64,000 nucleotides of DNA from Lysobacter soli (GTDB taxonomy: Bacteria > Pseudomonadota > Gammaproteobacteria > Xanthomonadales > Xanthomonadaceae), in the NCBI RefSeq assembly GCF_003382285.1, contig NZ_QTJR01000001.1, positions 620,001-684,000 of the forward strand, given 5' to 3'. A program made the position numbers and the translations under genes. Below, piece by piece: positions 1 through 64,000 of this stretch (positions are counted from its first letter, which is position 1; every line of letters begins with the position of its first letter). Below the pieces are notes generated by a model. That model searched no databases, had not been told where the DNA came from, and worked only from the letters and a program-made list of their open reading frames with translations.

Positions 1-1
1 C

Positions 2-1798
2 TCCGTCACCGCCGCGATCGCCGGCTGCTCCAAGCCCGCCCCCGACACCGCCGCGACCGACAAGCCCGCCGCTGCACAAACCGCGCAGAGCGCGCAGGCC
101 CGCGCCGACCAGCTCAACAAGCTCTACGTCGAGTTCTGGGACGCGTACCTCAAGCGCAACCCGGTGCTGGCGACCTTCACCGGCGACACGCGCTACAACG
201 CCGAACTGCCGGACTTTGGTTCGCAGCAGTATCGCGATGAATCCAAGAAGTTCCTGCAGGACTGGCTGGCGAAGGTCGAAGGCGTCGGTTCGGAAGGCCT
301 CACCGGCCAGGACCTGCTGAACTACGAGATCTTCACCAAGGACGCGAAGGACCAGATCGACTCCTTCCAGTTCCCCGCATGGATGACGCCCGTCAACCAG
401 ATGGACAGCACCGCCAGCCTGGCCGTGCAGTTCGGTTCGGGCGGCGGCGCGCAGCCGTTCAAGACCGTGCAGGACTACGACAACTGGCTCGCCCGTGGCG
501 CGCGCATTCCGGTGCTGTTCGACACCGAGATCGCCAACATGAAGCAGGGCATCGCCGCCGGCGTCGTGCAGCCGAAGGTGCTGATGGAGAAGGTCGTCCC
601 GCAGCTGGATGCGCTGATCAAGGACAAGCCGGAAGACACGCTCTTCTGGGGCCCGATCACCAACATGCCCAAGGAATTCAGCGACGCCGACAGGACGCGC
701 CTGACGGACGCCTACCGCAAGATGATCGCCGAGCAGCTGATGCCGGCGTACAAGAAGCTGCGCGCGTTCGTGAACGACGAATACCTGCCCAAGACGCGCG
801 ACACCTTCGGCCTGGACAAGCTGCCGGGCGGCCAGGCGTGGTACGCCTTCAACGCCAAGCAGAGCACCACCACCGACCTCACGCCGGCGCAGATCCACCA
901 GATCGGCCTGGACGAAGTCGCGCGCATCCACGGCGAGATGCAGAAGGTGATGACGGAAGTGGGCTTCAAGGGCTCGCTGCAGGACTTCTTCAAGTACGTG
1001 CAGACGGACAAGAAGTTCGAGTTCAAGAGCCAGGACGAGCTGCTGAAGTACTACCGCGGCCTGGAAGCGAAGATCAACGAGAAGGTGCCGACGCAGTTCT
1101 CGGTGATCCCGAAGTCGCCGTTCGAGATCCGTCCGGTCGAGCCGTTCCGCGAGAAGTCGGCGGCCGGCGGCCAGTACTACCCGCCGAGCGAGGACGGCAC
1201 GCGTCCGGGCATCTTCTACGTCAACACCTACGACCTGCCCTCGCGCAAGATCTGGGACGCCGAAGACCTGTACCTGCATGAGGCGATCCCGGGCCACCAC
1301 TTCCAGATCGCCACGCAGATCGAGCTGAAGGACATGCCGGCGTTCCGTCGCTGGAGCATCCAGAGCGCGTTCGCCGAAGGCTGGGGCCTGTACGCCGAAT
1401 CGCTGGGCAAGGACCTGGGCGTTTACACGGACCCATACTCGTACTTCGGTTACCTGCAGAACGAGCTGTGGCGTGCGATCCGCCTGGTCACCGACACCGG
1501 CCTGCACAGCAAGGGCTGGACGCGCGACCAGGTCATTTCGTACATGAAGGAGAACTCCGCGGTCAGCGACACCACCGCCATCGCCGAAGCCGAGCGTTAC
1601 ATCGCCTGGCCGGGCCAGGCGCTGGCGTACAAGATCGGCGAGCTCAAGATCAAGGAACTGCGCGCGAAGGCCGAGAAGGAACTGGGCGCCAAGTTCGACG
1701 TCCGCGAGTTCCACAACGAAGTGCTCAAGGATGGCGCCGTGCCGCTGGCCGTGCTGGAGCAGAAGATCGATCGCTGGATCGCGAGCAAGAAGGGCTGA
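2..1798 (+). CDS. DUF885 family zinc metallopeptidase lipoprotein, 5' partial
   Basis: The reading frame is open from the first bases of the window, so the start lies outside it. The first residues end in IAGC, a lipobox, followed by a Pro/Ala/Asp-rich linker. This points to an exported lipoprotein, probably anchored to the outer membrane. The HEAIPGHH motif at 1277-1300 is the zinc-binding signature of the DUF885 family, an M2/M3-like peptidase group, and the downstream FAEGWGLYAE segment supplies the expected glutamate. Members are periplasmic or secreted metallopeptidases of poorly defined substrate. About 598 codons are present, close to full length. A strong terminator follows. The family call is firm; the substrate is unknown. 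Confidence 0.93.
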   Translation, partial: SVTAAIAGCSKPAPDTAATDKPAAAQTAQSAQARADQLNKLYVEFWDAYLKRNPVLATFTGDTRYNAELPDFGSQQYRDESKKFLQDWLAKVEGVGSEGLTGQDLLNYEIFTKDAKDQIDSFQFPAWMTPVNQMDSTASLAVQFGSGGGAQPFKTVQDYDNWLARGARIPVLFDTEIANMKQGIAAGVVQPKVLMEKVVPQLDALIKDKPEDTLFWGPITNMPKEFSDADRTRLTDAYRKMIAEQLMPAYKKLRAFVNDEYLPKTRDTFGLDKLPGGQAWYAFNAKQSTTTDLTPAQIHQIGLDEVARIHGEMQKVMTEVGFKGSLQDFFKYVQTDKKFEFKSQDELLKYYRGLEAKINEKVPTQFSVIPKSPFEIRPVEPFREKSAAGGQYYPPSEDGTRPGIFYVNTYDLPSRKIWDAEDLYLHEAIPGHHFQIATQIELKDMPAFRRWSIQSAFAEGWGLYAESLGKDLGVYTDPYSYFGYLQNELWRAIRLVTDTGLHSKGWTRDQVISYMKENSAVSDTTAIAEAERYIAWPGQALAYKIGELKIKELRAKAEKELGAKFDVREFHNEVLKDGAVPLAVLEQKIDRWIASKKG

Positions 1799-1840
1799 TT
1801 TCCGGCCTATCGCGAGTTCGATTATCGCGAGTACCAAACT

Positions 1841-1876
1841 GGAAAGGCCGGGCCCTCGGGTCCGGCCTTTCCGTTT
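1841..1876 (+). terminator. Rho-independent terminator after the DUF885 gene
   Basis: An 11-bp perfect stem (GGAAAGGCCGG at 1841-1851 pairing with CCGGCCTTTCC at 1862-1872) encloses a 10-nt loop and is followed by GTTTG. Confidence 0.75.
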
Positions 1877-1960
1877 GTGCTTGTGGGTGGACTCTGCGTG
1901 CGGGGTAGGCACGCGCACATGACCCGTTGACAAGCGCGAAGCGAGCTTCTTTTGCTCGGC

Positions 1961-1980
1961 ATTCCCGCGCAGGCGGGAAT
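1961..1980. repeat. REP-like short palindrome
   Basis: ATTCCCGC and GCGGGAAT flank a four-base loop GCAG. Palindromes of this form (ATTCCCGC...GCGGGAAT) are widespread intergenic elements in xanthomonads and other proteobacteria. Only one copy is seen in this window. Confidence 0.55.
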
Positions 1981-2268
1981 CCCGTGGCTTGCTTGTTCGA
2001 TATGCCAGCACGCCTTACAGCGTCATGTTCCGCGCATGCCGGCTTGCCACGGAGCGCCGTCATTAACGGCCTGGACGAGCGTGGTCGCACGAGCGACAGC
2101 GACGGGCGCTCATCACTTAGAGCGAGCGAGGCCCCGCGCGCGGCCGGGCCGCCACGTCGAATTGCATATGCATGCCGCCCGGTCCATCGCCGCATCCCGC
2201 CATCGTTCCATCGCTGGCAGCAGTTCGCCGCGGACCTGAACGAGCGGGACGCAGAACCGCGGCCCGGG

Positions 2269-2296
2269 TTGTGAACCCGCCCTCGCCCCTTATATT
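2269..2296 (+). promoter_or_regulatory. Candidate sigma70-type promoter for the L,D-transpeptidase gene
   Basis: TTGTGA at 2269-2274 and TATATT at 2291-2296 are separated by 16 bp, about 80 bp ahead of the start codon, in an otherwise very GC-rich region. This is a pattern match only. Confidence 0.3.
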
Positions 2297-2375
2297 TCGA
2301 CATTCCTGCGCCTGGGCGGCTGATGCTCCGGGTGCCCCGCCGGACGACGCGCCGGCCTCGCACCCGTGATCTGCC

Positions 2376-3149
2376 ATGCCCGTCCTGCCGCGCCTTCTCG
2401 CCGTTACCGCCGTCCTGTTGTCTGCGCCTTTCGCCGCGGGGGCTGGCCGCCATGCGTCATCCGAAACGACCATCGCATCGGCACCGACGGTGCAACCCGG
2501 CGTTCAGCCTGGAGGCGTGTGGCTCTCGCGGCTGGCGCCGGCGGCAAATCCGAAAGTGCTCGAGCTCGCCGTCTCGGCAATGCAGTGCGCACAGGCGAGC
2601 GGCATCGGCGCGGACGCGCGCCGCCTCGCCGTCATCGATTACAGCCGTCCGTCGCTGAAGCCGCGGCTATGGGTGTTCGACCTTGCGGCCGGCCGCCTGC
2701 TCTACGAGGAAGTCGTTGCGCACGGCCAGGGTTCCGGCGAGAACATGGCGACGCGTTTCTCCAATCTCGACGGCAGCCACCAGTCGAGCCTCGGCCTGTT
2801 TGTCACGGCCGATACCTATACCGGCAAGAACGGCTATTCGCTGCGCATGCGCGGGCTGGAGCCAGGTGTGAACGATGCGGCGATGGCGCGCGCGATCGTC
2901 ATGCATGGCGCGCCGTATGTCGATCCGACTCAAGGCCAGCGCATGGGACGACTGGGCCGCAGTTGGGGATGTCCCGCGGTGCGCAGCGCGGTTGCGAAGC
3001 CGATGATCGATCTGTTGAAGGACGGCCAGTTCGTCTTTTCGTACTACCCCGACCAAGCCTGGCTCACGCGCTCGGCGTTGCTCAAGTGCCCCGCGGCGCG
3101 CAAGACGCTTGCACGCAGCCTCGGGACGGCGGTGTCCACGTCGGGATGA
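2376..3149 (+). CDS. Murein L,D-transpeptidase catalytic domain protein (YkuD_2 type)
   Basis: The 257-residue exported protein has a signal peptide (residues 1-22, ending AGA). The rest matches the YkuD_2 murein L,D-transpeptidase family: a conserved VIDYSRPS strand, VMHG (His) around residue 179, and RSWGCPAV near residue 205, which carries the catalytic cysteine. Such enzymes act in the periplasm on peptidoglycan stem peptides, forming 3-3 cross-links or attaching or cleaving linked proteins. The start is the ATG directly before the signal peptide. The gene stands alone, with a convergent gene downstream. A second L,D-transpeptidase of a different subfamily lies 4 kb away. Confidence 0.9.
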   Translation: MPVLPRLLAVTAVLLSAPFAAGAGRHASSETTIASAPTVQPGVQPGGVWLSRLAPAANPKVLELAVSAMQCAQASGIGADARRLAVIDYSRPSLKPRLWVFDLAAGRLLYEEVVAHGQGSGENMATRFSNLDGSHQSSLGLFVTADTYTGKNGYSLRMRGLEPGVNDAAMARAIVMHGAPYVDPTQGQRMGRLGRSWGCPAVRSAVAKPMIDLLKDGQFVFSYYPDQAWLTRSALLKCPAARKTLARSLGTAVSTSG

Positions 3150-3288
3150 CCGCGCCATCGATGTAATCGACACAAAGTGATCGCCTCGCGGCCTCGGCTC
3201 ACGGCACGCTGCCAGGCACGCCGGCACGAGGCAACCGTGGCGTGAACCCGCTTGCTCGCGAATTCCGCAAACGCGAGCGTTTACCCGA

Positions 3289-6276
3289 TCACGTCGCCGA
3301 GCGCAGACGCTGCCGGTTGGACATCCACGCCGGGTCCTTCGGGTTGTGCAGCGTGGCACTCCACTGGCGACTGGCCTGATCCCACAACTGCATGAACGCC
3401 TGATCCAGGCGCATACCGGATCGCGCGGCCGCCTCACAGTGACCGCAAGCTTCGCGCGGAGCGCCATTGCGCAGCGCGGCCTGCGCAAGCAACCAACGCG
3501 CACGGACGTCGTCGCCTGCCAGTGCCTCGAGCTGCTGACACAGCCGCGGCTCGACAGTGCCCGACGACTGGCCCAACCGCGCCTGCAGTACGCAACGCGC
3601 CGCTGCCATCGCGAAGACAGGATGATCGAGCAGTCCCGCCGCCATCGTCTCGGCACCGGCGTACTCTCCCACCGCCTGCGTCGTTGAGGCGCCGGCAGCG
3701 CGATCAAGCAGGAGTTCGGCGACCTCGATCTGGAGGTGTGGCGCATCGCCGCGTTCGACCATCGGCATCAGTCCCGCGATCGCCTCGGACAACACGGCGT
3801 GCCGCACGCTACCGCTGGATTGCGCGGCGCGACGATGCAGGAGCCGTGCGCGCGCGAGCGCCACATGCGCGTCATTCGGCAACAGGTCGTCCAGGCGCTT
3901 CAGAATGGCCTCGCCTTCGTCGAAGCGGGAACGCGCCGCGTCGCCGCGCAAATGCGCAGTCTCCAATGCCAGCAGTTCGAGCCAGCTCAGCAGCAGCTCA
4001 GGCGAGGCGTCCGGCCCGGTCAGCAGGTCGCGATGGTTGTCGCGGAAAGCGCGCAGGTGCAGCGTGCGTGTTGCGCCTTCGGCGAGTTCCGCGTGTGCGA
4101 GTTCGTTCTCGGCCTTTGCCGCGACCCATGCGACGCGCTCCTGCGCAGTTGCGCTCTCGGCGCCTGCGGCGAGCACGGCGTCGGCCTCCATTCGCAGACG
4201 GGACGCTTCGGTGCCCGACAACAGGCTCGCCTGCGCCTGGAGCGCCTGCTGGAGCTTCCAGGCCGCCGGCGACGCCGGGGCGCGCAAGCTTCGCGCGGCA
4301 TCGCGCAGGACCTGCACGGCTTCGCCCATGCGCTGCGCCCGTCCGACCAGGTGCTCGTCCGTCGCGGCGACGGCGCGCTCGAACAAAGCGTCGCCGAGGG
4401 TCTCGGTGCGAAGCGGATCGACACGGCCGCCTTCCACCGTCGCACGTTGCAGTGCGGCGACAGCGAGATCCAGCGTCGCGCGTTGCGCAGCGCCGCGCTC
4501 ACCGGAGGCCTGGAGCAAACGGCAGCTTCCGGTGCGGTACCAGAGTTCGGCCCGGGACGGATCGCGTTCGAGCAGGCGGTCGATGGCGTCCGCCGCCTTG
4601 GCGTACGCCTTCGGACTGCCATCGGCACGCGCGACGTGCCACCAGCACAACGCGGCGAGCATCCACACGTCATCCTGCGGATGCGCGGACTGCATCGCGA
4701 CTTCCAGATGCTTAAGTGCAGCGAGATGGTCGCCTGCTTCGACAAGCCTGCGCGCTTCGCCGACGGGATCGTGCTGTGGGGCGGTCGGCCGTTGCGTCAC
4801 CGTGGGCTGTGCGTACGGTTTCGTTACAGCGGGCGCCACATCCGAAACGCCGGCAACAGGCACTCGTGCGACATTCGAGAAGAACTCGGCAGGATCGAGC
4901 ACCGTCGTGCCACTGGACCTGGTCGTTTCCGCTCGCTGCGGCGACGCCAGCTTCGCGTCCTTTTCCAGAGGCCGCGCCGACGCGGGAGCCGTCGTCGCCG
5001 ACGCGACTCGCGCATCACTCACGGTGCCCTGCTCGGCCATCTTTGCCACGGCTGGTGCCATCGCTTCCGGCGAGGCCATTGCCGGTGCCGGCGCCGTGTC
5101 GCGCAAGCCGGGCGTATTGCGGGAGACGTGCCTGTCGAAGGATGCATCGTTCTGACGGGCGGCTTCGGCAGGCGGTTCCGCGACGACGGCAAAGACCAGT
5201 GGCAGCACGGCGTGGGGCAGCACGGATGCGTGCGCGTCTTCCACGTTCATGGTCGCCGGCCGGGTTGTCATGGGAGCGATGAGCGCCGCGGGGTCGGCCA
5301 CGGCCTCCCCTGCTCGTGACGGCACCTGCGCATCGAACGAATGCGCTTCGAATCCGGGCACGAACAGCAGTCCATCACCGACGTGCGCATCCACTTCATA
5401 GCGGTGAGCGAAGCCGCGCTCCGTCGTGACGGGCGCCTCCCAGGGACCACGATGCGACTCATGCGTAGGCGCGTAGATCTCGCGCGCGGAGAACATGCGC
5501 ACGCGCGCCTTCTCGGCCTCGCGCGACGTTGGGGCCGGCATCGAGGGACGCGGCCCGGTCAATTCAGCTCGTTGCGTGTTCATCTTCCTGACCCTCCGAG
5601 GGCGCATGCGTCGTCTTGCAATCAAAAGCAGCAGCACGGTCGCGGGCATCACCGCCAACCATCGCCACACCTGCTGGTTGTTCTCCTGGAACGCGTCGGC
5701 TTCATCACGCGGATCCGCGACGGCGGGGGCGCCGACGGGATGAAGCGCGGTGTTACGAATTTCGGTACCCGCCGCAGCGGGCACCGCCATTTCCGATGGC
5801 GGCGCCACCGCATCGGGCGCAACTTCAGTCAAAACGCTGCCGCCCACGATCTCTGGCGACAGCTCGCGATTGCCTCGCGTCAGCGCAGAAGTTTCGGAAT
5901 CAACGTCGCTCGCGGAACGTTGCACCGTCTCTTCGCGCCCGCGCCCCGCACCCACTCGTGGAACCGCGTGGCGACGCGAAGCCCCGATCGAAGCCCGAGG
6001 CGCCGCGCGATGTGAAGCGCCCGGGTCGCGCGACGCAGTTGCCCGCGTGCGCAGTACGTCGTTGCGGTCCGCGCCCGCCGCCATGGCGCCACTCGGCAAT
6101 TCCGAACCACCATGCGCCGCATCTGGAACCGGCTGCGGCGCATCCTTGTTGGAAACCGCGGAAAGCGGCCAGCGCGCGCAGGCGGCGAGCAGCAGCACGG
6201 TCGCCGCGCCGAATCGCCAGCGCACCGCCCGCATGCGCTCGGCGTGCGTCGTGCGCCTTTCGCCGATCCGGTCCAT
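3289..6276 (-). CDS. Large single-pass membrane protein with C-terminal helical (TPR-like) repeats, FimV-like topology
   Basis: I do not recognise a named family for this 995-residue protein. Residues about 20-35 are hydrophobic and end in LLLAACA, either a signal anchor or a lipobox-like site; a start at Met15 is also possible. A Pro/Ala/Arg-rich low-complexity stretch follows, then one strong transmembrane helix at about 203-220 trailed by many arginines (RRRMRPRRVRK), which places the remainder in the cytoplasm. From about residue 500 the sequence is Ala/Leu/Glu-rich with TPR-like helical pairs, for example a segment beginning EARRLVEAGDHLAALKHLE. The order of periplasmic linker, one membrane helix and cytoplasmic TPRs resembles FimV/TspA, but no LysM domain is visible. 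It lies 27 bp downstream of an FkbM methyltransferase gene on the same strand, probably in one operon. Confidence 0.8.
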   Translation of the reverse strand: MDRIGERRTTHAERMRAVRWRFGAATVLLLAACARWPLSAVSNKDAPQPVPDAAHGGSELPSGAMAAGADRNDVLRTRATASRDPGASHRAAPRASIGASRRHAVPRVGAGRGREETVQRSASDVDSETSALTRGNRELSPEIVGGSVLTEVAPDAVAPPSEMAVPAAAGTEIRNTALHPVGAPAVADPRDEADAFQENNQQVWRWLAVMPATVLLLLIARRRMRPRRVRKMNTQRAELTGPRPSMPAPTSREAEKARVRMFSAREIYAPTHESHRGPWEAPVTTERGFAHRYEVDAHVGDGLLFVPGFEAHSFDAQVPSRAGEAVADPAALIAPMTTRPATMNVEDAHASVLPHAVLPLVFAVVAEPPAEAARQNDASFDRHVSRNTPGLRDTAPAPAMASPEAMAPAVAKMAEQGTVSDARVASATTAPASARPLEKDAKLASPQRAETTRSSGTTVLDPAEFFSNVARVPVAGVSDVAPAVTKPYAQPTVTQRPTAPQHDPVGEARRLVEAGDHLAALKHLEVAMQSAHPQDDVWMLAALCWWHVARADGSPKAYAKAADAIDRLLERDPSRAELWYRTGSCRLLQASGERGAAQRATLDLAVAALQRATVEGGRVDPLRTETLGDALFERAVAATDEHLVGRAQRMGEAVQVLRDAARSLRAPASPAAWKLQQALQAQASLLSGTEASRLRMEADAVLAAGAESATAQERVAWVAAKAENELAHAELAEGATRTLHLRAFRDNHRDLLTGPDASPELLLSWLELLALETAHLRGDAARSRFDEGEAILKRLDDLLPNDAHVALARARLLHRRAAQSSGSVRHAVLSEAIAGLMPMVERGDAPHLQIEVAELLLDRAAGASTTQAVGEYAGAETMAAGLLDHPVFAMAAARCVLQARLGQSSGTVEPRLCQQLEALAGDDVRARWLLAQAALRNGAPREACGHCEAAARSGMRLDQAFMQLWDQASRQWSATLHNPKDPAWMSNRQRLRSAT

Positions 6277-6303
6277 GATCGCCGCCGCCCCGATGTCGCC
6301 CGA

Positions 6304-7062
6304 TCAGAGTTCGATCAGGCGCTCGAAGGCGACTCCACCTTCCTGCGGCGTCGCGATCACGTTCTGGTACACGCGGCCCGGGAAGATGTTGACGGTGTTG
6401 CCGACCTGGTTGTTGCGCGAATACAGGTACGGCAGGTGCGACCACACGCGATAGCCGAGGTCCTTCACCCGACGGACCTCCTCTTCGGCGAGATCCTGCT
6501 CGCCCATGCGGAAGTACAGGTTGGGACGCAGGCGGCGGATCGTGCCGCCCGCGCCTTCCAGCACCGCGAGCAGTTCGCCGGAGTAGTTGATCTTGATCAG
6601 GTGCAGCGCGTCGAGGTCGAGCTCGTCGAGCGTGCGGACGGGCACGCGTTCCTTCCGCTCGGTTCCTTCGACATCGGACAGGATCGAGCCCAGTTCCGCC
6701 GTACCGCTGTTGCGGCCCAGCCACATCGGATGGGTGTGCACGTTCTGCAGGCCATTGAGCGCGACGTTCGCGCACAGCTGCTGCATCACCATGCGGCGCG
6801 GCTCGATGACGTGGACCTTTCCACGATCGCCCACGGCACGCGCGAACCACAGCGCGTGCGCGCCGTACTCGCTGCCGAACTCGAGCACGTGCTGGTCGTC
6901 GGCGACGATCTCGCTCAACTGGTCGAGCTCCTGCTCGATCCACTCGCCGTACTGCGCGAGCGAGCGCGATGCGGGGCAACGGCCGGGCACGGAATTCATG
7001 ACGCCGTAGCGCGTCTTCCACAATTGCGGGACCGCTTCGGCGGGACTGTGCAGGTTGTTCAT
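6304..7062 (-). CDS. FkbM family SAM-dependent methyltransferase
   Basis: I chose the ATG at 7062 (252 residues, beginning MNNLH) because a CGAGG ribosome-binding site lies 9-10 nt upstream; an upstream ATG at 7119 would add 19 residues. The protein has the Rossmann methyltransferase signature VLEFGSEYGAHALWFA (motif I) and the acidic VIEPRR strand. It also has the LIKINYSGELLAVLEGA segment typical of FkbM methyltransferases, where IK(I/V)D is usual; here the Asp is Asn. FkbM proteins O-methylate sugars or small metabolites. The neighbour is the large repeat protein, 27 bp downstream. The substrate is unknown, and the N for D change near the active region is worth noting. Confidence 0.88.
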   Translation of the reverse strand: MNNLHSPAEAVPQLWKTRYGVMNSVPGRCPASRSLAQYGEWIEQELDQLSEIVADDQHVLEFGSEYGAHALWFARAVGDRGKVHVIEPRRMVMQQLCANVALNGLQNVHTHPMWLGRNSGTAELGSILSDVEGTERKERVPVRTLDELDLDALHLIKINYSGELLAVLEGAGGTIRRLRPNLYFRMGEQDLAEEEVRRVKDLGYRVWSHLPYLYSRNNQVGNTVNIFPGRVYQNVIATPQEGGVAFERLIEL

Positions 7063-7235
7063 GGTGGTGCGCCTCGATGGAAAGCCACTGGATGGCAGGG
7101 CCCGCGAGCCCTGCGTCATGGGGTGGAATCTTGGCGGCCGGCGTCGCCCGGCAGAATGAGAACCGTCTGAAAAAACCTCATGCCCCGATGGCGGGAAACC
7201 TTCTCTTCAGGCTAGGCTCGACCCGTCTTTCGTGA

Positions 7236-8285
7236 ATGGATTCCGCCATGGCCCGTCTCCTGTTGGCACTGTCGCTGTCGTTGCTCTGCGGCACCGCGCT
7301 GTCCGCGGTTCCCGTCTGGGGCGCACGTCAATCGAGTCCGGCGAATACGCCGGTGACGCAGCTCAAGCCCGGCGAATGGATCTGGGGCGGCGACAACCGC
7401 GCAGGGCCCTTGGCCGTGGTGGTGAGCCTGACCGAGCAGCGCGCCGTCGTGTATCGCAACGGCCTGCCCATCGGCGTCACGACGGTCAGCACCGGCCGCA
7501 AAGGCTACGAGACGCCGACCGGCGTCTTCACGATCCTGCAGAAGGACAAGGACCACCGCTCCAGCGTCTACAACGCCGCGCCGATGCCCTACATGCAGCG
7601 GCTGACGTGGGACGGCGTGGCGCTGCACGCGGGCGGCCTGCCCGGCTATCCCGAATCGCACGGCTGCGTGCACCTTCCGTCGGAATTCGCACGCCTGCTG
7701 TTCGACGCATCGAACATGGGCATGGTCGTGGTGGTATCGCAGGAAGGACGCTCGCCGGAGGACGTCACGCATCCGGGCGCGCTCATTCCGATCAACCCGA
7801 ACACGGGCGCCGAAGCGGCCATTCCACCGCTGGAGGCCGGACAGAAATACCGCTGGCATCCCGAGCTTTCGACCGAAGGCCCAGTGTCGATCCTGCTCAG
7901 CGCCGCCGACGGCGAAGTCATCGTGTTCCGCAACGGCATCGAGATCGGCCGCTCGCGCGTGCTGATCCGCACGCCCGACCAGCCGCTCGGCACGCGCGCC
8001 TACATCGTCAAGGACGGCTTCATCGCCGGCGACAATCCGCTGCTGCCCGGCACGCGCATGCCGAACTGGAGCACCATCGGCATTCCGGGCAGCGGGCCGG
8101 ATGCGGGCCGCCTGCTCGGGCCGGAGACGATCGATCGCGTCGTGATCCCGCACGACTTCGTCGCCGCCGTGCTGCCGCTGCTCACGCCCGGCGTGGTGAT
8201 GCTGGTGACCGACGCGAACGTGCGACCGGAGACGACCGGCGGCGCGCCGGTGCAGGTGCTCGATTCCGATCCGCCGCAAAGCTGA
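7236..8285 (+). CDS. Secreted L,D-transpeptidase with YkuD domain
   Basis: The protein has 349 residues with a clear signal peptide (residues 1-24, ending ALSA). The YkuD domain covers about residues 58-170: a beta-rich VVVSLTEQRAVVYRNG strand, TPTGVF, ALHAGG with the catalytic-region histidine, and SHGCVHLP with the nucleophilic cysteine. It should act in the periplasm on peptidoglycan, making 3-3 cross-links or linking lipoproteins. The C-terminal 170 residues (for example VIVFRNGIEIGRSRV) contain a second YkuD-like strand pattern without the catalytic HGC motif, so they may be a degenerate repeat. Met1 or Met5 could be the start. The SnoaL-like gene begins 16 bp downstream, suggesting co-transcription. 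Confidence 0.9.
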   Translation: MDSAMARLLLALSLSLLCGTALSAVPVWGARQSSPANTPVTQLKPGEWIWGGDNRAGPLAVVVSLTEQRAVVYRNGLPIGVTTVSTGRKGYETPTGVFTILQKDKDHRSSVYNAAPMPYMQRLTWDGVALHAGGLPGYPESHGCVHLPSEFARLLFDASNMGMVVVVSQEGRSPEDVTHPGALIPINPNTGAEAAIPPLEAGQKYRWHPELSTEGPVSILLSAADGEVIVFRNGIEIGRSRVLIRTPDQPLGTRAYIVKDGFIAGDNPLLPGTRMPNWSTIGIPGSGPDAGRLLGPETIDRVVIPHDFVAAVLPLLTPGVVMLVTDANVRPETTGGAPVQVLDSDPPQS

Positions 8286-8301
8286 CACCTTCGGAGACCC
8301 C

Positions 8302-8736
8302 ATGAACCTCGCAAACGATGTCTTCCGCCAATTCCTCGATGGCTACCGCGACGCCGCGCTCGCGAAGGACGTCGAGGCCTTCGTGGCGCCGTACGCCGAC
8401 GACGTGCACGTGTTCGACATGTGGAACGACTGGTCGATGCAGGGCCTCGCGTCGTGGCGCCGCATGGCGCAGACGTGGTTCGGATCGCTTGGCGACGAAC
8501 GCGTGCAGGTCGAGTTCGACGACGTGGCTTCATTCGTCGCCGACGACATGGTGTGCGGGCATGCCACCGTGACCTACACGGCGCTCGCGATCGACGGAAG
8601 CAAACTGCGTTCGCTGTCGAACCGCATGACCGCCGTGCTGCAGCGACGCGACGGCGTCTGGAGAGTGGTGCACGAACACACGTCGGCGCCGATCGAGCAC
8701 ACGTCACTGAAGGCGATCCTGCAGCGACCGGCCTGA
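8302..8736 (+). CDS. SnoaL-like / NTF2-fold protein
   Basis: The 144-residue soluble protein fits the SnoaL/DUF4440 cone-shaped fold. It has an N-terminal helix (FRQFLDGYRDAALAKDVEAF), the PYADDVHVFDMW segment, alternating strands, and a closing DGVWRVVHEHTSAPI strand, which is highly characteristic of DUF4440/SnoaL_3 proteins. Such proteins bind small ligands or act as isomerases or hydrolases, so no specific role can be given. A GGAG ribosome-binding site sits 6-9 nt before the ATG. It follows the L,D-transpeptidase gene by 16 bp. Confidence 0.85.
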   Translation: MNLANDVFRQFLDGYRDAALAKDVEAFVAPYADDVHVFDMWNDWSMQGLASWRRMAQTWFGSLGDERVQVEFDDVASFVADDMVCGHATVTYTALAIDGSKLRSLSNRMTAVLQRRDGVWRVVHEHTSAPIEHTSLKAILQRPA

Positions 8737-8741
8737 CAGAA

Positions 8742-8777
8742 TCGGGCCTGAAGACTCGGGCCTGACGTCGGGCCTGA
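8742..8777. repeat. Triple short direct repeat TCGGGCCTGA
   Basis: Exact 10-mers occur at 8742-8751, 8756-8765 and 8768-8777, spaced 14 and 12 bp apart, just after the SnoaL-like gene and before the shared terminator. The origin is unknown; slipped replication is plausible. Confidence 0.6.
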
Positions 8778-8783
8778 AACGAC

Positions 8784-8809
8784 GAAGCCCCGGCACTGGC
8801 CGGGGCTTC
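8784..8809. terminator. Terminator hairpin between convergent genes
   Basis: GAAGCCCCGG (8784-8793) pairs with CCGGGGCTTC (8800-8809) around a 6-nt loop. It lies between the convergent SnoaL-like and rhlE genes and may serve both; no long T tract follows on either side. Confidence 0.6.
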
Positions 8810-8841
8810 GCTTCAATCGAACACGTTGACGAGGCAGGCGA

Positions 8842-10152
8842 TCAGCCGTTCGCGACACCACTGCGCGAACCGCGACCCTGGCCACCGCTACGGTGCTGCT
8901 TCGGACCGGCATGCGCATGGCGCTGCGCCGGCTTGCCGTGCGGACGGTTCGCCGGACGACGCTGTGCCGGCGCCTTCTGACGCGGGTTCGGCAGCGGGGC
9001 GTTCATCTGGATCGGGCGGCTCGGCGCGAAGCCTTCGACTTCGACCAGCTCCACTTCCGTCTTGAGCATGTTCTGCACCTGACGCAGCAGGCCGCCCTCT
9101 TCCGGCGCGACCAGCGACAGCGCTTCGCCGCTGGCGCCGTTACGGCCCGTGCGGCCGATGCGGTGCACGTAGTCCTCGGCGACCATCGGCAGTTCGAAGT
9201 TGATGACGAGCGGCAGGTTCGGGATGTCGAGGCCGCGCGCGGCGACGTCGGTGGCGACCAGCACGCGGGCCTTGCCGGCCTTGAACGCGTTGAGCGCCTT
9301 CTGTCGCTGCGCCTGGCTCTTGTTGCCGTGGATCGCGACCGCGGCGAGGCCGGCTTCTTCCAGCTGTTCGGCCAGGCGGTTGCAGCCGTGCTTGGTGCGA
9401 CCGAACACGATCGCCTGATCGGTATGACGCGAGCTCAGCACGCTGACCAGCAGGTCGCGCTTGCGGCCGGCGTCCACGACGTGCACGCGATGGCTGATGG
9501 TCTGCGCGATGGTGTTCTGCGCGGCCACCTGCACCTGCTTGGGCGTGCGCATGAATTCCACGGCCAGCGCCTTGAGCTGCGCTTCGAACGTGGCCGAGAA
9601 CATCATCGTCTGGCGCTCGCGCGGCAGCTTGCCGAGGATGCGCTTCATCGCCGGCAGGAAGCCCATGTCGAGCATGCGGTCGGCTTCGTCCAGCACCAGC
9701 AGTTCGATGGAATCGAGCTTGACGGTGCCGCGGTCGAGGTGATCGATCAGGCGGCCCGGCGTGGCGACGAGCACATCGACGCCGCGGCGGAACATGTCGA
9801 CCTGCGGGCCCATGCCGGCGCCGCCGAAGATCGCGCTGATGTTCATGCGCAGGTGCTTGGCGAAACCGCGCAGGTTGTCGTTGACCTGCACCGCCAGCTC
9901 ACGCGTGGGCACCAGCACCAGCGCGCGCGGGCGACGGAAGCCATTCGGCGCGGTCTGCTTGGACAGGCGCTGCAGCAGCGGCAGGCCGAACGCGGCGGTC
10001 TTGCCGGTGCCGGTCTGGGCGCCGCCCAACAGGTCGTGGCCGGCGAGCGCGAGCGGGATCGCCTGGGCCTGGATGGGGGTCGGGGTGGTGTAGTTCTGCT
10101 CTGCGAGGGCGCGCAGCAGCGCGGGCGAAAGCCCGATCGTTTCGAACGTCAT
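8842..10152 (-). CDS. rhlE: DEAD-box ATP-dependent RNA helicase, RhlE type
   Basis: The 436-residue protein carries all DEAD-box motifs: Q motif with TPIQAQAIP, motif I AQTGTGKT, PTRELA, VATPGRL, VLDEAD, SATF (motif III), and in the second domain ATDVAARGLDIP and HRIGRTGR. The closest family is RhlE, a cytoplasmic helicase in ribosome assembly, RNA turnover and cold growth. About 50 C-terminal residues are Pro/His/Arg/Gly-rich, a typical unstructured RNA-binding tail. The gene is monocistronic and divergent from the antiporter gene across 347 bp. Confidence 0.95.
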   Translation of the reverse strand: MTFETIGLSPALLRALAEQNYTTPTPIQAQAIPLALAGHDLLGGAQTGTGKTAAFGLPLLQRLSKQTAPNGFRRPRALVLVPTRELAVQVNDNLRGFAKHLRMNISAIFGGAGMGPQVDMFRRGVDVLVATPGRLIDHLDRGTVKLDSIELLVLDEADRMLDMGFLPAMKRILGKLPRERQTMMFSATFEAQLKALAVEFMRTPKQVQVAAQNTIAQTISHRVHVVDAGRKRDLLVSVLSSRHTDQAIVFGRTKHGCNRLAEQLEEAGLAAVAIHGNKSQAQRQKALNAFKAGKARVLVATDVAARGLDIPNLPLVINFELPMVAEDYVHRIGRTGRNGASGEALSLVAPEEGGLLRQVQNMLKTEVELVEVEGFAPSRPIQMNAPLPNPRQKAPAQRRPANRPHGKPAQRHAHAGPKQHRSGGQGRGSRSGVANG

Positions 10153-10499
10153 GCGGGTGTTGCTCCTTGTCGCGCGCCATCGCGTCGCACCGCCGTGAAC
10201 AACGGCGGCGACGAAGTTACGTCGCGTGATGGCCCCGGCGTTCCCTGAACCGCGCCGGCGGCGATCTGATTGGACGGCGTCCGGACGATCCGGGCCGTGT
10301 CTGCGCTACGAAAGACGTGCGGGATAGAAGCCGTTTGCTCGGACCGCGATCGCGGGCCACGGCGGGCATACCTGGGAAACGTACCCTTGCGGGGAGGCAG
10401 CCGTGCGCTGAACAGGGCGGACTCTACGCGAAAGCGCCCGGTCTTGCCACCCGTGTAGGCTTCATGGGCCGGTACGGTTCACATGATTTGGGGAAACAG
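10153..10499. other. 347-bp intergenic region between divergent rhlE and the antiporter gene
   Basis: It must hold both promoters. I see no palindrome, conserved leader or convincing -35/-10 pair, and the short open frames here have no coding character. Confidence 0.6.
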
Positions 10500-12326
10500 A
10501 TGGAGGATGCGGCATCGATCGATCTGGTGAAGGTGGTTGCGCTGCTCGGCGTGACGGTGGTCGCCGTGCCCGTGTTCAGGCGGCTGGGCCTGGGCTCGGT
10601 GCTGGGGTACCTCGCCGCGGGACTGGTGATCGGCCCGTTCGGCCTGGGCTGGTTCTCCGATCCGCAGGCGATCCTGCATGTCGCCGAGCTGGGCGTGGTG
10701 ATGTTCCTGTTCGTCATCGGCCTGGAAATGCGGCCCTCGCACCTGTGGAGCCTGCGGCGCCAGATCTTCGGGCTGGGCACGCTGCAGATCGCCGCCTGCA
10801 CCGCTGCGCTCACCGGCGTCGGGCTGCTGTTCGGCTACGAGCCGGTCGTCGCGTTCATCGGCGCGATGGGCTTCGTGCTGACCTCCACCGCGATCGTCAT
10901 GCAGTTGCTCGCCGAACGCGGCGACATCGCCCTGCCCCACGGCCAGAAGATCGTGTCGGTGCTGCTGTTCGAGGACCTGCTGATCGTGCCGCTGCTGGTG
11001 CTGGTGGCGCTGCTGGCGCCCGGCGAGCCGAGCAGCGATGCCTCGCGCTGGGCGTCGATCGGCATCGCCACCGGCGTGCTGCTCGCCCTGCTGGCCGCTG
11101 GCATCTGGCTGCTCAATCCGCTGTTCCGCCTGCTCGCCGCGGCACGCGCGCGCGAGGTGATGACCGCCGCTGCGCTGCTGGTCGTGCTCGGTTCGGCGCT
11201 GCTGATGCAGCTGGGTGGATTGTCGATGGCGATGGGCGCGTTCCTCGCCGGGGTGCTGTTGTCCGAATCGACCTTCCGCCACCAGCTGGAAGCCGATGTC
11301 GAGCCGTTCCGTGGCCTGCTGCTCGGCCTGTTCTTCCTCGGCGTGGGCATGGCGCTGGATCTGTCGGTGGTGCGCGAGAACTGGATGCCGATCCTCGGCG
11401 CCGTGCTCGCGATGATGCTCGTCAAGGCGCTGTGCATCTACGCCGTCGCGCGCCTGATGGATTCCAGCCATCACGAAGCGCTCGACCGCGCCACGTTGAT
11501 GGCGCAGGGCGGCGAGTTCGCCTTCGTGCTGTATTCCACCGCGGCCGCGAGCGGCGTGATTGCCGCGTCGCAGAACGCGAACCTCACCGCGATCGTCGTG
11601 CTGTCGATGGCGCTGACGCCGCTGGTCGTGCTCGCCGTGCGCCCGTGGCTGAAGCACAAGGAAGAGAAGATCGACGATCTCGACGTCGCCGAAGGCCTGT
11701 CCGGCAGCGTGCTGATGATCGGCTTCGGCCGCTTCGGCCAGGTCGTCAGCCAGTCGCTGCTCGCGCGCGGCGTGGACGTCACCATCATCGACACCGACGT
11801 CGAAATGATCCGCAGCGCCGGCACGTTCGGCTTCAAGATCTACTACGGCGATGGCACGCGCCTGGACGTCCTGCGCGCATCCGGCGCCGACAAGGCGCAG
11901 GTCATCGCGGTGTGCGTCGACAAGAAGGACGCCGCCAACCGCATCGTCGAACTGGCGAAGGCCGAGTTCTCGCAGGCGAAGCTGCTCGTGCGCTCGTTCG
12001 ATCGCGAGCATTCGCTGGAGCTGATCAACGCCGGCGTCGACGTGCAGGTGCGCGAGACGTTCGAATCGGCGATCCGCTTCGGCCACCACGCGCTGTGCCA
12101 GCTCGGCGTGCCGAAGGACGAGGCGCTGGAGATCGTCGACGAGGTTCGCCGCCGCGATGCCGAGCGCGTGCAGCTGGAGCTGGCCGAAGGCGTCATGGCC
12201 GGCACGCGCCTGATGATCGGCAACGTTGCGCCGGGGCCGACGCCGACGCCGTTCACGCGCCCGCGCACGGCCGCCACGCCGCTGACGGCCGAGACCGCGG
12301 AAGCGACGCAGGGAAGTCGCGAGTAA
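10500..12326 (+). CDS. Monovalent cation:proton antiporter-2 (CPA2/Kef) family protein
   Basis: I chose the ATG at 10500 (608 residues) because TTGGGGAAA lies just upstream; an open frame continues 61 codons further but looks non-coding. Residues about 10-385 form 11-13 hydrophobic helices of a CPA2 exchanger, including LGYLAAGLVIGPFGLGWF and the QGGEFAFVL segment. From about residue 400 a TrkA-N/RCK Rossmann domain begins (VLMIGFGRFGQVV) that binds nucleotide and gates transport. This layout matches glutathione-gated KefB/KefC K+ efflux systems, which protect against electrophiles by acidifying the cytoplasm. No KefF/KefG ancillary gene is adjacent, so glutathione gating is uncertain. Confidence 0.92.
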   Translation: MEDAASIDLVKVVALLGVTVVAVPVFRRLGLGSVLGYLAAGLVIGPFGLGWFSDPQAILHVAELGVVMFLFVIGLEMRPSHLWSLRRQIFGLGTLQIAACTAALTGVGLLFGYEPVVAFIGAMGFVLTSTAIVMQLLAERGDIALPHGQKIVSVLLFEDLLIVPLLVLVALLAPGEPSSDASRWASIGIATGVLLALLAAGIWLLNPLFRLLAAARAREVMTAAALLVVLGSALLMQLGGLSMAMGAFLAGVLLSESTFRHQLEADVEPFRGLLLGLFFLGVGMALDLSVVRENWMPILGAVLAMMLVKALCIYAVARLMDSSHHEALDRATLMAQGGEFAFVLYSTAAASGVIAASQNANLTAIVVLSMALTPLVVLAVRPWLKHKEEKIDDLDVAEGLSGSVLMIGFGRFGQVVSQSLLARGVDVTIIDTDVEMIRSAGTFGFKIYYGDGTRLDVLRASGADKAQVIAVCVDKKDAANRIVELAKAEFSQAKLLVRSFDREHSLELINAGVDVQVRETFESAIRFGHHALCQLGVPKDEALEIVDEVRRRDAERVQLELAEGVMAGTRLMIGNVAPGPTPTPFTRPRTAATPLTAETAEATQGSRE

Positions 12327-12334
12327 TCGACACG

Positions 12335-12353
12335 GGAGCGGATGCCGCTCCCG
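12335..12353. terminator. Hairpin between convergent antiporter and metallo-hydrolase genes
   Basis: GGGAGCGG and CCGCTCCC form a perfect 8-bp stem around a 3-nt loop. There is no T tract, so termination activity is uncertain. Confidence 0.45.
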
Positions 12354-12359
12354 CCCACG

Positions 12360-13748
12360 TCAGACGTCTAGCACCACGCCCGGCCGCGCGAGCGTCGCCT
12401 GCACGCCGTAGGTGTCGCCGATCTCGCCGGCCAACGCTTCGCGCGCGCGGTCTTCGCCGTGCACCAGCGCGAGCGGCGGATGTCGCGTGCCATCGCCGCC
12501 GGCGATCGCGCCGTACCACGCCATCAGGCCGCGCTGGTCGGTGTGCGCCGACAGTCCGCCGACCGTGTGCCGCTGCGCATTCACGCGCACGTCGCGGCCG
12601 TGGATGCGCACCCACTTCGCGCCATCGACGAGGCGGCGACCCAGCGTGCCTTCGGCCTGGTAACCGACGAACACCACGTGCGTCTGCCGGCGATCGAGCC
12701 GATGGCGGAAGTGATGCAGGATGCGACCGGCGTTCGCCATGCCCGAGCCCGCGATCACGATCGCCCCGCGCTCGATGCGGTTGATCGCCATCGATTCCTC
12801 GCGCGACTGCGTGAAATGCAGGTTCGGCAGGCGGAACGGATTGGGTTTCTCGCGCCACACGCGCTGCGCGTCCTCGTCGAACAGGTCGGCATGGCGGTCG
12901 TAGATGGACACGACCTTCGCCGCCATCGGACTGTCGAGGAAAATGTGCCAGCGCGACAGCTGCCACTCGTCCCAATGCCGCGCGAACCAGTACAGCAGTT
13001 CCTGGCTTCGACCCACGGCGAATGCGGGGATCAGCACGTTGCCGCCGTCGCGCCACGCCGTGTCGAGGATGTCGCCAAGTTCGCGGATGGTTTCGGCGCG
13101 ATCGCGATGCAGGCGATCGCCGTATGTGGATTCCATCAGCACCAGATCCGCGCGATCGATGTCTGCCGGATCGCGCAGGATCGGCGTGCCCTTCGGACCG
13201 AGGTCGCCGGAGAACACGAGTTTCCGCTCGTCCGCCCAAAGCTCCACGCTGGACGAGCCGAGGATGTGCCCCGCTTCGCGGAACGCGATGTCGACGCCGG
13301 GCAGGATCGTGGCGCGCGTGTCGTATGGAAGCGGCCGCACCAGCTCCATCGCAGCGGTCACGTCCTCGCGCGTGAACAACGGTTGCGCTTCGGGCTCGCC
13401 CGCGCGGCGATAACGGTTGTGGCGCTCGGCATCGCCTTCGGAGATCGACGCCGCATCCATCAGCATGATCGGCATCAGGTCGGCGGTGGCCTGCTGCGCG
13501 TAGATCGGCGCGCGGAAACCACGTCGAACCAGCAAGGGCACGCGGCCGATGTGGTCGATGTGCGCGTGGCTGATGACCAGCGCATCGAGCGCGGCAGGTT
13601 CGAAGGAGAACACTTCGGCGTTGCGGCGCTCGGCTTCGGGACTGCCCTGGATCATGCCGCAGTCGAGCAGGACGCGCCGCCCGGCCGCTTCGACTTCATG
13701 CAGCGAACCGGTGACTTCGCCGGCCGCACCGTGGAAATGCACGCGCAT
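12360..13748 (-). CDS. MBL-fold beta-CASP metallo-hydrolase (RNA-processing type)
   Basis: The 462-residue protein begins with the metallo-beta-lactamase motif VISHAHIDHIGRVP (about residues 57-71), then AGHILGSSS and FSGDLG metal-binding segments. These are followed by a beta-CASP insertion (VLIPAFAVGRSQELLY) and the C-terminal VNAQRHTVGGLSAHTDQRG, which carries the last metal-binding histidine. The arrangement matches the YSH1/RNase J-related beta-CASP nucleases (the 'RNA specificity domain' proteins). The likely role is endo- or exonucleolytic RNA cleavage in the cytoplasm; the substrate is unknown. It is convergent with the antiporter gene and starts with ATG. Confidence 0.9.
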   Translation of the reverse strand: MRVHFHGAAGEVTGSLHEVEAAGRRVLLDCGMIQGSPEAERRNAEVFSFEPAALDALVISHAHIDHIGRVPLLVRRGFRAPIYAQQATADLMPIMLMDAASISEGDAERHNRYRRAGEPEAQPLFTREDVTAAMELVRPLPYDTRATILPGVDIAFREAGHILGSSSVELWADERKLVFSGDLGPKGTPILRDPADIDRADLVLMESTYGDRLHRDRAETIRELGDILDTAWRDGGNVLIPAFAVGRSQELLYWFARHWDEWQLSRWHIFLDSPMAAKVVSIYDRHADLFDEDAQRVWREKPNPFRLPNLHFTQSREESMAINRIERGAIVIAGSGMANAGRILHHFRHRLDRRQTHVVFVGYQAEGTLGRRLVDGAKWVRIHGRDVRVNAQRHTVGGLSAHTDQRGLMAWYGAIAGGDGTRHPPLALVHGEDRAREALAGEIGDTYGVQATLARPGVVLDV

Positions 13749-13799
13749 CGGATTCCTCCTGTTGCGCGCACGCTACCACGGCGCGCGCCGGCGATCGCG

Positions 13800-14108
13800 T
13801 CAGCGCGGCGGCGGGACGATGCGCTCCTCGCGCACCACCGTGCCGTCGGCGCGGACATCGCGATAGACGACGCTTTCGGCCGGACGGCCGTAATCGCGCG
13901 GCGTATCGCGCCATGCGGCGAGCAGATCGACGTTCTGCTTCTCGATCACCTCCAGGCTGCGCGCGATGCGACGCAGCAGGCCCTTGATGCCGAACACGGC
14001 GAACGGCACGAGGATCCACAGGATCGCGAGGATCAGGCCGAAGGCGAAGATGCAGAGGAAGAGAAACGAATTGGCGCCGTAGGCGGCGTTGGCGACGGTG
14101 CTGTCCAT
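13800..14108 (-). CDS. Small membrane protein with one or two N-terminal helices
   Basis: The 102-residue protein starts at the ATG at 14108, with a CGGAG ribosome-binding site just upstream. Residues about 13-45 are strongly hydrophobic (FLFLCIFAFGLILAILWILVPFAVFGI). The rest is a charged cytoplasmic tail with an amphipathic stretch (LLRRIARSLEVIEKQNVDLL) that could form a coiled coil, ending in REERIVPPPR. The frame stays open far upstream, but that part overlaps the ROK gene in another frame and is not coding. I do not recognise the family. It lies 92 bp downstream of the ROK gene. Confidence 0.75.
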   Translation of the reverse strand: MDSTVANAAYGANSFLFLCIFAFGLILAILWILVPFAVFGIKGLLRRIARSLEVIEKQNVDLLAAWRDTPRDYGRPAESVVYRDVRADGTVVREERIVPPPR

Positions 14109-14200
14109 CGTGCGCTCCGTGGTGGGTGACGTGCTGGAGTCTTCGCGACGATGCGTGATTCCGACGTGGAGCTTCGCGTGATTCGCGCGTGACGAATGCG

Positions 14201-15277
14201 TCACGCGCGCAGGTTGGTGAAACTTGCGTTTCCGAGTCCCGTGCCGATCGTGAGTACGCCCCAGCGTTTCGCGCCGCGCATGCGCGGGCGTTCGCTCAAT
14301 CCCTGCACGACGGCGTCGTTGTGCATCGCGACGACCGGCACGCGGCCGCCGATGCGGTCGAGCCTGCGCCCGAGCTCGCCCGGCAGGTGGAACGGCGCTT
14401 CCCAGTCGCCCGGCAGGTTCTGCGCCCCCTGCGGAATGCGGCCGTCGGGCTCGATCTGCCCCGGGCATGCGATGCCGACAAACGGCGCCAGCCGCAACCC
14501 GATCGTGCGGGAGAAGGCCGACAAACCGTTGAGCATCGCCGCGAGCCGCTCGATCGCTTCGCCGCGCCCGGGGTCGTCGTCGGCGTGTCGCCATTGCATG
14601 CTTTCGATCACGCGCGCCTTCGCGCCGTCCGCCGATTTGGACAGGCGCGGTTCGACGATGCCGCAGCGGATGTTGGTGCCGCCGACGTCCACGGCGAGGA
14701 ACGCATCGGAGCGCCGGTAACTCGCCGGCAACAGCTGGGTCCAGCCGAGCAGGCCGCCTTCGTCGGGATCGTGCGACAGGACGTGCAGCGTCACGCCACT
14801 GCGTGCACTTCGCAGCATGCGTTGCGCGCGGCGGACCGCGAGCTGGCCGAACTGGCTTTCCGGCATGCCGCCGCCGATCACGATGCGCTTCACGCCGTCC
14901 CACGAAGGCTGCTCGCGGAAGCGCTGCACGACATGCACCAGCCTGCGCGCGAATTCCTCGATTGCCAGGTGCGTCACGTGCGAGGCATCGGCATCGCCGC
15001 CGAGCAGCACCAGGTCGATGTCCTTCTTCGACAGTTCGGCGCTGCGCGTGCGCCCGAACGGGTCTTTCCCGGTGGCGTGCACCTTTCGCACGATGTCGAG
15101 CACCTGTCGGAACGCGGTCTGGCTCGCGCGATCGCCGAGGAAACCCTCGCCTTCGGGATCGGGAATGGCCAGGTTGTAGCTGTCGATCGTCAATCCGGGC
15201 AGGCGCGACACGCCGTGCGGGCCGCCGGCTTTCGTGCGGAGGGAGGCGGGACGTTTGCGTGGAGTCTGGCGGGCCAT
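14201..15277 (-). CDS. ROK-fold protein with circularly permuted motif order
   Basis: The 358-residue protein contains ROK (repressor/ORF/kinase) motifs in a rotated order. The phosphate-binding AVDVGGTNIR, which normally opens the protein, sits at residues 195-204, followed by GIACPGQIEPDG, NLPGDWE, HNDAVVQGLSE (keeping the catalytic Asp) and TIGTGLGNASF at the very C-terminus. Motifs normally at the C-terminal end are at the N-terminus: GDRAS (48-52), a GDADA segment (about 94-98), IVIGGGM (132-138) and EGGLLG (173-178). The zinc motif CxCGxxGC of classical ROK kinases is missing. It probably phosphorylates a sugar or related compound, but substrate and activity are unknown. It is preceded by the thioredoxin-like gene on the same strand, 55 bp upstream. 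Confidence 0.85.
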   Translation of the reverse strand: MARQTPRKRPASLRTKAGGPHGVSRLPGLTIDSYNLAIPDPEGEGFLGDRASQTAFRQVLDIVRKVHATGKDPFGRTRSAELSKKDIDLVLLGGDADASHVTHLAIEEFARRLVHVVQRFREQPSWDGVKRIVIGGGMPESQFGQLAVRRAQRMLRSARSGVTLHVLSHDPDEGGLLGWTQLLPASYRRSDAFLAVDVGGTNIRCGIVEPRLSKSADGAKARVIESMQWRHADDDPGRGEAIERLAAMLNGLSAFSRTIGLRLAPFVGIACPGQIEPDGRIPQGAQNLPGDWEAPFHLPGELGRRLDRIGGRVPVVAMHNDAVVQGLSERPRMRGAKRWGVLTIGTGLGNASFTNLRA

Positions 15278-15332
15278 GCGCCATCTTCGGTCGCGTGGCG
15301 GCTACGACGCGTCAAAAGCACGCGCGATTGGC

Positions 15333-15656
15333 TCAGCCGACCGCCGCCAGCGCCTGCCGGATTTCTTCCGCCGTCGAAGGCCGCACGACGCGCGCGACCT
15401 CTTCACCGTCACGCAGCACGATTAGCGTCGGCCACAACTTCACGCGATAGGAGCGCCCGAGGGGACGCCCCGGGCCATCTTCGACCTTGACGTGCCGTAC
15501 GTCGTCCAGCGGCGCCAGCACGGCCTCGATCGCCGGCTGCGCACCGGTGCAGTAACCGCACCAGTTCGTGCCGAATTCGAGCACGGAGATGCCCGCCCAC
15601 GCGTCGACATCGGCGCGGGCGGGTTCGTCGTCGGTATAGGTGCGGACGTATCCCAT
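15333..15656 (-). CDS. Thioredoxin-like protein
   Basis: The 107-residue protein starts at the ATG at 15656 (MGYVRTY). It has the thioredoxin fold with active site NWCGYC (residues 31-36), the cis-proline loop KLWPTLIVLRDGEEVARVV and a final helix. No signal peptide is seen, so a cytoplasmic disulfide reductase role is likely. WCGYC differs from the WCGPC of housekeeping thioredoxin, so this is a divergent paralogue. The stop codon of the preceding alpha/beta hydrolase gene lies 26 bp upstream, which suggests an operon with it and possibly with the ROK gene downstream. Confidence 0.88.
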   Translation of the reverse strand: MGYVRTYTDDEPARADVDAWAGISVLEFGTNWCGYCTGAQPAIEAVLAPLDDVRHVKVEDGPGRPLGRSYRVKLWPTLIVLRDGEEVARVVRPSTAEEIRQALAAVG

Positions 15657-15682
15657 CGGTGCGAAGCAGACGCGATGCGGCG

Positions 15683-16810
15683 TTACTTCTTCGTGACGCC
15701 GGGCGTGTCGTCGGCGAGCGGCCGCACGTACTGCACGAGGCTCACCAGCAGCTTGCCCGGCTCTTCCCACGGCACCATGTGCGAGGCGTGCTCGAACCAC
15801 ACGCCCTGCTTGTACGGCGCCTTCACCTGCTTCAGCCACGCATCGGTCGGCTCCGACGGCGTCGTGTAGTCGTGGCGCCCCATGAACATCAGCACCGGGA
15901 TCGGAAATTCGCGCACACCGGACATGTCGACCGCGAGGAACTCCGGCAGGATGCGGCCGAGCGTGAACACGTTGCCGGCATCGACGGCGCAACGCTCGGC
16001 GTCGGTGTATTCGGGCGACAGCAGCGGCGCGCGATAGAAGTACGTCGATTCGTCGCGGTACGCCGTGAGGCCGCCGTAGTACTGCGCCCACTTGCGCGCG
16101 GCGATGATGCGTTCGCGCGTGATCGGCGTGTTGCCGGGATACGGCGCGATGGCTTCCATCTCCCGCACCGCCTCCGCGTTGCCCTTCGCCTTCGCCGTCG
16201 CCATCGCGTAGTCGAAGCTGATGCGCTCATTCTCGCGCACGTTGATGACTTGGCCGACGCCGATGTAGGCATGGAACAGGTCCGGCCGCTTCAGCGCCGC
16301 CTGCATCGCGATGATCGTGCCCCAGCTGTGCCCCATCAGGATCAGCTTGCGCTTGCCGTAACGCGCGCGCACGTCCTCGGCCATGGCGACGACGTCGTCG
16401 ACGAAGTTCGGGATGTGGATGGTGTCCGCGACCTCCGCTTCGTCATTGGCGACGAAGGTCTTGCCGGCGCCGCGCTGATCGTACGTCACCATCGTGAAGT
16501 ACTCCTCCAGCGGGCGCTGGAACTGCCACAGCGTCGGCGTCAACGGCGAGGCCGGGCCGCCGTGCACGAACAAGACGATCGGGTTGTCGCGATCCTGCCC
16601 GCGGACGTTCACCCACTGGTCGATGCCGTTGATGCGGGCCTTGTAGGACTCCTGCACGCCGTTGGGCGTTTCGATGCGGCCCAGGTCCGCAATGATCTTT
16701 CGCGCCGGCTCGTAGGCCGCGGTGTCCTTGCAGGCCTGTGCGTTTGCGGCGAAGGCGCTGGCGACCAGCGCGAACGCGGCAAAAACGCGGGCGAATACGA
16801 CTTTCTTCAT
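15683..16810 (-). CDS. Exported alpha/beta hydrolase, proline iminopeptidase-like (S33)
   Basis: The 375-residue protein starts at the ATG at 16810, with AAGGGGA 6-12 nt upstream and a signal peptide (MKKVVFARVFAAFALVASAF, cleaved near ANA). It has the alpha/beta-hydrolase oxyanion motif FVHGGP, TYDQRGAGKT and the nucleophile elbow GHSWGT, as in prolyl aminopeptidases of family S33. The late PVLMFMGRHDYTTP supplies the acid, and HASHMVPWEEP carries the histidine. It is a probable periplasmic peptidase or esterase. It is divergent from the M13 peptidase gene across 299 bp and is followed by the thioredoxin-like gene. Confidence 0.88.
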   Translation of the reverse strand: MKKVVFARVFAAFALVASAFAANAQACKDTAAYEPARKIIADLGRIETPNGVQESYKARINGIDQWVNVRGQDRDNPIVLFVHGGPASPLTPTLWQFQRPLEEYFTMVTYDQRGAGKTFVANDEAEVADTIHIPNFVDDVVAMAEDVRARYGKRKLILMGHSWGTIIAMQAALKRPDLFHAYIGVGQVINVRENERISFDYAMATAKAKGNAEAVREMEAIAPYPGNTPITRERIIAARKWAQYYGGLTAYRDESTYFYRAPLLSPEYTDAERCAVDAGNVFTLGRILPEFLAVDMSGVREFPIPVLMFMGRHDYTTPSEPTDAWLKQVKAPYKQGVWFEHASHMVPWEEPGKLLVSLVQYVRPLADDTPGVTKK

Positions 16811-17109
16811 GAATGTCCCCTTTCCGGATCGGCGGAGCTTAGGAATCGCTGCCGCCCTGGCACAAGGGATACGTTCAGCGCGCGAGCGGTTGCGATAACA
16901 GGCCTTCCCTCTCGGCAGGCCGGCCATCCGCGGCCGGCGACGCCGGCTTTGCCGATCCGGGCGTGCGACGCCTCGAGCCGCCTGTTCCCGGCCGCCCCGT
17001 CAACGTGACCTTCGACACCCTCGGCTTGGGACAATCGGGTCTAATGTCGCCCAACGCCCCGTCCCGGGGCCTGTCCCAACTCCCTTATGCCTGCCGGCCG
17101 GAGCCCTTC

Positions 17110-19218
17110 GTGAGCCTCAACAAACCCCAAGTCCTCGTCCTGTCCCTCGCCGTCGCCGCCGCGCTGACCGCGTGCGGGAAGAAGGACGAAGCTGCTACCC
17201 CGGCCGCCGACGCCGCCAAGCCGGCCGACGCGCCCGTCGCCTACACGCTCGACGAGAGCAAGCTGCCGGGCGTGAACCGCTTCACCGTCGCGGACCTGGA
17301 TACCTCCAAGAACGCGTGCGAAGACTTCGGCGGTTACGTCAACGGCAAGTGGCTCGCCGCCAATGCCATCCCGGGCGACCGCACCTCGTGGGGCGCGTTC
17401 GAAATGCTGGACGAGCGCTCCACCGCCGTGCAGCGCCAGCTGGCCGAGCAGGCCGGCGCCGACAAGAACGCCAAGGGCGTCGAGAAGATCGTCGGCGACT
17501 TCTGGGCCACCGGCATGGACGCGGCGAAGATCAACGAACAGGGCATTAAGCCGATCCAGGGCAAGCTCGACGCGATCGCCGCGCTCGACACCCCGGAGAA
17601 GATCGCCGACTACATCCGCACCAGCGCCGCCAAGGGTGAGAACTACCTGTTCGGCTTCGGCGCCGAAGCGGACTTCAAGGACTCCAAGAACAACATCGCC
17701 TACGCCTCGCAGGGCGGCCTGGGCCTGCCGGACAAGGAGTACTACACCAAGCCGGAAAACAAGGAAAAGCTCGACGCCTACCAGGCGCACATCGCCAAGG
17801 TGCTCGAACTGTCCGGCGTGCCGGCCGCCGACGCCGCCAAGCAGGCGCAGGACGTCATCGCGTTTGAAACCCGCCTGGCGAAGGTGTCCAAGTCGAGCGA
17901 GGAACTTTCGCGCGACGTCTCGCTGTACTACAACCCGGTGAGCCTGGCCGACGCCGACAAGCTGGCGCCGAACTTCCCGTGGACGAAGTTCTTCGATTCG
18001 CAGGGCGTCGCGCAGCCCAAGATGTTCTCGCTGTCGGTGCCGGCGTTCCATGCCGAGGTCAGCAAGATGCTGGCCGACGTGCCGGCGCAGCAGTGGCAGA
18101 GCTACCTGCGCTTCCACACCGTCGACAGCGCCTCGCCGTTCCTGTCGGACAACTTCGTGCAGGAAAACTTCAACTTCTACAACAAGACCCTACGCGGCCA
18201 GGCCGAGCTGAAGGAACGCGGCAAGCGCGTGCTCGACACGATCGAGAACGAAGCCGGCGAAGCGATGGGCCAGATGTACGTGAAGGTGGCCTTCCCGGCC
18301 GAGTCGAAGGCGCGCATGGAGGAGCTGGTGAAGAACCTCTCCGCCTCGCTAAAGACGCGCATCGAAGGCCTGGCCTGGATGTCCGACGAAACGAAGAAGA
18401 AGGCCGAGGAGAAGTGGGCCGCCTTCACGCCGAAGATCGGCTACCCGGACAAGTGGCGCGACTGGACCGGTCTTGAGACCAGCCGCGACAGCTACATCGG
18501 CAACGTGCTGGCTGCCAACGAGTTCAACTACAAGTGGAACCTGGGCAAGATCGGCAAGCCGGTCGACCGCACCGAATGGGGCATGCCGCCGCAGATGGTG
18601 AACGCCTACTACAACCCGCTGCAGAACGAGATCGTCTTCCCGGCCGCCATCCTGCAGCCGCCGTTCTTCGATCCCAACGCCGACGACGCCACCAACTACG
18701 GCGGCATCGGTGCGGTGATCGGCCACGAGATGACGCACGGCTACGACGACCAGGGCAGCCGCTTCGGTGCTTCGGGCAATTTCGAGAACTGGTGGACCGA
18801 CGCCGACGCGAAGGGCTTCACCGGCCGCACCGACAAGCTGGTGCAGCAGTTCAACGGTTACGAAGCCGCCAAGGGCGCGCACGTCAACGGCAAGCTGACG
18901 CTGGGCGAGAACATCGCCGACCTCGGCGGCCTGGCCACGGCCTACGACGCGATGAAGAAGGCGACCGAAGGCAAGGAAGACCCGAAGACTGACGGCCTGA
19001 CGCGCGACCAGCGCTTCTTCCTCAACTGGGGCACCGTGTGGCGCCGCAACTTCAAGCCGGAAGAACTGCAGGTCCGCCTGAAGACCGACCCGCACGCGCC
19101 GGCCAACTTCCGCGCGATCGGTGCGCCGTCGAACCTGCCGGCATTCGCCGCCGCGTTCGAGTGCAAGCCGGGCCAGCCGATGGTGCGCGAAGGCGACAAG
19201 CAGGTCGTCATCTGGTAA
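17110..19218 (+). CDS. M13 family zinc metallopeptidase lipoprotein (neprilysin-like), first of two
   Basis: I chose the GTG at 17110 (702 residues, VSLNKPQ...), because it is preceded by GGAG and directly opens a lipoprotein signal with lipobox LTAC. An open frame runs upstream without coding character. The protein shows the full M13 architecture: N-terminal helical domain beginning DTSKNACEDFGGYVNGKW, the NAYYNPLQNEIVFPA substrate-binding segment, the zinc motif HEMTH (about residues 539-543), ENIADLGG (about 599-606) providing the third zinc ligand, and a basic C-terminus ending KQVVIW. It should cleave short peptides in the periplasm or at the outer membrane. A strong terminator separates it from a second M13 gene. 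Confidence 0.94.
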   Translation: MSLNKPQVLVLSLAVAAALTACGKKDEAATPAADAAKPADAPVAYTLDESKLPGVNRFTVADLDTSKNACEDFGGYVNGKWLAANAIPGDRTSWGAFEMLDERSTAVQRQLAEQAGADKNAKGVEKIVGDFWATGMDAAKINEQGIKPIQGKLDAIAALDTPEKIADYIRTSAAKGENYLFGFGAEADFKDSKNNIAYASQGGLGLPDKEYYTKPENKEKLDAYQAHIAKVLELSGVPAADAAKQAQDVIAFETRLAKVSKSSEELSRDVSLYYNPVSLADADKLAPNFPWTKFFDSQGVAQPKMFSLSVPAFHAEVSKMLADVPAQQWQSYLRFHTVDSASPFLSDNFVQENFNFYNKTLRGQAELKERGKRVLDTIENEAGEAMGQMYVKVAFPAESKARMEELVKNLSASLKTRIEGLAWMSDETKKKAEEKWAAFTPKIGYPDKWRDWTGLETSRDSYIGNVLAANEFNYKWNLGKIGKPVDRTEWGMPPQMVNAYYNPLQNEIVFPAAILQPPFFDPNADDATNYGGIGAVIGHEMTHGYDDQGSRFGASGNFENWWTDADAKGFTGRTDKLVQQFNGYEAAKGAHVNGKLTLGENIADLGGLATAYDAMKKATEGKEDPKTDGLTRDQRFFLNWGTVWRRNFKPEELQVRLKTDPHAPANFRAIGAPSNLPAFAAAFECKPGQPMVREGDKQVVIW

Positions 19219-19268
19219 TCGTGCAAGCCACACCGTAAGACACGGCCGCACTCGTCGTCGGCCGCGCG

Positions 19269-19299
19269 AAGGCCCGGGTTTCCCCGGGCCTTCTTTTTT
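19269..19299 (+). terminator. Rho-independent terminator after the first M13 gene
   Basis: AAGGCCCGGG (19269-19278) pairs with CCCGGGCCTT (19283-19292) around TTTC, followed by a T-rich tail CTTTTTTG. Confidence 0.9.
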
Positions 19300-19390
19300 G
19301 CGTCGAAGGCGCCCTGCGCGTGAGGACGGACGCTCACATCGCCGTTGCTAGACTCCGGCCACCCTGCCCTCCCCCAGGTACGGAGCCGCC

Positions 19391-21394
19391 ATGAACGTTC
19401 GTCCGCTCGCCTGCGCGCTGATCGCCTGCCTCATCGCCATGCCCCACGCCGACGCGCAGAAGAAGCGCGCGGCCAAGCCGAAGGCCCCGGCCGCGCCCAC
19501 CGCCTGCAGCGACTTCTACGCCAGCGCCAATGCCGACTGGCTGCGCAGCAACACGACGCCGCCCGCGTCTGGCTCTACCTCCGCGCTGGAGCAGCTGGCC
19601 GCACGTTCGCGCCAGCAGCAGCTGGAGCTGCTGGATGCCGCGTCGAAGTCGCCGCAGAACAACGTGCAGAAGCTGCTCGGCGACTTCTGGGCCAGCGGCC
19701 TGGACGAAGCAGCCGTCGAGCGCGATGGCGCGCAGCCGATCGCACCGCTGATCGCGCGCATCGATGCCATCAAGAATGCAAAGGACATCCCGCCCTCGAT
19801 CGCCGCACTGCACCAGGTCGGCATCCCGGTGGTGTTCAACTTCGGCGCCGACGTCGACCTGCAGGATCTCGAACGCCACATCGGCTATTTCGCGCAGGGC
19901 GGCCTCGGCCTGCCCGACCCGGCCTACTACACGCGCAACGACGCCGACACGCAGGCGCTGATGGGCCGTTACCGCAACTACATCGAGAAGATCCTCGCGC
20001 TGACCGGTACGCCGGAAGCGCAGATCAAGACCGATGCGCAGGCGGTGCTCGACCTGGAGACGCGCATCGCGACCGCGTCGAAGTCGCTGATCGACCTGCG
20101 CGATCCGCGCGCGAACTTCGCGCCGGTCGATACGAAAACGCTCGCCAAGCAGTACAAGCGCCTGCAGCTGGGCGATTTCCTCAAGGCGCAGGGCGTCACC
20201 GACGATCGCGTATCGATGGCGAACCCGCAGTTGTTCACGCAGCTCGACACGCTGGTCGGCAGCCTGAAGCCGGCGCAGTGGAAGGCCTACCTGCGCTGGC
20301 GCGTGGGCGATGCGATGGCGCCGTACCTGGCCAAGTCGTTCCGCGATGCGGAGTTCGAGTTCCGCGGCCGCGTGCTGCGCGGACTCGCCGCGCCCCAGTC
20401 ACGTCCGCAGCAGGTGCTGGATGCGATCACGCTCGCGGCCGGCCCGATGGTCGGCCACGAATACGCGGCGCGTTACTACTCGCCCGCCACGGACAAACGC
20501 GCCGAGGACATCGCAAAACAGGTGCGCGAGGCGCTCGGACAGGCGCTCGATCGCGACACGCGTTTCAGCGCGGCGGCGAAGGCCGAGGCGAAGACGAAGC
20601 TCGACAGGCTGAAGATCGAGGTCGGCACGCCCAATCGCGATCTCGATTACACCGTGCAGCCGATGGGCCGCGGCAGCTTCGGCAGCAACATGCTGATCGC
20701 CTCCACGTGGCGGCATCGCGAGGAAATGAAGCGCATCGGTCGCGGCAACGCCGATCGCCGCTGGGACGTGCTGCCGCAGGATCCTTCGCTCGCCTACGAC
20801 ATCACGCAGAACCGCCTGATCGTCACCGCCGCGATGCTGCAGCCGCCGGTGTTCGACACAACGAAGGACGCGGCGTGGCTGTACGGTTCGTACGGCGCGC
20901 TGGTCGGCCACGAACTGAGCCACGGCTTCGACAACCGCGGCCGCTACGTCGATTCGAAACAGGAACTGCGCGACTGGTGGACGCCGACCGAAACCAGCGC
21001 GTGGGATGGATTGAGCAAGCGCATCGCCGCGCAGTACTCGGGCTTCGACTATCCCGAACTGAAAGGCGTGAAGGTCAACGGCGCGCAGACCGCGGACGAG
21101 AACATCGCCGACCTGGCGGGCGTCGAGCTGGCGTGGTCGGCGTTCGGCAGTGCCGAACCGTCGGCCGCGAAGCCGGCGCAGCAGTCGTTCTACAAGGGCT
21201 GGGCGTCGCTGTGGCCGCAGCGGATGACCGAGGAAATCGCACGCCAGCGCGCCGCCACCAGCGTGCACGCACCGGGCCAGTGGCGCACGAACGGCCCGCT
21301 GCGCAACCAGCCGTCGTTCGGCGAGGCGAATGCGTGCAAGCCGGGCAACGCGATGCAACTGGCGGCGGATCAACAGGTTCGGCTGTTCCCGTAA
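19391..21394 (+). CDS. M13 family zinc metallopeptidase, second of two
   Basis: The 667-residue protein has a cleavable signal peptide (MNVRPLACALIACLIAMPHA, cleaved near ADA) instead of the lipobox of its upstream neighbour. Its domain plan is the same: ACSDFYASANADW at the N-terminus, the zinc motif HELSH (about residues 507-511) and ENIADLAGVE (about 570). The usual NAYY segment is replaced by ITQNRLIVTAAMLQPP, so the substrate pocket probably differs. It is a periplasmic or secreted peptidase. Although it follows the first M13 gene by 172 bp, the terminator between them suggests separate transcription. Confidence 0.93.
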   Translation: MNVRPLACALIACLIAMPHADAQKKRAAKPKAPAAPTACSDFYASANADWLRSNTTPPASGSTSALEQLAARSRQQQLELLDAASKSPQNNVQKLLGDFWASGLDEAAVERDGAQPIAPLIARIDAIKNAKDIPPSIAALHQVGIPVVFNFGADVDLQDLERHIGYFAQGGLGLPDPAYYTRNDADTQALMGRYRNYIEKILALTGTPEAQIKTDAQAVLDLETRIATASKSLIDLRDPRANFAPVDTKTLAKQYKRLQLGDFLKAQGVTDDRVSMANPQLFTQLDTLVGSLKPAQWKAYLRWRVGDAMAPYLAKSFRDAEFEFRGRVLRGLAAPQSRPQQVLDAITLAAGPMVGHEYAARYYSPATDKRAEDIAKQVREALGQALDRDTRFSAAAKAEAKTKLDRLKIEVGTPNRDLDYTVQPMGRGSFGSNMLIASTWRHREEMKRIGRGNADRRWDVLPQDPSLAYDITQNRLIVTAAMLQPPVFDTTKDAAWLYGSYGALVGHELSHGFDNRGRYVDSKQELRDWWTPTETSAWDGLSKRIAAQYSGFDYPELKGVKVNGAQTADENIADLAGVELAWSAFGSAEPSAAKPAQQSFYKGWASLWPQRMTEEIARQRAATSVHAPGQWRTNGPLRNQPSFGEANACKPGNAMQLAADQQVRLFP

Positions 21395-21395
21395 C

Positions 21396-21430
21396 GCAAA
21401 AAGGCATTCCAGCGTTCGCTGGAATGCCTT
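21396..21430 (-). terminator. Terminator hairpin between convergent M13 and rhomboid genes
   Basis: AAGGCATTCCAG (21401-21412) pairs perfectly with CTGGAATGCCTT (21419-21430). On the minus strand the stem is followed by TTTTTGCG, so it should terminate the rhomboid gene. Confidence 0.8.
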
Positions 21431-21476
21431 CGGACCTGAGGCCTGGATCCGGCTTTTGCAGGGGTGACGGCCCCTG

Positions 21477-22130
21477 CTATCTCACCACCCGCATCTTCGG
21501 CGGCCCCTTGCGTCCGAACGGCGGCTGCCCGCGCCAGTAGCGGATCAGCAGCCAGCCGAACAGCATGCCGCCCAGGTGCGCGAAATGCGCCACGCCCGGC
21601 ATCGTGTTGGTGATGCCCAGCAGCAGCTCGATCGCGCCGTAGACGATCACCAGCGTGCGCGCCTTCATCGGGATCGGCGGAATCAGCAGCATCACGCGCT
21701 GGTTCGGGAACAGCATGCCGTACGCGAGCAGCAGGCCGAAGATGCCCCCGGAGGCGCCCACCGTCGGATACGCCGGCTCGCCCTGCGACACCGTCCACAT
21801 GCCCACCGCCAGCTGGCACAGCGCCGCGCCGACGATGCAGACCATGTAGTACGTGAGATAGCGACGATCGCCCCACACGTGTTCCAGCGGCGCACCGAAC
21901 ATCGCCAGCGCGAGCATGTTGAACAACAGGTGGGCGAAACCGCCATGCATGAAGCCGTAGGTGACGACCTGCCACGGCATGAAACCGACGCCGTACAGAT
22001 CGGCATCGCTGTGCGGCGGCCAGAGCATGAACTGCGCCAGTGCGACGTCGCCGATGATCAGCTGCAGCACGAACACCAGTCCGTTCGCGATCAGCAGGGC
22101 CTTGGTGACGGGGGGAAGGTTGGAAAACAT
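21477..22130 (-). CDS. Rhomboid family intramembrane serine protease
   Basis: The 217-residue protein has six hydrophobic helices. The first loop and helix carry HGGFAHLLFNMLALAMFG, the rhomboid HxxxxHxxxN motif in variant form. The nucleophile motif GASGGIFGLLLAYG is in helix 4, and HFAHLGGML in helix 6 supplies the catalytic histidine. Rhomboids cleave membrane proteins within the bilayer. The target here is unknown. It is monocistronic, and its start is 85 bp from the end of the ATL gene. Confidence 0.92.
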   Translation of the reverse strand: MFSNLPPVTKALLIANGLVFVLQLIIGDVALAQFMLWPPHSDADLYGVGFMPWQVVTYGFMHGGFAHLLFNMLALAMFGAPLEHVWGDRRYLTYYMVCIVGAALCQLAVGMWTVSQGEPAYPTVGASGGIFGLLLAYGMLFPNQRVMLLIPPIPMKARTLVIVYGAIELLLGITNTMPGVAHFAHLGGMLFGWLLIRYWRGQPPFGRKGPPKMRVVR

Positions 22131-22215
22131 CGCGGCTCCTTCGAGTGCGCTACATGGTAGCCGTCGCGAAGGCCGGTTGCGTTCGCGCGCGATACACGGT
22201 CGGGCGAGGCGGCCG

Positions 22216-22662
22216 TCAGCCGCGCGTGGCGCGTCGGGTCGTGGCCGGCGTGGGCGCCTTCCGAGCGGCCCGGGTCGGCTTCGTCGCGGCGCTGCTGCGT
22301 TTGCGCGCGGCGGGAGGCGACATCGGCATGCCCCACATCTGCTCGTCCAGCGTCGCGGCGGCGCGCTGGCCCTTCACCTTGCCCGATTCCACGCACACGC
22401 CTTCTGCGCGCAGGCGCTGGCTCTGTTCGCGGAATCCCTTCGAACCTTCGGGGAACGCGATGCGGCCATCCGAACGCAGGACGCGATGCCACGGCAGCGC
22501 CGGATCCTCGTTCTGGCCGAGCAGGCGTGCCACGAGCCGTGCGCGACCGGGCAGGCCCGCGCGGCGGGCCACTTCGCCGTAGCCTGCGACCTCGCCCGCC
22601 GGGATCGCGCGGATCGCGGCAAGAATCCGTCCATGTGCGTCGTCGGCAGCGGGCTTGCCCAT
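22216..22662 (-). CDS. Alkyltransferase-like (ATL) DNA-damage recognition protein
   Basis: The 148-residue protein has the MGMT/Ogt C-terminal DNA-binding fold: a helix-turn-helix around GEVAGYGEVARRAGLPGRARLV, then ALPWHRVLRSDGRIAF. The alkyl-accepting cysteine of the PCHRV motif is tryptophan (PWHRV), the hallmark of ATL proteins. These bind O6-alkylguanine without repairing it and hand the lesion to nucleotide excision repair. From about residue 112 on, the protein is an Ala/Lys/Arg/Pro-rich tail (RKRSSAATKPTRAARK) that is not part of the usual domain and could add non-specific DNA binding. It is divergent from the next gene by 41 bp. Confidence 0.87.
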   Translation of the reverse strand: MGKPAADDAHGRILAAIRAIPAGEVAGYGEVARRAGLPGRARLVARLLGQNEDPALPWHRVLRSDGRIAFPEGSKGFREQSQRLRAEGVCVESGKVKGQRAAATLDEQMWGMPMSPPAARKRSSAATKPTRAARKAPTPATTRRATRG

Positions 22663-22703
22663 CGCGGTAGCATACCGGTCTCCCCCGGCAGGAGCCGCTC
22701 TCC

Positions 22704-23114
22704 GTGCGCAACTTCGATTCGATCCGCAGCCACCTCCAGGCCGCGAAATTCCGCCTGACCGACCACGACGTCGACGTGCTGTGCATCGAACTGTCGCTCG
22801 AACACGGCACCCGCCACCAGGCGATCTTCCTGTCCGAGCTGGACGACGACGACGGACGTCCGTACCTGCGCGTGAGCACGGCCGTCGCGCCGATCACCGG
22901 CCTGGACGCCAAGCGCGCGCTCATCTTCAACTGGGAAAGCCGCGTGGGTTACCTCGCCATCGGCGACCTCGACGGCGTCCCGCACCTGCAACTGTGCGAG
23001 AACCGCCCCTACGACGGCCTGGACCCGGCGGAAATCGACCGCCTCGTGCTAGAGATCGGTGGCCTGGGCGATCGCATGGAACGCATGCTGTCGGCAGGCG
23101 GCGATCTGTTCTGA
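22704..23114 (+). CDS. Conserved protein of unknown function, possibly CesT/YbjN-like fold
   Basis: The gene starts with GTG at 22704, preceded by AGGAG 10-14 nt upstream, giving 136 residues. It is acidic and soluble, with no signal peptide. Helix-strand alternation (FDSIRSHLQAAKFRLTDHD, then YLRVSTAVAP, then LIFNWESRVGYLAIGDLDG and a C-terminal helix) recalls the small alpha/beta fold of YbjN and CesT-type chaperone proteins, but that is only a resemblance. No effector or secretion genes are nearby. A bidirectional terminator follows. Confidence 0.8.
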   Translation: MRNFDSIRSHLQAAKFRLTDHDVDVLCIELSLEHGTRHQAIFLSELDDDDGRPYLRVSTAVAPITGLDAKRALIFNWESRVGYLAIGDLDGVPHLQLCENRPYDGLDPAEIDRLVLEIGGLGDRMERMLSAGGDLF

Positions 23115-23135
23115 GGTCGTCCGCAAGCACCTGAA

Positions 23136-23162
23136 GAAAAGGCCCGCATCGCGGGCCTTTTT
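23136..23162. terminator. Bidirectional Rho-independent terminator
   Basis: GGCCCGC and GCGGGCC form a stem around ATC, with AAAA before and TTTTT after. It lies between two convergent genes and can serve both. Confidence 0.88.
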
Positions 23163-23180
23163 CATGTTCGTGACAAGGCC

Positions 23181-24308
23181 TCAAGCCCAGCCGAAGAACC
23201 GGAACAGCTCGAAGAACGCGTAGGCGATACCGCCGGCGGCCGGGATCGTGAGGATCCACGCCCAGATCATCTTCTCAACCACCGTCCACTTGATCGCGTT
23301 GAAGCGCTTGGCCGTGCCCACGCCCATGATCGCCGAGGAGATGTTGTGCGTGGTCGAGACCGGGATACCGAGCGAGGACGCCGCCATGATCACCGCCGCC
23401 GCGCTGGTTTCGGCCGCGAAGCCGTTGATCGGATGCAGCTTCACCAGCTTGTGGCCGAGCGTCTTGATGATGCGCCAGCCGCCAGCGGCAGTACCGGCGG
23501 CCATCACCACGGCGCAGGTGAGCTTGATCCACAGGTCGATATCGTTGTTTTCAAGCGCCGCCTGCGACGGATGCAGGAACGCCAGCCACGACGGCAGGTT
23601 GTCCAGCGTGCCGGCCGACTGCGCGCCGACCAGCGCCAGCGCGATGATGCCCATCGTCTTCTGCGCGTCGTTCATGCCGTGCGCGAAGCCCATGCCGGCC
23701 GCCGACACCAGCTGCGCCTTGCCGAAGAACGCGTTGACCCAGCGCGGGCGCGCCATGCGCGCCAGCACGCCACCGCTGCTGGCCATGAAGGAGATGATCG
23801 CGAACAGCACGCCCATCACCACGAAGCCGGCAGCGAAGCCCAGCAGCGGCGACGAAAACATCGGCACGACCACCTTCCACAGCACGCCGGCGCTCTTGTA
23901 CCAGGGGTCCGCGGGATGCGACCAGATCACCGAATGGAAGTTGTTGCTGGCCGCGGCGACGGCCGCGCCGCACAGGCCGCCGATGAGCGCGTGCGAGGAC
24001 GAGGACGGCAGGCCCTTCCACCACGTGATCAGGTTCCACACGATCGCGCCCAGCAGCGCGCACAGGATCAGCTGCGAGGTGACTTCCACCACGCCGGTGT
24101 CCAGCAGGCCCGACGCGATCGTCTTGGCCACCGCCGTGCCCCACAGCGCGCCGAGCAGGTTGGTGCTCGCGGCCAGCATCACGGCCTGTATCGGCGACAG
24201 CACCTTCGTCGCCACGACGGTGGCGATGGAGTTGGCGGTGTCATGGAAGCCGTTGATGTATTCGAAGGCGAGCGCCGCGAATACCACGACCAGGACCAGG
24301 GTCAGCAT
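23181..24308 (-). CDS. pit: Low-affinity inorganic phosphate transporter, PiT family
   Basis: The 375-residue membrane protein has both PiT signatures, the N-terminal EYINGFHDTANSIATVVATK and a C-terminal repeat region with GFAAETSAAAVI and PVSTTHNISSAIMGVG. It has about ten transmembrane helices. PiT proteins import metal-phosphate complexes with protons across the inner membrane. The DUF47 (PhoU-like) gene lies 12 bp upstream on the same strand, the usual two-gene operon of this system. Confidence 0.95.
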   Translation of the reverse strand: MLTLVLVVVFAALAFEYINGFHDTANSIATVVATKVLSPIQAVMLAASTNLLGALWGTAVAKTIASGLLDTGVVEVTSQLILCALLGAIVWNLITWWKGLPSSSSHALIGGLCGAAVAAASNNFHSVIWSHPADPWYKSAGVLWKVVVPMFSSPLLGFAAGFVVMGVLFAIISFMASSGGVLARMARPRWVNAFFGKAQLVSAAGMGFAHGMNDAQKTMGIIALALVGAQSAGTLDNLPSWLAFLHPSQAALENNDIDLWIKLTCAVVMAAGTAAGGWRIIKTLGHKLVKLHPINGFAAETSAAAVIMAASSLGIPVSTTHNISSAIMGVGTAKRFNAIKWTVVEKMIWAWILTIPAAGGIAYAFFELFRFFGWA

Positions 24309-24320
24309 CGGACCGACCCC

Positions 24321-24947
24321 TTACGAGTTCTTCAACACGATTTCGTAGGCGACCACGCCGGCCTCGCGGCAACGGTCGATGGCCTTCTCCAGGATCTCGA
24401 AGAACTCCTTGAGCAGGAACATCTGCAGGTTGTCCAGGCGACCGGAGTAGATGTCGCGGTAGAGCTCCAGCATCAGGCGGTCGGCTTCGTTCTCGATGGA
24501 GCGCAGCTGGTCGTTGAGCGCCTTCATCGGTTCGAGCTTCAGGTTGCGCAGCTCGTGCACCATCTTCACCACCACGGCCGACGCCTGCTCGAGCATCGCC
24601 GCGCGCGGGGCGAAGTCGATGTGCTCCAGGTGGCGCGTGGCAAGCGAGTAGCGGTCGGCGAACTTCTCGACCTGCTTGGGGATCTTGTACAGCGCCGAGG
24701 CCAGGGCTTCGATGTCCTCGCGCTCGATCGGCGTGATGAAGCTGTTGACCAGCTCGAAGCTGATCTTGTCCGAGGCTTCGCGTTCGCGCTGGCGGGCCAG
24801 CTTGAAGGCGTCCAGCGCCGGCTGGCGATCGGCGGCCTTGAGCATCGCGTGGAGCGCCTTGGTGCTGTCGTGGGCGGCGACGGCGGCCTCTTCCAGCAGC
24901 GTATAGAACTGGTTGCCTTGGCCGAAGATCGTTTGCAGGGAGAACAT
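24321..24947 (-). CDS. DUF47 (TIGR00153) PhoU-like regulator of Pit transport
   Basis: The 208-residue all-helical protein begins MFSLQTIFGQGNQFYTLLEE, the standard start of the TIGR00153/DUF47 family, so I placed the start at 24947 although no clear ribosome-binding site precedes it. Later parts, such as FITPIEREDIEAL and SIENEADRLMLELYRD, match the metal-binding helices of PhoU-like proteins. It is cytoplasmic and associated with the PiT transporter encoded immediately downstream (12-bp gap), whose activity it is thought to modulate. Confidence 0.93.
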   Translation of the reverse strand: MFSLQTIFGQGNQFYTLLEEAAVAAHDSTKALHAMLKAADRQPALDAFKLARQREREASDKISFELVNSFITPIEREDIEALASALYKIPKQVEKFADRYSLATRHLEHIDFAPRAAMLEQASAVVVKMVHELRNLKLEPMKALNDQLRSIENEADRLMLELYRDIYSGRLDNLQMFLLKEFFEILEKAIDRCREAGVVAYEIVLKNS

Positions 24948-25219
24948 GCGGAGGGGGCCTCGTGGTGCCGGAATGGCCGGCTCGGTGGGTCTGCGGGGCG
25001 AATTATGACGGTTTGGGGACACCGGCGCGCGCCTGGTGCCATCCATACGGGTTGATTTCGGCCGTCCTGCTACCATCCAGAACGCTCATCCCCCTTTTCA
25101 CCCTGCCATTACGCAATGGACGACGACCCAGAACGGCCGCCCGCCCCCGCCTGCGCGCGCCTGCGCCACCCTCACGGCGCCTGCACCCCAGCCTGCCAAC
25201 ATCCTGACGGACGGACCGC

Positions 25220-26557
25220 ATGCTGGAACTGCTGATCGTCATTGCCCTGATCGTCCTCAACGCCTTCTTCGCGATGTCGGAGATGGCGCTGATGACTTCG
25301 CGCAAGATCAAACTCAAGCAGATGGCCGAAACCAGCCGCGGCGCGCAGGTCGCGTACGAGCTGGCCGAGCATCCCGACAACCTGCTCTCCACCGTGCAGG
25401 TCGGCATCACCGGCATCGGCGTCCTCACCGGTACCTTCGGCGGCGAATCCATCGGCCTGGCCATCGCGGGCTGGCTGCAGGGCATGTGGCCCGATGCGGC
25501 CCAGTACGCGCGCGCCATCGGCATTGGCACCGCGGTCACGCTGATCACTGCCGCGTCCGTCATCTTCGGCGAACTGATTCCCAAGCGACTGGCGCTCACG
25601 GCATCGGAGCGCATCGCGTGCGCGGTGGCGATCCCGCTGTACTGGCTGTCGCGCGTCGCACGACCGATCGTCGCCGGCCTTGGCGCGATCAACCGCTTCT
25701 TCCTGCGCCTGCTTGGCGTGAAGGACGACGCACGTAGCGCCATCAGCGAAGAGGAAATCCGGCTGCTGGTGACCGAAGGCCACGAGCAGGGCGTAATCGA
25801 CGCCGACGAACGCAAGATGATGAACCGCGTGCTCGGCCTGGGAGATCGCACCGCCGAAAGCCTGATGACGCCGCGCACGCGCATCACCTGGCTCGACGCG
25901 GCTGCCGATTTCGCCGAGAACCTCGCGACCATGCGCGAGACGCCGTTCTCGCGCTATCCGGTGTATCGCGAGAACGACAGCGAGGTGCTCGGCATCCTCG
26001 AGGTGAAGTCGCTGCTCGACCGCCTCGACGAAAAGGCGCCGGACCTGTTCAAGGAACTGCGCGAGCCGCTGTTCGTGTCCGAGTCCACGCATGCGATGAA
26101 GCTGCTGGAAATCTTCCGCGAGGAGCAGCAGTCGCTCGCGCTCGTCGTCGACGAATACGGCGACGTCACCGGCATGGTCACCGTCGCCGACCTGATGGAC
26201 GCCATCGTCGGCCGCGTGCACGCGATCGGCGGCGCCATGGGAGAGGCCGAGGACGACAGCCACGCACCGGTGGTGGAACGCGCCGACGGCTCGTTCCTGA
26301 TCGACGGTTCGCTGCCGGTGGAAGACCTGCGCGAACTCATCGGCAGCGGCCGCCTGCCCGACGAGGACGAACACGATTTCCATACCGCCGCCGGCATGGT
26401 GATCGCGCATTTCGGCCGCATTCCCTACGTGGGCGAATATTTCGACTGGGCGCAGTGGCGCATCGAGGTCGTGGACCTGGACGGTCCGCGCATCGACAAG
26501 CTGCTGCTGTCCAGGCGTCCCGAACCGGAGCCGGTGACGGATGACGCCTCCGGCTGA
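25220..26557 (+). CDS. Hemolysin-family membrane protein (CNNM domain, two CBS domains, CorC/HlyC domain)
   Basis: The 445-residue protein has an N-terminal CNNM (DUF21) membrane domain of four helices (MLELLIVIALIVLNAFFAMS, GVLTGTFGGE, VIFGELIPKRLAL). Two CBS motifs follow (ESLMTPRTRITWLD and the later SLALVVDEYGDVTGMVT), then a C-terminal CorC_HlyC domain ending IDKLLLSRR. CNNM/CorC proteins are linked to Mg2+ or Co2+ efflux and resistance; the old hemolysin label is misleading. The downstream ExoD gene overlaps its 3' end by 17 bp, so the two are translationally coupled. Confidence 0.92.
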   Translation: MLELLIVIALIVLNAFFAMSEMALMTSRKIKLKQMAETSRGAQVAYELAEHPDNLLSTVQVGITGIGVLTGTFGGESIGLAIAGWLQGMWPDAAQYARAIGIGTAVTLITAASVIFGELIPKRLALTASERIACAVAIPLYWLSRVARPIVAGLGAINRFFLRLLGVKDDARSAISEEEIRLLVTEGHEQGVIDADERKMMNRVLGLGDRTAESLMTPRTRITWLDAAADFAENLATMRETPFSRYPVYRENDSEVLGILEVKSLLDRLDEKAPDLFKELREPLFVSESTHAMKLLEIFREEQQSLALVVDEYGDVTGMVTVADLMDAIVGRVHAIGGAMGEAEDDSHAPVVERADGSFLIDGSLPVEDLRELIGSGRLPDEDEHDFHTAAGMVIAHFGRIPYVGEYFDWAQWRIEVVDLDGPRIDKLLLSRRPEPEPVTDDASG

Positions 26558-27182
26558 CCAGGACCGCCACGAATACCGCGAAGCCGGCACGCGCGCACTG
26601 CTGGATGTCTTCGCGGCGGGGAATCCTGACGAACAGCTGCGCATGGGCGACGTGCTGCACGGCCTGGGCGACCGGTCCTTCGGCATGCTGCTGTTCGTCT
26701 CGACGATCCCGGCGTTCATCCCCATCCCGGGCGTCGGCGGCGCGATCAGCGGACCGCTGGTGATCCTCATCGGACTGCAGTTGCTGATAGGCCTGCGCCA
26801 GCCGTGGCTGCCGAAGTTCCTCGCACGGCGCGGTCCGCATCGCCATGCCATGGCGCGTTTCCGCGACCTCCTCGCGCCTTGGCTCACGCGCCTGGAGAAA
26901 GTCGTGAAGCCGCGCCTGCCGGTGCTGCTCGACCACCGCGTCGCCGACTTCTTCACCGGCGTGCTGCTGGTGTTGCTCGGGCTGCTGCTCTCGCTGCCGA
27001 TTCCGTTCACGAACTACCTGTTCGGCGCGTTGCTGCTGCTGTTCGCTTTCGCGCTGCTCGAACGCGATGGCTGGCTGATGGCGGTGGCATGGGCTGCGGG
27101 CATCATCGCCATCGCGGTGTTCGGCGTGCTGTCCGGAAGCCTTGCCACGGCGGCTGCGGGCTGGATCGACATGCTCTTCTGA
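26541..27182 (+). CDS. exoD: ExoD family exopolysaccharide synthesis membrane protein
   Basis: The 213-residue protein shows the ExoD pattern: [20 protein letters not shown] and [20 protein letters not shown] near the N-terminus, then three or four further helices (for example [20 protein letters not shown]). ExoD was linked to exopolysaccharide production and alkali tolerance in rhizobia; its biochemical role is unknown. It overlaps the CNNM/CorC gene by 17 bp, so both are probably made from one transcript. Confidence 0.9.
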
Positions 27183-27307
27183 GCGCAAAACACGCGCGAG
27201 AACTGAACGCGGAATGCGCTTGGGCCGCTAAAGAGCGGCGCCTGCGAGCCGATACCGGCTTGCGCGGGGAAGGGAGGTCCTGCATCCCTCAGGCCTCGAG
27301 AATTCCC

Positions 27308-29416
27308 ATGACCTCCCCTCGTACGACCAGTCTGCAAACCAAACTGCTGGGCGCGCTCGCGCTCGGCCTCACCGTCATCCTGTTCTGCGCGCTCGGCGGC
27401 CTCGCCTCGGCTTGGCTGAACCTTTCAACTGAAGTCCCGCTTCAGGTCCAGCAGGCCACCGACGCCGAGCGTGTGGGCCGCGAATTCCGCGCACAAGTGC
27501 AGGAATGGAAGAACGTTCTGATCCGTGGCAGCGATCCGGCGTTGCGTGAAAAGCACCTCGCCGCATTCAAGGACAACGGCACGCAGGTGCAGGACCTCAC
27601 GCGGCGACTCGCCGACGGCCTGGCCGATGCCGATGCGGCGAAGATCGCACGCGATTTCGCCGCGCAGCACGCAACGCTGCAGTCGCATTACCTCACCGCG
27701 CTCGCGACCTTCGCCGATTCGGGATACGACACGCGCGCCGGCGACGCCGCCGTGCGCGGCATGGACCGCGAACCCACGCAGACGCTCGAGTCGCTGATCG
27801 ACCGCACCAAGGTGCTGGCCGATGCGGCCGTGCAGAAGAACTCGCAGGATTCGCGCCGCAGCCTCGTGATCGCCGCCACCCTCACCGTTGTCGCCGCGCT
27901 CGCGCTGATAACGCTGCTCGGCTGGTGGGTGCGACGCGCGATCGTGCGCCCGATCGTGGACGTCGCACGCGCCGCGCAGTCGGTCTCGCGCGGCGAACTC
28001 GACGCCCGTCTCACCGTGACTACACGCGACGAAATCGGCACCCTCGCCCGCGCCATGCTAGACATGACCGCGACGCTGACCGCCGTTTCCGCGGCACAGG
28101 CCGACATGTCCTCCCGCCACGACGCAGGCGAGATGAATTTCCGCATGGACGCCGCGCGCTTCCCGGGCGCCTTCGGTCGCATGGTCGAGGACACCAATGC
28201 GCTGGTCGCCGCGCAGGTGGCGCTGATCGAGCGCATGCTCGGCGTGATGCAGCGCTACGCCGTGGGCGATCTGTCGGTCGACATGCCCGAACTTCCCGGC
28301 GAGAAGGCGTCGATCACGCAGGCGATGGCCGACTCCAAGCGGAACCTCGCCGCGATCAACGCCGAGATCCGCCGCCTCGTGGCGTGCGCGGCCGCGGGCG
28401 ACTTCGCCACGCGCGGCGACGAAGCCGCGTTCCAGCACGACTTCCGCGACATGGTCGGCGGTCTCAACCGCCTCATGTCCGGCACGAACGACAACCTGCA
28501 ACAGGTCTCGGCGCTGCTCCGCGCCATCGCCGACGGCGACCTCACCGCCCGCATGACGGGCGAGCATCGCGGCGTGTTCGCCACCATGCGCGACGACGCG
28601 AACGCGACAGTCGCGCAGCTGGTGGACATCGTCGGCGGCATCGCCGAGGCGACGCGCGCCATCAACGGCGCCGCCGCCGAGATTTCCGCGGGCAACAACG
28701 ACCTCGCGCAACGCACCGAGCAGCAGGCCGCAAGCCTCGAGGAAACCGCGGCCTCGATGGAGGAACTGACCACAACGGTCCGGCAGAACGCGCAGACCGC
28801 CCGCGAAGCCAGCCAGCAGGCGGCCGATGCGGCCGACGTGGCGCGCGATGGCGGGCGCGTGGTCGGCGACGTCGTCGCGACGATGGAAGGCATCGAGAAG
28901 TCGTCGCGCCGCATCGCCGAAATCATCGGCGTGATCGACGGCATCGCGTTCCAGACGAACATCCTCGCGCTCAACGCGGCGGTGGAAGCGGCGCGCGCCG
29001 GCGAACAGGGCCGCGGCTTCGCCGTGGTGGCGGGCGAAGTGCGCGCACTCGCGCAGCGCTCGGCGAGCGCGGCGAAGGAGATCAAGGGCCTGATCGACGA
29101 CTCGGTGTCGCAGGTCGCGAGCGGCTCGCAGCTGGTCTCGCAGGCCGGCGGCACGATGCAGCGCATCGTCGACTCGGTGCAGCGCGTGACCGGCCTGATG
29201 TCGGAAATTGCCGCCGCATCGCAGGAGCAGGCCACCGGCATCGAGCAGGTCAGCCGCACCGTCGTGCACATGGACGAGGCGACGCAGCAGAACGCGGCGC
29301 TGGTGGAGGAAGCTTCCGCCACGGCGAAGTCGATGGTCGACCAGGCGGCGCAGCTCGGCAACGCGGTGTCGGTCTTCCGCACGCACGGCGCCAGTGCGTT
29401 CGCCGCGGCGGCGTGA
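27308..29416 (+). CDS. Methyl-accepting chemotaxis protein with poly-HAMP region
   Basis: I set the start at the ATG at 27308 (702 residues), with GAGAAT just upstream. The frame is open 500 bp further but overlaps exoD. TM1 is at about residues 13-35, a small helical periplasmic domain spans about 36-180, and TM2 about 184-206. Between TM2 and the signalling domain there is a canonical HAMP (GELDARL near 227) followed by four more HAMP-like units centred on GEMNFRM (272), GDLSVDM (319), GDFATRG (364) and GDLTARM (411). The cytoplasmic hairpin carries the conserved tip [22 protein letters not shown]. No NWETF methylation tether and no che genes are nearby. Confidence 0.93.
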
Positions 29417-29500
29417 CGTGCCGAAGCGACCGCTTCGGCACGTTCGCGCGACGGGAGCGCGAGGCATCATGATCGCCTCCTTTCCGCACGACGTTCCTGC

Positions 29501-29899
29501 ATGAACACGCCTGCCTCCAACCCGGATTTCGCCGTCGGCCAGCTCTGGCGCTGCACCGGCCGCTCGCTCATCGAGACGCCGACGCTGCTGATCAACCGCA
29601 TCGACGAACATCCGCTCGGCGGCCAGATCTTCCATGCGACCGTCTATGGCGTGCGCGTTCGCAATCCGCGGCTGCCGGGCGGGATCATGGACAAGCTGAT
29701 GCACGTGCCGGTCACGCGCACCGTGCTCGAACAGAGCGCCACGACGCTGGAAGGCACGCGGCCGATCGACCCGATCTACCAGCAGGGTTACCGGGAGTGG
29801 AAGCAGGCCTTCGATGCGGGCCGCGCCGGCTCGTTCGGCGTGCCGCTGGCGACGATCCTGGAAATCATCGAGCGCGGCATGAACGGCGAAGGCCGCTGA
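29501..29899 (+). CDS. Conserved hypothetical protein
   Basis: The 132-residue soluble protein begins MNTPASNPDFAVGQLWRC. It is rich in short strands, with motifs GQLWRCTGR, TLLINRIDEHPLGGQIFHATVYGVRV and a C-terminal helix. I do not recognise the family. The strand-rich first half could be a small SH3-like or beta-barrel domain, but this is guesswork. It follows the chemoreceptor gene by 84 bp on the same strand and ends at a strong bidirectional terminator. Confidence 0.78.
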   Translation: MNTPASNPDFAVGQLWRCTGRSLIETPTLLINRIDEHPLGGQIFHATVYGVRVRNPRLPGGIMDKLMHVPVTRTVLEQSATTLEGTRPIDPIYQQGYREWKQAFDAGRAGSFGVPLATILEIIERGMNGEGR

Positions 29900-29937
29900 T
29901 TCGACGTCCTGGCCCTACCGCGCCGGAGCACGGAAAC

Positions 29938-29967
29938 AAAAAAAGGCCCCGCCATGCGGGGCCTTTT
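29938..29967. terminator. Bidirectional Rho-independent terminator
   Basis: GGCCCCGC pairs with GCGGGGCC around CAT, flanked by AAAAAAA and TTTT. It serves the hypothetical gene on the plus strand and purA on the minus strand. Confidence 0.9.
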
Positions 29968-29989
29968 CGTTACGCGCGGGAACCCTGGA

Positions 29990-31507
<1,518 letters not shown>

Positions 31508-31545
31508 TCAGGTCAGCCACCGGACGGTGGTCGTCGCGAGCCGCC

Positions 31546-31737
31546 TCAGGCGGCGCGCACGAGCCACAGCGACAGCAGGCCGAGCCCCACCACGACCGCC
31601 CCGACGACCCGCAGGTGCCGGTCCGGCAAGGCGTGGAGCTGCTCGGCGGCCCGCTTCCAGCCGCGTGGCGCGACGAACAGGAACAGTCCCTCCAGCACCG
31701 CGACCAGGCACAGGGCCGAAATCAGTTCCAGCGCCAT
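31546..31737 (-). CDS. DUF2065 family small membrane protein (YjeT type)
   Basis: The 63-residue protein has two hydrophobic helices (ISALCLVAVLEGLFLFVAP and VVGAVVVGLGLLSLWLV), separated by a basic loop. This is the DUF2065 pattern, the same small inner-membrane protein encoded between hflC and purA in Escherichia coli (yjeT). It lies 10 bp from hflC and is surely co-transcribed with hflKC. Function unknown. Confidence 0.9.
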   Translation of the reverse strand: MALELISALCLVAVLEGLFLFVAPRGWKRAAEQLHALPDRHLRVVGAVVVGLGLLSLWLVRAA

Positions 31738-31747
31738 GCTCGATCGT

Positions 31748-32611
31748 TCAACGGTCCGAACGCAGGTACTGCAGGAACGGGTCGTCCTTGCTCAGCACGA
31801 TCACGCCGTCGCCATTGGCGAACGACTTGCGGTACGCATCCAGACTGCGCTGGAAGGCGAAGAATGCCGGATCGCGGTTCGCCGCCTGCGCGTACAGGCG
31901 CGTAGCTTCGGCATCGCCCTCGCCTCGCAGCTTCTGCGCATCGCGCTCGGCCTCGGCAACGATCACCTGCTTGTCGCGATCGGCCTTCGCGCGGATCGCC
32001 TGTGCTTGCTCCAGGCCTTCGGCGCGCAGCTGGCTCGCGACCTGCAGGCGCTGGCTGCGCATCTGGTTGTAGACCGAGCCGACGACATTGCTGTCCTGCG
32101 GAAGGTCGATGCGCTTGATGCGGATGTCGACGATCTTCACGCCCAGCGTTTCGGCGCCCTGATTGATCGCCTCCAGCTGGCGGCCGATGACCGCCGTGCG
32201 ATCGCCCGACACCACTTGCTGCAGCGTGCGCGAGTTGATCTCGTTGCGCAGCGAATCGCGGATGATCGGCGCCAGTCGCGCGACCGCAGTCGTCTCGTCG
32301 CCGCCGGTTGCCCGATAGAACGCGCGCATGTCGTTGATGCGACCCAGCGCGAAGAAGTCGACGCTGACGTTCTGCTTGTCGAAGGTCAGGTAGCGCTCGG
32401 GTTCGGCGTCGAGCACCTGCAGGCGGCGATCGAACACGCGCGCCGATTCCACCAGCGGCCACTTGAAATGCAGGCCGGGGCCGATGTCGGTGCGTACCAC
32501 GCGGCCGAGGTTCAGCACGATGGCGCTGTGGCCTTCGCTGACCACGAATACCGAACCTAGCAGCGCGAACAGCGCCGCGACGACCAGGGCGATCCAGAGG
32601 GAGAACTTCAT
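31748..32611 (-). CDS. hflC: FtsH protease modulator HflC (SPFH domain)
   Basis: The 287-residue protein has an N-terminal signal anchor (MKFSLWIALVVAALFALLGS), then an SPFH/band-7 domain starting VSEGHSAIVLNLGRV and a long charged helix (KADRDKQVIVAEAERDAQKL). With HflK it forms the large periplasm-facing inner-membrane cage around FtsH that restrains proteolysis of membrane proteins. The start at 32611 overlaps the hflK stop by four bases (ATGA), showing translational coupling. FtsH itself is encoded 6 kb upstream on the same strand. Confidence 0.96.
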   Translation of the reverse strand: MKFSLWIALVVAALFALLGSVFVVSEGHSAIVLNLGRVVRTDIGPGLHFKWPLVESARVFDRRLQVLDAEPERYLTFDKQNVSVDFFALGRINDMRAFYRATGGDETTAVARLAPIIRDSLRNEINSRTLQQVVSGDRTAVIGRQLEAINQGAETLGVKIVDIRIKRIDLPQDSNVVGSVYNQMRSQRLQVASQLRAEGLEQAQAIRAKADRDKQVIVAEAERDAQKLRGEGDAEATRLYAQAANRDPAFFAFQRSLDAYRKSFANGDGVIVLSKDDPFLQYLRSDR

Positions 32612-33723
32612 CGGGTCACCTCCTCGCGTCCGGAGGGCCGGGGCGAGCGTGTCGGGCGGGCCGAATCGGACGATTCGGTGGTGGTCGGCGGCGCCAGCAG
32701 GTCCGGCGTCAGCAGCGGCGAATTCGGCGTGGGCGTCGGCGCGCGGCGCTCGCCCATCGGCACGTAGATCACGTTGCGACCGTCGCCACCGACGATGGTG
32801 CGGTTGTCGGACAGCACGTCCTGCACCGTGTCCAGCCACAGGCGCTTGCGCGTGACTTCCGGCGCGTTCTTGTACTCCTCGACCATCTGCGAGAAACGCG
32901 ACGCGTCACCTTCGGCGCGCGCGATCGAGGCGGTCTTGTAGCCTTCCGCCGCGGCGCGCACCTGGGCGGCCTGGCCGCGTGCTTCGGGCACGACCTGCTT
33001 GGCGTAGGCCTGCGCCTGGTTGATCTGCGTGGTCTTGTCCGACGCGGCGCGCTGCACTTCGTCGAACGCGTCCTTCACCTCATCCGGCGGACGGGCGTTG
33101 GGCAGGTTGAGCTCGGTGACGAAGAGGCCGGTGCGATAGGTCTGCAGCGAAGCCTGCAACTGCTGGCGCACCGTCGTGGTGAGTTCGGAGCGCGCGTTGA
33201 GCACGGTATCCAGGTCCGAACGGCCGACCTGCTCGCGCACCGCGCTCTGCGCGGCTTCCTTCAGCACGCGGTCGGCGTCGCGCGAACCGAACAGGTACAT
33301 CTGCGGATCGCCGATGCGGTACTGCACGTTGATCTCGACGTTCACCATGTTCGCGTCGCGCGTGAACACCGGGACGGTGTCGCTGTAGGCGTTGCTCTGC
33401 GTGGCGTTGACCTTGGTCACGCGCTCGATCGGCCACGGCGCCTTGAAGTGCGGGCCGGGATCGAGCACGCGGGCGAACTGGCCGAAGCGCAGCACGACGC
33501 CGCGTTCCTGCTCGGTCACCAGGACGAAGCAGTTGAACACCAGCCACAGGGCGAACACGATGCCGACCCAGCGCAGGATGCTCCCGCCGCCACCGGCACC
33601 ACCGCCGAACAGCCCGCGCAGTGGATCGATCAGGGCGTCCAGGCCGCGGCCGCCGGGCCGGCGGCGGGGATTTCGTCCGTTAGGACCGCCGGAATTGTCA
33701 CTGCCAGGGGTGTTCCAGGCCAT
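32608..33723 (-). CDS. hflK: FtsH protease modulator HflK (SPFH domain)
   Basis: The 371-residue protein begins with a Gly/Asn/Arg-rich cytoplasmic segment (MAWNTPGSDNSGGPNGRNPR), then one transmembrane helix (VGIVFALWLVFNCFVLV), an SPFH domain (TEQERGVVLRFGQFARVLDPG) and a long helical region (AQVRAAAEGYKTASIARAEG). It partners HflC in the FtsH-regulating complex. Its C-terminus is Pro/Thr/Ser-rich. Gene order and the ATGA overlap with hflC match the conserved operon. Confidence 0.96.
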   Translation of the reverse strand: MAWNTPGSDNSGGPNGRNPRRRPGGRGLDALIDPLRGLFGGGAGGGGSILRWVGIVFALWLVFNCFVLVTEQERGVVLRFGQFARVLDPGPHFKAPWPIERVTKVNATQSNAYSDTVPVFTRDANMVNVEINVQYRIGDPQMYLFGSRDADRVLKEAAQSAVREQVGRSDLDTVLNARSELTTTVRQQLQASLQTYRTGLFVTELNLPNARPPDEVKDAFDEVQRAASDKTTQINQAQAYAKQVVPEARGQAAQVRAAAEGYKTASIARAEGDASRFSQMVEEYKNAPEVTRKRLWLDTVQDVLSDNRTIVGGDGRNVIYVPMGERRAPTPTPNSPLLTPDLLAPPTTTESSDSARPTRSPRPSGREEVTR

Positions 33724-33836
33724 GCCTGCTCCAATCAGGGGATGTCCGCCCGCATTCAGCGGCGCGCACGTGCGTCGATTCTAGGTGGGGGTGCGATGTG
33801 CCTCAAGCAATGCGCCTGGCCACGCCGCGAACGCGC

Positions 33837-35150
33837 TCAGGCCGCATCCTCGTCGTCCTGCTCGGGCAAAAGATGGCGCAGCGCCTCGCCATGGGCCTGC
33901 GCGAACAGGCGCTGCGCGTCGGCCAGCGGCAGGTCCACGCGGATCCGCCAGCCGTGCTCGTCGTGGTCCTCGCCACGCACCGCGCCTAGGTCGTGCAGGC
34001 GCGCGCGCAGCTTGGCGGCTTGCGGCGGCAGGCGGACTTCGCCGACGACATGGCGCAGTTCCAGCGCTTCGGCCAGCGCCTGGCGCAGCAGGTCCAGACC
34101 GAGCCCGTCTCGCGCGGACAGCCAGACGCGCACGCGCCCTTCCGCCGGACGGTCGATGCGGGGCGCGACGGTCTCGCCGTCGGCGCCGAGCCGGTCGATC
34201 TTGTTGAACACCAGCACCTGCGGCAGGTCGCCCGCGCCGATGTCCTTGAGGACTTCATCGACTTGGGCAATGCGCTCGTCGCGCAGCGGATCGGCGGCGT
34301 CGACCACGTGCAGCAGCAGGTCGGCCTCGCGGGCCTCCGACAGCGTCGAACGGAACGCGGCGACCAGTTCGTGCGGCAGGTCGCGGACGAAGCCGACCGT
34401 GTCGGCCAGGACCACGCCGCCGCCGGAGAGCTCGATGCGGCGCACCGTCGGATCCAGCGTCGCGAAAAGCTGGTCCGCGGCGTACGCCTCGGCGCCGGTC
34501 ATCGAATTGAACAGCGTGGACTTGCCCGCGTTCGTGTAGCCGACCAGCGCCACGCGCGGCAGCTCGCTGCGCACGCGGGCGCGGCGCATCTGCGTGCGCT
34601 GGACTTCGACCTTCTCCAGGCGCCGCTGCAACTGCTCCAGTCGCTTCTGCAGCAGGCGGCGGTCGGTTTCCAGCTGCGTTTCGCCGGGACCGCGCAGGCC
34701 GATGGAACCGCCGCGCTGGCGTTCAAGGTGGGTCCAGCCGCGCACCAGTCGCGTGGCCATGTGCTTGAGCTGCGCGAGCTCGACCTGGAGCTTGCCGTCG
34801 TGGCTGTGCGCACGCTGGGCGAAGATGTCGAGGATGAGGCCGGTGCGATCGACCACGCGGCGCTGCAGCGCGCGTTCGAGGTTGCGCTCCTGGCCGGGCG
34901 ATAGCGGATGGTTGACGAGGATGAGGTCGGCGCCGGTGGCTTCCGCGGCGGCCTTCACTTCTTCGAGCTTGCCGCTGCCGATTAGCATGGCGGCATTGGG
35001 ACGGTCGATGCGCGCGGTGAGCACCGCGGCGACCGTGGCGCCCGCGGAGCGGGCGAGATCGGCGAATTCCTCCAGCAATCCCTCGTCCGGCGGACCGCCG
35101 GCATGGGGTTGGATCAGGAGGGCGTGCTCGCCTTTGCGGGATCGTTCGAA
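33837..35150 (-). CDS. hflX: Ribosome-associated GTPase HflX
   Basis: The start is not ATG. I prefer the TTG at 35150, giving LFERSRKGEHALLIQP, because known family members begin with this segment; a GTG at 35213 would add 21 unlike residues. The protein (437 residues from TTG) has the N-terminal HflX domain (VLTARIDRPNAAMLIGSGKLEEV), the glycine-rich SIGLRGPGETQLETDRR linker, and a GTPase domain with GYTNAGKS (G1), DTVGF (G3) and NKID (G4). HflX splits stalled 70S ribosomes under heat or other stress. It lies between hfq and hflK in the usual order. Confidence 0.94.
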   Translation of the reverse strand, partial: FERSRKGEHALLIQPHAGGPPDEGLLEEFADLARSAGATVAAVLTARIDRPNAAMLIGSGKLEEVKAAAEATGADLILVNHPLSPGQERNLERALQRRVVDRTGLILDIFAQRAHSHDGKLQVELAQLKHMATRLVRGWTHLERQRGGSIGLRGPGETQLETDRRLLQKRLEQLQRRLEKVEVQRTQMRRARVRSELPRVALVGYTNAGKSTLFNSMTGAEAYAADQLFATLDPTVRRIELSGGGVVLADTVGFVRDLPHELVAAFRSTLSEAREADLLLHVVDAADPLRDERIAQVDEVLKDIGAGDLPQVLVFNKIDRLGADGETVAPRIDRPAEGRVRVWLSARDGLGLDLLRQALAEALELRHVVGEVRLPPQAAKLRARLHDLGAVRGEDHDEHGWRIRVDLPLADAQRLFAQAHGEALRHLLPEQDDEDAA

Positions 35151-35292
35151 CAAACCGGGGCTCAACCTGTACGGGGGCAGGAAGAGAAGATGGGCACCGA
35201 CCCGCGGCCGCACAAGGGCCGCAGGTCATCACGCCGCCGATCGGACCGTTGCCGGTCGGCGCGCGGGGCCCATCGGGCCGTCGATGCGGCGC

Positions 35293-35568
35293 TTATTCGG
35301 TTTCTTCGCTTTCCTCGCCGCCGGATTCGGACGACTGGACGTAACCGCCGCCCGGTCCCACGCGCACGTTGCGCGCCGGCACTACGGTGGAAATCGCGTG
35401 CTTGTAGACCATCTGGCTGACGGTATTGCGCAGCAGCACGACGAACTGGTCGAAGGACTCGATCGTGCCCTGCAGCTTGATGCCGTTGACCAGATAGACC
35501 GAAACCGGCACTCGTTCGCGTCGAAGCGCGTTCAGGAAAGGATCCTGCAAAGACTGTCCCTTGGACAT
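35293..35568 (-). CDS. hfq: RNA chaperone Hfq
   Basis: The 91-residue protein has the complete Sm1 and Sm2 motifs: [37 protein letters not shown] and [11 protein letters not shown]. It forms a hexameric ring that pairs small RNAs with mRNAs. The C-terminal tail after about residue 70 is Gly/Ser/Glu-rich (GGEESEETE), as in other xanthomonads. A GGGGA ribosome-binding site precedes the ATG. The 137-bp gap after miaA is long enough for its own promoter. Confidence 0.98.
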
Positions 35569-35705
35569 GCGTTGTTCCCCAACTCGTTCTAGTTATCAGT
35601 GGTGTTGCAGCCGCACGGCCGACGAGCCGCGATCGCCGGCCCGTCCCCACGAGCGGCGACGGCCCGATGGTAGCGCAAACCTGCGCGAGTGCACGCGCAC
35701 CCGAT

Positions 35706-36680
35706 TCAACCCTTGGCCGGTCCGCCAACGCCGTCGAGAAACGCCGCCCGGACGGCCTCAAGCTGGTCGCGCTGGCGCTGCGGATCGAACCACAGGGCAT
35801 CGAGTTCGCCGCGGAGCCAGGTGAGCTGGCGCTTGGCCAGCTGGCGGGTCGCGTACACGCCGCGATCACGGAATTCCGATCCCGTGGTCGCGCCGTCGAG
35901 GTGCTCCCAGGCCTGCCGGTAGCCGACGGCACGCAACGCCGGCAGATCGAGCGGTGCCGGATGGTCGCGCAGTTCCCGGAGCTCGCGCAGCGTGCGCACT
36001 TCGTCGAGGAAGCCGGCTTCGAGCATCAGGTCGAAGCGCCGGCCAATGCGCTCATGGAGCACCGCCCGATCCGCCGGCGCGAGCACCAGCTTGAGCACGC
36101 GCACCGGCAACCGCGGTGGCCGATGCTCGCGACGCCAGTCGCTGATCGTCCGGCCGGAAAGGCGGAAGACTTCCAGTGCTCGCTGGATGCGCTGGGCGTC
36201 GGTGGCGTGGATGCGGGCGGCGGCTTCCGGGTCGATCGCCGCCAGATCGGCATGCATCGCGGCCCAACCGCGCCGCTGCGCTTCGGCGTCCAGTTGCGCG
36301 CGCATGTCGGCGTCGGCTTCCGGCATCGGCGAGAGCCCGTGCAGCAGTGCGTGGAAATACAGGCCGGTGCCGCCGGCGAGGATCGGCAACCGCCCACGGG
36401 CCACGATGTCCTCGACCGCTCGCCGCGCATCCACGGCGAACTCCGCCGCCGAGTACGGCTGCCACGGCTCGCGCAGGTCGATCAGGTGGTGCGGCACGCG
36501 CGCCAGTTCGTCCGGCGCCGGCTTGGCCGATCCGATATCGAGCCGCCGGTACACCAGCGCCGAATCGACGCTGACGATCTCGCCGCCGAAGCGTTCGGCC
36601 CAGTCCAGCGCGAGCGCGGTCTTGCCCGAAGCGGTCGGGCCCATGAGGGCAATCACGAGCGGGCGCGGATCGGCGGGCAT
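35706..36680 (-). CDS. miaA: tRNA dimethylallyltransferase MiaA
   Basis: The start is the ATG at 36680 (324 residues, [16 protein letters not shown]). It has the P-loop GPTASGKT, the [16 protein letters not shown] segment, [12 protein letters not shown] and the tRNA-binding helices ending in [13 protein letters not shown]. MiaA adds dimethylallyl to N6 of A37 in tRNAs reading U-starting codons, using DMAPP. mutL, its usual upstream partner in enterobacteria, is absent. Instead a long repeat-filled gap separates it from folP. Confidence 0.97.
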
Positions 36681-36749
36681 GTCGAAGGCGGCGGGTCGGG
36701 GGCGTAGCCTCGCACAGCCCGGTCGCGCGGAAAACGCCGGCCGCCCCGG

Positions 36750-36796
36750 CTTTCCACACAAGGTGTGGAGAACCACTGGGGCAAGGCTGTTGATAA
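36750..36796. repeat. Degenerate first unit of the DnaA-box-like array
   Basis: CTTTCCACA (36750-36758) faces TGTGGAGAA (36764-36772), followed by TGTTGATAA (36788-36796). The last two each differ from TGTGGATAA, the complement of the DnaA box TTATCCACA, at one position. Spacing differs from that of the four other units. Confidence 0.6.
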
Positions 36797-36863
36797 GACA
36801 TCGCAGCCCAGGCGCCGCAAGGCCTTCCGGGTGGTTGGCGAAATTTTGGCCAGCGCGCGTGCG

Positions 36864-36910
36864 CTATCCACATCGCCTGTGGACAAGCCTGCGGACAGCG
36901 ATGTGGGCAG
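36864..36910. repeat. DnaA-box-like core 1
   Basis: CTATCCACA (36864-36872) is followed after 5 bp by TGTGGACAA (36878-36886), and then at 12-bp steps by TGCGGACAG (36890-36898) and TGTGGGCAG (36902-36910). The first two are single mismatches to the DnaA box and its complement. Confidence 0.75.
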
Positions 36911-37046
36911 TGGCCGCATACGTCGCAACCACGGGCCTCACCGCAAGCCTGGCCAAAAAATCACCACATATTCTGCTTGACGGATGCGGCGGTTTCGGCA
37001 TCGCGGACATGCATGACGACGACGCGCTGCGACGCGACGAACGCGG

Positions 37047-37093
37047 CTATCCACACCGCCTGTGGACAAGCCTGCGGACAGCGATGTGGATTC
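37047..37093. repeat. DnaA-box-like core 2
   Basis: It has the same layout as core 1: CTATCCACA (37047-37055), TGTGGACAA (37061-37069), TGCGGACAG (37073-37081) and TGTGGATTC (37085-37093). It lies 183 bp from core 1. A perfect CCTTGCG/CGCAAGG stem follows at 37105-37128. Confidence 0.75.
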
Positions 37094-37218
37094 CATGCTG
37101 CACGCCTTGCGCTGCAAGCGTCGCAAGGAGTTTGGACAGAAACTGGCCACAAAAAACGTTTGACTTGCGGCGTCGATTACGCATTGCGTTCGTGCGCTTC
37201 TGGCCGTGATCAGCGCGG

Positions 37219-37265
37219 CTATCCACACAGCTTGTGGACAAGCCTGCGGACAGCGATGTGGGGAT
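37219..37265. repeat. DnaA-box-like core 3
   Basis: The same layout recurs: CTATCCACA (37219-37227), TGTGGACAA (37233-37241), TGCGGACAG (37245-37253) and TGTGGGGAT (37257-37265). It lies 172 bp from core 2. The downstream flank carries a perfect palindrome, TGGTCAG-AAA-CTGACCA, at 37305-37321. Confidence 0.75.
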
Positions 37266-37367
37266 CGTGCCGAACGCCTTGCCACACAAGCTTCGCAGCA
37301 AGTTTGGTCAGAAACTGACCACTGAAATCAGTTGACGTACAAGTCGATTTCGGCGTGTACACGTGCG

Positions 37368-37414
37368 CTATCCACACGGCCTGTGGACAAGCACGCGGAC
37401 AACGTTGTGCGCAT
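37368..37414. repeat. DnaA-box-like core 4
   Basis: CTATCCACA (37368-37376), TGTGGACAA (37382-37390), CGCGGACAA (37394-37402) and TGTGCGCAT (37406-37414), 149 bp from core 3. The two outer right-hand boxes are more diverged, and the repeat ends in folP-proximal sequence soon after. Confidence 0.72.
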
Positions 37415-37478
37415 CGCGCTGCAAGCCTTGTGCAGCAAGGCGCCGCGGGGATTGATCAAAATATCGCCAGGCGATGCG

Positions 37479-38378
37479 TCATTCCTCGTCGGGCCACTTC
37501 GGCATCGACGGCGCGCTTTTCGCCCGCGGCATCGCCTGCGAGGCGACGGCGTTCCACACCTTCAGTGCATCCACGGTGGCGGCGACGTCATGCACGCGCA
37601 GCAGCTTCGCGCCACGCTGCGCGGCGATGAGGTGCGCGGCCACGGAGCCGGACGCGCGTTCGCGCGGTGCATCGCGGCCGGTGATCTCGCCGATGGTGCG
37701 CTTGCGCGAGAGTCCGGCGAGCAGCGGAACACCCAGTTCGGCAAGGCGTTCGAGTTGCGCGAGCAAGGCGAGGTTGTGCTGCGTGTTCTTACCGAAACCG
37801 AAACCGGGATCGACCACGATCTTCTTCTTCGCGATGCCAGCCATCTCCGCGGCGAAGATCCGTTCGGCGAGGAAGCGGTGAACATCGGCGACCACATCGT
37901 CGTAATGCGGCGCGTCCTGCATCGAACGCGGCTCGCCCTGCATGTGCATGAGCACTACGGGCACGCCGAGTTCGGCGGCGGCATCGAGCGCACCTTCGCG
38001 ACGCAGCGCGTAGACATCGTTGATCATGCCCGCGCCGGCCTGCACGGCCGCGCGCATGACCTCGGGCTTGGAGGTGTCGATGCTGATCGGCAGCGAGGTC
38101 TCGCGCGCGAGGCGTTCGATCACGGGAATCGTGCGGCGCAGTTCTTCCTCGACCGACACGTCGGCCGCGCCGGGCCGCGTGGATTCGCCGCCGATGTCGA
38201 GCACGTCGGCGCCCTCCTCCGCCAGCGCCAGCCCGTGCGCGACGGCGGCATCGAGCGTGTCGTACGCGCCACCGTCGGAAAACGAATCCGGCGTGACGTT
38301 GACGATGCCCATCACGCGCGGGCGATCGAGCGCGAGCGGACGGCCGTTGCAGTCGAGGATGGGCGTGATGTCGAACAT
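37479..38378 (-). CDS. folP: Dihydropteroate synthase
   Basis: The start is the ATG at 38378 (299 residues, MFDITPILDCNGR). It has both DHPS signatures, GIVNVTPDSFSDGG and DIGGESTRPGA, with SIDTSKP, VVLMHMQGEP, VDPGFGFGK and the C-terminal RVHDV. It condenses p-aminobenzoate with the pterin diphosphate in folate synthesis and is the sulfonamide target. It lies downstream of ftsH on the same strand, but a terminator hairpin intervenes, so it probably has its own promoter. Confidence 0.97.
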   Translation of the reverse strand: MFDITPILDCNGRPLALDRPRVMGIVNVTPDSFSDGGAYDTLDAAVAHGLALAEEGADVLDIGGESTRPGAADVSVEEELRRTIPVIERLARETSLPISIDTSKPEVMRAAVQAGAGMINDVYALRREGALDAAAELGVPVVLMHMQGEPRSMQDAPHYDDVVADVHRFLAERIFAAEMAGIAKKKIVVDPGFGFGKNTQHNLALLAQLERLAELGVPLLAGLSRKRTIGEITGRDAPRERASGSVAAHLIAAQRGAKLLRVHDVAATVDALKVWNAVASQAMPRAKSAPSMPKWPDEE

Positions 38379-38470
38379 GGCGGCGGCGATCGCGAGGGAA
38401 AGCGCGATCTTACGGCTTCGGTGCACGTCGGGATGACGGGAAAGCCAGACGTTCGACATCCGCGTCGCCA

Positions 38471-38501
38471 AAAGCAAAGAGCCGGCACTAGGCCGGCTCT
38501 T
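38471..38501 (-). terminator. Terminator after ftsH
   Basis: AAGAGCCGGC (38477-38486) pairs with GCCGGCTCTT (38492-38501). On the minus strand it is followed by TGCTTTT. It lies between ftsH and folP. Confidence 0.78.
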
Positions 38502-38527
38502 CGATGCAGCTCATGTAACGCGATCGA

Positions 38528-40429
<1,902 letters not shown>

Positions 40430-40502
40430 TCAGTTCCTACCTGGCGCCTGCGGCGCGTTGCAGCGGGGGCGGCGCCCATGCGCCGTGCAGCTCGATCAAA
40501 CC

Positions 40503-41150
40503 TTACTTCATTACCGCGCGCTTGCCCTGTGCCAGCGCGTAGACCTCCGGCGACCGCTTGCGCGAGGCCTCCGGCTTGCGGATCACGACCCGGTCGTAGC
40601 GCCGGCGCAGCTCCTTCACGTACTCGTCGAAGCCGACCCCCTGGAACAACTTGATCAGGAAGTTGCCCCCGGTGCGCAGGTGCCGGTCGGCGAAGTCCAT
40701 CGCCAGCTCCGACAGATACATCGCCCGGGGCATGTCGACCGCGTCCACGCCACTCTTATTGGGGGCCATGTCGGACAGGACAAGGTCCACCGGCTGGCCG
40801 TTCAGGGCGCCCACCAGCTGGGATAGGACCGCATCCTCCCTGAAATCGCCATGAAGGAATTCGACGCCCGCCAGCGACGGCATCTCCAGGATGTCCAGGG
40901 CGATCACGCGGCCCGGGCGGGCCGCATCGAGGCGGTCGAGCTCCTGCCGGACCCACTGGGACCAGCCGCCCGGAGCGGCGCCCAGATCGACCACCACCAT
41001 GCCCGGCTTGAGCAGCCGGTCGCGTTCGACCAGTTCCTCCAGCTTGTAGGCCGCGCGCGAGCGCAGGCCTTCGGCCTTGGCCTTCTTCACGAAGGGGTCG
41101 GAAAAGTGTTCTTTCAGCCAGCGCTGGCTGGACTTGCTGCGGCTCGCCAT
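40503..41150 (-). CDS. rlmE: 23S rRNA (uridine-2'-O) methyltransferase RlmE
   Basis: The start is the ATG at 41150 (215 residues). Family features are [20 protein letters not shown], the Lys of RSRAAYKL, motif [15 protein letters not shown], the DMAPNKSG catalytic Asp, and the NFLIKLFQG and [14 protein letters not shown] segments, which complete the K-D-K-E tetrad. It methylates U2552 in the A loop of 23S rRNA at a late step of 50S assembly. It is 73 bp upstream of ftsH and divergent from the YhbY gene, the standard gammaproteobacterial arrangement. Confidence 0.97.
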
Positions 41151-41223
41151 CGGCGCGGCGTCGGGGTGAGCGTGGGGGCGGTCATGATACCCTGCGCGCC
41201 CCCCAGAGGTTTTCCGACTCCCG

Positions 41224-41529
41224 ATGCAGACCGTCCTGACCGCCGCCCAGACCCGCTTCCTGCGCGGCCAGGCCCACGATCTCAAGGCGATGCTGCAGGT
41301 CGGCGGCAAGGGCATCACTGACTCGCTGGTGGCCGAGATCGACCTCGCCCTGGAGCACCACGAGCTGATCAAGGTGAAGGTCGGCGCGGAAGACCGCGAG
41401 GCCCGCGACGCGATGATCGACGAGATCGCCCAGCGCACCGGCGCCGCGCTGGTCCAGCGGATCGGCCACACGGCCGTGCTGTACCGCCCGAGCAAGGACC
41501 GCCGCCAGATCGTCCTGCCGCGCGCCTGA
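41224..41529 (+). CDS. yhbY: YhbY / CRM-domain RNA-binding protein
   Basis: The 101-residue protein is a single CRS1-YhbY domain: [20 protein letters not shown] (with the GxxG-type loop GGKG), an ELIKVKVG strand, and [13 protein letters not shown] near the end. YhbY binds pre-50S ribosomal particles. It is divergent from rlmE, another 50S maturation gene, across 73 bp, a pairing conserved in gammaproteobacteria. Confidence 0.95.
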
Positions 41530-41592
41530 CGTCCGCGCGGACCGGCGCGAAGACGGGGTTTCGTCCCGCTTCCCCGCCCCCACTTCGTCCCC

Positions 41593-41967
41593 ATGCAGCT
41601 CAATCTCGAACACCCGGATCACGAGTTCCTCCTGCGCGCAGCCGATGGCGAGTCCGTGCGGGTGAACGAACGCCGCCTGACGGCCAGTTTCGTGCTCTCG
41701 CCCGACCGCCTCGTCGAGGGCTGGCCCGTTGGTGATGTCAAGGCGATGGCGCCGCAGGACCTCGACGCCGTCCTGGCGCTGGAGCCGGAAGTGATCCTCC
41801 TCGGCAGCGGCGCCACGCAGGTGTTCCCGCCGGCCGCCGTGCTCGCCCATTGCCTGCGCCGCGGCGTTGGCATGGAAACGATGACCAACGCCGCCGCCGC
41901 GCGAACGTTCAACGTGCTGGCCGGTGAAGGCCGCCGCGTGGTCGTGGCATTCGTCCTTCCCGGCTAG
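41593..41967 (+). CDS. Mth938-like domain protein (DUF498)
   Basis: The 124-residue protein matches the Mth938/NDUFAF3-like fold: [56 protein letters not shown] and [11 protein letters not shown]. It is cytoplasmic, and the bacterial role is not established; the eukaryotic relative NDUFAF3 helps assemble complex I. It follows yhbY by 63 bp. Its last bases overlap the stop of the convergent exonuclease-family gene. Confidence 0.92.
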
Positions 41968-42812
41968 CGCCTGTCTTCGTGCGGCGCGAACGGCACCCGC
42001 ACCCACACGCCGTAGTGATCCGACGCCCAGCGCCCCTCCGCGTCGGGCGTGTCGAGGATGCGCCGCGCCTCCGGCATCCCGAAGCTGCCTTGTTCCGCGT
42101 ACACGCGATCGATGCGCGCCGGTGGATTGAAACGCGGATTGAGCGTCGCATGCGCGAGGCCGTCGACCGCTACGCCTGCATGCGCGAGCGCGTATGCGTC
42201 GACGAAAGCCGCGCGCAGCGGCGTCAGCTCCGCGGCATCCGCCGTGACGTTGAAATCGCCGCCGATCACGACCGGCGCAGCGCCGCGCGTGGCATCGACG
42301 AAGGACAGCAGGTCCGCGACCTGCCGCGCGCGCGTGGCGCCGCTTCGATCCTCGAAATCCAGGTGCACCACGTAGAGATTCACCGCGCGTCCGCGCACCG
42401 TCGTGCGCACCCAGCCGGCGATGCGATAGGCGTTATCCGGCTGCAGGCGACGGAAGCCGCGCGAGGTGGCGGGTTCGCGCGTGAGGATCGCATTGCCGTA
42501 GCGACGCGAACGATCGACCGGATCGACCGAGACGAAGAAGGCGTGATAGCCAAGCCGCTGCGCGAGCGCGATCGCCTGGTTCGGCAGCGTTTCGTCCTGC
42601 AGCACTTCCTGCAGCAGGATCGCGTCGGGCGAGAGGCGGCGCAGTTCCGCTTCGATCATCGTGGCGCGATGCGGCCAGCCCTCGCGATCGTGCCAGAGGT
42701 TGAGGGTGACGATGTCCAGCGTGGGCGCGTCGTCACGCATCGTCGCCATCGATGCGCAGCCGGCGAGTATGGCCAGCATCATCGCCATTGCCCAAAACGA
42801 CAGGCGCCGCAC
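41964..42812 (-). CDS. Endonuclease/exonuclease/phosphatase family lipoprotein
   Basis: I chose the GTG at 42812 (282 residues), because it gives an arginine-containing n-region and a complete lipoprotein signal ending in the lipobox LAGC; ATG at 42788 would remove the basic part. The mature protein has the EEP fold motifs IVTLNLWHD, LLQEVLQDE, NAILTREP, VHLDF, GGDFNVTADA and SDHYGVWV. Members hydrolyse phosphodiester or phosphomonoester bonds in nucleic acids or lipids; the substrate is unknown. It is 47 bp downstream of nlpD, in the position that rpoS occupies in many gammaproteobacteria. Confidence 0.88.
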   Translation of the reverse strand: MRRLSFWAMAMMLAILAGCASMATMRDDAPTLDIVTLNLWHDREGWPHRATMIEAELRRLSPDAILLQEVLQDETLPNQAIALAQRLGYHAFFVSVDPVDRSRRYGNAILTREPATSRGFRRLQPDNAYRIAGWVRTTVRGRAVNLYVVHLDFEDRSGATRARQVADLLSFVDATRGAAPVVIGGDFNVTADAAELTPLRAAFVDAYALAHAGVAVDGLAHATLNPRFNPPARIDRVYAEQGSFGMPEARRILDTPDAEGRWASDHYGVWVRVPFAPHEDRR

Positions 42813-42859
42813 GAAGTCCGCACGGCGGCCACTGCGTCCGCATTGCGCGGACGCGATGT

Positions 42860-43639
42860 TCACCGCTTCGGAAGGTAGATCAGCGGATCGACGGGTTTGC
42901 CGTTGTAGCGCACTTCGAAGTGCAGCATCTCGCGCGGCGCGCCGCTGCGGCCCATCTCGGCGATCTGTTGTCCCGAGCGCACCAGCTGGCCTTCGTTCAC
43001 CAGCCGGTTGCGGTTGTGGCCGTACGCGGAGAGCCACTGCTCGTTGTGCTTGATGATGATCAACTCGCCGTAGCCGACCAGGCCGGAACCGGAATACACC
43101 ACGACGCCATCCGCCGCCGCGCGCACGGGCGCACCGCTGGCGCCCGCGATGTCGACGCCCTGCTTGGTCGGTTCGCCTGCGACGTAACGGCCGATGAGTT
43201 CACCGTCGGCCGGCCAGCGCCACTTGATGTCGCTTGCGGCCGGCGCGGCGGGCTTCGGCGCGGGCGCGGCCGGTGTCGTTGCAGCGGGCTTCGTCGTCGT
43301 GGTCGTGGCAGACGGACGCGTCGCGGCCGTGCTGCCACCCTTCCCCGCCGGATACAGGCGCAGCTTCTGGCCGGGGTAGATGGTGTACGGCGGAGCGATG
43401 CCGTTCCATGCCGCCAGGTCCTGCTGGCGCACGCCGTTGCGCGAGGCGATCGAGAAGAGCGTGTCGCCCCGACGCACCGTGGTGGTCACGCCGGGCCGCG
43501 GCTTGGAGGGCGCTTCCGAGGAGGCGCCCGGTTCGCGATAGACCTTCGTGGTCCAGCAACCGCCGAGCAGCGCGGCGAACGCCACGAGCGAGGCGGCAGC
43601 GAGAGATCGGACGGCAACGTTTCGCGATGTTCCGGTCAT
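42860..43639 (-). CDS. nlpD: NlpD-like amidase activator lipoprotein (LysM plus degenerate LytM)
   Basis: The start is the ATG at 43639 (259 residues), with GAGGAA just before it. It has a lipoprotein signal with lipobox LGGC, a LysM domain (TVRRGDTLFSIASRNGV to YTIYPGQKLRLYP), a Thr/Pro/Ala linker and a LytM domain. In the first metal-binding motif the His of HxGxD is absent (KQGVDIAG), as in E. coli NlpD. The later YGELIIIKHNEQWLSAYGHN and LHFEVRYNG segments also follow NlpD closely. It should activate a periplasmic amidase (AmiC type) for daughter-cell separation. It lies after surE-pcm-YqaA, the conserved order. Confidence 0.93.
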   Translation of the reverse strand: MTGTSRNVAVRSLAAASLVAFAALLGGCWTTKVYREPGASSEAPSKPRPGVTTTVRRGDTLFSIASRNGVRQQDLAAWNGIAPPYTIYPGQKLRLYPAGKGGSTAATRPSATTTTTKPAATTPAAPAPKPAAPAASDIKWRWPADGELIGRYVAGEPTKQGVDIAGASGAPVRAAADGVVVYSGSGLVGYGELIIIKHNEQWLSAYGHNRNRLVNEGQLVRSGQQIAEMGRSGAPREMLHFEVRYNGKPVDPLIYLPKR

Positions 43640-43647
43640 GCTTCCTC

Positions 43648-44262
43648 TCATCCCAACTGCGTCTTCCAGACCAGCCAGCCGATCGCCGCAATCAGCAACA
43701 CCAGCGCGATCCAGCCGATCGGCTCGATGTACCTGCGCAACGCGGCTTCGGCGCGGACGCCGCCGATGCGGATCACCAGCGCGATCAGGTAGACGCGCTT
43801 GCCGCGCCCGATCAGCATGCTCAGTACGTACTGCGGCATGGGCACGCCGACGATACCCGAGGCCCATGTGAAGACCTTCATCGGGATCGGCGCGAAGCCG
43901 CCCAGCACGAGCAGCCAGAACACCGCCCATGGCGACTCGGCCATCTTGGCCTGCACCGTCGCGATGCCCGACTCGATGCCGCCCAGCATGCCCATCGCGG
44001 CGAACAGCGGCTTGACCGCCTCGAAGGCGTAATGCCCCAGTGCGTAGCCGACCAGCGCGCCCACCATCGAACCGGCCAGGCTGATCGTCGCGAACCAGAA
44101 TCCGCGCCGCGGCTGCGCGACGCACATCGGCGCCAGCATCACCTCGGGCATGATCGGGAAGATGATCGCCTCGATGAAACTCAGCCCGACCAGGTAGGCC
44201 GGTGCGTGGCGATGGCGGGCCCACACCAGCGCCCGTTCGTACAACGGTCCAAAAATCTTCAA
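43648..44262 (-). CDS. YqaA family membrane protein (DedA/SNARE-associated type)
   Basis: The 204-residue protein has four to five helices and the pattern of YqaA: LVGLSFIEAIIFPIMPEVML near the N-terminus, then SMVGALVGYALGHYAFE, GGFAPIPMKVFTWASGIVG and a C-terminal helix (WIALVLLIAAIGWLVW). DedA-superfamily proteins are linked to lipid flipping and membrane homeostasis. The gene lies between pcm and nlpD, 8 bp before nlpD; in xanthomonads this position is typical. Confidence 0.9.
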   Translation of the reverse strand: MKIFGPLYERALVWARHRHAPAYLVGLSFIEAIIFPIMPEVMLAPMCVAQPRRGFWFATISLAGSMVGALVGYALGHYAFEAVKPLFAAMGMLGGIESGIATVQAKMAESPWAVFWLLVLGGFAPIPMKVFTWASGIVGVPMPQYVLSMLIGRGKRVYLIALVIRIGGVRAEAALRRYIEPIGWIALVLLIAAIGWLVWKTQLG

Positions 44263-44344
44263 GCGGCGCCCCTGTGTTTCAGTGGTGTCGTCGGTCTGCG
44301 GTGGTCAGCGCGCTGCCGGTGCGGAGCACGGTGGATCGGGTGGG

Positions 44345-45022
44345 TCAGTCGACCATGCCCGACAGCAGCGGCACGAAGACTACCGGTGCGAGCGTCTGCT
44401 GGGTGACATTGCCGTCGGCATCCTTCGACAGCTTCAGCAGCGATTGGGATCCGGCCCCGCCGACGGGGGCGATCAGCGTGCCGTTGGCGGCCAGCTGCCC
44501 GGTCAGCGCATCGACCAGGGCCGGCGCGGCAGCGGTGACGATGATCGCGTCGAACGGGCCGTTCTCGGGCCACCCGATCCGGCCGTCGTCGTGCTTGCTG
44601 CGCACGTTCATGCCGAGTTGGCGGAAACGCTTGCGCGCGGTGCGCAGCAGTTCGCCGATGCGCTCGACGGTGTGGACTTCCAGCCCCAGCGCCGCGAGCA
44701 CCGCAGCCTGGTAGCCCGAACCCGTGCCGATCTCCAGCACCTTTTTCGGTTCGGACTCGAGCAGCGCCTCGGTCATCTTCGCGACCACCCACGGCTGCGA
44801 GATCGTCTGGCCGTGGCCGATCGGCAGCGCGGTGTCCTCATAGGCGCGCGTGGCGAGCGCCTCGTCGACGAACAGGTGGCGCGGCACAGTGCGGATGGCA
44901 TTGAGCACGCGTTCGTCGCGGATGCCGTTGTCGCGCAGGCGATCGACCAGGCGGTCGCGCACGCGCTGCGACGTCATGCCGGAACCGATCGCCTCCGGCT
45001 GCAGGCGCATGCGCAGCGTCAT
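44345..45022 (-). CDS. pcm: Protein-L-isoaspartate O-methyltransferase
   Basis: The start is the ATG at 45022 (225 residues). PCMT hallmarks are [39 protein letters not shown], motif [27 protein letters not shown] and [11 protein letters not shown]. It repairs isoaspartyl residues in aged proteins using S-adenosylmethionine. Its start overlaps the surE stop by four bases (ATGA), so the two are coupled. Confidence 0.96.
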
Positions 45023-45822
45023 GCCGCACGCTCCGGCTTGCGGGATGCCGGATGGCCGAGCGAGGTGGCCAGGCCGTCGACCCAGCTGGCGACCTGCTCG
45101 AGCGCGTGGTAACGCGTGAGGTCGACCTGGATCGGCGTGATTGAGATATGGCCGGTGCGAACGGCATGGAAATCCGTGCCGGGGCCGGCGTCCTGCTCGG
45201 CGCCGGCCGGGCCGATCCACCACCACTGGCGACCCCGCGGATCCTGCTGCGGGATGCACGCCTCGGCGCGATGACGGTTGCCCAGTCGCGTCACTTCGAA
45301 CCCGCGCACTTCATCCCACGGGATGTCCGGCACGTTCACGTTGAGGATCGTGTCGGCCGGCAGCGGGTCCACGCGCAGGCGGGCGATGATTTCCGCCGCC
45401 GCGCGCGCCGCGGTTTCGTAATGCTTGCCGGTGTGATCGACCGTCTGCAACGACATCGCCACCGCGGGCAGGCCGAGGAACCGGCCTTCCATCGCCGCGG
45501 CGACGGTGCCTGAATAGATGACGTCGTCGCCCAGGTTGGCGGTGTTGTTGATGCCGGAGACCACGATGTCGGGTTCGACCTCGAGCATGCCCGTGATGGC
45601 CACGTGCACGCAGTCGGTCGGCGTGCCGAACACGCGCCAGGTCGAACCGTCGAGTTGCTGGACGCGCACCGGCGCATCCAGGGTGAGCGAGTTGCTGGCA
45701 CCGGAGCGGTCCCGGTCGGGCGCCACCACCAGGACCTCGTGCCCCGCCGCGCGCAGGCCTTCGGCCAGGACGCGGATGCCGGGCGCGTCGACGCCGTCGT
45801 CGTTGCTCACCAGTACTCGCAT
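45019..45822 (-). CDS. surE: 5'/3'-nucleotidase SurE
   Basis: The start is the ATG at 45822 (267 residues), with GGGAG 3-7 nt upstream. It opens with the metal-binding [16 protein letters not shown] and has [41 protein letters not shown] and LNVNVP segments. SurE dephosphorylates nucleoside 5'- and 3'-monophosphates. It is followed by pcm with a 4-bp overlap. In E. coli truD sits directly upstream; here truD is 1.2 kb away across an Smr gene and a small lipoprotein gene. Confidence 0.97.
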
Positions 45823-46006
45823 GGACTCCCTTGTGTATTCGCTTGCAGACAACGCTTGCCGGAACCTGACGCCGGCGCGGAACAGGCCGCACCGCGTGAA
45901 GGGCCATGATAGCCGAAGCCGCCCGCGCGCCCGGCGACGGCGTGCACGTCCCGGCAACATCGCGTCAACGGTTTGCGGTATCGGCCCGCAACGCTAGGCT
46001 GATGGC

Positions 46007-46573
46007 ATGTCCGAACCACGCGACGATGACGAAGACGACGCCGAGCTGTTCCGCTCGGCGATCGGTCCGGTGCGGCCGATGCGCGAGACCGCGCCGCCGC
46101 CGTCCGCGCCCCGGCCGCGCCCGCGCGCGCGCATGGCCGAGCGGGACGAGGCACAGGCGCGCGAGCAGTTCCGTCATGCGCTAGAAGACAGCCTGCTGGA
46201 AGCCGGCGACGCGCTGAGTTACCGCCGCGACGAGGTGTCGCCGCGCCTGTTGCAGAAACTCAAGCGCGGCGAGATCTCGGTGCAGGAGGAACTCGACCTG
46301 CATGGCGCCGACACGCGCGAGGCCGAACAGCTGGTGCGCGCCTTCCTGCACGACGCCCGCCAGCACGGCGTGGGCTGCGTGCGGATCGTGCACGGAAAGG
46401 GATTGCACGGCGCCGCCACTATCGCCTCCGGCGGCCAGCCCGTGCTGAAGAACCTCGTGGACCGCATGCTGCGGCACCGCGCCGACGTTCTCGCGTTCCA
46501 CTCCGCGCCGCCGGCGCAGGGCGGCACCGGTGCGGTACTGGTGCTGCTCGCGCCCCGCCGTCTCCGTTCGTGA
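46007..46573 (+). CDS. Smr domain protein
   Basis: The 188-residue protein has an acidic and proline-rich N-terminal part, then a C-terminal Smr domain with LDLHGADTREAEQLVRAF, RIVHGKGLHG and VLAFHSAPPAQGGTGAVLVLL. It resembles the E. coli SmrA/SmrB group. SmrB-type proteins cut mRNA at collided ribosomes; SmrA has nicking activity. The DLHG and HGKG motifs are intact, so nuclease activity is plausible. It is divergent from surE across 184 bp. Confidence 0.92.
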   Translation: MSEPRDDDEDDAELFRSAIGPVRPMRETAPPPSAPRPRPRARMAERDEAQAREQFRHALEDSLLEAGDALSYRRDEVSPRLLQKLKRGEISVQEELDLHGADTREAEQLVRAFLHDARQHGVGCVRIVHGKGLHGAATIASGGQPVLKNLVDRMLRHRADVLAFHSAPPAQGGTGAVLVLLAPRRLRS

Positions 46574-46613
46574 CGATCCGCCCGGAACGGAATCCGGAGG
46601 GCGACGGGCAGGT

Positions 46614-46856
46614 TTACTTCGGTTCGCCAGTCGCCTGCGCGACCTGGTCGGCCGTCTTGTGCGGCACGTTCACCCAGACCACTTCCAGTCCGCGGCGACG
46701 CGCGATGCGCTCGACGTAGGCGACGTATTCGTCGTCGGCGTCGTTGAGCGAAGGCGCACGCGGTTCGGGCACATAGGTGGACCTGGATTCCATGCCGGCA
46801 CAGGCCGACAGTCCGACGAGCGACAGCAACACGGCCATGCGTAGCGATGCGTTCAT
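46614..46856 (-). CDS. Small lipoprotein of unknown function
   Basis: The 80-residue protein has a lipoprotein signal (MNASLRMAVLLSLVGLSAC, lipobox LSAC). A short acidic mature part of about 60 residues contains DDEYVAYVERIARRRGLEVVWVNVP, which may form a helix-strand unit. A GGAGAT site precedes the ATG. I do not recognise the family. The gene is convergent with the Smr gene and lies between it and truD. Confidence 0.78.
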   Translation of the reverse strand: MNASLRMAVLLSLVGLSACAGMESRSTYVPEPRAPSLNDADDEYVAYVERIARRRGLEVVWVNVPHKTADQVAQATGEPK

Positions 46857-47005
46857 GACGACATCTCCATGACGGTTCGCCGGGCCCCGTGGCGCGGCGG
46901 CAGCGCGTTGCGACGCTGCAATTCCGGTATACGCCGGCCGTCGGACGGAGCCAGTGCCGCCCGATCCTTTCCGACGAACGGTCGCGGATGCGGCGTGAAG
47001 CGTGC

Positions 47006-48058
47006 CTAGCCCGCCCGTCCCACCGCGCGTACGTCGCCCAATTCGGCGAGCACGACCGTGGCATATGCACCCGGCGGCAAAGCGAAGGCGACTTCGAGCA
47101 CGTCGTCCTCACGCCACGACCACGTCAGTTCCGCCGGCTTCAGGCGCAACGCGCGGCGCTCCTGCTTCAGGCCTTCGGCTTCCAGGCCGGCGCGCAGTGC
47201 GAGCGCTTCCTCGCCGGAGAGCGCTTCGGTTTCCAGCCGCGCGGCGTCGCCCGTCGAACGCAGTTCGCCGCGTCCCCACAGCGGGCCGGTCGGGTGGATG
47301 TCGAATGAGGCGAGGCGCTGAGCGAGCGCGTCGTCGAACGGCTCGGGGCCGAACACGCTGCGGCTTCCGTCGAGCATCCAGACCTCGCCATCGAGCGGCG
47401 TGTCCCAGCTCCCGCGCTGCACGCGTTGCGCGAGCACACGGTTGAACAGCTCCGAACGTGCGGCGGACATCAGCAGCGTGCGCTGCTCGCGGCGCACGCG
47501 GCGCCCGGCGAACATCGCACGCGCGTTGGCGACGTTGTCGCCGTCGCGGCCGAAGCGCTGTTCGCCGAAATAGTTCGGCACGCCGCGTTCGGCGATGGAT
47601 CGCAGGCGCTGTTCGATCGCCGCGCGTTCGCCGGACACGCCACGCAGCGTGAGCACGAAACGGTTGCCCGCCAGCGCGCCGCGCGGCAGCTTCTTCGCGT
47701 GCCAGGTGTGTTCGACAACGGTGAGGCGTTCCTCGCCCTGCGCGAAATCAAGCGTCGACAGATCCGGTGCGACCTTCTTCGGCAGGTGCACGCTGAAGCG
47801 TTGCCGCGTGACGGCGTGGCGATCCTTCAGGCCTGCGTAGCCGATGGCGACTTCGTCCACGCCGGCCCACTGCGCGATGTACTTCGCCGCGAAGCCGGTG
47901 TTCATGCCGCGCTTCTCGACAGTGAGCAGCAGGTGTTCGCCGGCACCGGACGGCTCGAATCCCGGCAGTTCCTCGACGACGAAATCCTCCGGCGTCGTGC
48001 GCATGTTGGCCGACAGCACGGCCTCGCCGTGCGCGCGCGGCAGCGCGGCGTCGCTCAC
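47006..48058 (-). CDS. truD: tRNA pseudouridine(13) synthase TruD
   Basis: The start is the GTG at 48058 (350 residues, [11 protein letters not shown]...), which overlaps the ispF stop by four bases (GTGA). TruD motifs include [25 protein letters not shown], the catalytic [16 protein letters not shown] with its Asp, [17 protein letters not shown] and the C-terminal [15 protein letters not shown]. It isomerises U13 in tRNA-Glu. The order ispD-ispF-truD is conserved; here an extra gene sits between ispD and ispF. Confidence 0.97.
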
Positions 48059-48534
48059 GACTTCACCAGCAGGCACACGGCCATCGCGGCGATGCCCTCG
48101 CCGCGCCCGGTGAAACCGAGCTTCTCGCTGGTGGTCGCCTTGATGCTGATCGCGTCGACTTCGACGGCGAGTTCCTGCGCGAGCACCTCGCGCATCGCCG
48201 CCGCGTGCGGTCCGACTTTCGGCCGCTCGCACACGACGGTCACGTCGGCATTGCCCAGCCGCCAGCCGCGCTCGCGTGCGAGCGCATCGCAGTGGCGCAG
48301 GAACGCGCGACTGTCGGCGCCCTTCCACTGCGGATCGCTCGGCGGGAAGTGCTTGCCGATGTCGCCCAGCGCCAGCGCGCCGAGGATCGCGTCGCACAGC
48401 GCGTGGATCACGACGTCGCCATCCGAATGCGCGAGCACGCCGCGATCGTGCGGCACGCGCACGCCGCCGAGCACGACATGGTCGCCGTCGCCGAACGCGT
48501 GCACGTCGTAGCCCTGGCCGATGCGGATGTTCAT
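48055..48534 (-). CDS. ispF: 2-C-methyl-D-erythritol 2,4-cyclodiphosphate synthase
   Basis: The 159-residue enzyme has [21 protein letters not shown], with the zinc ligands Asp and His, the [28 protein letters not shown] loop (given in part: [14 protein letters not shown]), and the C-terminal [14 protein letters not shown]. It makes the cyclodiphosphate intermediate of the MEP isoprenoid pathway. Both ends overlap neighbours by four bases: ATGA with the upstream small gene and GTGA with truD. Confidence 0.97.
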
Positions 48535-48977
48535 TTCGAGATCAATGCCTTGAGCATGCGTTGCGAATCGACCAGTTCACCCAGGCGCGACATGCCGACC
48601 TGCACGTCGCGGTTCTCCACCACGCCGCCCATCGCCAGCTCGCCCAGCGTCTTGAACGCGTTGCCGAAGCCTTCGGTGCCCTCGGCCACGATGGTCTGGC
48701 GCGCCGTTACGGTGCAATCCACGGCGACGAGGCGTTCGAACGTCGCCGCCGCGTCCTTCTCGATCTTCGCGCGCTGCGCGTTGTCGATCGCTGACAGCGC
48801 CTGCAGGTCCGGATGGATCGCGATGGCGGAAAAGATCCACTGCACGAGGATGCGGCGATCGTCCGGCGTCGCCGAGCGCTTGAGGCACTCGGACAATGCG
48901 GCCCCCGCCTCGCCGGCATGCGCCGGAGTACCCCACAGGCCAGTGGCCAGGACAAGCGTTGCGAACAGTGCCTTCAT
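48531..48977 (-). CDS. Exported protein of unknown function inserted between ispD and ispF
   Basis: The 148-residue protein has a signal peptide ([21 protein letters not shown], cleaved before GEAG). The mature part is mostly helical ([34 protein letters not shown]) with two cysteines about 57 residues apart that could form a disulfide in the periplasm. I do not recognise the family. It overlaps the ispD stop and the ispF start by four bases each (ATGA), so it is made in step with two cytoplasmic MEP-pathway enzymes, despite being a predicted periplasmic protein. Confidence 0.85.
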
Positions 48978-49687
48978 TCGGATCCCCCTTGACCCGGTCT
49001 GGATTGGAACAGCCATTCCATCAACGTGAGGTCGGATGGCGTGGTCACCTTGAGGTTGTCCTCGCGCCCTTCCACCAGTGCCGGATGCGCGCCCATGCGC
49101 TCCATGGCCATGGCTTCGTCGGTGACGACGACGCCGTCGGCACGGGCGCGTTCCAGCGCGGCCGTGAGTGCGCCGCGCCGGAAGGCCTGCGGCGTGAACG
49201 CGCGCCACAGCGCCGAACGCGGCTCGGTCGCGACGATGTGCGCGGCCGCGTCGGCACGCTTGAGCGTGTCGCGCACCGGCGCACCGAGGATGGCGCCATC
49301 GGCGTGCGTCGTTGCCACGTCGATGAGTCGATCGATGTCGCCTGCGTGCACGTTCGGGCGCGCGGCGTCATGCACGAGGATCAACGCGTCGTCGCCGACA
49401 TCCGATGGCAGCGCGTGCAGCGCGGCGAGCACCGAATCGGCGCGTTCGCCGCCGCCATTGCAGCGCAGCAGCGGCTTGCCGTGGCGCGAGGTCCAGCCCG
49501 GCCAGCGTGCGTCGTCGGCGGCCAGCGCGACCAGCGCACCGTCGATGCGCGGATGCGAAAGCAGCGCGTCGAGCGCGTGCGCGATCAGCGGCTTGCCGGC
49601 CGCTTCGAGGTATTGCTTGGGAACTTCGCCGCCGAAGCGTGTGCCACGGCCGGCGGCGGGCAACACCGCCCAGATGCGCGGTGTCAC
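48974..49687 (-). CDS. ispD: 2-C-methyl-D-erythritol 4-phosphate cytidylyltransferase
   Basis: The 237-residue enzyme has the nucleotidyltransferase loop AVLPAAGRGTRFGGEVPKQY, then LVHDAARPNV, GAPVRDTLKRAD, PQAFRR and VVTDEAMAMERMG. It couples CTP with MEP in isoprenoid synthesis. Its start overlaps the ftsB 3' end by four bases, and its stop overlaps the following small gene, giving a chain of coupled genes from ftsB to truD. Confidence 0.97.
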   Translation of the reverse strand: MTPRIWAVLPAAGRGTRFGGEVPKQYLEAAGKPLIAHALDALLSHPRIDGALVALAADDARWPGWTSRHGKPLLRCNGGGERADSVLAALHALPSDVGDDALILVHDAARPNVHAGDIDRLIDVATTHADGAILGAPVRDTLKRADAAAHIVATEPRSALWRAFTPQAFRRGALTAALERARADGVVVTDEAMAMERMGAHPALVEGREDNLKVTTPSDLTLMEWLFQSRPGQGGSE

Positions 49688-50028
49688 GGCGCCGGAGCCT
49701 GCGCGTCGTCGGCAGGCGGCGTGTCGGTGGCGGGCGTGGTCGAACCTTCCGGCTCAACCACGCGATAGAACGTCTCGCCGGGCTTGATCATGCCCAGCTC
49801 GCTGCGCGCGCGCTCCTCGACGGCCGCTTCGCCGGACTTGAGGTCTTCGACCTCCGCCGCGAGCGCGTCGTTGCGCTGCTGCAGACCCGCGTTTTCGCGC
49901 GTCTGCTGCTGCACCTGCCGGTCCAGGCGGGCGACGGAGCGACTGCCGCCCTCGCCCACCCAGAGGCGGTACTGCAGGAACGCCAGCAATCCGGCGAGCA
50001 GCACCAGCAGCAGTCGCAACCAGCGCAT
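49684..50028 (-). CDS. ftsB: Cell division protein FtsB
   Basis: The 114-residue bitopic protein has a signal anchor (LRLLLVLLAGLLAFLQYRLWVG), then a coiled coil (LDRQVQQQTRENAGLQQRNDALAAEV) and GMIKPGETFYRVVEP, the standard FtsB ending. An additional Thr/Pro/Asp/Ala-rich tail of about 20 residues follows. FtsB bridges FtsL and FtsQ in the divisome. It lies 18 bp downstream of eno, as in many proteobacteria. Confidence 0.94.
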   Translation of the reverse strand: MRWLRLLLVLLAGLLAFLQYRLWVGEGGSRSVARLDRQVQQQTRENAGLQQRNDALAAEVEDLKSGEAAVEERARSELGMIKPGETFYRVVEPEGSTTPATDTPPADDAQAPAP

Positions 50029-50046
50029 GCGCGCGTGCCCCGTGCC

Positions 50047-51372
<1,326 letters not shown>

Positions 51373-51446
51373 TTAAAGCAGAACCGGACAAGGGCGGCAC
51401 GGCGCGCTACGGCAGCGCCGTCGCAGCACGCCTCGTCCGGCAAGGT

Positions 51447-52280
51447 TCAGACCGTGGATTCGAGGAAACCGTTCTTCTTGGTGATCCGGTCGATTTCCAG
51501 CAGCGTTTCCAGCAGCGCGCGCATCTTCGGCAGCGGCCACGCGTTGGGACCGTCGGACAGCGCTTCGTCCGGCACCGGATGGGTTTCCATGAAGATGCCG
51601 TCGATGCCGACCGCCATCGCCGCGCGCGACAGCACCGGCACGAATTCGCGCTGGCCGCCGCTCTTGCCGCCGGCACCGCCGGGCAGCTGCACCGAATGCG
51701 TGGCGTCGAAAACCACCGGGCAGCCGGTGTCGCGCATCACGCTCAGCGAGCGCATGTCGCTGACCAGGTTGTTGTAGCCGAACGACACGCCGCGCTCGCA
51801 GGCCATGATCTGCGTGTTGCCGGTGGCCTTGGCCTTGTCGGTGACGTGCTTCATCTCCCACGGGGAGAGGAACTGGCCCTTCTTGATGTTCACCGGCTTG
51901 CCGGCGCGGGCCACGTTCTGGATGAAGTTCGTCTGGCGGCAGAGGAACGCCGGCGTCTGCAGCACGTCGACGACCGCCGCGACCTCGTCCATCGGCGTGT
52001 ATTCATGCACGTCGGTCAGCACCGGCACGCCGATCTGCTTCTTCACCTCGGCCAGCACCTTCAGGCCTTCCTCGAGGCCCGGGCCGCGGAAGCTGGTGGC
52101 GGAGGTGCGGTTGGCCTTGTCGAAGCTCGACTTGAAGATGAAGTTGATGCCGAGCTCAGAGGTGATTTCCTTGAGCTTGCCGGCGGTGTCGAGCTGCAGC
52201 TGCATCGACTCGATCACGCAGGGGCCGGCGATCAGGAAGAAGGGTTGGTCCAGGCCGACTTCGAATCCGCAGAGGTTCAT
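51447..52280 (-). CDS. kdsA: 3-deoxy-8-phosphooctulonate synthase
   Basis: The 277-residue enzyme begins [20 protein letters not shown] and has [70 protein letters not shown] and [13 protein letters not shown]. It condenses PEP with arabinose 5-phosphate into KDO-8-phosphate for lipopolysaccharide inner core. Its Cys-containing N-terminal region (MNLCGF) and the GWDATH-type loop suggest checking whether the enzyme is of the metal-dependent or independent class. It lies between pyrG and eno on one strand. Confidence 0.98.
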
Positions 52281-52299
52281 TCGCTTCTTCGCTTTTGAG

Positions 52300-52403
52300 C
52301 CCTCCCCTTCAAAGGGAGGGTTGGGTGGGGATGGTGTGGCGTGATGTACCGCATCGGGAAAGGGACACCATCCCCTCCCCGGCCCTCTCCTTGAAGGGGA
52401 GGG
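52300..52403. repeat. Nested inverted-repeat element between pyrG and kdsA
   Basis: CCCTCCCCTTCAA (52300-52312) is the exact inverse of TTGAAGGGGAGGG (52391-52403). Inside, GGGGATGGTGT (52327-52337) is the exact inverse of ACACCATCCCC (52365-52375). The 104-bp element can fold into one long hairpin and looks like the palindromic mobile intergenic repeats (MITE- or REP-like) common in Xanthomonadaceae. It fills nearly the whole 132-bp intergenic gap. Confidence 0.7.
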
Positions 52404-52412
52404 AGAACAGCG

Positions 52413-54143
<1,731 letters not shown>

Positions 54144-54223
54144 TCATGGGGGCGCATCGATCCGTTCCGCGGCGCCGGCTTGGCACCCGCGCCCACAACC
54201 GCGCGGCTTCACGCCGGAAACGA

Positions 54224-54246
54224 AAACGCCCCGCGGCTGCGGGGCG
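54224..54246 (-). terminator. Terminator after the small Lys/Asp-rich gene
   Basis: CGCCCCGC (54227-54234) pairs with GCGGGGCG (54239-54246). On the minus strand the stem is followed by TTTTCG. Confidence 0.75.
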
Positions 54247-54277
54247 TCGGATTCGCGGACCGCGAAGGCGGCGAGGC

Positions 54278-54511
54278 TCAGCGCTCGTCCTCTTCCTCCG
54301 GCTCGCGGGTCGGGTCGGCCTTGTCCTTCTTGCCGGCCTTGCCGGTGTCGGCCTTCGGCGCGTCGGCCTTCTGGCCGGCCTTGTCGCGCGACTGCTGCGA
54401 CTGCGCGTTCTTCGCCGCGTCGGCCTGCGGCGCCGGCTGCTGCTGGGCGAAGGCGGGCGTCGCCAGCGTAGCGGCGATAACGGCGGGAAGGACGAGCTTG
54501 CGGATGTTCAT
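54278..54511 (-). CDS. Small exported low-complexity protein
   Basis: The start is the ATG at 54511 (77 residues), which opens a clean signal peptide (MNIRKLVLPAVIAATLATPA, cleaved after AFA). The mature 54 residues are low-complexity and charged: Gln/Ala/Asp first, then Lys/Ala/Asp repeats (KADAPKADTGKAGKKDKADP), ending in EPEEEDER. I see no fold and expect a disordered periplasmic polypeptide. A terminator follows 30 bp downstream, supporting it as a real short transcription unit. The upstream open frame is not convincing. Confidence 0.72.
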   Translation of the reverse strand: MNIRKLVLPAVIAATLATPAFAQQQPAPQADAAKNAQSQQSRDKAGQKADAPKADTGKAGKKDKADPTREPEEEDER

Positions 54512-54805
54512 CGGATACGACCTCCAGTGGAGAGAACACGCCCTGAAGCGGGCGGCGCTGCGGGCGGGCCGCGACGCTGGCGGCACCCTACCCTCGCGGC
54601 GCCAAGCCTGCACTGAACGGGGCGCCTGGGCCGATGTGGGGCGGTCGCTGGCCCGACACAAGGGTCGCGGGCGCGTCTCAACCTGGGTGACAGGTGGCCC
54701 CGATGCTTCCCGACCGGACCGACATCACCCGCGTGTTGTATTTCCGGCCCGGGCCACCGACCATCCCCGCTCCGCCTCGTACGTCCTCGAAGAAGTCGTC
54801 GAAGA

Positions 54806-56713
54806 ATGAGTTCCCGTTACAACGCCGCAGACATCGAAGTCCTTTCCGGCCTTGACCCCGTCAAGCGCCGCCCCGGCATGTACACCGACACCGCGCGCCC
54901 GAACCACCTGGCGCAGGAAGTCATCGACAACGCCGTCGACGAGGCCCTCGCCGGCCACGCGCGCACCATCGAGGTGACGCTGCACAACGACGGCAGTTGC
55001 TCGGTGTCCGACGACGGCCGCGGCATGCCGGTGGACATCCACCCAGAAGAGAAGATCCCCGGCGTCGAACTGATCCTCACGCGCCTGCACGCGGGCGGCA
55101 AGTTCAGCAACAAGAACTACACCTTCTCCGGCGGCCTGCACGGCGTGGGCGTCAGCGTGGTCAACGCGCTGTCCAGGCACGTCGAGGTCAGGATCAAGCG
55201 CGACGGCAACGAATACCGCATGACCTTCAAGGACGGCGACCGCGCGACGCCGCTGGAAGTGGTCGGCACCGTCGGCAAGAAGAACACCGGCACGCGCGTG
55301 CATTTCTGGCCCGACGCGAAGTACTTCGACACGCCCAAGTTCAACGTGCGCGCCCTGCGCCACCTGCTGCGCGCCAAGGCCGTGCTGTGCCCGGGCCTGA
55401 CGGTGAAGCTGTTCGACGAAGCGACCGACGAGCGCAACGAGTGGTACTACGAGGACGGCCTGCGCGATTACCTTCGCGGCGAACTTGCAGAACGCGAGCT
55501 GCTGCCGCCGGAGCTGTTCGTCGGCAAGCTCACCAAGGACACCGAGACCGCCGACTGGGCCGTCGCGTGGGTCGTCGAAGGCGAGCTGGTGCAGGAAAGC
55601 TACGTCAACCTGATCCCGACCGCGCAGCACGGTACGCACGTCAACGGCCTGCGCACCGGCTTCACCGACGCGCTGCGCGAGTTCTGCGACTTCCGCAATC
55701 TGTTGCCGCGCGGCGTGAAGCTCGCGCCGGAAGACGTGTGGGACCGCGTCGCCTTCGTGCTCAGCATCAAGATGACCGATCCGCAGTTCAGCGGGCAGAC
55801 GAAGGAACGCCTGTCCTCGCGCCAGGCCGCCGCCTTCGTGGAAGGCGCCGCGCACGATGCGTTCTCGCTGTGGCTCAACCAGCACGTCGAACTGGGCGAG
55901 AAGATCGCGCAGCTGGCGATCGAACGCGCCGCCGCGCGCCTGAAGACCGAGAAGCAGGTCGTCCGCAAGAAGGTCACGCAGGGGCCTGCGCTTCCGGGCA
56001 AGCTGGCCGACTGCTCGAGCCAGGACCTGTCGCGCACGGAACTGTTCCTCGTCGAAGGCGACTCCGCCGGCGGCAGCGCGCGTCAGGCGCGCGACAAGGA
56101 TTTCCAGGCGATCCTGCCGCTGCGCGGCAAGATCCTGAACACCTGGGAAGTCGCGTCCGGCAGCGTGCTGGCGTCGCAGGAAGTGCACGACCTCGCCGTC
56201 GCCATCGGTTGCGATCCGGGCAAGGACGACCTGTCGGGCCTGCGCTACGGCAAGGTCGTCATCCTCGCTGACGCCGACTCCGACGGCCTGCATATCGCGA
56301 CGCTGCTCAGCGCGCTGTTTCTGAAGCATTTCCCGTCGCTCGTGGCCGCCGGCCACGTCTTCGTCGCGATGCCGCCGCTGTTCCGCGTCGACGTGGGCAA
56401 GCAGGTGTTCTACGCGCTGGACGAAGAGGAAAAGCGCATCCTGCTGGAGAAGATCGAACGCGAGAAGGGCGATCGCAAGAAGGGCTTCAGCGGTCAGGTC
56501 AACGTCACCCGCTTCAAGGGCCTGGGCGAGATGAACCCTTCGCAGCTGCGCGAATCGACGATCCATCCCGACACGCGCCGCCTCGTGCAGCTCACCGTCG
56601 ACGACGACACCCAGACGCATTCGCTGATGGACATGCTGCTCGCGAAAAAGCGCGCAGGCGACCGCAAGCAGTGGCTGGAAACGAAGGGCGACCTGGCGAC
56701 GCTGGAAGTCTGA
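54806..56713 (+). CDS. parE: DNA topoisomerase IV subunit B
   Basis: The 635-residue GHKL ATPase subunit starts MSSRYNAADIEVLSGLDPVK. Motifs include PGMYTDTARPNHLAQEVIDNAVDE (Bergerat fold Asn), SDDGRGMPVD, GGLHGVGVSVVNALS, the TOPRIM segments ELFLVEGDSAGGSARQARD and LADADSDGLHIATLL, and RFKGLGEMNPSQL. PLRGKILNT and the ParE-type sequence at the ATP lid distinguish it from GyrB, along with its shorter length (GyrB in this group is longer than 800). It decatenates sister chromosomes with ParC, which is not in the window. Confidence 0.96.
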   Translation: MSSRYNAADIEVLSGLDPVKRRPGMYTDTARPNHLAQEVIDNAVDEALAGHARTIEVTLHNDGSCSVSDDGRGMPVDIHPEEKIPGVELILTRLHAGGKFSNKNYTFSGGLHGVGVSVVNALSRHVEVRIKRDGNEYRMTFKDGDRATPLEVVGTVGKKNTGTRVHFWPDAKYFDTPKFNVRALRHLLRAKAVLCPGLTVKLFDEATDERNEWYYEDGLRDYLRGELAERELLPPELFVGKLTKDTETADWAVAWVVEGELVQESYVNLIPTAQHGTHVNGLRTGFTDALREFCDFRNLLPRGVKLAPEDVWDRVAFVLSIKMTDPQFSGQTKERLSSRQAAAFVEGAAHDAFSLWLNQHVELGEKIAQLAIERAAARLKTEKQVVRKKVTQGPALPGKLADCSSQDLSRTELFLVEGDSAGGSARQARDKDFQAILPLRGKILNTWEVASGSVLASQEVHDLAVAIGCDPGKDDLSGLRYGKVVILADADSDGLHIATLLSALFLKHFPSLVAAGHVFVAMPPLFRVDVGKQVFYALDEEEKRILLEKIEREKGDRKKGFSGQVNVTRFKGLGEMNPSQLRESTIHPDTRRLVQLTVDDDTQTHSLMDMLLAKKRAGDRKQWLETKGDLATLEV

Positions 56714-56858
56714 CCCGCCCGCGACGTCGCTCACCTTCGCGATCCTGCTGGCCCCGCTAATCGCGTTCGCCAGCCTCGGCCACCAGTGCGCCGCTCCGTG
56801 CGGTGCGGCGCATCAGGGCTAGGCCGATGAGCAGACGCCCATCGCAAAGAGCCCTCTC

Positions 56859-57659
56859 TCAGCCGACCGACAAGGTCGCCAGTAGCAGGTTGCGGATTAC
56901 CGCCTGCAGCGTCGCCGCCTTCCCGGCGTCGTACGCGAAGCTGTCCTCGTCCATGTAATTGCGCTGGCTGACTTCCAGCTGCACCGTCTCCACGCCTCGT
57001 GCGAGGTCGGCGTAATGGCGCGTGATGTAGCCGCCCTTGAAGCGGCCGTTGACGACGTGGTCGTAGTCGATCTGACCCTCCAGCACCGCTTCCAGACGCT
57101 GCTGCAATGCCGGCGAACAGCTCGCGCCACCGGCCGTGCCCAGGTTGAGATCCGGCAGCCGGCCTTCGAACAGGAACGGCAGGTTGCTGCCGCGGATCGA
57201 ATGGCCCTCCCACAGCACCACGCGGCCGTGTTGCGCGCGCAGGCGCTCGATTTCGCCCATGAGCGCGTCGTGGTACGGACGCCAGTAACGCTCCACACGC
57301 GTCGCGACTTCGGCCTCGTCGGGCGCCTGGCCTTTGAGGTACACGGGCTCGCCGGTGAACTGCACGGCCGGACACAGGCCCGTGGTGTTCTGGCCGGGAT
57401 AGAGCGAGGTGTCGTCGGGCGGACGGTTCAGGTCGACGACGTAGCGCGAATGACGCGGCACGATGATCGACGCGCCCATCTCGCGCGCGAAGTCGTAGAG
57501 CACCGAGACGTGCCAGTCGGTATCCGGCGCACGGCGCGCGGCCGGCACCATCCGCGCGGCGAGTTCCTCGGGAATGTGGCTGCCGTCGTGCGGCAGGCTC
57601 ACCAGCAGCGGCGCGGTGCCGCGATGCAGGGTGAAGACGTCGGTGTCGTGGGCGTTCAT
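56859..57659 (-). CDS. hutG: N-formylglutamate amidohydrolase
   Basis: The 266-residue protein matches the N-formylglutamate deformylase family: PLLVSLPHDGSHIPEELAARM near the start, RYVVDLNRPPDD, LWEGHSIRGSNLPFLFEGRL and VNGRFKGGYITRHYAD. It would release formate from N-formylglutamate, the last step of one histidine-degradation branch. No other hut gene is next to it, so it may act alone on other formylated amino acids. It is followed on the same strand by nothing close; glutathione reductase lies 21 bp upstream and is probably co-transcribed. Confidence 0.9.
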   Translation of the reverse strand: MNAHDTDVFTLHRGTAPLLVSLPHDGSHIPEELAARMVPAARRAPDTDWHVSVLYDFAREMGASIIVPRHSRYVVDLNRPPDDTSLYPGQNTTGLCPAVQFTGEPVYLKGQAPDEAEVATRVERYWRPYHDALMGEIERLRAQHGRVVLWEGHSIRGSNLPFLFEGRLPDLNLGTAGGASCSPALQQRLEAVLEGQIDYDHVVNGRFKGGYITRHYADLARGVETVQLEVSQRNYMDEDSFAYDAGKAATLQAVIRNLLLATLSVG

Positions 57660-57680
57660 CGTGCAGGTCTCGTCGCGCGT

Positions 57681-59027
57681 TCAGCGCATCAGCACCACTT
57701 CCTCGGCGCTGGTCGGATGGATGGCGACCGTGTCGCGCAGGTCGTTCAAGGTGATGCCACGCTTCAGCGCGACGGCGAAGCCCTGGAGGATCTCGTCCGC
57801 CGCTTCGCCCAACAGGTGGATTCCGATCACGCGCTTTTCGTCGCCCAGGCACACCAGCTTGAACAGGCTGCGCTGCGGGACGTCGGCAAGCGCCGAGAGC
57901 ATCGGCCGGAATCCGGCGCGATACACACGCACGGCATCGCCATGGATTTCACGCGCCTCGCGCTCGGTGAGGCCCACCTGCCCGATCGGCGGATGCGAGA
58001 ACACCACGGTGGGAATGTCGCGCGCATCCAGCAGTGCGGTCGCGCCGCCATACACGCGATCCATAAGGCGCCGCGCGGCGGCGATGGCCACTGGCGTGAG
58101 CGGTGGGTTCGGCGTGATGTCGCCGATCGCGAAGATGCCGTCGACATTCGTCGCATGGCGTTCGTCGACGGCGACATGGCCGCCGACATCGGTGGCGACG
58201 CCGGCGCGCTCCAGTTCCAGTCGCTCGCTGTTGGGCTTGCGACCCGTAGCGAACAGCACGGCATCGAACGGATCACTCAGCTCGCCGTCCTCGCAACGCA
58301 CGCGCCTGCCCTTGTCTTCCAGCGCGGCGATCGAATGACCGAAATTCAGGCGGATGCCGGACTGCCGGTAATCCTCGCCGAGCTGCATGGCCAGCTCGTG
58401 ATCGAACCCGTTGAGCAGGCGGTCGCCACGCACGAAGAGGTCCACGCGGCTGCCGAGCGCCTGCAGCAGGCCCGCCAGTTCGACGGCGATGTAACCGCCG
58501 CCGACGATCGCGACACGTTCGGGCGCTGCCCGCCACTGGAAGAAATCGTCCGACACGCAGCCCCATTCGGCGCCGGGGATCTCCGGCCGATGCGGCCGCC
58601 CGCCCGTCGCGATGAGGATGCGTCGCGCGCGCAGCAACGTGCCGTTCTCGCATTCGACGGTCCGCGCATCCACGAAGCGGCCGAAGCTCGGCACCACCAT
58701 GATCCCCGCCGCATCGAGCCGTCGACGGTAGCTGGCGTGGATGTTGGCGACGTAGCGCTCGCGGTGGACGATGAATTCCGGCCAGTCCAGCGTCGCCGGC
58801 GGGACGTCGAATCCGAGCGTCTGCGCGAGGCGCAGCCGGCCGGCGACATCCGCCGCGAGCCACATCGCCTTCTTTGGAACGCAGCCGACGTTCACGCACG
58901 TGCCGCCCAACAGGTGCGGCTCCAGCATCGCGACGCGCGCGCCGTGTTCGGCCGCGCGGAATGCACCGGCCAGGCCGCCGGAGCCGCCACCGATGACGAT
59001 CAGGTCGAAGCCGGCTTCCAGGCTCAT
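57681..59027 (-). CDS. gor: Glutathione-disulfide reductase
   Basis: The 448-residue flavoenzyme has the FAD-binding LIVIGGGSGGLAGAFRAAEHG, the redox-active GGTCVNVGCVPKKAMW, the NADPH-binding VAIVGGGYIAVELAGLL followed by arginines, IFAIGDITPN, and the C-terminal HPTSAEEVVLM with the catalytic His. It reduces glutathione disulfide using NADPH in the cytoplasm. The C-terminus and overall length fit Gor rather than lipoamide dehydrogenase. hutG follows 21 bp downstream and the DadA-like gene lies 67 bp upstream, all on one strand. Confidence 0.94.
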   Translation of the reverse strand: MSLEAGFDLIVIGGGSGGLAGAFRAAEHGARVAMLEPHLLGGTCVNVGCVPKKAMWLAADVAGRLRLAQTLGFDVPPATLDWPEFIVHRERYVANIHASYRRRLDAAGIMVVPSFGRFVDARTVECENGTLLRARRILIATGGRPHRPEIPGAEWGCVSDDFFQWRAAPERVAIVGGGYIAVELAGLLQALGSRVDLFVRGDRLLNGFDHELAMQLGEDYRQSGIRLNFGHSIAALEDKGRRVRCEDGELSDPFDAVLFATGRKPNSERLELERAGVATDVGGHVAVDERHATNVDGIFAIGDITPNPPLTPVAIAAARRLMDRVYGGATALLDARDIPTVVFSHPPIGQVGLTEREAREIHGDAVRVYRAGFRPMLSALADVPQRSLFKLVCLGDEKRVIGIHLLGEAADEILQGFAVALKRGITLNDLRDTVAIHPTSAEEVVLMR

Positions 59028-59094
59028 GCGCGCATGCTCATGCAGACACGATCATCGCGACGTGCACATCCCGGCATGTTCTTTTCGCACCCGG

Positions 59095-60357
59095 TCACGA
59101 GAAACGCTCGATGCCGTACGGCGCCGGATCGAGGTCGGGGCGACGCCCGACGACGAGATCGGCGACGAGCTGGCCGGTCGCGGCGCTCATGCTCACGCCC
59201 ATCATCCCGTGGCCCGTCGCGACGATGACGCGTTCGTTGCCGGGCACGCGTCCGATGATCGGCACGTCGTCGCAGCTCATCGGACGCCAGCCGAACCATT
59301 GTTCCTGCTTCTGCGCGCCGTACGGCTCGTGCAGGTATTCGCTCGCGCCGCGTTCGAGCGCGGCGAGCCGGCGCGGGTTGAGCGTGTCGTCGTAGCCACT
59401 GAACTCCATCGTGCTGCCGAGACGGAAGCCACTTTCCCAAGAGGTCACGCAGACCTGGCGCTCGCGCAGCACCAGCGGGCGGCGCGGCACGCGCGACGGC
59501 GTCGAGTACGTGATCGAGTACCCCTTGCCCGGCTGGATCGCACTTTTGAGTGCCGGCGCACCAATGGCGTTGGCGAGCTTGGGCGACCATGCGCCCAGGG
59601 CCATCACCATCTCGCGCGCGGCGATGTCGCCCTGCGCGGTGGATACACGCACGCCGTCGCCGTCGTCGCGAACGCCGGTGAAGGCGCAATGCTCGACGAT
59701 GGTGCCGCCGCGGGCGCGCACCACGCGCGCGAGCTCGCCGACGTAGCGGTCGGGCCGCAGCACGGCGTCGCCATCGAAACGGATCGCACCGGCGACGCCG
59801 GGTTTGAGCGCGGGCTCCATCAACTCGTACGTGCGGCCATCCACCACGTCCACGCGCACGCCCAGTTCGCGAAGGAAACCGACTTCGTCCTGGAAGTGCT
59901 CGAATTCGTGCGGATCGCGGAAGACGTAATCCTCGCCGGAATGGGCGAATTCGCAGGCGAGGTCGTAATCGCGCACCCAATCTGCGAGCCGATCGCGCGA
60001 GTCGTTGAGGATCGCGGACTTCGCACGCGCACTGCTGCGCCAGTCGCGGTCGTTGCAGCGCACGGCAAAGCGCAGCAGCCACGACCACAAGGCCGGATCG
60101 AAGCGCGGCGCGACATAGAGCGGCGCGTCCGGCGTGAGCATCCAGCGCAACGCACGCACGACGACGCCAGGCGCGGCCAATGGCGGCGCGTGGCTGGGCG
60201 TGATCGTGCCGCAATTGCCGTGCGAACTGCCGCCGCCGACACGGCCGGCGTCGATCACGCGGACGCTTCGTCCGCTTTCCAGAAGAGCCAGGGCGCTGGC
60301 CAGTCCGATCACGCCGGCCCCGACGATCACCACATCTTCGCGCTGTTCCATGGGCAT
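59095..60357 (-). CDS. FAD-dependent oxidoreductase, D-amino-acid dehydrogenase (DadA)-like
   Basis: The 420-residue DAO-fold flavoprotein begins MPMEQREDVVIVGAGVIGLA (dinucleotide-binding glycines), then GGGSSHGNCGTITPSHAPPLAAPG, a middle substrate-binding region with MEPALKPGVAGAIRFDGD, and RPMSCDDVPIIGRVPG plus GHGMMGVSMSAATGQLVADL near the end. This follows DadA-type D-amino-acid or D-hydroxyproline dehydrogenases. No alanine racemase or hydroxyproline-pathway gene is adjacent, so the substrate is open. No ribosome-binding site clearly separates Met1 from Met3 as the start. Confidence 0.88.
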   Translation of the reverse strand: MPMEQREDVVIVGAGVIGLASALALLESGRSVRVIDAGRVGGGSSHGNCGTITPSHAPPLAAPGVVVRALRWMLTPDAPLYVAPRFDPALWSWLLRFAVRCNDRDWRSSARAKSAILNDSRDRLADWVRDYDLACEFAHSGEDYVFRDPHEFEHFQDEVGFLRELGVRVDVVDGRTYELMEPALKPGVAGAIRFDGDAVLRPDRYVGELARVVRARGGTIVEHCAFTGVRDDGDGVRVSTAQGDIAAREMVMALGAWSPKLANAIGAPALKSAIQPGKGYSITYSTPSRVPRRPLVLRERQVCVTSWESGFRLGSTMEFSGYDDTLNPRRLAALERGASEYLHEPYGAQKQEQWFGWRPMSCDDVPIIGRVPGNERVIVATGHGMMGVSMSAATGQLVADLVVGRRPDLDPAPYGIERFS

Positions 60358-60361
60358 CAGT

Positions 60362-61606
60362 TTAGGGGGTCAGGGCGGAGGTGGCCCGCATCGGCGGGAA
60401 ACGACCATACGTAAACGCCCGCCAGAGCCATTCCACCGGGCCGAAACGGAAATGCGAAAGCCACAGGCGACTAGCCACGACCTGCATCGCGAACAGCACC
60501 ACGACGCCCAGCAGTTCCCATCTACGCGGCACGCGGCCCCACAGGCCCAGGCCATAGCCATAGAACACCAGGGTGCCGACGATCGACTGCAGCAGGTAGT
60601 TCGTGAGCGCCATGCGTCCTGCCGGCGCGAGCGCGCCGAGCATGCGCGCGCCCGTCCGTGTCTGCAGCGCGCGCAGCGTCCATGACAGGTAACCCAAGCT
60701 CATCAGCGGTGAGGCCAGCAGCATGAGCGACATGGCCAGCAAGGCTCGCGCGCCGTCGGTCTCCCAATCGAAGCGCGTCGCCACCGACACGCTTGCAAGC
60801 GCGAGCCCGAGGCCGGCCGGCAACGCGACGAATCGAAGCACGCGATGCAGGCGAAGATGCGCGGCGGGATCGGTGATGGCGCCACTGCGCAGAAGCCAGG
60901 CGCCCATCAGGAAGATGCCCAGCGCGAAGACCTCGAACACGAGCGTCTCGTCGAGGTTGTCGATGAAGAAGCGACCGCGCACAAGCACCGCATCCCACCA
61001 CGAGCCGCTCGAATAGGCGACGACTTCCTCGGCACGACGCGCCTTCTCGAGCGCGAGTCGCGCGGCTTCCGACGCGGAATGGTCGGCCTGCGTCGGCTCC
61101 GGCGAGACCCACATCATCCCCGCCATCAGTAGCAGCACCAACGCGGGCACCCCGTACAGCGCCGCGCCCCATCGGCCCTGACGCGCCGGTTCGGCATCCC
61201 GGAACCACAGCAGCACGACGGCGCCCAGCGCATAGGTGACGAGGATGTCGCCTGCCCAGATCAGCAGCGCGTGCACCAGCCCGATGAGCATCAGGCCGGC
61301 CGCGCGGCGCAGGTACAGCGTGCTGAAGTCGATGCCGGCCACACGCGCGCGCTCGTCCAGCGCCGCGAAGCCCATCCCGAACAGCAGCGAGAACAGGATC
61401 CAGAACTTGCCCTGCACGAAGACGTAGACGAGCCAGGCCAGCGCGTGGTCCACCGGGGGCAGCGACGGGTCCAGCCCCTGCCCCATGTCGCGCAGCGGGC
61501 GGCTGAAATATTCCACGTTCATCAAACCGATGCCGAGCAGCGCGAGTCCGCGCAGCACATCGAGCGACACTACCCGCTCGCCCGCCGCGACGGGGACCGC
61601 GGCCAT
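60362..61606 (-). CDS. DUF418 family multi-pass membrane protein
   Basis: The start at 61606 (414 residues, MAAVPVAAGERVVSLDVLRG) is inferred from the family, whose members begin with the (R/I)xxLDxLRGxALLGI segment; an open frame continues upstream without coding character and the ribosome-binding site is weak. It has about ten transmembrane helices, with FSLLFGMGFA and a C-terminal DUF418 block (GRMALTNYLLQSIVGTLVFY) and VEWLWRAFTYGRFPPM. Related proteins are predicted membrane acyltransferase-like or transporter-like proteins; none is well characterised. The DadA-like gene begins 4 bp downstream, so the two are likely co-transcribed. Confidence 0.88.
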   Translation of the reverse strand: MAAVPVAAGERVVSLDVLRGLALLGIGLMNVEYFSRPLRDMGQGLDPSLPPVDHALAWLVYVFVQGKFWILFSLLFGMGFAALDERARVAGIDFSTLYLRRAAGLMLIGLVHALLIWAGDILVTYALGAVVLLWFRDAEPARQGRWGAALYGVPALVLLLMAGMMWVSPEPTQADHSASEAARLALEKARRAEEVVAYSSGSWWDAVLVRGRFFIDNLDETLVFEVFALGIFLMGAWLLRSGAITDPAAHLRLHRVLRFVALPAGLGLALASVSVATRFDWETDGARALLAMSLMLLASPLMSLGYLSWTLRALQTRTGARMLGALAPAGRMALTNYLLQSIVGTLVFYGYGLGLWGRVPRRWELLGVVVLFAMQVVASRLWLSHFRFGPVEWLWRAFTYGRFPPMRATSALTP

Positions 61607-61826
61607 CGACGCATGTTCGCGCGATCGCGTGCTCGATACCTGCGTGGTCACCACCGCGCCGTTCCCTGCATCAGCCACCACTCCCGTTCGCCGTGGAACG
61701 ATTAGAGCACGCAGCCGATCGAGGGGCCTGCGCCGCATCGGACTTCTGCGTTCGGAAAAGCGCGCGACCGGCAGTCGGGGTTACCCGCGTGCGGTGGCTT
61801 GGAACGACGGCAGCGCCGGAAACAGA

Positions 61827-61848
61827 ACGGCCCGCTTTCGCGGGCCGT
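61827..61848 (-). terminator. Terminator after slyD
   Basis: ACGGCCCGC pairs with GCGGGCCGT around TTTC. On the minus strand it is followed by TCTGTTTCC. It lies 20 bp beyond the slyD stop. Confidence 0.75.
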
Positions 61849-61868
61849 CGGTATCGCAGGAACGTCGA

Positions 61869-62348
61869 TCAGTGGTGGTGACCACCGTCGCCGTGCACGT
61901 GGCCGTGCTCGATTTCTTCGGCCGACGCTTCGCGCACTTCGACGATCTCGATGGCGAAGTGCAGGTCCTTGCCGGCCATCGGGTGGTTCAGGTCGACGTC
62001 GACCACGCTCATGCCGACCTTCTGGATCGTCACGGCGCGCGGACCGAAGTTGGTCGGCAGCACGGCCTGCATGCCCGGCTCCAGGCGGGCGCCCTTGAAG
62101 TGCTTCTTCGGCACGCGCTGGGTCAGGCCTTCACGACGCTCGCCGTACGCCTCGGCGGCGGTCACGTCGACTTCGAACTTGTCGCCGGCTTCGCGTCCGT
62201 CCATCGCCGTTTCCAGGCCCGGGATGATGTTGCCGTGGCCGATGAGGATCGCGAGCGGCTCGCGGCCTTCGGAGGTTTCCAGCGGCTCCTGGCCGACTTC
62301 GGAGACGGTGTAATGGAAACGGACGACGCGGTCTTTCTCGATCTTCAT
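61869..62348 (-). CDS. slyD: FKBP-type peptidyl-prolyl isomerase SlyD
   Basis: The start is the ATG at 62348 (159 residues, MKIEKDRVVRFHYTVSE). It has the split FKBP domain (PLAILIGHGNIIPGLETAM, AGDKFEVDVTAAEAYGERRE) with the inserted chaperone flap, then HPMAGKDLHFAIEIVEVREA. The C-terminal tail HGHVHGDGGHHH is a short histidine-rich metal-binding tail, much shorter than in E. coli SlyD. It helps folding and nickel insertion in hydrogenase-bearing species; here the chaperone role is more likely. Confidence 0.95.
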   Translation of the reverse strand: MKIEKDRVVRFHYTVSEVGQEPLETSEGREPLAILIGHGNIIPGLETAMDGREAGDKFEVDVTAAEAYGERREGLTQRVPKKHFKGARLEPGMQAVLPTNFGPRAVTIQKVGMSVVDVDLNHPMAGKDLHFAIEIVEVREASAEEIEHGHVHGDGGHHH

Positions 62349-62440
62349 TGGACTGGAACTCGGCTGGTGGCCACGACGGCGGCGGCCCGGGTGCGGCGGC
62401 AGGCTTGCCGTCGACGACATGAACGGCCAAAGTAACGGCC

Positions 62441-62998
62441 GTGACGAAAGCTCGGCATTATCCCGGCAAGCTCATTCCCGCGCCAGCGCGCGGCCTTCAC
62501 CTCTTTCTTCTTGGCGTGCTCGTCGCCGCGATGGCCGGCTGCGGTGGCGGTCGCGAGACGGTGCGCCGAAGTGCGCCCCCGCAGCAGCGGGTGTGGCCGG
62601 TGGTGGAGCCGGCGGATCCGGTCGCGGCCAACGCGGTCCTGATGCGGGCGATCAGCCTGGTCGGCACGCCGTATCGATATGGCGGAAACACGCCGGAAGG
62701 CGGCTTCGACTGCAGCGGGCTGGTCAATTACGTGTATCGCGACATGCTGTCGCTGAGCCTGCCCCGGACCTCCCGCGACCTGGCGGCCTTCCAGGGTCCG
62801 AAGATCGTCCCGGATCGCCTTGCCGCTGGCGACCTGGTGTTTTTCGGCCAGAGCGGCAACGTCAGCCACGTCGGTATTTACGTAGGTGAAGGACGCTTCG
62901 TCCACGCGCCCAGTACGGGGGGCACCGTGCGGCTGGACCATCTCGATGGCAGCTACTGGCGGGACCACTACACCGGCGCCAAGCGGGTGCTCCGGTGA
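62441..62998 (+). CDS. NlpC/P60 (C40) cell-wall peptidase lipoprotein, first of two
   Basis: The gene starts with GTG at 62441 (185 residues). It has a lipoprotein signal ending AAMAGC, a linker, and a C-terminal NlpC/P60 domain with GTPYRYGGNTPEGGFDCSGL (catalytic Cys), LPRTSRDLAAF, LAAGDLVFFGQSGNVSHVGI (catalytic His) and GRFVHAPSTGG. This is a Spr/MepS-like peptidoglycan endopeptidase or D,L-endopeptidase acting in the periplasm. It is divergent from slyD across 92 bp and followed by a second C40 gene on the same strand. Confidence 0.93.
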   Translation: MTKARHYPGKLIPAPARGLHLFLLGVLVAAMAGCGGGRETVRRSAPPQQRVWPVVEPADPVAANAVLMRAISLVGTPYRYGGNTPEGGFDCSGLVNYVYRDMLSLSLPRTSRDLAAFQGPKIVPDRLAAGDLVFFGQSGNVSHVGIYVGEGRFVHAPSTGGTVRLDHLDGSYWRDHYTGAKRVLR

Positions 62999-63069
62999 AG
63001 TCCAAGTGAAGCCCTTGGCACGATTTGTGACACCGTCCGAATTCACTTAACGAACTTTTTACGAAATAC

Positions 63070-63087
63070 GAACGACATTCGTCGTTC
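63070..63087. promoter_or_regulatory. Perfect palindrome in the AT-rich leader of the second C40 gene
   Basis: GAACGAC (63070-63076) and GTCGTTC (63081-63087) flank ATTC, about 45 bp ahead of the start codon. The surrounding 63020-63090 is markedly AT-richer than the rest of the window. It could be an operator or a leader stem-loop. Confidence 0.4.
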
Positions 63088-63133
63088 ACGCAGGCATCAT
63101 CCCCGGCGACTGTGTTGCCGTGAACTCTGCGTG

Positions 63134-63814
63134 ATGCCCTATACGACCCCAGGCGCCCTTGCCGCCCCGACCTTCCGACACCGGATCAAGACCCGGTTCG
63201 CGATTGCCGCCGCGCTGGCCCTGATGGCCGTTCCGGCCTTCGCTCAGCAGATGCCTTCGTCCTCCCTGGCCGGCGATTCGGCCGACGCACCCGCCCCGGT
63301 GGCGCACCACACCCTTCCGGAAGCGATGAGCCTGTCCGACCGCGCCCTGCTGCTGGCCACGGACATGAACCGCTACCTCGTCCCCGCCGCGGCGGCGGGC
63401 GAGCCGATGACCGAGCTTCCGGCCGAGGAGCAGGGCAAGATCAAGACCGTCCTGCAGCGCGCGATGGCCCTGCTGGGCACCCCGTACCGCTGGGGCGGCA
63501 GCGACCCGAACAAGGGCTTCGACTGCTCGGGCCTGGTTGGCTACGTCTTCCGCAACGCCCTGGGCATCGAACTGCCGCGCGTCTCGCGCGAGATGGCCAA
63601 GACCGGCGAACTCATCAACGACCGCGCCAAGCTCAATGCCGGCGACCTGGTGTTCTTCGGTCGCCGCGGCCGAGTCGACCACGTCGGCATTTACGTCGGC
63701 GAAGGCCGCTTCGTCCACGCGCCCAGCCGCGGCAAGGACGTGCAGGTGTCCGAGCTCAACGGCGGCTACTGGGGCCAGAAGTTCATCGAAGCGCGCCGCG
63801 TCGAAGGCATCTGA
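63134..63814 (+). CDS. NlpC/P60 (C40) cell-wall peptidase, second of two
   Basis: The start is the ATG at 63134 (226 residues); a GTG codon directly before it at 63131 is equally possible. It has a signal peptide (hydrophobic FAIAAALALMAVPAFA, cleaved before QQM) rather than a lipobox. The C-terminal NlpC/P60 domain has GTPYRWGGSDPNKGFDCSGL (Cys), LPRVSREMAKTG, NAGDLVFFGRRGRVDHVGI (His) and GRFVHAPSRGK. It is a soluble periplasmic or secreted murein endopeptidase, clearly a paralogue of the upstream lipoprotein form. It has its own AT-rich leader and terminator. Confidence 0.93.
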   Translation: MPYTTPGALAAPTFRHRIKTRFAIAAALALMAVPAFAQQMPSSSLAGDSADAPAPVAHHTLPEAMSLSDRALLLATDMNRYLVPAAAAGEPMTELPAEEQGKIKTVLQRAMALLGTPYRWGGSDPNKGFDCSGLVGYVFRNALGIELPRVSREMAKTGELINDRAKLNAGDLVFFGRRGRVDHVGIYVGEGRFVHAPSRGKDVQVSELNGGYWGQKFIEARRVEGI

Positions 63815-63835
63815 TCCGTCGCAGCGCTTCAGCCA

Positions 63836-63863
63836 AAAGGCCGCCGAAAGGCGGCCTTTCTAT
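63836..63863 (+). terminator. Rho-independent terminator after the second C40 gene
   Basis: AAAGGCCGCC (63836-63845) pairs with GGCGGCCTTT (63850-63859) around GAAA, followed by CTATT. Nothing further is seen up to position 64000. Confidence 0.82.
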
Positions 63864-64000
63864 TGGGGCGCACTTGTTTGGGCGCAAATGGAGGCGCTCG
63901 CGGCGCCTCGATGGCGCTGCCGCCGCCGTCCATGGCGAAGCCCCGACGCTTCGGAACGTCCGGCCGGGCCATCCACGGCCCGGCGTGCGGCGGGCCACGC

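Follow-up and report, generated by a model that had tools for sequence, protein, structure and literature searches.

Five DnaA-box units with a fixed downstream palindrome between miaA and folP of Lysobacter soli: a probable DARS-like array

Results

Five two-part units lie between miaA and folP

The window, i.e. the whole 64-kb stretch of Lysobacter soli DNA analysed here, contains five two-part units at 36750–37469, each about 103 bp long and composed of a DnaA-box half followed by an 18-bp palindrome. Within a unit the DnaA boxes lie at 0 (plus strand), 14 (minus), 26 (minus, weak) and 38 (minus); boxes I and II face each other with 5 bp between them, and the minus-strand boxes at +26 and +38 follow in 12-bp steps. 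The flanking reading frame at 35706–36680 we take to be miaA from its protein family, a name supported by tblastn matches in relatives, and the one at 37479–38378 is presumably folP, likewise named by family. The features are as follows.

35706–36680, minus strand: miaA, open reading frame with its start codon at 36680 (flank, outside the element)
36750–36852, plus strand: unit 1 (loose), boxes at 36750 (+), 36764 (−), 36776 (very weak) and 36788 (−, TGTTGATAA)
36835–36852: palindrome of unit 1, TTGGCGAAATTTTGGCCA
36864–36966, plus strand: unit 2, boxes at 36864 (+), 36878 (−), 36890 (−, weak) and 36902 (−)
36949–36966: palindrome of unit 2, CTGGCCAAAAAATCACCA
37047–37149, plus strand: unit 3, boxes at 37047 (+), 37061 (−), 37073 (−, weak) and 37085 (−)
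37132–37149: palindrome of unit 3, TTGGACAGAAACTGGCCA
37219–37321, plus strand: unit 4, boxes at 37219 (+), 37233 (−), 37245 (−, weak) and 37257 (−, weak)
37304–37321: palindrome of unit 4, TTGGTCAGAAACTGACCA
37368–37469, plus strand: unit 5, boxes at 37368 (+), 37382 (−), 37394 (−, weak) and 37406 (−, weak)
37452–37469: palindrome of unit 5, TTGATCAAAATATCGCCA
37479–38378, minus strand: folP, open reading frame, listed from the farther-upstream start 38477 (flank, outside the element)

An initial annotation, made from the sequence alone, had described four cores of one layout, beginning at 36864, 37047, 37219 and 37368, and a looser unit at 36750, and all five were found there. The four cores, which are the strong units, consist of CTATCCACA facing TGTGGACAA across a 5-bp gap, followed by 9-mers every 12 bp; these 9-mers are of the TGnGG type in the first three cores, as the annotation had proposed for all, and read CGCGGACAA and TGTGCGCAT in the fourth. 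The looser unit lies 70 bp before the start codon of MiaA and reads CTTTCCACA / TGTGGAGAA / TGTTGATAA, its +38 box being kept as TGTTGATAA. Box III is weak throughout the window units (5/8 matches), and of the roughly 19 weak boxes originally counted, 11 match TTWTNCACA with at most one mismatch, the rest being weak. Unit-to-unit spacing is irregular (114, 183, 172 and 149 bp), and because it varies the array is not called by Tandem Repeats Finder. The second half of each unit, the palindrome, had escaped the initial annotation. Between core and palindrome, many units also carry a weaker inverted repeat, approximately GCCTTG-N5-CAAGGC, at unit offset +55 to +75 (e.g. 37102–37122), a stretch with 0.6 bits of information.

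The array is nearly unique in the genome and is conserved box by box

Matches to TGTGGANAA with at most one mismatch numbered 17 in the 64 kb, 11 of them at 36750–37390; since the total equals that expected from shuffles (mean 16.97), the excess lies in their clustering. When the facing-pair pattern was searched with up to three mismatches in the whole 3.95-Mb genome, 13 rows were returned, comprising 10 for the five units (two readings each), two for one palindrome upstream of priA and one elsewhere, while the reversed control returned none. The sites of the host are the array and the priA site, bar that single three-mismatch match; a dispersed repeat family, for which the initial annotation would have expected hundreds of copies, is rejected.

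In a six-genome alignment, 68 of 72 box columns were invariant (ungapped columns of units 2–4, taking boxes I and II together with six bases of box III), compared with 25/69 columns in the gaps within cores and 115/336 between cores, bearing out the earlier remark that the cores are better kept than their flanks and revealing constraint at the level of the boxes themselves. For a broader view we kept 100 cores in 36 genomes, from 117 hits obtained after removal of 9 near-duplicate loci; those dropped were five judged to be chance or coding matches, eight of another family (f12) and four Lysobacter psychrotolerans units (L081) with a differing layout. Mean information in these cores was 1.58 bits for box I, 2.01 for box II, 0.71 for box III, 1.02 for box IV and 1.07 for the palindrome, versus 0.09–0.33 bits in their least conserved stretches. 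The element is thus real, under selection and of DnaA type. Open reading frames cross the array, but the corresponding regions of relatives measure 706, 708, 588, 702, 568 and 782 bp, lengths that differ by non-multiples of three, so that no conserved protein is encoded and a coding explanation is rejected.

A palindrome lies at a fixed distance from nearly all cores

A side-by-side listing of cores from many relatives displayed an AT-rich palindrome at a constant distance downstream. Its consensus is approximately TTGGCnAAWWWTTnGCCA (18 bp), and it begins 84 or 85 bp from box I in all five window units (offsets 85, 85, 85, 85 and 84 bp). A matrix was trained on 35 cores from 8 close genomes, all of which carry the palindrome (offset 85 in 30, 84 in 5), and tested on 65 cores from 28 other genomes. 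Between −150 and +230, the best match fell at +84 to +86 in 48/65 test cores and coincided with the palindrome of an adjacent core in the remaining 17/17; a score of at least 10 bits at +83 to +87 was reached by 63/65, both exceptions being the two cores of a single locus (L148), whose palindromes are weak at 4.0 and 7.3 bits. Best scores at +79 to +88 averaged 19.9, whereas five control stretches gave −18.4 to −22.3. Many of the cores that share a locus are copies of one another, and these counts are accordingly not counts of independent events; the more independent evidence is that of the single-unit loci of several genera and of the priA site. Elsewhere in the 64 kb, no place reaches 14 bits with this matrix. 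The eight f12 units, inspected by eye, have no such palindrome at +84/85, so that the two-part unit is shown here for the window's own family only.

Allowing two mismatches and counting distinct places by hand, units account for 5 of the host genome's 8 palindrome places and for 11 of the 17 found in one large-genome relative (G173; reversed controls, 3 and 5 matches, respectively); two of the host places lacking a unit read as coding DNA, the second by eye. The palindrome is more selective than would be expected of a general Fis site. Its G, A, T and C positions corresponding to the anchors of the Fis consensus are kept in 35, 35, 34 and 35 of the 35 training palindromes and the host encodes Fis, making Fis a candidate binder from sequence; the strict Fis consensus is matched by 2 of the 5 window palindromes and by 0–3 places in each of five relatives. 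As the strict consensus is present in only those two and the palindrome is rare, a dedicated protein at this site is also possible. The IHF consensus WATCAANNNNTTR was absent, at up to one mismatch, from the array in six genomes. Besides Fis, the host encodes Hda and five HU/IHF-type matches, which together render a regulatory ATP/ADP cycle of DnaA plausible.

A single unit precedes priA

The second host site (C25:86218; L014:8219–8241) lies upstream of priA and comprises a facing pair with perfect boxes I and II, a box III (6/8 matches) and the palindrome, in one copy as against the five of the array. Among the fetched loci we found 20 perfect palindromes TTATCCACA-N5-TGTGGATAA (own genome plus 19 others), and in 20/20 a TGTG lay at +26 on exactly one side, with the best palindrome-matrix match at +84 to +86 on that TGTG side. 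Of these 19 other loci, 18 encode PriA. Present family-wide among the loci examined, the priA unit may be a single-copy DARS-like site, a possible link between DnaA and replication restart.

Unit number varies widely among relatives

At least one facing pair (≤1 mismatch) was present in 237 of 297 genomes of the family, the reversed control matching in one, and all 11 other members of the genus in this sample have at least three matches. The scanned region contained one or more cores at 30 of 80 named miaA loci (29 if L073, considered doubtful, is set aside) and no core at the other 50. Two or more cores occur in Lysobacter arvi, L. sp. MMG2, L. prati, L. sp. cf310, L. changpingensis, L. enzymogenes, L. 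antibioticus, L. maris and Vulcaniibacterium, among others; a single core behind folP was seen in other Lysobacter species and in Luteimonas abyssi, and at one locus (L078) a transporter gene, putP-like by reading, separates the unit from miaA. No core was found in 7/7 Xanthomonas/Stenotrophomonas loci, where the folP–miaA gap is 3–66 bp. Overall, a locus holds 1 to 11 units, with 11 in G116. In the folP–miaA regions of relatives, 138/216 facing pairs are 14 bp apart and further boxes follow box II at +12 (82) and +24 (76), numbers that reflect inherited rather than independent copies.

Additional sites were noticed in relatives with large genomes (L047, L051, L136). In G173 a second array, in inverted orientation, is located some 57 kb from the first and adjoins UPF0093 and alkaline phosphatase genes; the third site there consists of one unit flanked by a response regulator gene and a histidine kinase gene. 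The L. psychrotolerans locus L081 carries a second tandem set of four units 119 bp apart, TTGTCCACA-N5-TGTGCACAA, with another downstream layout.

The locus is mostly mid-replichore and away from dnaA

Taking dnaA as the origin, with lengths rounded except for G173 and G138, miaA lies at 55–68% of the half-chromosome in 9 of 11 single-contig relatives.

Genus members: G105 57%, G129 66%, G223 66%, G235 68%
Large Lysobacter-type genomes: G173 57%, G138 67%, G292 20%
Others: G232 66%, G038 56%, G096 55%, G275 84%

The priA unit lies at 17% (G173), 22% (G138) and 96% (G292), the last value indicating that G292 looks rearranged. For comparison, DARS1, DARS2 and datA of E. coli are at 66, 41 and 20%. 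An origin-like role, one of the options raised initially, does not survive these data: in the host, dnaA is on contig C2 and the array on C1, the locus is 0.6–2.1 Mb from dnaA in complete relatives (0.58–2.08 Mb in the 11 single-contig ones) and GC skew is flat, with no switch in the 64-kb window. A replication origin is rejected by the distance and the flat skew. To our knowledge, no experimental origin is known for this species. The 12 kb around the host dnaA (C2:92000–104000, L046) contain three boxes within one mismatch of TTATCCACA, fewer than the array.

Boxes I to III are spaced as in E. coli DARS1 and DARS2

We compared the units with 11 E. coli stretches covering 15 of the 16 ChIP peaks published in PMC11317965, all but the dnaN peak. 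DARS1 has boxes at 1708 (+), 1722 (−) and 1734 (−) of L052 and DARS2 at 3136 (+), 3150 (−) and 3162 (−) of L053, i.e. cores of 0 (+)/14 (−)/26 (−) that match all five units exactly by position; their boxes II and III agree with double boxes listed in PMC11317965. Among the 11 stretches, only DARS1 and DARS2 had boxes facing each other at +14 that each matched at 7/8 or better. Summed three-box scores were 19 for the window cores, 22 for the host's own priA site, 22 for DARS1, 21 for DARS2 and at most 14 elsewhere in the window; since E. coli DNA near polA also reaches 19, the summed score alone does not discriminate.

The array resembles DARS1 (bioD-uvrB) and DARS2 (rppH-mutH) also in being non-coding and mid-replichore, and, like DARS2, it has a putative accessory-protein site beside the core (Fis and IHF sites in DARS2, as the relevant passages of PMC4245941 describe). 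It differs in having five cores in a row where E. coli has one, in its fourth box at +38 and fixed palindrome at +84/85, and in its neighbours, which are miaA/folP and priA instead of bioD-uvrB and mutH. Moreover, the array differs from DARS2 in having no IHF consensus and is not filed as DARS2 for that reason; DARS1, according to the sections of PMC5742627 that treat it, needs no IHF. No palindrome of this kind was found at +84/85 in DARS1, DARS2 or datA. A candidate counterpart in DARS2, TTGGCGAAAGATCAACCA at +184 (score 13.9), was set aside as weak because three places in 23.5 kb of E. coli DNA reach 13.9, where simple shuffles predict 0.4.

Other DnaA-bound regions share less of this layout. 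datA is likewise a box cluster in non-coding DNA, but its stretch has no +14 facing pair (the nearest is at 12 bp) and the part of PMC5742627 that deals with datA states that it requires an IHF site in E. coli, whereas the array has none in six genomes. The double boxes of DnaA-bound promoters (polA, purH, nrdA and others) are described in PMC11317965 as same-strand and 3 bp apart, which is the spacing of boxes II–III–IV, but at these promoters no box I with 7/8 matches faces them at 14 bp. A near-origin titration region (PMC12371093) is comparable in box density; it lies near oriC, in contrast to the array locus in 9 of the 11 mapped genomes.

Discussion

The array is probably a multi-copy DnaA-reactivating, DARS-like element that would recharge ADP-DnaA, with a Fis-like or dedicated partner protein at the palindrome. 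The initial suggestion of a datA-, DARS- or origin-like locus is thereby narrowed to its DARS-like part, for which the 0/14/26 geometry provides strong support. Because nucleotide exchange is what we infer here, the IHF sites of DARS2 are missing and the genes beside the element differ from those in E. coli, we do not claim DARS membership. Counted against the DARS-like reading are the weak box III, the score tie with polA, the missing IHF consensus, the strict Fis consensus in two of five palindromes, a location not beside uvrB or mutH, the positions in G292 (20%) and G275 (84%), and the lack of cores at the seven Xanthomonas and Stenotrophomonas loci.

According to the mechanism we propose, ADP-DnaA would be held on the facing boxes I and II of each unit, and the same-strand boxes III and IV would add DnaA by 12-bp stepping. 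The facing pair would set the AAA+ domains head to head, lowering their affinity for ADP so that ADP leaves (a head-to-head model of boxes I and II is given in PMC8682772 and PMC5742627); apo-DnaA would then depart and bind ATP. Bound to the palindrome at +84/85, Fis or a dedicated factor may bend the DNA or gate the reaction. More tentatively, the array might be a newly built DnaA-recharging module, joining a DARS-type core to the site of a dedicated gating protein at a fixed 84/85 bp, by which Xanthomonadales lineages tune their supply of ATP-DnaA through unit number (a single locus holding from 1 to 11, and the largest genomes having further loci); we regard this version as conceivable and somewhat doubtful.

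Simple titration, in which the boxes soak up DnaA with no nucleotide exchange, would account for the presence of eleven good boxes within about 640 bp and for a copy number that varies freely among relatives (1 to 11 units), as expected of a sink, and the E. coli DARS and datA loci are themselves said to titrate DnaA in PMC12371093. We nevertheless consider it unlikely, as a sink needs neither the exact 14/12 spacing nor a fixed +84/85 partner site, both of which are kept even in single-unit loci, and as the dense region described in PMC12371093 is near the origin while the array locus is mostly mid-replichore. Units immediately precede miaA in the window and lie upstream of priA in 18/19 loci tested, an arrangement that would suit a transcription switch worked by DnaA and its partner on the neighbouring genes (miaA-hfq, priA). 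Such a switch seems distinctly improbable given that several relatives have the unit behind folP, with the putP-like gene standing between it and miaA (L078), and that the large-genome units adjoin UPF0093/alkaline phosphatase or response regulator/histidine kinase genes, neighbours with no common theme.

A datA-like element, an option of the initial annotation, would here promote ATP hydrolysis by DnaA. It has in its favour that about 6.3 kb separate datA from miaA in E. coli (L054, L055), miaA being a gene that flanks the array, by chance or as old synteny of a DnaA-control region. The lack of a +14 facing pair in datA and of an IHF consensus (≤1 mismatch) in the array of six genomes renders it very unlikely. 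That the conserved parts act as RNA hairpins or an sRNA instead of protein-binding DNA is hardly credible: TCCACA-N5-TGTGGA can fold and a weak Rfam sX4 match overlaps unit 5 (19.9 bits against a gathering score of 70; E 0.033–0.1), but by eye the third base of box I can be A or G whereas its partner is always C, meaning that pairing does not keep the stem, and no such stem would include boxes III and IV. In 8 relatives Rfam gave no match with an E value of 0.01 or lower, and a known RNA (sX4) is rejected.

The DARS-like reading suggests that this bacterial branch sets the timing of chromosome replication through a multi-copy form of the DnaA-recharging switch of E. coli. In the passages of a review and of PMC4245941 that concern them, DARS sites are described for E. 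coli and its near relatives, with conservation among E. coli-proximal beta/gamma species only. If the reading is true, a two-part unit found across a family of a distant gammaproteobacterial order, and sharing that core, would mean that DnaA recharging by DNA is more ancient and more diverse than has been supposed. It would also provide a search signature (boxes at 0/14/26/38 plus a palindrome at +84/85), point to a further protein at the palindrome, and turn lineages with 1 to 11 units into a natural dose series for relating recharging capacity to initiation timing. Our literature search, which covered mostly papers outside subscription journals, found no paper joining DARS1, DARS2 and Xanthomonas, and searches on the Lysobacter DnaA box or replication origin, on DnaA box with priA and on Xanthomonas oriC boxes gave no title on such an element among the matches listed.

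Facing pairs also occur in another family of the order, where 3 of 20 stretches from outside the window's family had 1, 3 and 4 pairs with 14-bp spacing upstream of miaA, none with the palindrome at +84/85; these are possibly an independent or an older version. At L182 (3–4 units, beside a Peptidase_S46 gene), L184 and L187, GTATCCACA-N5-TGTGGATAT repeats recur every 124–130 bp upstream of miaA, and some of these pairs have a TGGTCA-N5-TGACCA-like site about 50 bp downstream.
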